Part shown: positions 1 to 33,861 of the stretch, piece by piece
Numbering within the stretch: the first letter of the stretch is position 1
How the letters are laid out: each line of letters begins with the position of its first letter
From: Victivallaceae bacterium
GTDB lineage: Bacteria > Verrucomicrobiota > Lentisphaeria > Victivallales > Victivallaceae
Length of the DNA stretch: 33,861 bases
Direction: 5' to 3'
NCBI GenBank assembly: GCA_028718375.1
Contig: JAQULZ010000013.1
Span: 1-33,861, forward strand
Made by a program: the position numbers and the translations under genes
Notes under the pieces: model-generated
Told to the model about the DNA's origin: nothing
What the model saw: only the letters and a program-made list of their open reading frames with translations
Database searches by the model: none

Positions 1-361
1 CGCAGAGAAAGGCAATCCCCTGCAGATCGGCGCGGGATTGGGTACGGTCGAGGAAATTAGGGTCTTTGGAGATTTCCGGAATGATGATCGGTTTGGCGAT
101 CTGGGCGACGCGGCCGGTGATGCCTTCTCCGAAATTATACTTGCCGCGCTTGATCTCGGCTTCGCTCAAACCATGAGAAGCCTCAATGTATACGGCGTTC
201 CCGCGCCGAAGCGTTACCGTGCCGCGCTGCAAGCCGATTTCGCGATAAAGGATATCCAGGACTTCCTTCAATAATAAGGAAACGTTTTTCTGGCGTACGA
301 TAACGTGGCTGATTTGATTGAGTACTTCAATCTCCCGGTTTGGACTTTTGCCGTTTGCCAT
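1..361 (-). CDS. NifA-type sigma-54-dependent transcriptional activator, N-terminal GAF part (cut by window edge)
   Basis: The first 120 codons of a minus-strand gene that runs off the left edge; the start codon is the ATG at 361-359. The protein begins MANGKSPNREIEVLNQISHV and continues into a GAF domain of the kind at the N terminus of NifA-family activators: a helix with LLKEVLDILYREIGLQRGTV, then HGLSEAEI, then the conserved YNFGEGITGRVAQ turn and the strand KPIIIPEISKDPNFLDRT. In that family the GAF domain senses a signal and is followed by an AAA+ domain that drives RNA polymerase-sigma54 and by a C-terminal helix-turn-helix; both would lie outside the window. No strong ribosome-binding site is seen, and an in-frame GTG at 373-371 is an alternative start. 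A GAF-only or GAF-kinase protein cannot be excluded. It matters because a sigma-54-like promoter is present upstream of dnaK. Confidence 0.75.
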   Translation of the reverse strand, partial: MANGKSPNREIEVLNQISHVIVRQKNVSLLLKEVLDILYREIGLQRGTVTLRRGNAVYIEASHGLSEAEIKRGKYNFGEGITGRVAQIAKPIIIPEISKDPNFLDRTQSRADLQGIAFLC

Positions 362-394
362 TTCGGAAACCACCGTTTTTCATTCAAAACGACT

Positions 395-422
395 ACAATA
401 AGGTAAGATTTCCAACAATCAA
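395..422 (-). promoter_or_regulatory. Possible sigma-70 promoter for the NifA-type gene
   Basis: On the minus strand TTGATT (422-417), a 16-base spacer and TATTGT (400-395) lie about 35 bases before the start codon at 361. Both hexamers match the consensus at 4 of 6 positions. This is the best pair in the 137-base gap after the glycosidase gene, but it is weak. Confidence 0.25.
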
Positions 423-498
423 GCCCGGAATCGAATATAAATGCAAAATCGGTCAATTCGGCTGTAAGGCGCGCTTCGGCGTAAGAAACCGGTCTGCT

Positions 499-3291
499 TC
501 ACGATTGTTCCGCAATTGATTGGGCGTCGAGCAGCGAGACGTTCTTGCCTAAGGTAAAAGTCGTATTGGCGAGCGTTTCAGAAGACAATTCGGGCAGTAC
601 TTTGATCGGGAATTTAGCATCGATCGTCACTTCGAGAGAGTTATCGTCGAGCAGTTCCCATTCGAGCTTGATACTGCCGTATACTGTCGGCAGCAGAAGT
701 TTTACCCACCTGACGAAGTCCAGCGCCGGATTGAAATAGATGGTCGTGTAGCCGGGTTCGGCAATCCTTACCCCCGCTACTTCCCGCAGCAGGAAAACAT
801 TGGGACTGACCGTATTGCCCCGGTAAAAATCGGTGGTCGCGATTTCCGGCGCGTCCGGCCGTATCCGCCAGGCCAAGGTGGCCGGGTCGACCCGCCGCCG
901 CCAGTAATCTTTAAGGTACTCCAGTGCCCACTGCGTCTGTCCCAGGGCGAACATGGTTTCCGTGAACAGGAAATTAAAATAAGGCAAATCGCTTTGTTCC
1001 GGATGGCGGGCGAAGGGCAGCTCCAGGTTGAAGAACTTCGTGAAAATATTCTCGAATTCGGAATTTTCCGCCATCCCCGAATAGATCGCGATGAAATTGG
1101 TGAATAAGTCCGAACAATTTTCATGGTCGAGATCGCTTACCGCGAAGAGATGCTGTTCGGTATTCCAGTTGCATTCGTTTATTTTTTTGGTTACCGCTGC
1201 CGCCTGTTTGAAACACTTGAACAGGTCTTTCGGGCGATCCAGGGCCCGGTAAATTTCGCCGGCGGAAAGCAGGAAACGGCAATACAAAGCGTTTACCGTG
1301 GTGTTGAGACCATTTTCCTGGCCGGAGAAAACGTTCAGTTTGCAGGCGGATTTCAATTGTTTGTCCAAATCCTGGAACAGACCGGTCGTTTCATCGATGA
1401 GGGAAAGGAAAAGTTCAAAAATCAGCTCCAGGTGGGGCGCCATTTTTTTCAGGAAGGCCTCGTCGGCGGTGGTCTGATAATGGAACAGCAGCCAGGCGGG
1501 AAAGAGAAAGAGGTGCGAAATCTGAGAATAGACTTTGTCGCCGAGCGATATTGCCGGGATATTGCCGTTTTCAAACTGGGCCTCGGCAAAATTGCGCAGC
1601 CATACTTCCGTCAGATGGTAATCACCGAAGACGCTGGCCAGGTTACAGCTCTGAAAATAGAAATCCCCCAGCCCGCAGGCATTGAGAATGCCGGCTTCGT
1701 TCTGGCAGATGAACGAAGCCGCCCGCTGCATGACGTTGCGGCCGATTTTCCAGATGGTATTCAGGTCTTCATCGGAACACTGAAAGCTGGTGAAGTTGTG
1801 GTGACTGCGCGAAAATTCCGAAAACATCAGATCCTGAACAGTTACCTGGCCTTCGGACTTGCGTACGGAAAGCATGACGTAACAAACTTCCTCCGGTCTG
1901 AACTTAACGAACTTATTATTCCCGGCCCGGCAGATCAGCGTGTGGGTATTCCTGATGCCGTCGGCATTCAGGGGAAAATCATTATCGCCGAGGTACTGAC
2001 CGAGACTGATATCGACAATGTCGTCCTGCGAAGCGACCAGTTCCAGGGACAGGAAACCGTATTTGAGTCCTTCCAGTTTAAACAACAAATATTCTCCCCG
2101 GCCGATCGATACGGAGGATTTTACCTGGACCAATTTAAAACGGCTGTGTTGCAAGTAGCCGGAAATGTTCAGCGCATTCTGGAGAGACGGCAGATAAGCC
2201 TGGGAATTTAACCGCTCGAAGGAAATGGACGGCGTTGCTTCGCTCAGCGGCATCCGCAACGGCCCGGCGATATTCCAGCAGGCCTCCGCATCTTCCAGGG
2301 TATCCTGGTAGAGCCTGAAATCCGCCGCCGCCAGCGCCGGAAATGCCAGAGTTATCCCGACTCCGGTGCCGCTGACCTGCTGGAGCACCAGCAGGCGGTT
2401 CCAGCCGGCTTTCAGTTTTACGGTAATTTTCCCGTTGCCCGAACTGAACAGCGTATCATTTTGCCGGTTTTTAGCTTTGACCAGGGTTTTGTTGCAGAAG
2501 AACTTGTAGGGATCATCGGCGGAAACCTTTATTTCTACCGGTTGTTCCGATTCTACGAACAGGAACGTCACCGCAGCATAGACTCCGGAATCCGTAAAAA
2601 TTCCGTTGAAATCGACATGCGTTACCGCCGCGTCCGGTTCATAGTAACCTTTGGAAAGATTGGTGAAAAAATAGATTTCATCGGCGGTATTCGGCCTCAG
2701 CGGGCATATTTCCAAGCGGTCGCCGATTTCCTGGATCGGGGTAAGTTCATCCGGTTTGAACCATCTGGCATCGAAGTTTTCGGAACTTTTCATCCAGCCG
2801 AACGGATAGTTCCGGTAATCGATGGCTTCCGTCAGGCCGCGTTTGTCGCTCATCCGGCAGCGGGGACTGGTGAAATGGGCGGCTTCGAATACGTCCCAGG
2901 TCTTGTCGGTATACAGGAAGGGTTCGCGATCCAGATTCAGTTGACACCACACGCCGGGCAGTTTCAGAGCAGCAGCCGGTTTCCGGGGCGAAGTATAGGA
3001 AATTATGACCGCAATGACGTTAGTGCCCTGCTGCAAATAATATGAGATATCGTATTCATCGACGTAAGTATTACGGAGCGAATGGATTGCCCGCGGCCCG
3101 AAACCGACGAGGCGTTCATTGATGAATAACTGGTAGGAACAGTTCGCGCTGATCCAGAACTCGGCGGCGCTATGGCTGGAATCAAGCATGAATTCTTTAC
3201 GGACGAGCAGCATTGAATCGGGAATAGCGATATGAGATTTTTTCCAGATCCAGTTTCCCTGGAGCACTTCAGGCAATCTGCTATGATCCAT
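499..3291 (-). CDS. Divergent GH78 alpha-L-rhamnosidase-like glycosidase
   Basis: A 930-residue protein without a signal peptide, so probably cytoplasmic. Residues 10-135 form the beta-sandwich typical of the N terminus of GH78 proteins (WIWKKSHIAIPD, LVRKEF, YQLFINERLVGFGP, WDVFEA). A second sandwich-like segment lies around 225-320. From about 500 it enters an (alpha/alpha)6-barrel region (FQCSDEDLNTIWKIGRNVMQRA), followed by a C-terminal sheet region (PGYTTIYFNP). The acidic motif that GH78 enzymes carry at the start of the barrel, usually of the form DCPxRDERxGWxGD, appears here as NEAGILNACGLGDFYFQS (531-548). Only the final GD is clearly kept, so activity on rhamnosides is doubtful. Start chosen at ATG 3291 because GAGG lies 6 bases upstream. 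A good promoter lies upstream, so it is probably transcribed alone or with the NifA-type gene. Function beyond the fold family is not known. Confidence 0.7.
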   Translation of the reverse strand: MDHSRLPEVLQGNWIWKKSHIAIPDSMLLVRKEFMLDSSHSAAEFWISANCSYQLFINERLVGFGPRAIHSLRNTYVDEYDISYYLQQGTNVIAVIISYTSPRKPAAALKLPGVWCQLNLDREPFLYTDKTWDVFEAAHFTSPRCRMSDKRGLTEAIDYRNYPFGWMKSSENFDARWFKPDELTPIQEIGDRLEICPLRPNTADEIYFFTNLSKGYYEPDAAVTHVDFNGIFTDSGVYAAVTFLFVESEQPVEIKVSADDPYKFFCNKTLVKAKNRQNDTLFSSGNGKITVKLKAGWNRLLVLQQVSGTGVGITLAFPALAAADFRLYQDTLEDAEACWNIAGPLRMPLSEATPSISFERLNSQAYLPSLQNALNISGYLQHSRFKLVQVKSSVSIGRGEYLLFKLEGLKYGFLSLELVASQDDIVDISLGQYLGDNDFPLNADGIRNTHTLICRAGNNKFVKFRPEEVCYVMLSVRKSEGQVTVQDLMFSEFSRSHHNFTSFQCSDEDLNTIWKIGRNVMQRAASFICQNEAGILNACGLGDFYFQSCNLASVFGDYHLTEVWLRNFAEAQFENGNIPAISLGDKVYSQISHLFLFPAWLLFHYQTTADEAFLKKMAPHLELIFELFLSLIDETTGLFQDLDKQLKSACKLNVFSGQENGLNTTVNALYCRFLLSAGEIYRALDRPKDLFKCFKQAAAVTKKINECNWNTEQHLFAVSDLDHENCSDLFTNFIAIYSGMAENSEFENIFTKFFNLELPFARHPEQSDLPYFNFLFTETMFALGQTQWALEYLKDYWRRRVDPATLAWRIRPDAPEIATTDFYRGNTVSPNVFLLREVAGVRIAEPGYTTIYFNPALDFVRWVKLLLPTVYGSIKLEWELLDDNSLEVTIDAKFPIKVLPELSSETLANTTFTLGKNVSLLDAQSIAEQS

Positions 3292-3360
3292 ACCCTACCT
3301 CACGCCGGACCGCCGGAGCCGGTTGCAAATGATTTTACCGACAATGCTTTCTACTAGCTA

Positions 3361-3379
3361 CTAACAGTTTTCTAACAGT
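3361..3379. repeat. Direct repeat CTAACAGT x2, one helical turn apart
   Basis: CTAACAGT occurs at 3361-3368 and 3372-3379 with three Ts between, an 11-base period. The pair overlaps the predicted transcription start of the GH78-like gene and abuts its -10 hexamer, so it could be a tandem operator. CTACTAGCTACTA (3351-3363) next to it is also repetitive. Confidence 0.5.
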
Positions 3380-3408
3380 ACTATGGATGCTGAAAAGCCT
3401 TTTGTCAA
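3380..3408 (-). promoter_or_regulatory. Sigma-70 promoter for the GH78-like gene
   Basis: Minus strand: perfect TTGACA (3408-3403), 17-base spacer, CATAGT (3385-3380, 4 of 6). Transcription would start near 3373, about 80 bases before the ATG at 3291. Confidence 0.5.
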
Positions 3409-3446
3409 GTTCAGCGGTCATAAAAACCGGGATTTTGAAACGGTGT

Positions 3447-4139
3447 TCAGAGAAATTTTGATGCGGCATGGAGTTCCGCTATACCCTGGGCGGCGCTTTC
3501 GGGATGGCGGAAGACACTGGTGCCGGCGACTATCATGTTGCCTCCGGCCCGGGCGACGGTTTCGACAGTAGCGGCTCCGATCCCGCCGTCCGCTTCAATA
3601 TGAATCCGCAATTGCCGGCGGCGGATTTCCCGGCGCAGCGCGGTTATCTTGGGCATCAGGTCGGCCATAAAACTCTGTCCGCCGAAACCCGGTTCGACGG
3701 TCATGATTAACACCAGATCCAGGTCATCCAGGTAAGGATAAACGGTTTCCACCGGCGTTCCCGGTTTGACTGAAATCCCGGCGGTTGCACCGGCGGCCTT
3801 AATTGCCCGGATTACTTCCGCCGGATCATTGTCCGCTTCGAGGTGGAAAGTGATGTGGTCGGCCCCGTTTTCGATGAAAACCGGCGCGTATTTGAGCGGC
3901 TCGCTGAGCATCAGATGAGTATCGAAAATCAGGTTGCTGACCGGACGGAGCGATTTCAGCACGGGAGGGCCGATAGTCAGATTAGGCACGAAATGGCCGT
4001 CCATGATGTCGAGGTGCAGCAAATCCGCTCCTGCTTCCGTCACCCGTTTTATTTCGGCGTTCAGCTTGCCGAAGTCCGCCGCCAGCAGCGACGGCGCCAC
4101 CGTAATCCGGTCAATCGGTAAAGTTCTTATATTCCGCAT
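3447..4139 (-). CDS. rpe: Ribulose-phosphate 3-epimerase
   Basis: Interconverts D-ribulose 5-phosphate and D-xylulose 5-phosphate in the cytoplasm, linking the oxidative and non-oxidative pentose phosphate branches. At 230 residues it has the usual length of this TIM-barrel metalloenzyme. The family motifs are all present: APSLLAADF (15-23), HLDIMDGHFVPN with His42 and catalytic/metal Asp44, the metal His75 in DTHLM, the phosphate-loop MTVEPGFGGQ (146-155), and Asp184 in EADGGI. GAAGGA precedes the ATG at 4139 with 8-base spacing. It stands alone between two unrelated minus-strand genes, with 155 and 236 bases of separation, so it is probably its own transcript. Confidence 0.96.
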   Translation of the reverse strand: MRNIRTLPIDRITVAPSLLAADFGKLNAEIKRVTEAGADLLHLDIMDGHFVPNLTIGPPVLKSLRPVSNLIFDTHLMLSEPLKYAPVFIENGADHITFHLEADNDPAEVIRAIKAAGATAGISVKPGTPVETVYPYLDDLDLVLIMTVEPGFGGQSFMADLMPKITALRREIRRRQLRIHIEADGGIGAATVETVARAGGNMIVAGTSVFRHPESAAQGIAELHAASKFL

Positions 4140-4220
4140 AATTTTATTCCTTCAATAATATAAGGAGTCATTCAAAAATAGCTGAAACTTTCTACTGGCG
4201 TCTCAGGGGGCGCTTTCGGC

Positions 4221-4268
4221 TCCGCCGGTTCGTTACCAAGCGTTGCGGCTTTGCTCCTCACCGGCGAA
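4221..4268. repeat. Intergenic cruciform-like inverted repeat
   Basis: CGCCGGT (4223-4229) and ACCGGCG (4260-4266) form a perfect 7-base stem that extends outward to TCCGCCGGT / ACCGGCGAA with one mismatch. The loop holds a small inner stem, AAGC (4238-4241) with GCTT (4248-4251). It lies between rpe and the PstS-like gene, with no T-run, so a REP-like palindrome is more likely than a terminator. Confidence 0.5.
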
Positions 4269-4354
4269 TCCAAAATTTCTCCCCGATACCCTCAGGATAA
4301 AGTTCCGCTTATTTCTTCACCACTCCAAAGTTTTTTCTTTGAAATTTTTTTCGC

Positions 4355-4376
4355 GTATTTCGTGGGTTTCGTGGTT
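4355..4376. repeat. Interspersed TTTCGTGG repeat, copy 1
   Basis: Holds TTTCGTGGGTTTCGTGGTT (4358-4376), itself a tandem of two TTTCGTGG units. The same block plus the two preceding bases recurs exactly at 20125-20145, and a one-unit version lies inverted at 33726-33738. This copy ends on the first base of the stop codon of the PstS-like gene. Confidence 0.75.
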
Positions 4377-5182
4377 CATTGAGTGTCTTCCCTGCCGGCC
4401 AGCAGGCCGCAGCCTTCGATAAATTTAGCGGTTTTCTGATCCCGGAGCAGCCGGATGAATTCGAGGGCGGCCTGATGTTTCAGGGTATTTTTAGCTTTGT
4501 CCCGCACCGAGATCCAAATCCAATACTCCAATACCGGCTGATATTTTCCCGAACGGATGTTCGCGATGGTCGGCGCCGTTCCGTTCACGGCCAAAGCTTT
4601 AGCAGCCAAAGGCAGGTTGATGAACCCGCAGACTCCCAGAAATCCTTGCTGGCAGGAGGCCAGCACGCTGATTCCCTTGGCGTTGGAGACTTCAAAATAT
4701 CTGGCTTTGATCGCGGCTTTTTTCAGGAGTTTCCGATGCAGGGATTTTATTCCGGGCTGATCATCTTTGGCGATGGCCAGGTGAATAGCATAGGCATCGC
4801 CGCCCAGCGGCTGCCAGGTCACGGTTTCGCCGCGCAGCACTTCTCCGAGCTGTGCCCCGGTCAGATCGTTGAGCCGGTTGGCCGAATTGACCACAAACAG
4901 CGTCGGATCCAAAGCATAGCGGTAACAGTCCACCTGTAACTGCTTCCGTTGTTGACGGTCCAATTTATAACTGCTGAGGAGCAGTTGGATTTTACCCTGC
5001 CGCAACTCCCGCAGCGCGTCAACCAGCTTGGCCGCTTTGACTTCGACGTTCCGGGCGGGAGTCAGACCGAGAGTGAGGTTGCGTACGATTTTTTCCCGTC
5101 CGATCGTATCGGCGATGATCAGTTTGGCTGCCGCCGTCCACGGCAGCAGCAGTGGCAGGCAAAAAATAACCGGCAGTTTCAT
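4376..5182 (-). CDS. PstS-like periplasmic phosphate-binding protein (orphan)
   Basis: A 268-residue exported protein. Residues 1-19 are a Sec signal peptide (MKLPVIFCLPLLLPWTAAA, cleavage likely after AAA). The mature part resembles the PstS-like PBP family: LIIADTIGREKI at the start, the hinge strand DPTLFVVNSANRLNDLTGAQLGEV where substrate-binding proteins typically read 'VxxxNPxxxLT..QL', RGETVTWQPLGG, then a second-lobe segment ending in ALEFIRLLRDQ. No transporter gene (pstCAB) or phoU lies next to it, so ligand and partner are unknown; it could serve signalling or a distant transporter. The signal end TAAAKL has no lipobox cysteine. Its promoter would lie in the divergent region 5183-5370; no strong pair was found on its strand. 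Confidence 0.7.
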   Translation of the reverse strand: MKLPVIFCLPLLLPWTAAAKLIIADTIGREKIVRNLTLGLTPARNVEVKAAKLVDALRELRQGKIQLLLSSYKLDRQQRKQLQVDCYRYALDPTLFVVNSANRLNDLTGAQLGEVLRGETVTWQPLGGDAYAIHLAIAKDDQPGIKSLHRKLLKKAAIKARYFEVSNAKGISVLASCQQGFLGVCGFINLPLAAKALAVNGTAPTIANIRSGKYQPVLEYWIWISVRDKAKNTLKHQAALEFIRLLRDQKTAKFIEGCGLLAGREDTQ

Positions 5183-5282
5183 ATTTCATTCCGCAGGCTG
5201 AAGGTTATCCGTAAAATCATAAATATACCGGGAATCGTCCGGTTTTTCAAATTGCTGAAAAAATGTGTCATAAATATCCCGG

Positions 5283-5300
5283 CCGGATTGCGAAATCCGG
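5283..5300. promoter_or_regulatory. Palindrome over the -35 of the flavin/Fe-S operon promoter
   Basis: CCGGATT (5283-5289), GCGA, AATCCGG (5294-5300): a perfect 7-base dyad with a 4-base centre. The -35 hexamer TTGCGA (5288-5293) sits inside it, which suggests an operator where a dimeric regulator would block RNA polymerase. As RNA it would be a GNRA-loop hairpin, but it lies upstream of the predicted start site. Confidence 0.5.
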
Positions 5301-5316
5301 TTTATGGAAATATAGT
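5288..5316 (+). promoter_or_regulatory. Sigma-70 promoter of the flavin/Fe-S operon
   Basis: TTGCGA (5288-5293, 4 of 6), 17-base spacer, TATAGT (5311-5316, 5 of 6). Start of transcription near 5323 gives a leader of about 48 bases to the ATG at 5371. Confidence 0.55.
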
Positions 5317-5370
5317 AAGCGCTCACCGGTTGGGTTTAAGACCGGCGAAATACCGACAGGGAGGTTCTTA

Positions 5371-5823
5371 ATGGGACAAAACTACGATTATCTGAAGGCG
5401 ATCGCGCCGGAATCAAGTAATCTCATCAAGGGATTGCAGGCTGTTCAGACCCGGGAAGGTTACGTTTCTGACGCGAGCATTGTCGCTGTGGCCGATTACT
5501 TCCATACCCCGGTGGTGGAGACTGAAGGCGTCCTCTCCTTTTACGCCCAGTTCAAAAGCACCAGGCCCGGCCGCTATCAGATCTGCGTCTGCGACGGCAC
5601 CGCCTGCCATATTAAAGGCAGTCCGCTCATCAGCGAATGGATCAGTACCGAGTTGGGCATCACGGCCGGAGAAACCGATGCTGACGGTCTTTTTTCCCTG
5701 GAAACCGTTGCCTGTCTCGGCTGCTGCAGCCTGGCGCCGGTATTCAGTATCAACGGTAAGGTGTTCGGCAATCTCGACCGCAAAACCACTATCAGGATTT
5801 TGAAGGAGTACCGGAATAAATGA
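5371..5823 (+). CDS. NuoE/HydC-like [2Fe-2S] subunit of a flavin Fe-S oxidoreductase complex
   Basis: A 150-residue thioredoxin-fold ferredoxin of the NuoE/HydC/HndA family. The four cluster ligands are in the family spacing: Cys74 and Cys79 (CVCDGTACH) and Cys115 and Cys119 (CLGCCS). The N-terminal helical part (SSNLIKGLQAVQTREGYVSDASIVAVADYF) is also typical. A longer reading frame opens at 5263, but the start at ATG 5371 is chosen because AGGGAGG lies 6 bases before it and the family begins there. The stop overlaps the start of the next gene (ATGA, 5820-5823), indicating translational coupling. In relatives this subunit passes electrons to or from the FMN subunit. There are no other Nuo genes, so this is not respiratory complex I. 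Confidence 0.9.
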   Translation: MGQNYDYLKAIAPESSNLIKGLQAVQTREGYVSDASIVAVADYFHTPVVETEGVLSFYAQFKSTRPGRYQICVCDGTACHIKGSPLISEWISTELGITAGETDADGLFSLETVACLGCCSLAPVFSINGKVFGNLDRKTTIRILKEYRNK

Positions 5824-7556
5824 CGATCAGCGATAAAATCAGAAAAATAAAAATCGGCATGGCTTCCTGCGGGATCGCTGCCGGTGCCGATGGTGTCCTG
5901 GCGGTGCTGAAAGAACATGCAGATAAGATTCCGATCGACCAGGTCGGCTGCTTCGGACATTGCTATTGCGAACCGGTGGTGGAAATCGAGACCGTTGACG
6001 GCGGGTCAGTGCTTTATTCCCGGGTAAAACCCGCTCCGGAGAGCATTGCCAATATCCTGGCACTCGGCAAAGCCGGACGGTTTCAGATAAATCCGGTGCG
6101 CCAAGCCAAGGAACTGCTGAAAGTTACCCGCCTGGCTGGAGTGATCGACCCGACTTCTTATGAAGAATACGTCGAAAACGGCGGTTACGCTGCTTTGGCC
6201 AAGGCCTTGGCCATGACTCCGGCGGAGGTGGTTGACGAAGTTAAAAAATCCGGATTGCGCGGCCGTGGCGGCGGCGGTTTCCCCACCGGCATGAAATGGG
6301 GGTTCATGGCCGCCAAAACCGCTGAACAGAAAATTCTGATCTGCAACGCCGACGAAGGCGATCCGGGTGCGTTCATGGACCGGTCGCTGATGGAAAGCGT
6401 CCCGCATCAGGTGCTGGAAGGAATGCTGATCGCCGCCTACGCCACCGGCAGTACCCGGATCTTCATTTACTGCCGCGCCGAATATCCGCTGGCGATCAAA
6501 CATTTATATATCGCGATCGGTCAGATAAAACAACATAAACTGAACCTCATTGCCGGGCGGGAAATCGATATTGTGGTTAAAGAAGGAGCCGGCGCGTTTG
6601 TCTGCGGTGAAGAGACTGCGCTGATTCATTCGCTCGAAGGCAAACGCGGTACGCCGCGCTTCCGGCCGCCGTTCCCGACCGACAGCGGCTGGCAGGGCTG
6701 TCCGACCATGATCAACAATGTCGAGACGTTCGGCAACATCCCCTATCTGATCGCGGAAGGCGCAGCCAGTTATGCCGCAGTCGGTACCGCCACCAGCAAA
6801 GGCACCAAACTTTTCGCGCTGGCGGGCGACCTGGCCCATCCCGGCCTGGTTGAAGTTCCGATGGGCATTACTTTGCGTGAAATCGTGTTCGATATCGGCG
6901 GCGCCGACCCGGCGGCCACCAAAGCCGTTCAAACCGGCGGTCCCTCCGGCGGCTGTATTCCGGTGGAAAAATTCGACACTCCGGTCGATTACGATTCACT
7001 CAAGGCGCTGGGCGCGATCATGGGTTCAGGCGGAATGATCGTCATCGGCAAAAACCGCTGCATGGTCGAGACCGCGCGTTATTTCCTGGATTTCACCCAT
7101 CGGGAATCCTGCGGCAAATGCACTTTCTGCCGGGTCGGCACCAAACGCATGTTCGAGACGCTCGAACGAATCACCGCCGGAGCCGGCGTGCCGGAAGACC
7201 TGGACTTTCTGGCCGGCATGGGCCCGAAAGTCATCAAGGCCTCGCTGTGCGGACTGGGGCAGACCGCTCCCAATCCGGTACTGGCGACTTTGCGTTACTA
7301 CCGCCATGAATATGAAAACCATGTCAATAACCGGCAATGTGACGTTCTGGCCTGCGATAAACTGGTCGACATCAAACTTGATCCGGCCAAATGCGTCAAA
7401 TGCCGGCTGTGCATCAAAAATTGTCCGGTTGACGCCGTCAGCGAGGATTTCATCATCGACAATAATAAATGTACCCGGTGCAACACCTGCATCGAGGTCT
7501 GCCCCAAAGACGCGATCTGCCGGGTGAAAAAAGGCGAGGGTTTTTATCGTGAGTGA
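5820..7556 (+). CDS. NuoF/HydB-like NADH-binding FMN subunit with extra N- and C-terminal Fe-S domains
   Basis: 578 residues with the three-part layout of HydB/HndC rather than plain NuoF. Residues 10-75 form a thioredoxin-like [2Fe-2S] domain (Cys17, Cys44, Cys48, with an additional Cys50). Residues 120-500 are the NuoF core: FMN loop GLRGRGGGGFPTGMKW (145-160), NADEGDPGAFMDR (176-188), GAGAFVCGEETAL (256-268), and the [4Fe-4S] ligands Cys431, Cys434, Cys437 (ESCGKCTFCRVGT) and Cys477 (SLCGLGQTAPNPV). The C terminus (525-561) is a two-[4Fe-4S] ferredoxin with CVKCRLCIKNCP and CTRCNTCIEVCP. In HydABC-type complexes this subunit oxidises or reduces NAD(H) at FMN and is considered the bifurcating site. 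It overlaps both neighbours, so the three proteins are probably made in fixed ratio. Confidence 0.92.
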   Translation: MTISDKIRKIKIGMASCGIAAGADGVLAVLKEHADKIPIDQVGCFGHCYCEPVVEIETVDGGSVLYSRVKPAPESIANILALGKAGRFQINPVRQAKELLKVTRLAGVIDPTSYEEYVENGGYAALAKALAMTPAEVVDEVKKSGLRGRGGGGFPTGMKWGFMAAKTAEQKILICNADEGDPGAFMDRSLMESVPHQVLEGMLIAAYATGSTRIFIYCRAEYPLAIKHLYIAIGQIKQHKLNLIAGREIDIVVKEGAGAFVCGEETALIHSLEGKRGTPRFRPPFPTDSGWQGCPTMINNVETFGNIPYLIAEGAASYAAVGTATSKGTKLFALAGDLAHPGLVEVPMGITLREIVFDIGGADPAATKAVQTGGPSGGCIPVEKFDTPVDYDSLKALGAIMGSGGMIVIGKNRCMVETARYFLDFTHRESCGKCTFCRVGTKRMFETLERITAGAGVPEDLDFLAGMGPKVIKASLCGLGQTAPNPVLATLRYYRHEYENHVNNRQCDVLACDKLVDIKLDPAKCVKCRLCIKNCPVDAVSEDFIIDNNKCTRCNTCIEVCPKDAICRVKKGEGFYRE

Positions 7557-9588
7557 GATAAAATTCATCCTGGACGGCAGGGAAGTTACTGCCGCACCGG
7601 GTCAAACCATACTTCAGGCCGCCGGCGTCCACGGCGTCCGGATTCCCGCTTTATGCTATAACGAGAAAATCTCCCGGACGACGTCCTGTTTCGTCTGCGT
7701 GGTCAAGGACGTTAAAACCGGCCGCTTCCTGCCGTCCTGTTCCTCCTGTCCGTCCCCGGGACAGGAAATCGACGCTTCCGGCCCGGAAGTCAGGGATATG
7801 CGGAAAACCGCCCTGGAACTGCTGCTCTCCGAACATGCCGGCGATTGCGAAGCGCCTTGTACTCTGGCCTGTCCGGCCCACGCCCCGGTCGAGGAATATG
7901 TCCGCGCCGGACGCAACGGTGATTTTCTGGAATGCCTGAAAATATTGAAGGAACGCATTCCGCTGCCGATGAGCATCGGCCGGGTCTGCCCGCGGTTCTG
8001 CGAAAAGGATTGCCGCAGGAACGTCAGCGGCGAAGCCGTTGCGATCAATGATTTCAAACGCCTCGCGGCCGACCTGCATTACGACGAATATCTTGAAGAT
8101 TTGCCGGAACTTTCCGGCCGGAAAGTCGCCATTGTCGGAGCCGGACCCGCCGGTCTGGCGACAGCCTATTTTCTGCGCCGCAGCGGCATTGCGTCGGTAG
8201 TCTACGAGCAGATGCCGCGGCCCGGCGGCATGCTGCGCTACGGCATTCCCGAATACCGGTTGCCGAAAGCGGTGCTCGACCGCGAGCTGGCGCATTTTTC
8301 CCGCCTGGGCGGCATTACTTTTGGCTGCGGCCGGAAACTCGGGGAAAACCTCTCCCTGGATGAATTGAAAAATAATTTCGACGCCGTTGCGGTGACTATC
8401 GGCTGCTGGAAACCGGCGGCGATGCGCTGTGAAGGCGAAGAACTTGCTGTCCAGGGCATTGATTTTCTCCAGCAGACCGCCCTTGCCGGATGGAGCGGCG
8501 AAAATCCCGGCAAAGTCATCGTGGTCGGCGGCGGCAATACCGCTATGGACTGCCTGCGCACTTCGATACGTCTCGGCAGCCGCGACGTGAACTGTTTCTA
8601 CCGCCGCACCGAAACCGAAATGCCGGCGGAGGCAATAGAAATCGAGGAAGCCAAAGCAGAAGGCGTCAAATTCAGTTTCCTGACCGCGCCGCTCAAACTG
8701 CGCCGGGAAAACGGCAAACTGATCCTGACTTGTCAGCGCATGGAGCTCGGCGAACCGGATGCTTCCGGCCGCCGCCGTCCGGTACCGGTACCCGGCAGCG
8801 AATACGAGGTTGAAGCAGATATGGTCATTGCCGCCATCGGTCAGAATACCGCTGCTCCGGGCGGCATCCGGATCAATCGTTGGGGCGGCATCGACGTCAG
8901 CGAGGAAACCTACCACCTGGAAGGCAAAGTATTTGCGGCGGGGGACTGCGTTACCGGCGCGGCCACCGTGGTCGAAGGTCTGGCCGGAGGCCGCAAGATC
9001 GCCCTCGGCATCGTCGAATTCCTTTCCGGAGGCCAGATTAAGGCTCAGCCCGAATTTACTTTCAACGTTTCCCGCGGCCATTGGCGCAGCCTGGCCAAGG
9101 ACGATCTGGTCTATTTGAAAGAGGACGTTTCGGACGAGCCGCGGGTTAAACTTGCCTATATCCCGCTGCAAGAACGCCGGACCACGTTCAAAGAAGTCTG
9201 CGCGACCACTCCCCGGGCCGAAATGATGGCCGAAGGCCAGCGCTGCATCGAATGCAGCTGTACCGCTAAGGGCGACTGCAAATTGAAAGAATTTTCCGAG
9301 GATTATCTGGCCGTCCCGGACGCCATCAGAGGCGAAAAACTCCGCAACGGTTACGACAACCGGCATCCGGTAATTATCCAGGACCGGATGAAATGCATCA
9401 AATGCGGCATCTGCGTCAAAATCTGTCAGGAAGTGGTCAATCAGAATCTGCTCAGCCTGAAAAAACGCGGCTTCAGCACCAAAGTAGAAACCGCATTCGG
9501 CAAAGTCCTGCCGTTATCCTGCAAGGATTGCGGCGCCTGTGTCCGGGAATGCCCCGTAGGCGCCCTGGACTGGAAAATTAAGGAGTAA
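7549..9588 (+). CDS. Ferredoxin-NfnB/GltD-like flavoprotein fusion, third subunit of a Stn-type complex
   Basis: 679 residues. Residues 1-75 are a plant-type [2Fe-2S] domain as at the start of NuoG/HydA (Cys36, 47, 50, 64). Residues 96-180 hold a GltD/NfnB N-terminal Fe-S domain (HAGDCEAPCTLACPAHAPVE and RVCPRFCEKDCRR). Next is the FAD/NAD(P) core: FAD motif IVGAGPAGLATAY (195-207), PGGMLRYGIPEYRLPK (225-240), nucleotide motif VVGGGNTAMD (325-334), and the FAD end motif VFAAGDCVTGAATVVEG (461-477). The C terminus has CIECSCTAKGDC and a two-cluster ferredoxin (Cys616-626, Cys658-668). There is no hydrogenase H-cluster domain and no molybdopterin domain. With NuoE- and NuoF-like partners this matches the Sporomusa-type (Stn) transhydrogenase linking NADH, NADPH and ferredoxin. 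A plain NADPH:acceptor oxidoreductase is the alternative. Its start GTGAGTGAG context gives ATG 7549, 8 bases inside the previous gene. Confidence 0.85.
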   Translation: MSEIKFILDGREVTAAPGQTILQAAGVHGVRIPALCYNEKISRTTSCFVCVVKDVKTGRFLPSCSSCPSPGQEIDASGPEVRDMRKTALELLLSEHAGDCEAPCTLACPAHAPVEEYVRAGRNGDFLECLKILKERIPLPMSIGRVCPRFCEKDCRRNVSGEAVAINDFKRLAADLHYDEYLEDLPELSGRKVAIVGAGPAGLATAYFLRRSGIASVVYEQMPRPGGMLRYGIPEYRLPKAVLDRELAHFSRLGGITFGCGRKLGENLSLDELKNNFDAVAVTIGCWKPAAMRCEGEELAVQGIDFLQQTALAGWSGENPGKVIVVGGGNTAMDCLRTSIRLGSRDVNCFYRRTETEMPAEAIEIEEAKAEGVKFSFLTAPLKLRRENGKLILTCQRMELGEPDASGRRRPVPVPGSEYEVEADMVIAAIGQNTAAPGGIRINRWGGIDVSEETYHLEGKVFAAGDCVTGAATVVEGLAGGRKIALGIVEFLSGGQIKAQPEFTFNVSRGHWRSLAKDDLVYLKEDVSDEPRVKLAYIPLQERRTTFKEVCATTPRAEMMAEGQRCIECSCTAKGDCKLKEFSEDYLAVPDAIRGEKLRNGYDNRHPVIIQDRMKCIKCGICVKICQEVVNQNLLSLKKRGFSTKVETAFGKVLPLSCKDCGACVRECPVGALDWKIKE

Positions 9589-9692
9589 GCCTAATTATAG
9601 TAACTGAATACGGTAAATTTTAACCTTAAGATGGGAAGACGGATTGCCCTGCCGAAGTACCGTAAAATTATGAATACAGTGGGAGAAATGAA

Positions 9693-10304
9693 ATGATTGC
9701 CAGACTGACGGGAAGGTTGATCGAGGTAAATTTTACCCGGTGTATAATTGATGTCCATGGCGTCGGTTATCAGGTTTTTATTCCGATGAGTACTTTTGAC
9801 CGGTTACCCCGGCAGGGCGCGGAAATAAACTTGTTCATCTGTACCCAGGTGCGGGAGGACGCGATCACTCTGTACGGTTTCGCGACCATGCCGGAAAAAC
9901 AATTGTTTGAAATTCTGATCGCCACCACCGGGGTTGGCCCTAAGCTGGCTTTAAGCATTTTATCCAGCCTGCCGGTCGAAAGATTTTCGGCCGCGATCAT
10001 CAATGCGGATCTGAATGTTATTAAGCGGATCAATGGCATCGGCAGGAAAACGGCCGAACGGCTTATTGTCGAACTTAAGGACAAACTGGCGAAGGTAATG
10101 CTGCCCGCCGGCGCTCAACGCGACCTGGCGGTATCGGATGAAAAAGCCCTGGCAATGGAAGATGCGGTAACCGCCTTGGAACAGCTCGGCTTCAAAAATG
10201 ACACCATCCGTAAGGCTCTGGACAAGATAGTAAATACTATTCCGAGCGAAGAAGCGACGAGTGAAAACTTCATCCGCAAAGCCTTGCAGGCTTTGAACAG
10301 TTGA
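9693..10304 (+). CDS. ruvA: Holliday junction DNA helicase subunit RuvA
   Basis: Binds the four-way junction as a tetramer and loads the RuvB motor during recombinational repair. The 203-residue length equals that of typical RuvA. Visible are the N-terminal OB-fold (MIARLTGRLIEV, VHGVGYQVFIP, REDAITLYGF), the two helix-hairpin-helix motifs (TTGVGPKLALSILS and INGIGRKTAERLIVELKDKL), and the C-terminal RuvB-binding helices (DAVTALEQLGF ... IRKAL). GGGAG lies 7 bases before the ATG. ruvB and ruvC are not adjacent. It follows the flavoprotein operon by 104 bases that contain a partial direct repeat (ACGGTAAATTTTAA near 9610, ACCGTAAAATTAT near 9659) but no clear terminator. Confidence 0.97.
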   Translation: MIARLTGRLIEVNFTRCIIDVHGVGYQVFIPMSTFDRLPRQGAEINLFICTQVREDAITLYGFATMPEKQLFEILIATTGVGPKLALSILSSLPVERFSAAIINADLNVIKRINGIGRKTAERLIVELKDKLAKVMLPAGAQRDLAVSDEKALAMEDAVTALEQLGFKNDTIRKALDKIVNTIPSEEATSENFIRKALQALNS

Positions 10305-10412
10305 TTATTCCGCGCCTCCTGCAAAAATCTGCATTAACACTGGATTTTTACTGGTTTCGGATGTATATTAGGTAGTTTATTCTGAATGGCCTTATAGCCG
10401 GGGAATCCGAAA

Positions 10413-10856
10413 ATGAATAATGAGCTGCAATTGACGAAGCTTCGCCGGTATTTCAATACCAGCGGTAAGCGGTATTCGATTGAACGGGAAAATATGCTGG
10501 AGGTAATTGCCGGGATGAAAGGCGAATTTACCCTGGTTGAGCTGTTCAAGGCGGCGCGGGCGAAAGGTTATGTGCATGCGGTTTCCACGCTTTATCGTAA
10601 TTTATTCGTCTTCATTGATGCGGGGTTCATTACCGAACTGCGGCTGAGCGGTGGCCGGACGAAATATGTGGCCAATACCGGTCAGAACGGTTTTCTCCTG
10701 TGCGTCGGCTGCGGAAAACTGAGCCGGATCCGGCTGCCGAAAGGATTTAAGGCGATCCAGGATGAGTTGTATAAAAAGCATGAATTCATACCGCTCGCCT
10801 ATAATTATCAGCTTAAAGGCTATTGTTCCAAATGCCGGAAAAAAATCGCCGGCTAG
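10413..10856 (+). CDS. Fur-family regulator lacking the metal-sensing ligands
   Basis: 147 residues with the Fur layout: winged-helix DNA-binding half (RENMLEVIAGMKGEFTLVELFKAARAKGYVHAVSTLYRNLFVFIDAGFI), then the dimerisation half. The structural zinc site is intact: Cys97-Cys100 (LLCVGCGK) and Cys138-Cys141 (YCSKCRKK). The sensing sites are not. The HHDH motif expected just before the first CxxC is QNGF (91-94). The glutamate and the N-terminal histidine of the second site have no equivalents, and the late histidine before the last CxxC is replaced within LAYNYQLKGY. KKHEF (121-125) keeps one conserved histidine. It may therefore bind DNA independently of iron or sense something else. GGGGA precedes the ATG by 8 bases. 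Regulon unknown; a Fur-box-like dyad lies at 27104-27116. Confidence 0.85.
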   Translation: MNNELQLTKLRRYFNTSGKRYSIERENMLEVIAGMKGEFTLVELFKAARAKGYVHAVSTLYRNLFVFIDAGFITELRLSGGRTKYVANTGQNGFLLCVGCGKLSRIRLPKGFKAIQDELYKKHEFIPLAYNYQLKGYCSKCRKKIAG

Positions 10857-10892
10857 TGTCAAGTCGGCCCTACGGGCTTGACTCGACACTAG
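10853..10892. repeat. 40-base inverted repeat carrying both stop codons of two convergent genes
   Basis: Outer arms CTAGTGTC (10853-10860) and GACACTAG (10885-10892) are perfect complements, and the inner arms (AAGTCGGCCC / GGGCTTGACTC) continue with few mismatches around a 3-5 base loop. The TAG stop of the Fur-family gene is 10854-10856 and the minus-strand TAG stop of the neighbouring gene is 10891-10889, both inside the outer arms. It may act as a bidirectional terminator, but no T-run follows on either strand. Confidence 0.75.
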
Positions 10893-11692
10893 TTCTGCTG
10901 GAATTTGTGATGTATCTTCTTTTGCTTTATTTTGGGTTCTTCGAGGTAAAGCGAGTACCATAATTCCCCCAGCCCGGAATTTGAGAATTGCTTGACTTTG
11001 CCGTTGGCCAGTTTCTCCCGGTTTTCAACAATAGTCGGATGATCGACTTTCTTGCGGGCTTCGGTCAGCAGTTGCAGCGCTTTTTCGGTTTCACCGTTTT
11101 TAACCAGTATCCATGAATACAACCCGTAAAGCAAAGCGGCATTTTCGCCTTTGAGTCGTTTGATCTTCTGCCGGAAAAGTTTGTCGATGCCGGGTGCTCC
11201 GCGTTTATAAAGGCGGGCTATTTTAAAAGCCGTTGCGCGCGGGTCGAACAACAGGCAATCCGGCAGCAGTTCGTCCACTTTCCGGAAATCCTTCATCTGG
11301 TAATAAAACATCATGCGCATCGTGCTGATTTGTTTCCGGAGCAGGAAGTTCCACTTGAAATAAGGGTCGATCCGGTAAGTCGTTTTCAGCGCTTCCGCGA
11401 TGGCGGCGTTCTGTTCATTTTCCAGGGATTTCTGGACGGATTTGACGTTGGCACCGGGACGGCTCTGGAAAATTTGCAGTTTCCGGTTGATTTTCCGCTG
11501 GGCCTCGGTCATCTGATCCTGAATGAGCGTATTTATCTTATTGATCTGCCGGCGGATGAATAAGCCGATCCCGATCCAGCACCCGGTAAAAACCGCAATG
11601 GAATTAACGATAATCCAGGCCATCCCGTAGACGCGCGAACTCAGCCAACCGGCAAGCAGAGCGAAAGCCAACGATACGATCAAAGTAAACAT
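10889..11692 (-). CDS. Membrane-anchored protein of unknown function with TPR-like region
   Basis: 267 residues, family not recognised. Two hydrophobic helices at 3-20 and 25-46 form a hairpin anchor. A basic, amphipathic stretch follows (RRQINKINTLIQDQMTEAQRKINRKLQIFQSR), probably coiled coil. Residues 120-235 consist of helix pairs resembling TPRs, for example MMFYYQMKDFRKVDELLPDCLLFDPRATAFKIARLYKRG and ALLYGLYSWILVKNGETEKALQLLTEARKK. The tail is lysine-rich. Topology and repeats suggest a scaffold or assembly role at the inner membrane; that is inference only. It begins 49 bases after ffh ends, with GGGAG before the ATG, and is probably co-transcribed with ffh. Confidence 0.75.
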   Translation of the reverse strand: MFTLIVSLAFALLAGWLSSRVYGMAWIIVNSIAVFTGCWIGIGLFIRRQINKINTLIQDQMTEAQRKINRKLQIFQSRPGANVKSVQKSLENEQNAAIAEALKTTYRIDPYFKWNFLLRKQISTMRMMFYYQMKDFRKVDELLPDCLLFDPRATAFKIARLYKRGAPGIDKLFRQKIKRLKGENAALLYGLYSWILVKNGETEKALQLLTEARKKVDHPTIVENREKLANGKVKQFSNSGLGELWYSLYLEEPKIKQKKIHHKFQQN

Positions 11693-11741
11693 AATGCCAT
11701 ATCTCCCAAAAACTTAAACCTTAAAAAACCATCCACTCAAT

Positions 11742-13232
11742 TTATTTTTTCCGGCGGTTTTTTTTCTGTTGCTGTTTCTTCAGTTTCCGGAGCCGTTTCC
11801 TTTTTTCGGCATCTTTTCTGGAGAAACCGTTGTCTTCATCACAGAAACTTCCCATATCGGAGGGCAGATCCCCCGTTTCGCCCGGGCCGCTGAAGGCGCC
11901 CGCGGGAATCATGCCGTTACCGGTAAAACTGCTGAACAGCCGTTTGAACATGCCGGTTTTTTTCATCATTTTGCGCATCTGGTCGAATTGTCTGATCAGG
12001 CCGGAAACTTGTTCCAGCGAATTGCCGCTGCCGCGGGCGATCCGCTTGCGCCGGGAGAAATCGATATTGTCCGGCCGGCTGCGTTCTTCCGGGGTCATGG
12101 ACAGAATGATAGCCTCAATCCGTTTGAAATGACGCGGGTCAAGCGTTCCCAGGGCCTTGCTGAAATCGCGGCCGCCGGGCAGCAGCTTGAGGATGGATTC
12201 GGCTCCGCCCAGTCTGGACAGTTGTTTGAGCTGGGCTAAAAAATCATTGAAATCAAATTGATTTTTTTTGAATTTGTCCTTAAGTTTTTCCGCCTCTTTG
12301 ACATCCAGTTCTTCGGCCGCTTTTTCGACCAGCGACACGACGTCACCCATTCCGAGGATTCGCGAAGCCATCCGATCAGGGTAAAATACCTGGAGGTCTT
12401 CGAGTTTTTCTCCGACGCCCACAAATTTGATCGGACAGCCGGTAACCTGGCGCATGGATAAGGCGGCGCCGCCGCGGGCATCACCGTCGAACTTAGTCAA
12501 GATCAACCCGGTAATTCCCAGAGCCCGGTGGAAATGATCGGCAACCGACACGGCTTCCTGTCCCAGGGCGGCGTCGGCTACCAGCAGAATTTCTTCGGCC
12601 CGGGCGGCCTGGGAAACCCGAACCAGTTCCTGCACCATAATTTCATCGATTTGCAGCCGCCCCGCGGTATCGATCAGGATTACGTCCGCATGGCGGAATT
12701 TCGCCTCATCGACGGCATTTGCCGCGATTTGCGCGACATTCGGATTGCCGCGTTCGGCGTAAACCGGGACGTTTATTTCGCGCCCGAGCACTTCCAACTG
12801 ATCGATTGCGGCGGGACGGTAAACGTCGCCGGCTACCAGCAGTACCTGTTTTTTTTCTTTTTTCAGCCGGAGCGCCAGTTTGGCGGCGCTGGTAGTTTTG
12901 CCGCTGCCGTGCAGTCCGACCACCATGATCACGGCCGGGGATGATTCCAAATTCAGCGGGGCGGCGGCTTCTCCCATCAGTTCGACCAGCCGGTCGTTGA
13001 CGATTTTGGTAAGCTGCTGGGCAGGGGTAACGCTTTTGATCACCTCGCGGCCGAGGCAGTCGGCGCTGACGGTTTGGATGAATTCCCGGACGATTTCGAT
13101 GTTGACATCCGCTTCCAGGAGCGCCAGTCGGATTTCCCGGATCGCCTCCCGGATATTTGATTCGGTCAAAAACGCCTGACCGCGCAGCCGGCGGAAAGTG
13201 TCCTGCAATTTATCGCTGAGTGTATCAAACAT
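11742..13232 (-). CDS. ffh: Signal recognition particle protein Ffh (SRP54)
   Basis: GTPase that binds 4.5S RNA and the signal sequences of nascent membrane proteins and docks with FtsY. The N domain (1-95) is followed by the G domain with G1 GLHGSGKTT (106-114), GDVYRPAAIDQL, G3 DTAGR, the DADALG-like VADAALGQEAV, and G4 TKFDGDARGGAALS. The M domain contains the RNA-binding SRRKRIARGSGNSLEQVSGL and the methionine-rich MRKMMKKTGMFKRL. At 496 residues it is somewhat longer than the E. coli protein because of an acidic insert and a Lys/Arg-rich tail (RKRLRKLKKQQQKKNRRKK). The 4.5S RNA gene is not seen in the window. Confidence 0.97.
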   Translation of the reverse strand: MFDTLSDKLQDTFRRLRGQAFLTESNIREAIREIRLALLEADVNIEIVREFIQTVSADCLGREVIKSVTPAQQLTKIVNDRLVELMGEAAAPLNLESSPAVIMVVGLHGSGKTTSAAKLALRLKKEKKQVLLVAGDVYRPAAIDQLEVLGREINVPVYAERGNPNVAQIAANAVDEAKFRHADVILIDTAGRLQIDEIMVQELVRVSQAARAEEILLVADAALGQEAVSVADHFHRALGITGLILTKFDGDARGGAALSMRQVTGCPIKFVGVGEKLEDLQVFYPDRMASRILGMGDVVSLVEKAAEELDVKEAEKLKDKFKKNQFDFNDFLAQLKQLSRLGGAESILKLLPGGRDFSKALGTLDPRHFKRIEAIILSMTPEERSRPDNIDFSRRKRIARGSGNSLEQVSGLIRQFDQMRKMMKKTGMFKRLFSSFTGNGMIPAGAFSGPGETGDLPSDMGSFCDEDNGFSRKDAEKRKRLRKLKKQQQKKNRRKK

Positions 13233-13301
13233 AATAAAAAACTTCTGTTCCTGTCAAGCCTAATATTCAACCCCTGACCTTGAAATAAATCAAAAATAAA
13301 T

Positions 13302-13329
13302 AATATACCTTCGAATCTGATAAATTCAA
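13302..13329 (-). promoter_or_regulatory. Probable sigma-70 promoter of ffh
   Basis: Minus strand: TTGAAT (13329-13324, 4 of 6), 16-base spacer, TATATT (13307-13302, 5 of 6), leaving a leader of about 60 bases before the ffh ATG at 13232. The region is shared with the divergent zinc-ribbon gene, which has a weaker candidate (TTGAAA near 13280, TAATAT near 13301). Confidence 0.4.
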
Positions 13330-13405
13330 TGATTCCGGCTTGAAAAGTTTACCGATTCGCGATAAAATTAATGTTGAGAGCCATTTCCGGAGGGCTGTTG
13401 TTGTG

Positions 13406-13918
13406 ATGAAAATTCACTGTTCGAAATGCGGCATGGAACATGAAGTCGGCAGATCCCAAAAAAATGCTTATATGTTTTGCCTGGGGTGCGACCAGTTTTT
13501 TAAGATCGAAAAAAGTACCCGCATTCCGGAAAATAAGATTCAGGCTGAGGCAATACCTTTGAAGATGGCGGAAAGGGCAAACGAAAAAAATAATCGCTTG
13601 GCGTTCCTTCCTGTCATCGGGAAAAAATTGAAAACGGCTTTTAAAAAGGTTTTCAGTTTCAAAGTCGGGAAATCCGAGTCCGTTGAATCCGGACGTGAAG
13701 CAACTGAGAACAAGCCTGATTCAACTGTTTCCGTTTCTGAGGGCAATGTTTCGCTTACTTCAAAACAGTTTGCCTTGATGGATGATTTTTTTGAGCGGGA
13801 AACGGATTTGGAAAATCCGGAATACGTCGATTTTCTCAGCGGTGGCCTGGATTCGTTTTCCGCCGATTTTTTCGAAAAACCCGGTAAAGGGACGACACCG
13901 ACAAAAATAAAAAAATAA
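13406..13918 (+). CDS. Zinc-ribbon protein of unknown function
   Basis: About 170 residues from the ATG at 13406; the frame is open from a TTG at 13340. GGAGG (13389-13393) is 12 bases before this ATG and 9 before an in-frame GTG at 13403, so GTG may be the true start. The N terminus is a CxxC...CxxC zinc ribbon (MKIHCSKCGMEHEV ... YMFCLGCDQFFKIEK) like the MJ0042-type finger found at the start of many bacterial proteins. Next is a charged segment with a basic amphipathic patch (IGKKLKTAFKKVFSFKVGK), then a low-complexity Ser/Glu-rich linker and an acidic C-terminal part (MDDFFERETDLENPEYVDFLSGGLDSF). No transmembrane helix and no enzyme motif. The linker-like sequence and AT-richer codons set it apart from neighbouring housekeeping genes. 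Confidence 0.65.
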   Translation: MKIHCSKCGMEHEVGRSQKNAYMFCLGCDQFFKIEKSTRIPENKIQAEAIPLKMAERANEKNNRLAFLPVIGKKLKTAFKKVFSFKVGKSESVESGREATENKPDSTVSVSEGNVSLTSKQFALMDDFFERETDLENPEYVDFLSGGLDSFSADFFEKPGKGTTPTKIKK

Positions 13919-13942
13919 CGAAACCGACGTTCGGGACGCGGT

Positions 13943-14068
13943 CCAGCGGCGGGACGCTGGTCGCCCGTCTCCAACGGGCGAAATTTATGCGCAACTTGTT
14001 GCGCCTGAGAAAGTACCGCTCTCGCTAAGCGATGTCCGGAAAATCAGCGGAGCGCATTTTTTCCGGAC
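13943..14068. repeat. Modular hairpin element, copy A
   Basis: Five perfect stems in series: CCAGCG/CGCTGG (13943-13960, 6-base loop); TCGCCCG/CGGGCGA (13961-13981, 7-base loop); GCGCAAC/GTTGCGC (13989-14004); TCGC/GCGA (14022-14032, loop TAA); GTCCGGAAAA/TTTTCCGGAC (14034-14068, 15-base loop). Ordered blocks shared with the element at 18764-18913 are GGTCGCC, GGGCGAAAT (13976-13984), an AAC..GTTG stem, and CGCTCTCGCTAAGCGAT (14017-14033). Confidence 0.7.
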
Positions 14069-14123
14069 GTTGAGCGGGCGAGCTACACGAAAAACGCTGT
14101 TTTTTCAATAACGGCGACTTTTG

Positions 14124-14149
14124 GCGGCTCCGTCTAAAGGCAAAGCCGC
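14124..14149. repeat. Hairpin upstream of tolB
   Basis: GCGGCT (14124-14129) and AGCCGC (14144-14149), a perfect 6-base stem with a 14-base loop, followed by AAAAATTAAAAAAAT. Reads as a weak terminator-like hairpin on neither strand in particular; it is probably the end of the hairpin chain. Confidence 0.4.
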
Positions 14150-14260
14150 GAAAAATTAAAAAAATCATGGTTGTCGCAACTGGATTTTATCCCGGGAGCC
14201 GGTAAATTACCATACCCGGAAACTTCACGCAATTTAATATTCCGGAACGGAGGTTTGACG

Positions 14261-15460
14261 ATGGTTTTCAAAGCAGCAGCCAGGTTCTTGATCAGCGGCA
14301 TATTGTGCAGCTTCATGCTGACCGCCCCGGCCCAGGTGATAGTCCGGAAAAGCGCCAGCGATTTTACCCGCAACCCGACTTTGATTTTCCAGGGGGTGAA
14401 AAATTCTCTGGCCTTGAGTGCGGCCATGAATTCCATGCTCAACAGTTGCGGCTGGTTCGATCTCAGTTCCGGCGGGGCGGCGGATTATACTCTGAGCGGA
14501 GTGTATTCGTCCGGAACTCTTAAGCTGGCGCTTCGGCAGAACGGCGCGGCGGTCGCCGATCTGGCGCTCCGGCTCGCTCCCGGGAAGGAACGGGAGGCGG
14601 CCAAAGCCGCAGTCGACGCCCTGCTTAAAAAACTTTTTAAAATCCAGGGTATTTGCCGGACGAAGATCGCTTTTTGCGCCGATACCGGCGAGAAAAGTAA
14701 GAATATCTATCTTTGCGATATTGACGGCGCCGGTCTGCAACGCGTTACCCGGTCATGGAATATGTGCGTCGAACCGGAATGGATGCCGGATGCTGACTCT
14801 CTGCTTTATACTCGGTATAACCGGGCTTCCACCGATATTGTGCAGGTCATGCCTTCCCGGGGAATCAGCCGGATTGTCGCGGCTTACACCGGCATGAACC
14901 TGGGAGCCTCGCCGTCGCCGAACGGCAAATATCTGGCTTTGATATTGAGTCGGGACGGTCAGGTGGATTTGTATTTGAAGTCATTGACGGGGCGGTCCCG
15001 GCGGCGGCTGACCGCCGACCGCGCCGCGGAAGCTTCTCCCTGCTGGGGTCCTTCCGGAGGCTCGATCTGCTATGTTTCCGGCAGCAGCGGCCGGCCGCAA
15101 TTATATGTCATTCCGGCCGGGGGCGGTGTTCCCCGGCATTTGCCGACGCTGGGGGAGGAGGCCGTCACTCCGGCCTGGTCGGCCGATAATGAGATCGTTT
15201 ATACGGCTCGGCTCGGCGGGCATTATGCGATTGCGACCCTGGACCTGAACGGCCGGAAACCGCCGAAGACCGTCGTCAGCGCGGCCGGAGACTGGGAATC
15301 TCCGTCCTGGGCGCCGGATAACCGGCATATTGTCTGTTATCGGACTTACGGCGGGCGCGCCGCCGTTTATCTGGTTGACACCTGGACCGGACGCGCCCGG
15401 CAACTGCTCCGGATAAAAAATAATGCGTCAATGCCCTGCTGGTCGAAAATAATCGAATGA
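14261..15460 (+). CDS. tolB: TolB-like periplasmic beta-propeller protein
   Basis: 399 residues from ATG 14261, chosen because GGAGG lies 7 bases upstream and a signal peptide starts there (MVFKAAARFLISGILCSFML, cleavage near APA-QV); the frame extends upstream to a TTG at 14171 with no leader character. The N-terminal domain (25-135) resembles the TolB alpha/beta domain that meets TolA/Pal. The rest is a WD40-like six-bladed propeller with repeated SPSPNGKYLAL, ASPCWGPSGGSICYVS, VTPAWSADNEIVYTA and ESPSWAPDNRHIVCY strands. In the Tol-Pal system TolB helps outer-membrane constriction at division. No tolQRA or pal genes are adjacent, so the assignment rests on sequence. folC begins 27 bases downstream and is probably in the same transcript. 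Confidence 0.85.
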   Translation: MVFKAAARFLISGILCSFMLTAPAQVIVRKSASDFTRNPTLIFQGVKNSLALSAAMNSMLNSCGWFDLSSGGAADYTLSGVYSSGTLKLALRQNGAAVADLALRLAPGKEREAAKAAVDALLKKLFKIQGICRTKIAFCADTGEKSKNIYLCDIDGAGLQRVTRSWNMCVEPEWMPDADSLLYTRYNRASTDIVQVMPSRGISRIVAAYTGMNLGASPSPNGKYLALILSRDGQVDLYLKSLTGRSRRRLTADRAAEASPCWGPSGGSICYVSGSSGRPQLYVIPAGGGVPRHLPTLGEEAVTPAWSADNEIVYTARLGGHYAIATLDLNGRKPPKTVVSAAGDWESPSWAPDNRHIVCYRTYGGRAAVYLVDTWTGRARQLLRIKNNASMPCWSKIIE

Positions 15461-15487
15461 GCCGCTCTGCCTGGAGGCTTACAGTTC

Positions 15488-16780
15488 ATGCACAGTTATC
15501 AGGAGGCGCTGCGGTATCTCGACGAGCTCCAGTTGTTCGGCATCAAGCTCGGACTTGACCAGACCCGCGAACTCATGGCTGCCGCCGGTTCTCCCGAACG
15601 GGAACTGAAATTCATCCATATCGCCGGCAGCAACGGCAAAGGTTCCTGTGGTGCGATGCTGCACGCTGCGTTGCGCCGGGCGGGCTTTTCCACCGGGTTT
15701 TACTCTTCTCCGCATCTGATTTCTCCCCGGGAGCGGTTCCGGGTGAATGGCGCAGCCATCGGTGAAGCGGAGTTTGCGGAACTGGTTTCCGAATTGCGCC
15801 CTTCCGCTGAAAAAATGGCTGCGGCGGGGCGGTGCCCGACTTATTTTGAATTCACCACCGTAATGGCGGCGCGGCATTTTGCCCGTCGGCAGGTCGACCT
15901 GGTAATCTGGGAGACCGGCCTGGGAGGGCGGTTTGACGCCACCAACGTAGTTGATCCGGTTTGTGCGGTGATTACCGGTATTGCGCCGGAGCACCAGCAA
16001 TATCTCGGCAGTCGCCCGGAGCAGATCGCGTTCGAAAAAGCCGGTATTATTAAGCCCTGCCGTCCGGTAGTCATCGGCGGAATGGCGGATGAAGTCCGGA
16101 ACGTCATTCTCCGGCGCGCCGACGAAGTCAATGCCCCGGTACTGGAAACGGCGGCCGCGCCGATTGTCGACTTGGAACTTCATCGGCTCAATTCGGGCTG
16201 GATTCAGAAGTTCGATTTCGGGAAATACCGGGTGAATCTGGCTCTGCCGGGAGCGCTGCAGCGGAAAAATTTCCGGGTCGCGTTTACGGTTCTGGAATAT
16301 CTGGCGGCGGAATTCGGATTTTCGCTGACCGCGGCTCTGGCCGGGTTGGAGCAAGCCTTCTGGCCGGCGCGCTGCCAGTGGCTGCCGGACGGGATCATCA
16401 TTGACGGCGCGCATAACCCGGACGGCATAACGGCGCTGGCGGAAGCGCTGCGGGAATTTATCGGCGAACAGCGGATTCCGGTAATTTTCGGCGGGTTTAA
16501 GGATAAAAATACCCTGGGATGCCTGAAAGCAATCGAATCCCGGGCCGAATATTTCGTTTTTCTGCCGTTGGCGGCGGGATTCCGGGCCAGTTGGAGCGGC
16601 GGGGAACTCGCCGCCCTGCTGGCGGAGATTTCCGGTAAAAAGGCCGTTGTCGCCGCTGATCCGGCCGAAGCCCTGGAACTGACTGAAGGAAACGCTTTGC
16701 GGCTCGTTTGCGGTTCGCTGTATCTGGCCGGAGAATTCTTAAAGTTACTGGTTCCCGAGCAGGAAGTTTTGAATCTTTAA
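15488..16780 (+). CDS. folC: Dihydrofolate synthase / folylpolyglutamate synthase
   Basis: A Mur-ligase-family enzyme that adds glutamate to dihydropteroate and to folates, using ATP. 430 residues. Motifs: P-loop IAGSNGKGS (45-53), SSPHL (73-77), WETGLGGRFDATNVV for the second Mg site, the lysine-bearing FEKAGIIK, and DGAHNP in the C-terminal domain. Two positions differ from the common pattern: the usual 'GxDHxxxLG' reads APEHQQYLG, and the omega-loop 'PGR' reads PARCQW. These may shift substrate preference but the fold motifs are intact. GGAGG precedes the ATG by 10 bases. Ends 11 bases from the convergent aminopeptidase gene, with no terminator between. Confidence 0.93.
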   Translation: MHSYQEALRYLDELQLFGIKLGLDQTRELMAAAGSPERELKFIHIAGSNGKGSCGAMLHAALRRAGFSTGFYSSPHLISPRERFRVNGAAIGEAEFAELVSELRPSAEKMAAAGRCPTYFEFTTVMAARHFARRQVDLVIWETGLGGRFDATNVVDPVCAVITGIAPEHQQYLGSRPEQIAFEKAGIIKPCRPVVIGGMADEVRNVILRRADEVNAPVLETAAAPIVDLELHRLNSGWIQKFDFGKYRVNLALPGALQRKNFRVAFTVLEYLAAEFGFSLTAALAGLEQAFWPARCQWLPDGIIIDGAHNPDGITALAEALREFIGEQRIPVIFGGFKDKNTLGCLKAIESRAEYFVFLPLAAGFRASWSGGELAALLAEISGKKAVVAADPAEALELTEGNALRLVCGSLYLAGEFLKLLVPEQEVLNL

Positions 16781-16791
16781 GATTACCAAAA

Positions 16792-17919
16792 TCATTTTGC
16801 CATTGCTTCGATTTCCAGGACGTTTTCCATTTCGGTCAGGCAGCGGCAGCCGTCCGGGGTTACTGTAACGACATCCTCAAGCCGGACGCCGCCCCATTCC
16901 GGATAGTATAACCCGGGTTCGACGGTGAGCACTTCGCCGCCTTGCAGCGGTTCGGCGCCGACTGAGTCCAGGCACGGTTTTTCATGAATCTGCAAACCAA
17001 GGCCGTGACCGAGGCCGTGAAAAAAACCGAAGTTGCGGTCGTTCTGGCGGCCGGTCCGGAAACCGTGATTTTCCAGTACTGTTTTGGCGGCCTCATGGAT
17101 TTCCGCCGGAATGGCGCCGGGGCGGATCAGCGTCTTAGCGTATTCCCGCGCCTCGAAAACCGCGGCGTAAGCTTTTTTAACGATGTCCGGGGCCTGGCCT
17201 TTTACTACCGTCCGGGTCAAGTCTCCCCAGTACCCGGTTTGATGGAGCCGCGGGAAAATATCCAGGATAATCGTTTTGTTAGCGCTCAGCGGGCCGGAAC
17301 CGGTATGGTGCGGTTGCGCGGCCTGGTTCCCGCAGGCCGCGATCGTAGCGTCGGAAAAGCCGCCCCGCCGGATCATGCTGATGGCGATTTCGGCCTGTAA
17401 AATTTCCGAAGTCAGAATTTCGCCGTTCCAGACCAGCCGCCCGTCTGCATTGACCGCGGCTTCCCGGATCACGGCAACGCCGCGCCGCAGACCGGCTTCA
17501 GCTACCCGTAACGCGGCAATAATATGATCCAGTTCTTGAGCGGATTTGCGTTGCCGTTCCGGATAAAACAGGCCTTTTTCCGCCTGTACGATCAGACCGT
17601 GCTGCCGCAAGCCGTCCGCCAGGCCGAGCGGAAAGTCGGACGGGACCCGAAATTCGGCAATATCCCGGCTTTCCGCCAGGGAACAGATTATTTCCAGGGG
17701 GTCAGGACGGCCGTCAGGCGAAAACTCATTGCGCCCGAAAATCGCAACATTCGGTTTGCATTCCTTTTCGGCCCGATCCTGTTCCAATGCCGAAACGATG
17801 ATTCCCCGTTCCTGCAGGCAGGTAAAATAAATGAAAGGGTCCGGGGCCCGGAAACCGCAGGCGTACAGCATATCTGCGGAAGTCTCACCGGCGGCAAAAA
17901 TCAGATCGGCTTTATTCAT
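16792..17919 (-). CDS. M24-family metallopeptidase, Xaa-Pro aminopeptidase-like
   Basis: A 375-residue cytoplasmic protein with the creatinase/aminopeptidase fold. The five metal ligands of the family are in place: Asp220 and Asp233 (LDIFPRLHQTGYWGDLTRT), His305 (FHGLGHGLG), Glu334 (TVEPGLYY), Glu348 (VRLEDVV). The accessory histidines are present (QPHHTG, QIHEKP). The N-terminal domain (1-120) is the creatinase-N type substrate domain. The family removes N-terminal residues next to proline; whether this member is a true Xaa-Pro aminopeptidase or a dipeptidase cannot be told. Start at ATG 17919; no clear ribosome-binding site. A strong sigma-70 promoter lies upstream. Confidence 0.9.
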   Translation of the reverse strand: MNKADLIFAAGETSADMLYACGFRAPDPFIYFTCLQERGIIVSALEQDRAEKECKPNVAIFGRNEFSPDGRPDPLEIICSLAESRDIAEFRVPSDFPLGLADGLRQHGLIVQAEKGLFYPERQRKSAQELDHIIAALRVAEAGLRRGVAVIREAAVNADGRLVWNGEILTSEILQAEIAISMIRRGGFSDATIAACGNQAAQPHHTGSGPLSANKTIILDIFPRLHQTGYWGDLTRTVVKGQAPDIVKKAYAAVFEAREYAKTLIRPGAIPAEIHEAAKTVLENHGFRTGRQNDRNFGFFHGLGHGLGLQIHEKPCLDSVGAEPLQGGEVLTVEPGLYYPEWGGVRLEDVVTVTPDGCRCLTEMENVLEIEAMAK

Positions 17920-17983
17920 CTTGCAGTTTAACTTATCTTATCGGGGTTGTAAAACGCGTTCCGGACGATATTTTAACATTGGT

Positions 17984-18012
17984 ATTATAGACCGGTTACC
18001 GGGAATAGTCAA
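17984..18012 (-). promoter_or_regulatory. Strong sigma-70 promoter of the M24 peptidase gene, with dyad in the spacer
   Basis: Minus strand: TTGACT (18012-18007, 5 of 6), 17-base spacer, TATAAT (17989-17984, 6 of 6). The spacer contains the palindrome CCGGTTACCGG (17992-18002, 5-base arms around one T), placed where a repressor would cover the promoter. The leader is about 58 bases. Confidence 0.65.
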
Positions 18013-18055
18013 AAATGGTTACTGTTTATTTTAACGTGTAATGCGGAGGGTGGAA

Positions 18056-18715
18056 ATGCCGACGGCGACAATACTGATTCTTAGTGCGGTTGTTTTGATT
18101 TCATATCTGATCGGGGCGATTCCCTGGGGTTATCTCATCGGCAGACGGCACGGAGTGGATATCCGGACGCGGGGCAGCCGCAACATCGGCGCTACCAATG
18201 TCACCCGCGTCATCGGCAAATGGAGCGGCCGGTTATGTTTCGGTTTGGATTTCCTCAAGGGCTTCCTTCCGGTGCTGGTCGTGACGATATTATGTAAACA
18301 GCGGATAATCACCGACCATTACCATGTTACCCAGATGCTTGCGGCGTTGAGCGCCACGCTGGGACACATGTTCCCGGTGTATCTGGGTTTCCGCGGCGGC
18401 AAAGGCGTCGCCACCGCATCCGGAGCGGTGCTGGCGCTGGCGCCGTATTCGTTCGTGATCGCGGGAATCGTCTGGGTGGCGGTATATCTGTTGAGCCGTT
18501 ACGTTTCTCTGGCCAGTATCGCCGCCGCCGCCATTTTTCCGATCTGTGCGACGCTGATCACCTTGCTCAAGCCCGGCCTGTATTATCATTCCTGGTATGT
18601 CGTGGGGTTTTTATACCTGATTGCGGCGCTGACCATCCTGCGGCATGCAGGTAATATCAAACGCTTGCTCAAAGGCACCGAAAACAAGTTCGGTAAAACT
18701 GATCTGGAGGCGTGA
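18056..18715 (+). CDS. plsY: Acyl-phosphate:glycerol-3-phosphate acyltransferase PlsY
   Basis: Inner-membrane enzyme that transfers the acyl group of acyl-phosphate to sn-glycerol 3-phosphate, the first step of phosphatidic acid synthesis. Start set at ATG 18056, with GGAGG 6 bases upstream, rather than the ATG at 18041, which would place that sequence inside the gene; the product is 219 residues. The three conserved cytoplasmic motifs are seen: GSRNIGATNVTRV, LKGFLPV, and GHMFPVYLGFRGGKGVATASG. About five hydrophobic helices (for example ILILSAVVLISYLIGAIPWG and YSFVIAGIVWVAVYLL). gpsA, which makes the acceptor, follows 381 bases later on the same strand. Confidence 0.95.
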   Translation: MPTATILILSAVVLISYLIGAIPWGYLIGRRHGVDIRTRGSRNIGATNVTRVIGKWSGRLCFGLDFLKGFLPVLVVTILCKQRIITDHYHVTQMLAALSATLGHMFPVYLGFRGGKGVATASGAVLALAPYSFVIAGIVWVAVYLLSRYVSLASIAAAAIFPICATLITLLKPGLYYHSWYVVGFLYLIAALTILRHAGNIKRLLKGTENKFGKTDLEA

Positions 18716-18763
18716 TTCCGCGGAAGTGTCAAAAATAACCTGAAAAAATAAAAATATAACGCA

Positions 18764-18913
18764 CCGGGGCGTCCCCGGACGGCTGCCGGGACGGAACCCG
18801 GCTGGCCCCGCGGCAATGAGCGGTCGCCAGGGGCGAAATCAACCCATGGGGTTGGGTTTCCCGCGGGAGCGCATCCGTAACATGGCAGCATGCGACGCTA
18901 TCGCAAAGCGATA
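18764..18913. repeat. Modular hairpin element, copy B
   Basis: Perfect stems in series: CCGGGG/CCCCGG (18764-18778, loop CGT); GCCGGG/CCCGGC (18785-18802, 6-base loop); GCCCC/GGGGC (18805-18834); CAACCC/GGGTTG (18840-18854, loop ATG); palindrome CCCGCGGG (18860-18867); TATCGC/GCGATA (18899-18913, loop AAA). It shares, in the same order, GGTCGCC (18822-18828), GGGCGAAAT (18831-18839), an AAC..GTTG stem and CGCTATCGCAAAGCGAT (18896-18912) with the element at 13943-14068. Confidence 0.7.
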
Positions 18914-18948
18914 AGGATTTACGCCGGCTGCAGGGAATAACAGGTGTT

Positions 18949-18978
18949 CTGAAAAACAAAAAAACTTTTGTTTTTCAG
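18949..18978. terminator. Perfect 13-base-stem AT-rich hairpin
   Basis: CTGAAAAACAAAA (18949-18961), loop AAAC, TTTTGTTTTTCAG (18966-18978). The arms are exact complements. It could end transcripts in either direction or be a transposon-end remnant; classical terminators have a GC-rich stem, which this lacks. Confidence 0.5.
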
Positions 18979-19096
18979 TCAGCAAAAGGGGGATAACAAA
19001 GAAAATCCCCACAAGACGTTAAAAATTAACGAAATAAACAGGAATTAAAGTCAAAACTTTTGACAAAGCGGTTCCGCCGGAAAGGGAAATGATTTT

Positions 19097-20098
19097 ATGA
19101 AGATAACTATCCTCAGCGACGGAGCGTGGGGAACGGCATTGTCCAGGCAGCTTTGCCGGAACGGGCATAGGGTTACGATGTGGGGGCCGTTCCCGGAATA
19201 TCTGGATGAAATGGCGGCCAAACGGGAAAACGTCCGCTTTCTGCCGGGCTTCAGGCTGGACGACCGCCTGGAGCTCGAAAAAAACCTGGAAAAAGCTGTC
19301 GCCGCCGCCGAATTGGTACTGCTGGCTTCGCCGGTGCAGTATGCTCGCACGGTGCTGGAGCGTTTTCGGGAATTCTTCGTCCCGGAACGGCATTTGCTGG
19401 TCAACGTCGCCAAGGGCATCGAAAATCAGACTTTGCTGCGGGTAAGCCAGATTTGCGCCGAAGTGCTCGGCCCCTGTTCCTACGCGGTTTTATCCGGTCC
19501 CAGCCACGCTGAGGAAGTCGTTAAAGGCGTTCCCACCTCGGTAGTCACGGCTTCGACCGATGCCGCGCTGGCACTGCAAGTGCAGCAAACTTTCGCGAAT
19601 GAGACCTTCCGGATTTATACCGGCAGCGACGTTATTGGACTCGAACTGGGCGGAGCGCTGAAGAATGTCATGGCGATCGCTGCCGGTATTATCGACGGCA
19701 TGCGGCTGGGCGACAATTCGAAAGCCGCCCTGATTACTCGCGGTATCGCGGAAATGAGCCGTTTGGGAGCGGCTTTGGGCGGCAATCCGCTGACTTTTTC
19801 CGGGCTGAGCGGCCTCGGCGATTTGATCGTTACCTGCTGCAGCGGTTACAGCCGTAACCGGCATGTCGGCGAAGAATTGGGCAAAGGCCGAAAACTCGAT
19901 GCGGTCTTGCAGAAAATGGGCCTGGTGGTGGCCGAGGGGGTCAAAACTGCGCTGAGCGCCTACGCCCTGGCGCAAAAAGTTGGGGTCGAATGTCCGATCA
20001 TCAACGAAGTCTACGCGGTACTGTACGAAAACCGTACTCCCCGAGAGGCGATGAAAAATCTGATGTCCCGCCCGGTCAAGCCGGAAATGGATTTTTAA
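19097..20098 (+). CDS. gpsA: NAD(P)-dependent glycerol-3-phosphate dehydrogenase
   Basis: Reduces dihydroxyacetone phosphate to sn-glycerol 3-phosphate for phospholipid synthesis in the cytoplasm. 333 residues, the usual length. Visible: nucleotide-binding ILSDGAWGTAL (5-15), in which the first glycine of the usual GxGxWGTAL is Ser7; the active-site lysine region VAKGIE; SGPSHAEEV; the catalytic GGALKNVMAIAAGIIDG; and GLSGLGDLIVTCCSGYSRNR. AGGGAA precedes the ATG by about 8 bases. It follows plsY on the same strand but the 381-base hairpin-rich gap suggests separate transcription. Confidence 0.95.
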   Translation: MKITILSDGAWGTALSRQLCRNGHRVTMWGPFPEYLDEMAAKRENVRFLPGFRLDDRLELEKNLEKAVAAAELVLLASPVQYARTVLERFREFFVPERHLLVNVAKGIENQTLLRVSQICAEVLGPCSYAVLSGPSHAEEVVKGVPTSVVTASTDAALALQVQQTFANETFRIYTGSDVIGLELGGALKNVMAIAAGIIDGMRLGDNSKAALITRGIAEMSRLGAALGGNPLTFSGLSGLGDLIVTCCSGYSRNRHVGEELGKGRKLDAVLQKMGLVVAEGVKTALSAYALAQKVGVECPIINEVYAVLYENRTPREAMKNLMSRPVKPEMDF

Positions 20099-20123
20099 AA
20101 ACTTTAAGGAGCACAATTTTCGG

Positions 20124-20145
20124 ATATTTCGTGGGTTTCGTGGTT
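20124..20145. repeat. Interspersed TTTCGTGG repeat, copy 2
   Basis: Contains TTTCGTGGGTTTCGTGGTT (20127-20145), identical to the block at 4358-4376. It fills the 60-base gap between the convergent gpsA and panB genes, where no ordinary terminator is seen. Confidence 0.75.
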
Positions 20146-20158
20146 AAAAATTCGTATT

Positions 20159-20965
20159 CTAAAACGAATGTTCTTCGGTGGGGAATTCGCCGCTGCGGAT
20201 TTCCCGGCAGTAACGGGTCAGAGCATCGGAAACAGTCTCAGTCAGATTCGCGTAACGTTTGGCGTGCTTGGGCACGAAATCACTGAATAAACCCAGTAAA
20301 TCGTTCATAACCTGCACCTGACCGTCGCAATGCGGCCCGGCCCCGATCCCGATGGTCGGAATATTGACTGCCGTGGTCAGTTGTTTACTGACTTCTGCCG
20401 GAATGCCTTCGAGCACCATGCAGAACGCTCCGGCTTTTTCCAGCGCCCGGGCGTCTGCCAGCAGCAATTCGATGCCCTCCGGGGTTTTGCCGGCTATTTT
20501 ATAGCCTCCGGCCGCCAGAATCTGCTGCGGCAAGAGGCCGATATGTCCCATTACCGGAATGCCTGCCGCTACCAGGCGTTCGACTACCGCCACCGCGTAA
20601 GTGCCGCCTTCGAGCTTGACCGCGTTGCAGCCGGCCTCCTTGATGTAACGGCCGGCGTTGTTCAGAGCTTCGGCGCAGGATACCTGGTAACTCATAAACG
20701 GCATATCCCCGACGATGAACGCGTCCGGGGCGCCGCGCCGGGCGGCTTTGCAGTGATGCAGTGATTCTTCCACCGTCAAAGGTAAAGTGTTTTCATAGCC
20801 GAGCACGGTATTGGCCAGCGAATCGCCGACCAGCAGCAAATCCACTCCGGCAGCATCGGCCAGCCGGGCGGTAGGAGCGTCGTAAACGGTTACGGCGACG
20901 ATTTTTTCTCCGTTCTGCTTCATTTTCCGGAAACTGCTGACGGTTTTTTTCTTTTTAGTAATCAT
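20159..20965 (-). CDS. panB: 3-methyl-2-oxobutanoate hydroxymethyltransferase (ketopantoate hydroxymethyltransferase)
   Basis: Transfers a hydroxymethyl group from 5,10-methylene-tetrahydrofolate to alpha-ketoisovalerate, the first step of pantothenate and so CoA synthesis. 268 residues, a TIM barrel of normal length. Motifs: VTVYDAPTARLADAAGVDLLLVGDSLA with Mg ligand Asp48, VGDMPFMSY with Asp87, KLEGG, GHIGLLPQ, and the catalytic glutamate in MVLEGIP; GIGAGPHCDGQ closes the active site. The usual panC and panD genes are not beside it. No strong ribosome-binding site precedes the ATG at 20965. Its leader region contains several hairpins (20985-21052). Confidence 0.96.
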   Translation of the reverse strand: MITKKKKTVSSFRKMKQNGEKIVAVTVYDAPTARLADAAGVDLLLVGDSLANTVLGYENTLPLTVEESLHHCKAARRGAPDAFIVGDMPFMSYQVSCAEALNNAGRYIKEAGCNAVKLEGGTYAVAVVERLVAAGIPVMGHIGLLPQQILAAGGYKIAGKTPEGIELLLADARALEKAGAFCMVLEGIPAEVSKQLTTAVNIPTIGIGAGPHCDGQVQVMNDLLGLFSDFVPKHAKRYANLTETVSDALTRYCREIRSGEFPTEEHSF

Positions 20966-20984
20966 GGTTTCAAGTCCGTTACGG

Positions 20985-21052
20985 ATTCAGGTTATCCTGA
21001 ATAATTTACTTGTTTAATGTTTTTTTGCAAACCGGTTTTGCCGCCCGGCAAA
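20985..21052 (-). promoter_or_regulatory. Hairpins upstream of panB, two mutually exclusive
   Basis: ATTCAGG/CCTGAAT (20985-21002, loop TTAT) is a perfect 7-base stem. Further out, GCAAA..TTTGC (21027-21041) and TTTGCCG/CGGCAAA (21037-21052) share the bases 21037-21041, so only one can form at a time, as in an attenuator. Whether they are transcribed with panB is unknown because no panB promoter was identified. Confidence 0.35.
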
Positions 21053-21102
21053 TCGAAAAGCGTCAGTCTTGAGAAATTAAGGGGGTAATAGTGAATCGGA
21101 GC

Positions 21103-21131
21103 TTGAATTCGGGACTATCCCTGCTTATATT
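21103..21131 (+). promoter_or_regulatory. Sigma-70 promoter of the FG-GAP lipoprotein gene, with dyad in the spacer
   Basis: TTGAAT (21103-21108, 4 of 6), 17-base spacer, TATATT (21126-21131, 5 of 6). The spacer contains GGGACTATCCC (21111-21121), a perfect 4-base-arm dyad. Start near 21138 gives a leader of about 20 bases. Confidence 0.5.
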
Positions 21132-21157
21132 GGAAAGCTCAGATAAGTGAGGCCAGG

Positions 21158-22615
21158 ATGAAAATATTGAATCGGTTATATGTCGCGTTGCTGCTGCCGC
21201 TAATGTGTTCGTGCGTGGCGCATCAAACTGAATTCCGGGATGTGACCCGGGAGGCCGGACTTGGAAAACTCGGCAATCAAAAGGCGGCCTGGGCGGATTT
21301 GAACAACGACGGCTGGCCGGATCTCGTTTCCGACGGCAGAATATGGAAAAACCTCGACGGAAAAACTTTTGTCGAGGTCACCAGAACTTCCGGGATAGAA
21401 TCGATCTCCGGGCCCGGGGTGGTCGCGGATTTTAACGGCGACGGAATAAAGGACATATATTTTATCCGCCAAGGCGGGAATTTATACTTCGGCAGCGGTG
21501 ATTTTAAATTCGTTAAAGGCCAGACCTTCAAAAATACGGCCGGGAATGTTCAGGCCGCCTGCGTCATGGATTTGAATAATGACGGCTACGTTGACGTCTA
21601 TATCGCCAATTATGAAATCTGGAAAAAACAGCTTGGTTTCCGCGATCTCATCCTGCGTAATAATAAAGGTATCCTGATAAAGCAGTGGGAGGCGCCCGAC
21701 GAAAAACTTATGAGAGGCCGGGGGGCGACCAGTTGTGATTTCAATAATGACGGGTGGATGGACATATATGTTTCCAATTACCGCCTGATGCCCAATTTTC
21801 TCTGGGTCAACCGGGGGAACTGGAAGAAATCCGACCTGGCCGGGGAATACGGCTGTGCCGGCACGGAACGCCGGAACGTAGTGTTCAAAAACTGCCTGGG
21901 TATTCCTTACGGCAGTTCCGGGCATACCATCGGATCGCTTTGGGCGGATTTCAATAACGATACTTATTTCGATCTGTTTGTCGGCAATTTTTCTCATCCG
22001 CCGAACTATCAGGATCGCCCTATGATGCTGCAAAACGGCGGACCCGATAAAAACTACCGTTTCATTGACCGAAGCGCCATTGCCGGAATTCCCTGGCAGG
22101 AATCCTACGGTTCTCCCGCGGCCGCCGACGTCGATAATGACGGCCGGGTGGATATTTTTTATAATACCTGTTATCCGCGGGATTCCGGCAGGTTGTTTCA
22201 CAATCTCGGCAACTGGAGATTTAAGGATATTACTCCCGAAACTGCGATCCGGGCATTCACCTCCAGTCAGAATGCTTTTGCTGATTTTGATAACGATGGC
22301 CGGGTGGACTTGCTTACCAGCGGCTGTCTTTACCGCAATGTTTCTGACGCCGGCAATTGGCTTGAAGTTACCTTGGCCGGCAAGTCTCCGAATACTTCGG
22401 CAGTCGGTGCAAAAGTCATTGTTGACTGCGGCCGGCAGAAATATATTCGCCAGGTGGAAGCCGGAACCGGAGCCGGCAACCAGAATGATCTGCGGCTGCA
22501 TTTCGGCCTTGGTAGTTACCGGGGTATAATAAAAGCGGATGTGATCTGGCCTGACGGCAGGATTTCTCATCACGAATTTAAAATTAATACCCGGAATTTG
22601 GTGAAAGAACCGTAA
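21158..22615 (+). CDS. FG-GAP/VCBS-repeat lipoprotein with C-terminal UnbV (ASPIC) domain
   Basis: 485 residues. Signal segment MKILNRLYVALLLPLMCSC; Cys17 or Cys19 is the likely lipidated residue, so it would be anchored outside the cytoplasm. Seven calcium-binding loops of the FG-GAP/VCBS type follow: DLNNDGWPD, DFNGDGIKD, DLNNDGYVD, DFNNDGWMD, DFNNDTYFD (Gly missing), DVDNDGRVD and DFDNDGRVD, expected to build a beta-propeller. The C terminus (about 398-475: GNWLEVTLAGKSPNTSAVGAK ... HFGLGS ... VIWPDGR) is the UnbV/ASPIC domain. This is the architecture of CRTAC-like proteins common in Planctomycetes and Verrucomicrobia, whose substrate is not known. A short-spaced AGG precedes the ATG. rnr begins 35 bases downstream, so it may lead that operon. 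Confidence 0.85.
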   Translation: MKILNRLYVALLLPLMCSCVAHQTEFRDVTREAGLGKLGNQKAAWADLNNDGWPDLVSDGRIWKNLDGKTFVEVTRTSGIESISGPGVVADFNGDGIKDIYFIRQGGNLYFGSGDFKFVKGQTFKNTAGNVQAACVMDLNNDGYVDVYIANYEIWKKQLGFRDLILRNNKGILIKQWEAPDEKLMRGRGATSCDFNNDGWMDIYVSNYRLMPNFLWVNRGNWKKSDLAGEYGCAGTERRNVVFKNCLGIPYGSSGHTIGSLWADFNNDTYFDLFVGNFSHPPNYQDRPMMLQNGGPDKNYRFIDRSAIAGIPWQESYGSPAAADVDNDGRVDIFYNTCYPRDSGRLFHNLGNWRFKDITPETAIRAFTSSQNAFADFDNDGRVDLLTSGCLYRNVSDAGNWLEVTLAGKSPNTSAVGAKVIVDCGRQKYIRQVEAGTGAGNQNDLRLHFGLGSYRGIIKADVIWPDGRISHHEFKINTRNLVKEP

Positions 22616-22650
22616 ATTATCACCGGACAGCCGGGTAAACGAGTAAAAAT

Positions 22651-24675
22651 ATGAAGAACAAGAGCAAATTGCGCCGCCAGCGGGAGATCAACCGGCAGCG
22701 CAAATTACGGAAAGCTGTTGCAGCACCGAAAAGAATGGTGCTGCGCGGCCGGATAACGGTTACTGCCGGAGGGCTGGGTTTCGTCACGCCGCTCGGAGCG
22801 GACGCCGGTTCAAAAGCGAAAGCGCAGGATATATTCATTCCGCCGCAATATCTCGGGGCCGCGATGAACGGCGATGTCGTCGAAGTCGAACTGCTGCCTG
22901 ACCGCAATCCGCCCCCGGCCGGTAAAGACCGCGGCCCGGCCGGGCGGGTACGGGAAGTTATCGACCGCGCCCGCGAAACCGTGGTCGGCGAACTGCTGGC
23001 CGGGCACAGGATTCGCGCCTTGAACAAACACATTACTGAGGAAATAAAAATTTCCGGCAGTCTCAACGGCGCCAGGCGCGGCGAATGGGTGGAAGTCAAA
23101 CTGCTGCACTCGGATGCCGCGCGCGGCGGCGGTATTCATCGAGCCGCGCTGGTCGACCGGATCAGCACCGCCGGTTCGGTAAAGGGCGACTTGGATGCGG
23201 TCTGCCGGGAGTTCGACTTGGCGCCGCCCTATACGGAGGCGGAAAATGAAGCTGCGTCCCGGTTGGAGCCGCGTCCCATTGAACGTCTGGACTTGCGCGA
23301 CCGGATGACTGTCACCATTGACCCCTTCGACGCCAAGGATTTTGACGACGCGGTTTCCGTCGCTCCGACTGATAACGAAGACGAAGTGGAACTCGGCGTC
23401 CATATTGCCGACGTTGCGGCCTGGATCGTTCCCGGTTCCGAATGGGACAAAGCCGCCTATGAGCGGGCGTTCACTTCCTACCTGCCCGGGCGTACGTTGC
23501 CGATGCTGCCTAAAAGCTTGACCGCGAAAATCAGTCTGACCACCGCCGGAGATTCCCTGGCGCACACGATTCTGTTCACGGTCAACCGGCACAGCGGCCG
23601 GATTGTTGCCGCCCGCCGCGGTCACAGTCTGATCAAGGTCGATAAACGGTTGAATTACGATGAAGTACAAACTTATATCGATGAAAACCGCCGCGGTGAC
23701 GACTGGGATGATAAACTTTGCCGGACTCTGGATACGCTGCTGAAACTATACCGCAATATGCACCGGCTGCGGCAGAAGAACGAGGATTTTCTGCTGATGG
23801 CGATCCCCGAAACCCGGGTGTTGTGCAATGAGGACGAGGATAAAATTATCGGCATCGTCCGTAAAGTGCAGCGGGAAGCCGATCAGTTGATCGAGGAATG
23901 CATGTTGGCCGCCAATACCCAGGTAGCCGTCGAACTGGAGCGGGAAGCAATTCCGGGTATTTTCCGGGTACACCCCGAGCCCGACCCGGAAAAATTGGCC
24001 GAATTTTCGGAAATTGCACTGGAAACGTTCGGGATTTACCCCGGCGACCTGAGTAACCGGGCAGTCTGCAACCGCTTTCTGAAAAGCCTGCCCGACGATC
24101 CCCGGCGCCCCGCCATTTTGAACGCGTTTCTGCGGTCGCTGGCGCGCGCTTTTTATCAGGAAGAACCCGGTCTGCACTTCGGGTTGGGCAAAACCCGTTA
24201 CAGTCATTTTACCAGCCCGATCCGGCGTTATCCTGATTTGCTGGTGCACCAGCAGTTATGGGAAAAAGAAATTGCCGGCGGCAAACTGCGTTCAGCGACT
24301 GTGACGGCGAAAATCGCCGAGCATTGTTCCGGGAAGGAGGAGAATTCCGATGAGGCTTATTTCACTATCAACGACCGCCTGAAACTGCGCTATCTCGAAC
24401 AGGAAATGGCTAACGGCCGGGAAAACCTGCATGAGGCCGTCGTTTCCAGGATAGTTACGAACGGTATGCTGGTGGACGTCGAAGATTTGGGCATTTACGG
24501 TTTTGTCCCGCTGGAAAATTTGGGAGGGGATTTCCGCCGCGACGGCAACCGGTTGATCGATCGCGCCGGGAGTCAAAACTTTAAATGCGGGGACTATGTC
24601 ATGCTGGCGCTGTCCCATATCGACCTGGAGCGGGGGAGTGCAGTTTTTAAGGTACTGGACAATAGGGAATTATGA
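22651..24675 (+). CDS. rnr: Ribonuclease R (RNase II/R family 3'-5' exoribonuclease)
   Basis: Processive 3'-5' exonuclease for structured RNA. 674 residues, shorter than the 813 of E. coli, mainly by lacking long basic extensions. The N terminus is basic (KNKSKLRRQREINRQRKLRK), then cold-shock/OB segments (RGRITVTAGGLGFVTP, DIFIPPQYLGAAMNGDVVEVELL, REVIDRARETVVGEL). The RNB catalytic core starts at RLDLRDRMTVTIDPFDAKDFDDAVSV with the metal-binding aspartates at 224-233, and runs to YSHFTSPIRRYPDLLVHQQL. An S1 domain ends the protein (EAVVSRIVTNGMLVDVEDLGIYGFVPLENL). The start has only a weak GAG ribosome-binding site. Overlaps pyruvate kinase by 4 bases. Confidence 0.95.
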   Translation: MKNKSKLRRQREINRQRKLRKAVAAPKRMVLRGRITVTAGGLGFVTPLGADAGSKAKAQDIFIPPQYLGAAMNGDVVEVELLPDRNPPPAGKDRGPAGRVREVIDRARETVVGELLAGHRIRALNKHITEEIKISGSLNGARRGEWVEVKLLHSDAARGGGIHRAALVDRISTAGSVKGDLDAVCREFDLAPPYTEAENEAASRLEPRPIERLDLRDRMTVTIDPFDAKDFDDAVSVAPTDNEDEVELGVHIADVAAWIVPGSEWDKAAYERAFTSYLPGRTLPMLPKSLTAKISLTTAGDSLAHTILFTVNRHSGRIVAARRGHSLIKVDKRLNYDEVQTYIDENRRGDDWDDKLCRTLDTLLKLYRNMHRLRQKNEDFLLMAIPETRVLCNEDEDKIIGIVRKVQREADQLIEECMLAANTQVAVELEREAIPGIFRVHPEPDPEKLAEFSEIALETFGIYPGDLSNRAVCNRFLKSLPDDPRRPAILNAFLRSLARAFYQEEPGLHFGLGKTRYSHFTSPIRRYPDLLVHQQLWEKEIAGGKLRSATVTAKIAEHCSGKEENSDEAYFTINDRLKLRYLEQEMANGRENLHEAVVSRIVTNGMLVDVEDLGIYGFVPLENLGGDFRRDGNRLIDRAGSQNFKCGDYVMLALSHIDLERGSAVFKVLDNREL

Positions 24676-26111
24676 AGAGCACGAAGATCATTGCGACGAT
24701 CGGCCCGGCCTGCGCGAGCCGCGCGATGCTGGAAAAAATCATCCGGGCGGGGGTGGATGTCTGCCGGCTTAATTTTTCCTTCGGTACTCATGCCGAACAC
24801 CGGGAAAAATTCGATCGCATCCGGGCCGTTTCGAAACAGGTTGGCAAAGCCGTTGCGGTAATTCAGGATCTGCAGGGGCCGAAAATCCGGGTAGGTCGAC
24901 TCCGGGCCGCGGTGACGGTAAAGCCCGGCGATACGCTCACTTTATCCGGCGGCACGGTGCACCGCGACCGGTTCTGTCTGCCGACTGCCTATAAAAATAT
25001 CGCCGCCGATACCGAACCCGGTAAAACCATTTTAATGATGGACGGCCGGATCGTGTTGCAGGTAAAAACAGTGGAGCCCGCTAAAAAACTGGTGCATTGC
25101 GTCGTCAAAGCCGGCGGAACGATTTTGACCGGCAAGGGGATCAATCTGCCTTACACGCGGATTTCGCTGCCCTCGGTGACCGCCAAGGACAAACGGGACG
25201 CCTTGCTGGGCATCGAATTGGGGGTGGATTTTATCGCCCAGTCGTTCGTGCGCTCGGCGGCGGACGTCGCCGTTCTGAAACGATATTTGAAACGGCACGG
25301 CGGCGGACGGATTCCGGTTATCGCCAAACTCGAAAAGCCGGAAGCGCTGGAAAATCTGGAGGAGATCATTGCCATTGCGGACGGGGTCATGGTGGCGCGC
25401 GGCGACCTGGCCGACGAAATCTTTTTCGCGAAAGTGCCGATGGCGCAGAAACGAATCCTGACGGCGGCCAACCGCCAGGGCAAATTGACCATCGTCGCTA
25501 CCGAAATGCTGTCGTCGATGACCGCAAATCCGTTGCCGACCCGGGCTGAAGTCAGCGACGTGGCGAACAGTGTTCTGGACGGCACTGACCTGGTCATGCT
25601 GTCCAACGAAAGCGCAATGGGCAAATATCCGGTCGCGGCGGTGCGCGCCATGAGTTCGATTGTCGCTGAAGCTGAGCAAATGATCGACCGCCGGGGATTT
25701 CTGGCCGATCCGCTGGTCTGGGACCGGAAACTGGAGGTTTCCCGGGCGATGTGCCTGAGCGCCTCGTTCCTGTCACACGAACTCAACGAGAAAGCTATTG
25801 CGGTACTGACCACCACCGGCGAAAGCGTGCGGATTCTATCGAAATACCGGCCGGAAACTCCGATCTACGCCGCCACCTATTCCAAAGCGGTTTATCACCG
25901 GATGGCGGCTTACAGCCGGGTGGCGCCGCTGCTTCTGGACGGGGAATATCCGGCCAGCAGCGCCGAAGCGGAAAAGGCGCTGGCGCTGCTGAAGGAAGTG
26001 CTGCGTCGGAACAAGATAGTCAAAACCGGCGAGACCGTTATTTGTCTGACCGGGCTGAAAGCCGGCGACGGCAGCTGGCGGGTCAATTCCCTGCATACGG
26101 TAACGATATAA
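24672..26111 (+). CDS. pyk: Pyruvate kinase (divergent)
   Basis: Makes pyruvate and ATP from phosphoenolpyruvate and ADP, the last step of glycolysis. 479 residues; ATGA overlap with rnr implies coupled translation. Catalytic positions are kept: Arg32, Asn34 and Ser36 (CRLNFSFG), the K+/Mg site DLQGPKIRVG, the lysine and glutamate in VIAKLEKPEAL, the aspartate in VARGDL, and the threonine in VATEMLSSM. Some near-invariant neighbours differ: NFSHG is NFSFG (Phe37), RGDLGxE is RGDLADE, and SGETAxG is SNESAMG. The small inserted B domain (about 70-165) and C-terminal domain are present. Substitutions suggest altered regulation rather than loss of activity. Confidence 0.93.
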   Translation: MKSTKIIATIGPACASRAMLEKIIRAGVDVCRLNFSFGTHAEHREKFDRIRAVSKQVGKAVAVIQDLQGPKIRVGRLRAAVTVKPGDTLTLSGGTVHRDRFCLPTAYKNIAADTEPGKTILMMDGRIVLQVKTVEPAKKLVHCVVKAGGTILTGKGINLPYTRISLPSVTAKDKRDALLGIELGVDFIAQSFVRSAADVAVLKRYLKRHGGGRIPVIAKLEKPEALENLEEIIAIADGVMVARGDLADEIFFAKVPMAQKRILTAANRQGKLTIVATEMLSSMTANPLPTRAEVSDVANSVLDGTDLVMLSNESAMGKYPVAAVRAMSSIVAEAEQMIDRRGFLADPLVWDRKLEVSRAMCLSASFLSHELNEKAIAVLTTTGESVRILSKYRPETPIYAATYSKAVYHRMAAYSRVAPLLLDGEYPASSAEAEKALALLKEVLRRNKIVKTGETVICLTGLKAGDGSWRVNSLHTVTI

Positions 26112-26112
26112 T

Positions 26113-26134
26113 GGAACCCCTAAAAACTGGTTCC
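26113..26134. terminator. Hairpin after pyk
   Basis: GGAACC (26113-26118) and GGTTCC (26129-26134), a perfect 6-base stem starting two bases after the pyk stop. No T-run follows, so it may be an RNA-end stabiliser rather than an intrinsic terminator. Confidence 0.4.
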
Positions 26135-26178
26135 GACTTCCTCTTAGAGCTTCTTGCAAAAATGTGCGGAATATCCGA

Positions 26179-26266
26179 TTTGAGGCGCATTATCGATTTA
26201 AAAAATATTACATCCTTCCGTCGGTTGAACGCTCCTTGGTCTTTGAGGCGTGTTGTCGATTGAAAA
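26179..26266. repeat. Imperfect 25-base direct repeat at the end of the 26208-26831 gene
   Basis: A unit beginning TTTGAGGCG and containing TCGATT occurs at 26179-26203 and again at 26242-26266, 21 of 25 positions identical, 63 bases apart. One copy lies beyond the stop codon, the other encodes part of the protein's tail. Confidence 0.6.
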
Positions 26267-26831
26267 GCAGCCATAGAATGCCGACGAAGAGCAGTGTGAT
26301 CAAGGAGAGAAAAAATTTATTTTCAAGCATTCGGTGATATTCCGCTGAAGCTTCATTGTAACGGAAAGATGGAGAAACCCACCATATCATCTGAGTAAGT
26401 CCGGCGATGACGAAACTGAAGCCGAACCACATCCATTTGCCAAAAAGAACAGCCCCGAAAATCGCGATAACCAGTCCGCAAATCCAGAAAAACCTGGTTT
26501 TGCCGATTTCCTCCGAACGACGTTCCCAGTTTTGGATGGCGGTTTTCAGTTCTCTTTCGGTTTTGAACGGCTCGTCGCAGTAGCGGTTGACCTTGCGCTT
26601 CGATTTTTTAAGCTCCGCGTCGGCTTTTTTTACTTCTTCCCGGGCTTTGGCGTATTCTTTTTCAAGGGCATCCAGGGACTCCGCGTTTTTAATTTTGTCC
26701 TTGAAGGTTGGATTGTATTTTTCCAGAACCGAATCCTGGTTCTGCAGCCAGCGAAGATAGGCGTGTCTGAGTGTTTGGGCGGTCAGGACGGATACGGCAA
26801 TAACGAGCATGACAATGACTATTGACCTCAT
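26208..26831 (-). CDS. Four-helix membrane protein with coiled coil, unknown function
   Basis: 207 residues, family not recognised. An N-terminal hydrophobic helix (3-20) is followed by a charged region with predicted coiled coil (44-80: FKDKIKNAESLDALEKEYAK onwards), then three hydrophobic helices at 114-131, 133-152 and 172-190, and a basic tail. Both the coiled coil and the helix content suggest an inner-membrane structural or sensing protein. Start at ATG 26831 is supported by AAGGAG 6 bases upstream. It is isolated, convergent with pyk and divergent from dnaK. Its C-terminal coding end carries one copy of the 25-base direct repeat, so the tail may be a recent addition. Confidence 0.75.
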   Translation of the reverse strand: MRSIVIVMLVIAVSVLTAQTLRHAYLRWLQNQDSVLEKYNPTFKDKIKNAESLDALEKEYAKAREEVKKADAELKKSKRKVNRYCDEPFKTERELKTAIQNWERRSEEIGKTRFFWICGLVIAIFGAVLFGKWMWFGFSFVIAGLTQMIWWVSPSFRYNEASAEYHRMLENKFFLSLITLLFVGILWLLFNRQHASKTKERSTDGRM

Positions 26832-26932
26832 GATTTTCTCCTTGATGAGTTGATTGGTTTAAAAGTAAAAACTGCCATTGGCGTATTTTCCCTTTTGTGA
26901 TTCAACTTTAATCTGTTCTGGGTGTAATTCCC

Positions 26933-27027
26933 CGCCCCTCTGGGGCGTTCCACCCGGACCAAATTTTCGGCCCGCCCGGCAGGGCGTGGAAGTTCGGGCG
27001 TAATACCCCGCATGCTCTGCATCGGGG
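26933..27027. repeat. Cluster of GC-rich palindromes (REP-like)
   Basis: CGCCCC/GGGGCG (26933-26947, loop TCT), CGCCC/GGGCG (26973-26986, 4-base loop) and CCCCG.ATGC/GCAT.CGGGG (27006-27027, loop TCT, one bulged C). All stems are perfect apart from the bulge. No transposase is nearby. Confidence 0.6.
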
Positions 27028-27096
27028 ATAGCCTGAACGGCAGAAAATTTTTTATTACATTAGCAGGGTTATAAGTTTTGACAAGGAAAGTTTCCT

Positions 27097-27130
27097 CATT
27101 TGAGACAATGATTGTCGTGGTTCTCAAATG
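27097..27130. promoter_or_regulatory. Nested dyads; the inner one resembles a Fur-family box
   Basis: Outer arms CATTTGAGA (27097-27105) and TCTCAAATG (27122-27130) are perfect complements. Inside and overlapping the left arm is GACAATGATTGTC (27104-27116), a perfect 6-1-6 palindrome. It matches the 13-base core of the Fur/PerR-type TGATAATnATTATCA pattern at 11 of 13 positions. A TTGACA hexamer (27078-27083) lies just upstream without a matching -10. Confidence 0.45.
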
Positions 27131-27207
27131 GCTGAACGATGGATGGCAGGGTACCGTTCATCCTTTGTGCTCCGCGCTCGGCGGGAACGTTCGAATTTCT
27201 GCATTAA

Positions 27208-27259
27208 ACTGTGCCATTCTGGCGCAATCGTGTGCCGCTGTGACTGCAACTGGCACAGT
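27208..27259. promoter_or_regulatory. Inverted repeat ACTGTGCCA / TGGCACAGT, possible activator site
   Basis: Perfect 9-base arms at 27208-27216 and 27251-27259, with a further TGTGCC at 27231-27236 between them. The centre is about 115 bases upstream of the start site predicted from the sigma-54-like promoter, the usual distance for an enhancer-binding activator. It does not fit the NifA pattern TGT-N10-ACA. Confidence 0.4.
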
Positions 27260-27321
27260 AAAATGACCCGCCCGGATGATTTTCAACGTTTCCAATGCCC
27301 GTTTTCCCGTTTTTTTATAAA

Positions 27322-27338
27322 TTGGCATGATCATTGCT
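27322..27338 (+). promoter_or_regulatory. Sigma-54 (-24/-12) promoter upstream of dnaK
   Basis: TTGGCATGATCATTGCT. Against the sigma-54 consensus YTGGCACG-N4-TTGCW every fixed position matches except one C to T in the -24 element. GG (27324-27325) and GC (27336-27337) are exactly 12 bases apart. Predicted start is about 27349, giving a 45-base leader to dnaK. A TATAAA (27358-27363) downstream could be a sigma-70 -10, but its -35 is poor. Confidence 0.6.
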
Positions 27339-27393
27339 CGTTACCCTTTTTCAGTAATATAAAATTTTTTGAGATTTAAGGAGATCCTGATTT

Positions 27394-29319
27394 ATGGCTA
27401 AAATACTTGGCATAGACTTGGGCACCACCAATAGCTGTATGGCGGTGATGGAACACGGGGAAGCGAAAGTGATCCCCAATGCGGAAGGGAATCGTACCAC
27501 CCCTTCAATCGTAGCTTTTACCAAAAGCGGGGAACGGCTGGTCGGGCAGACCGCGAAACGCCAGGCTGTGACCAACCCCAAACATACTGTTTTTTCAGTA
27601 AAACGTTTCATGGGACGCAAGTATTCCGAAGTCGGCGGGGAACGGCATCTGGTCCCGTATGAAGTGGTCGAAGCCAAAAACGGCGACGCTCATATCAAGA
27701 TCGAAGGCCGGACTTATTCACCGCCGGAAATTTCGGCGATGATTCTCCAGAAACTCAAGATCGATGCCGAAGCCTATCTCGGCGAGGAAGTGAAACAGGC
27801 GGTGATCACTGTCCCGGCCTACTTCAATGACAGTCAGCGCCAGGCTACCAAGGATGCCGGTAAAATTGCCGGCCTGGAAGTCCTGCGCATCATCAATGAA
27901 CCGACTGCCGCCTCCCTGGCCTACGGACTGGACAAGAACAAGGAGGAAACCATCGCGGTATACGACCTCGGCGGCGGAACCTTTGATATTTCCATTCTCG
28001 AAATCGGCGACGGGGTGTTCGAAGTAAAAGCCACCAACGGCGATACCCACCTCGGCGGCGATGACTTCGACCAGGTGGTTATCGATCATCTGGCGACCAC
28101 ATTCCAGAAGGAGAACGGGGTCGACCTGCGCAAAGATCCGCAGGCGCTCCAGCGCCTCAAGGAAGCGGCGGAAAAAGCCAAATGCGAACTTTCCACCAGC
28201 ATGAGCACTGACATCAATCTGCCGTTCATCACCATGAATCAGGATGGGCCGGTTCATATGAATATGAGCATCAACCGGTCGGATCTGGAACAATGGTGCG
28301 ATCCGCTGCTGGAACGGTCGAAGGCGCCTTGTAAGAACTGCTTGCGCGACGCCGGCATTTCGACTTCCGAGGTTAAGGAAGTTATCCTGGTCGGCGGGAT
28401 GACCCGGATGCCTAAAGTTCAGGCCATGGCCGGCAGTATCTTCAGTAAGGAACCGCACAAAGGTGTTAATCCGGATGAAGTCGTCGCCTGCGGCGCGGCG
28501 ATCCAGGGCGGCGTGCTCGGCGGTCAGGTCGAAGACATCGTGCTGCTGGACGTAACGCCGTTGTCGCTCGGCATCGAAACCATGGGCGGCGTTTTTACCC
28601 GGCTGATCGAACGCAATACGACCATTCCGACCCGGAAGAGCGAAATCTTTTCCACCGCAGCGGACAACCAGCCGTCCGTGGACATTCACGTCCTCCAGGG
28701 CGAACGCGAAATGGCCAGCGCCAACAAGACTATCGGCCGTTTCCGGCTGGACGGAATTGCACCGGCGCCGCGGGGCGTGCCCCAGATCGAAGTCGCTTTC
28801 GACATCGATGCCAACGGCATCCTGCACGTGACCGCCAAAGACCTGGGTACCGGTAAGGAACAGAAAATCACCATTACCGCGAATTCCGGTCTGAGCAATG
28901 ATGAAATCGAAAAGATGGTCAATGAAGCTAAATCCCATGCTGCCGAGGATAAAGCGGCTAAGGATAAGGTCGAAACCAAAAACAAGGCCGATTCCATGAT
29001 CTATCAGACCGAAAAACAGTTGAAGGAATTCGGCGATAAAGTTCCGGCCGAAATCAGACAGCCGGTTGAAGACGGAATATCCAAGCTCAAGAAGCAGCTT
29101 GAAAACGACGATACCGACGGTATGAAGGCGACTATGGCGGACATTGAGCAGCACCTGATGAAGTTCGGAGAAAAAATCTACGAACAGCAGCAGGCTGGAG
29201 CCCAGGGAGCTCAAAGTGCTCCGGGTGACCAGGAAACTTCTCCGGATGCCGGCAATTCTTCCGGCGGCGGCAAGGACGACGGCATTGTCGATGCCGAAGT
29301 CATTGATGACGACAAATAA
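27394..29319 (+). CDS. dnaK: Chaperone DnaK (Hsp70)
   Basis: ATP-driven cytoplasmic chaperone for unfolded polypeptides. 641 residues, full length. ATPase motifs: [11 protein letters not shown]-type start ([19 protein letters not shown]), [65 protein letters not shown]. The linker is VLLLD-like ([18 protein letters not shown]), followed by the substrate-binding beta domain, helical lid and the C-terminal signature ending EVIDDDK. AAGGAG lies about 9 bases before the ATG. grpE and dnaJ are not adjacent; groES-groEL follow. No CIRCE (TTAGCACTC-N9-GAGTGCTAA) precedes it; a sigma-54-like promoter does. Confidence 0.98.
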
Positions 29320-29328
29320 TGATTAAAT

Positions 29329-29370
29329 CCGCAGGAAATCCTTCAAAAAAGGGTGGGGGATTTCCTTCGG
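29329..29370. promoter_or_regulatory. Hairpin between dnaK and groES
   Basis: Arms CCGCAGGAAATCC (29329-29341) and GGATTTCCTTCGG (29358-29370) pair over 13 bases with one mismatch around a 16-base loop. It lies nine bases after the dnaK stop. It may terminate or attenuate dnaK transcripts before the groESL unit; the following bases are AT-rich but not a T-run. Confidence 0.5.
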
Positions 29371-29377
29371 ATATTAT

Positions 29378-29383
29378 TATAAT
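29378..29383 (+). promoter_or_regulatory. Possible -10 hexamer for groESL
   Basis: A perfect TATAAT lies 36 bases before the groES ATG, but the correctly spaced -35 region is G-rich (part of the hairpin) and does not resemble TTGACA. It could need an activator or a different sigma factor. Confidence 0.3.
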
Positions 29384-29418
29384 CAAACAAACCCATTAAT
29401 CTTAAAAGGAGTACTACT

Positions 29419-29715
29419 ATGGCGAAAGTCAAAGTAAAACCGCTTGGTGACCGAGTCCTGCTGGAAGCAGTGGAAGTTGCCGAACAAGTCAAAGGTGGTA
29501 TCGTGATTCCCGATTCCGCAAAAGAAAAGCCCCAGGAATACAAAGTGATCGCTCTGGGTACCGGCAAAGTCGACGACAAAGGCAAGAAAATCGCTTTTGA
29601 CGTGAAAGCCGGCGACCTGGTACTGACCAACAAGTACGGCGGCACGGAAGTCAAAATTGACGACAAGGAATACAAACTCGTCAGCGCTGATGATATTTTA
29701 GCGGTACTGGTTTAA
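29419..29715 (+). CDS. groES: Co-chaperonin GroES
   Basis: Seven-subunit lid of the GroEL folding chamber. 98 residues, normal length. Conserved [32 protein letters not shown], with the mobile loop that contacts GroEL, then [50 protein letters not shown] is 7 bases before the ATG. groEL starts 26 bases downstream in the same transcript. Confidence 0.98.
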
Positions 29716-29738
29716 TAAATCTAATAAAGGAATGGTGA

Positions 29739-31379
<1,641 letters not shown>

Positions 31380-31404
31380 GTCAGGCGCTTTCATACTGTT
31401 ATTG

Positions 31405-31439
31405 AAAAAAAGACGCGGATTGTTCCGCGTCTTTTTTTT
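31405..31439. terminator. Bidirectional intrinsic terminator between groEL and priA
   Basis: Stem AGACGCGGA (31411-31419) and TCCGCGTCT (31424-31432), 4-base loop, flanked by seven As on the left and eight Ts on the right. It can stop transcripts from groEL (plus) and priA (minus), which converge here. Confidence 0.9.
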
Positions 31440-31455
31440 AGGCGAACATTCATAA

Positions 31456-33678
31456 TTACATCAGCGAATAAGCATCGACATCGACGTAGACATCCAGTCC
31501 CTTGACCGGCTTGGCTTGAAGCAGCATCCGCCTCAGCTGCTGTTGCAGGGGATGCAGTTTTTTCCCCCGGAAAATTATCCGGTAGCGGTATTTGCCGTTG
31601 ATGCGTTCAATCGGCGCCGGGGCCGGTTCGGTAACCGTGATTCCCGGCTGACACAGCGGCCGGAGATACTCCATGAAATCCAGCGCGTACTGCCGGCATT
31701 CAGCTAAATTCGCGGAGCGGAAAAACACCGCGGTCAAATGGCCGTCCGGCGGATAATGACAGGCTTCCCGGACCGCCATGTCGTATTTGTAGAAATTGAT
31801 GAAGTCATGGCGGACGGCGTATTTGATGGTTTCATTATCGGGGTTGTAAGTCTGGACGAGGACTTCGCCGCTGACATCGCCGCGCCCGGCCCGGCCCGCG
31901 ACCTGAGTCAGGAGCTGAAATGTCCGTTCCCCGGAACGGAAGTCCGGAATATACAGTCCCTGATCGGCGTTGAGCACCCCGACCAAAGTGACGTTCGGGA
32001 AATGCAGTCCCTTGGCGATCATTTGAGTCCCGATCAGAATGTCCAGTTCACCGCGTTTGAAATGCCCCAGCACGTCCTCATAAGAACTGGCCTGGCGCAT
32101 GGTGTCCGAGTCCATCCGCGCAATCCTGGCCGTCGGGAAAATACCGTGCGCCAGGCTTTCAATTTTTTCCGTCCCGCTGCCGCTGTAGCGGATTTTGTCG
32201 GAATTGCATTGCGGGCAGCGGGTATAGGCGCGGATTACGTCGCCGCATAAATGACAGGCCAGGCTTTCGCGCTTTTTATGGTAAGTGTAGGCAATCGAAC
32301 ACGAATGGCACTGCGCGACAAAACCGCAGACGTCACACATCATCTGCCGGGCGTAACCCCGGCGGTTCAGAAACAGAATGGTCTGTTCGCCGGCATTCAG
32401 CCGGTCTTTTATCGCGTTGACCAGTACCGGAGAAAAAAGATTGCTGTGGCCGGGTTCGGAAATTCCCAGCCGCTGATCGATCAGCTTGACCTGCGGCAGG
32501 GAACAGTTGTCCACCCGTTTGAACAGTTCGACCAGCAGGTATTTGCCCTGTTTGGCATTGTAATACGATTCAAACGACGGCGTCGCCGATCCCAGCAGAA
32601 CCACCGCGTTTTCCATTTTGCCGCGCATTACGGCGAGGTCGCGGGCATGGTAGCGCGGCGCTTCGTTCTGTTTGTAAGTGCTTTCATGTTCCTCGTCGAC
32701 CACGATCAGCCCCAGGTTGCGGAATGGTGCGAACAGGGCGGAACGCGCTCCGACGACGATTTTTACCAGACCGTCGTTGATTTTGCTCCATTCGTCGAAC
32801 CGTTCGCCTTCGGTCAGGCGGCTGTGCAGGACACAGACCAGGTCGCCGAACCGCGCCCGGAACCGCTGGACGGTCTGCGGCGTAAGCGATATTTCCGGAA
32901 CTAAAACAATCGCCTCCCGGCCCGTTTCCAGTATCCGCGCAATGGTTTGCAGATAAATTTCCGTTTTGCCGGAACCGGTAACGCCGTGAATCAGCACTAC
33001 ATGTCGGTCGCCGGGGTTCGCCAGGACGCCGGAAATGGTTTGCAGTGCCTTCGCCTGTTCGGGATTCGGAGTCAGCGGCTGCGACCGGACGACAGTGATG
33101 TCCGCGAACGGATCACGCCGGACGATCCGTTTTTCCTCACTGATAATATTTTTCTTCAGCAGGGAATTGACCGGGGACATAGTAACCCCGGCACCGCGGA
33201 GCAGCTGTTCCTGAGCGACGCTTTGGGCGGTCAGCAGATATTTCACGACGCTGACTTGCCCGGCGCGGCGTTTGCAGTCGGTATGTTCGATGACGAATTT
33301 TTCCGCTTCGCAGGGGGTCGCGACGGAAAACAGCCGCAGGATTTTGTGTTTGACCTTGCCGCTGCGCACCGCGCCCGGCAGCAGCGCCCTTACCGCTTTT
33401 TCCCGGGAACAACAGTAGTATTCCGCCATCCAGCGCCCCAGTTCCATCAGTTTTTCCGGGATGCGGCAATGCCGTTCGGCGATCGAAAGGATAGATTTCA
33501 GGGGCTTGTCGTACTCGCTTTCAGCGACGATATTGAGCACATAGCCGCGGCGCTTGCTGCGGCCGAAGGGAACATGTACCTGTACCCCGACATGCACCCG
33601 GCGCTGCAATTCGTCCGGAATGAGATAGTCGAATGATTTATCCAGGGATAAATCTATTATTACTTTAGCTATATTCAT
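31456..33678 (-). CDS. priA: Primosomal replication restart helicase PriA
   Basis: 3'-5' helicase that recognises stalled forks and reloads the replisome. 740 residues. The N-terminal DNA-binding domain (1-110: IIDLSLDKSFDYLIPDEL, GVQVHVPFGRSKRRGYVL) leads to helicase motif I HGVTGSGKTEIYL (231-243), DEEHESTYKQ (motif II, DEEH), LLGSATPSFES (motif III). The eight-cysteine zinc region follows (CDVCGFVAQCHSC and CHLCGDV ... CPQCNS), then IGTQMIAKGLHFPNVTLVGVLNAD and QVAGRAGRGDVSGEVLVQT (motifs V, VI). All are intact. The ATG at 33678 has only a weak GGGA site. A TATATT hexamer about 16 bases upstream on the minus strand is a possible -10. Confidence 0.97.
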   Translation of the reverse strand: MNIAKVIIDLSLDKSFDYLIPDELQRRVHVGVQVHVPFGRSKRRGYVLNIVAESEYDKPLKSILSIAERHCRIPEKLMELGRWMAEYYCCSREKAVRALLPGAVRSGKVKHKILRLFSVATPCEAEKFVIEHTDCKRRAGQVSVVKYLLTAQSVAQEQLLRGAGVTMSPVNSLLKKNIISEEKRIVRRDPFADITVVRSQPLTPNPEQAKALQTISGVLANPGDRHVVLIHGVTGSGKTEIYLQTIARILETGREAIVLVPEISLTPQTVQRFRARFGDLVCVLHSRLTEGERFDEWSKINDGLVKIVVGARSALFAPFRNLGLIVVDEEHESTYKQNEAPRYHARDLAVMRGKMENAVVLLGSATPSFESYYNAKQGKYLLVELFKRVDNCSLPQVKLIDQRLGISEPGHSNLFSPVLVNAIKDRLNAGEQTILFLNRRGYARQMMCDVCGFVAQCHSCSIAYTYHKKRESLACHLCGDVIRAYTRCPQCNSDKIRYSGSGTEKIESLAHGIFPTARIARMDSDTMRQASSYEDVLGHFKRGELDILIGTQMIAKGLHFPNVTLVGVLNADQGLYIPDFRSGERTFQLLTQVAGRAGRGDVSGEVLVQTYNPDNETIKYAVRHDFINFYKYDMAVREACHYPPDGHLTAVFFRSANLAECRQYALDFMEYLRPLCQPGITVTEPAPAPIERINGKYRYRIIFRGKKLHPLQQQLRRMLLQAKPVKGLDVYVDVDAYSLM

Positions 33679-33725
33679 CTTTTTTCCCGCCGCTAATATA
33701 GCCCGGATTTCGGAAATTTAAAATA

Positions 33726-33738
33726 AACCACGAAATAC
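33726..33738. repeat. Interspersed TTTCGTGG repeat, one-unit copy (inverted)
   Basis: AACCACGAAATAC is the reverse complement of GTATTTCGTGGTT, which equals the block at 4355-4376 with one of its two units deleted. It lies 48 bases upstream of the priA start. Confidence 0.45.
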
Positions 33739-33781
33739 GGATTTTACTTGGCTAAATTCGTAGTATCTCCCTTATAGTAAA

Positions 33782-33823
33782 ACAGTAAAGTGTAAAATAT
33801 TTTTAAATTTTACTGTCTACACT
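33782..33823. repeat. Two interleaved inverted repeats (A-B-A'-B' order)
   Basis: ACAGTAAA (33782-33789) pairs with TTTACTGT (33809-33816); AGTGTA (33789-33794) pairs with TACACT (33818-33823). The order gives either alternative hairpins or a pseudoknot if transcribed, or overlapping protein sites in DNA. It is in the gene-free right end (33679-33861); its own gene lies beyond the window. Confidence 0.5.
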
Positions 33824-33861
33824 AATTTCACCTTTAAAAGTTCCAGGATTTTCTTTTGTTC

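Follow-up and report, generated by a model that had tools for sequence, protein, structure and literature searches.

A conserved predicted sigma-54 promoter upstream of dnaK and a probable NtrC-type heat-shock regulon in the order Victivallales

Proposed heat-shock regulon

The dnaK gene of a Victivallaceae bacterium was found to be preceded by a predicted sigma-54 promoter and a palindromic upstream site, both of which were conserved in the order Victivallales. It is very probable from the sequence comparison that dnaK, and probably groESL, are transcribed by the sigma-54 polymerase with an NtrC-type regulator acting on the palindrome, and that clpB, the small heat-shock protein genes, htpG-dnaJ and the regulator's own kinase gene belong with them to the heat-shock regulon of Victivallales. 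This reading was built on the promoter, the palindrome, its phasing, the distribution of the regulator, the autoregulatory site and the absence of other regulators. A sigma-54 two-component proteostasis regulon appears to be the best reading of these features. The window, i.e. the whole stretch of DNA that was analysed, contained 33,861 nucleotides of contig JAQULZ010000013.1 (genome G000), and the features of its dnaK-groESL locus are given in Table 1.

Table 1. Coordinates in the window of the genes and of the predicted regulatory elements at the dnaK-groESL locus.
Feature	Position	Strand	Evidence
Putative upstream activator site TGTGCCATTCTGGCGCA, palindrome TGTGNCA-N3-TGNCRCA	27210..27226	+	0 mismatches
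Possible second, weaker activator site, half-sites TGTGCCG (27231) and TGGCACA (27251)	27231..27257	+	8/12 matches each
Predicted sigma-54 -24/-12 promoter TTGGCATGATCATTGCT	27322..27338	+	Sequence match and conservation in relatives
Transcription start, inferred from the position of the -12 GC	27348..27350	+	
dnaK (Hsp70, 641 aa)	27394..29319	+	Pfam HSP70, E=2.4e-269
dnaK-groES gap, 99 bp, with weak inverted repeat	29320..29418	.	Best sigma-54 match 7/13
groES (98 aa)	29419..29715	+	Pfam Cpn10
groEL (545 aa)	29742..31379	+	Pfam Cpn60

The -24/-12 promoter of dnaK

The initial annotation had described a near-consensus sigma-54 element before dnaK, and this description was borne out. The element TTGGCATGATCATTGCT was found to contain a single mismatch to YTGGCACG-N4-TTGCW (T instead of C at position 7), with the GG of the -24 part at 27324-27325 and the GC of the -12 part at 27336-27337, followed by the ATG of dnaK after 55 bp. 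The leader from the inferred start to the ATG was of about 45 nt, with the RBS AAGGAGA. Within the window alone the match was not significant, as four sites with at most two mismatches were found against 3.0 expected. The form YTGGCAYG-N4-TTGCW was found three times in the whole 2.85-Mb genome whereas its reversed control was not found at all.

The named close relatives of the dnaK were those of Victivallales and other Lentisphaerota. The alignment of dnaK upstream regions from related genomes, which had been proposed together with the element, was made with 53 Victivallales genomes, and the -24/-12 element was found to be kept. The best site scored at least 11/13 in 52/53 genomes against about 8.7 for shuffled sequences, and since the best site was taken from 300 bp the single scores are slightly inflated, which does not explain the invariance of the core TGGCA and TGC nucleotides in 53/53 genomes. 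Among the control upstream regions 11/207 reached 11/13, some of these 11 being in fact regions of dnaK or clpB. The absence of rpoN had been named earlier as evidence that would speak against the element, and rpoN was found to be present in this genome (PF04552, E=5.1e-61) with an intact ARRTVAKYR box. The promoter call is convincing because the element is conserved in 53 genomes, and its prediction as a sigma-54 promoter was confirmed by the comparison and not by the window alone.

The groES gene was found downstream of dnaK in 44/53 relatives. No sigma-54 element was found in the dnaK-groES gap and groESL is therefore probably read through from dnaK, so that the co-transcription of groESL with dnaK is plausible. 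An inverted repeat (GGAAATCC...GGATTTCC) was found between the two genes at 29325-29370, without a T run after it, and might serve in transcript processing or in partial termination. A divergent 207-aa ORF without Pfam match was found to adjoin dnaK on the minus strand (26211-26831).

The palindromic site upstream of the promoter

The palindrome TGTGCCATTCTGGCGCA was found to start 112 bp before the -24 element and was the sole exact copy in the 2.85-Mb genome. The dnaK regions of 47/53 Victivallales genomes were found to contain the palindrome upstream of the promoter at 10/12 or more, and in the other six it was below this threshold. The C6-A7 and T11-G12 nucleotides of the palindrome were almost invariant and position 5 was free. 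Two activator sites were often present in the relatives.

The distances from the palindrome to the -24 element were found to be 57-58, 67-70, 78-82, 88-92, 101-105, 112-115, 123-126 and 131-136 bp and so on, with a periodicity of about 11.2 bp; none of 2000 jittered sets attained this. The phasing persisted when one genome per genus was used and was also found, more weakly, for clpB. Phasing of this kind is predicted for an activator that faces the polymerase across a DNA loop.

The candidate activator

In the dnaK loci that were scanned, flanking sequence of up to 3 kb contained no activator gene. A survey of enhancer-binding proteins in 11 genomes showed that the activator-poorest of these, G029 and G039, contain two such proteins each. 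The only activator common to both was an NtrC-type response regulator; the second activator of G029 was a non-GAF protein and that of G039 was of the NifA type. The NtrC-type regulator was present in 56/61 genomes and in 39/39 genera (G000:C6:43808-45166 in the genome of the window). It was found to contain the Pfam domains Response_reg, Sigma54_activat and HTH_8, i.e. a receiver, an AAA+ domain with GAFTGA and a Fis-type HTH, and in an alignment of seven sequences the catalytic and phospho-acceptor motifs, REC, GAFTGA and HTH were conserved.

The partner kinase was found to contain PAS, HisKA and HATPase_c domains (Pfam, in relatives) with invariant HEIGNP, and its gene adjoined the regulator gene in many relatives; in G000 no kinase gene was found beside the regulator gene. 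The alignments showed no obvious membrane segment in the kinase, whose signal may be a state of the cytoplasm. In 15/20 genomes the kinase gene was preceded by the palindrome, scoring 10/12 or more, without a sigma-54 promoter. A site in this place is typical of autoregulation and links the NtrC-type regulator to the palindrome.

The initial annotation had mentioned the NifA-type gene that is cut by the left edge of the window, and a real sigma-54 promoter served by another enhancer-binding protein, e.g. this NifA-type (GAF) one, would have only a small probability of being the correct explanation. The gene does lie within the same window and several relatives contain such proteins, whereas G029 (97% complete) was found to keep the dnaK site and promoter with the NtrC-type and the non-GAF proteins as its only activators and no NifA-type protein. 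The palindrome was found instead before the kinase gene of the NtrC-type system, and the NifA site, TGT-N10-ACA, is one base shorter than the palindrome found here. The NifA-type gene was consequently set aside as the activator of dnaK.

The non-GAF enhancer-binding protein gene of G029 (L258, contig C22) was surrounded by three sigma-54-like elements, and the dnaK activator site accompanied none of them. A sugar-isomerase-like gene was found directly before the NtrC-type regulator gene in L056:2889-3800, L208:4263-5210 and L210:4223-5197, and in G012 and G037 such a gene was found between the kinase and the regulator genes.

Other genes with the site or the promoter

Among the clpB upstream regions of the relatives, 19/30 scored 11/13 or more for sigma-54, and 15 of these 19 also contained the activator site at 10/12 or more. 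The palindrome and a sigma-54 element preceded htpG-dnaJ in one genome (G046). In G000, two hsp20 genes and clpB were clustered; one sigma-54-like element preceded hsp20 (TTGGCACAGACAATGCT) and another clpB (CTGGCACGTATGATGCT), and the activator sites there were weak or absent. Isolated matches to the palindrome in G012, G045, G048 and G051 had no recognisable target or sigma-54 element and were treated as chance.

The palindrome would belong very improbably to an unrelated factor, of the CRP/FNR type or a repressor, that also controls the kinase gene. The form TGTGA-N7-TCACA resembles a CRP site and the palindrome stands before the kinase gene without sigma-54, but the free position 5 and the almost invariant C6-A7 and T11-G12 nucleotides are unlike those of CRP, the helical phasing to the sigma-54 promoter at 57-163 bp is as would be expected of an enhancer site, and the targets of the palindrome are chaperones.

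Classical heat-shock regulators

Textbook accounts place dnaK under an alternative sigma-70-family factor or a repressor. HrcA was found in 0/61 genomes (7/14 of the controls were positive) and RpoH above the curated cut-off in 0/61 genomes (2/14 of the controls). No CIRCE match was found in the window with up to three mismatches allowed, in agreement with the earlier claim that dnaK lacks this element. The usual heat-shock regulators thus appear to be missing in Victivallales, as judged from the search for HrcA and RpoH.

A coarse scan of 26830-27400 found no promoter-like sigma-70 site. Sigma-70-family factors other than RpoH were found to exist, and they could add a second dnaK promoter missed by the coarse scan. 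An incidental -24/-12 match with dnaK driven by a sigma-70-family promoter is hardly credible. In its favour, one such match is near chance within the window and other sigma-70-family factors exist, but the -24/-12 core was invariant in 53/53 genomes and no sigma-70 site, HrcA/CIRCE or RpoH was found.

Proposed mechanism

The sigma-54 polymerase would wait at the -24/-12 element of dnaK, followed by the binding of the phosphorylated NtrC-type regulator to the palindrome, from where it would loop to the polymerase and open the dnaK promoter by its ATP hydrolysis. Looping and ATP-driven opening of the promoter are the general mode of NtrC-type activators. The PAS histidine kinase would be the partner of the regulator, and the same regulator would also act, depending on the member, on clpB, the small Hsps and htpG-dnaJ, and on its own kinase gene. 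The signal would be heat or misfolded protein, as suggested by the targets alone. The binding, the sign of the regulation, the role of heat as the signal and the groESL read-through are the proposed parts of this reading. The earlier proposal that dnaK is under RpoN and an enhancer-binding activator is strongly supported by the order-wide -24/-12 element, the conserved upstream site, the presence of an intact rpoN and the lack of both HrcA and RpoH.

It was further considered that the whole order has swapped the classical regulators for one autoregulated soluble two-component system with sigma-54, in which damaged protein or the load on chaperones is sensed directly by the kinase, with dnaK(-groESL), clpB, hsp20 and htpG-dnaJ as the genes driven; this wider proposal may hold or fail with equal probability. 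Throughout the order, dnaK seems to be served by an ATP-driven, enhancer-dependent promoter and a two-component system, from which a chaperone response that is tightly off and strongly inducible, and a soluble sensor kinase for heat or misfolding, are predicted. An otherwise anonymous conserved regulator pair would gain a function by this. The cultured Victivallis vadensis is a member of the same family and makes the reading testable.

Comparison with known systems

Enteric NtrB/NtrC consists of a soluble PAS kinase and a REC-AAA-Fis regulator with 17-bp palindromic sites of the TGCACC type at nitrogen genes. The system found here was similar in its soluble PAS kinase, its REC-AAA-Fis regulator and its 17-bp palindromic site, whereas the sequence of the site was different and the predicted targets were chaperones. 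In Myxococcus xanthus, HsfA/HsfB is likewise a pair of NtrC-type regulator and kinase and is linked to the heat-shock gene lonD, not to dnaK.

Chlamydia trachomatis was reported to contain a sigma-54 promoter at hrcA-grpE(-dnaK), beside a sigma-66 promoter and HrcA, and an activator, CtcC, without a DNA-binding domain and with a regulon of mostly developmental genes (PMC7482065, PMC8762339). Chlamydia, of the same superphylum, is thus similar in its sigma-54 promoter at the dnaK operon, its two-component NtrC-family activator and its lack of a classical heat-shock sigma, whereas it keeps HrcA and the sigma-66 promoter. As CtcC has no DNA-binding domain, no site of the palindrome kind is expected in Chlamydia. 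A 2025 survey of Planctomycetota and Bacteroidota predicted a sigma-54 cluster of GroEL, GroES, GrpE, DnaK, DnaJ and IbpA (PMC12316311), and its passages on these genes likewise place heat-shock chaperones behind predicted sigma-54 promoters. The main text of the survey does not contain the terms 'Lentisphaer' or 'Victivall', and its chaperone passages name no activator or activator site. Nothing relevant was found in the literature on Victivallis heat shock. The control of chaperones by sigma-54 is therefore known as a kind, whereas its use across a whole order, with the activator and site described here, is new within what was found.

Related elements beyond the dnaK locus

A perfect sigma-54 promoter was found at 7149 in L049:5523-9988 (contig C42 of G000). 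It was flanked by a divergently oriented gene for an enhancer-binding protein and by 2-oxoacid:ferredoxin oxidoreductase-like genes, and the dnaK activator site was not present there as an exact copy. Sigma-54-like elements were found 48-53 bp before dnaK in L117 of KSB1 and L128 of Thermonema rossianum (CTGGTATGGAATTTGCA and TTGGCATATTCATTGCT, respectively). In four loci of Phycisphaerae/Planctomycetota (L119, L121, L124 and L140) dnaK was preceded at 45-53 bp by a -24/-12-like element, together with a common site like TCTGCCAAATTGACATA 81-83 bp upstream, and a related dnaK module may be present outside Victivallales.
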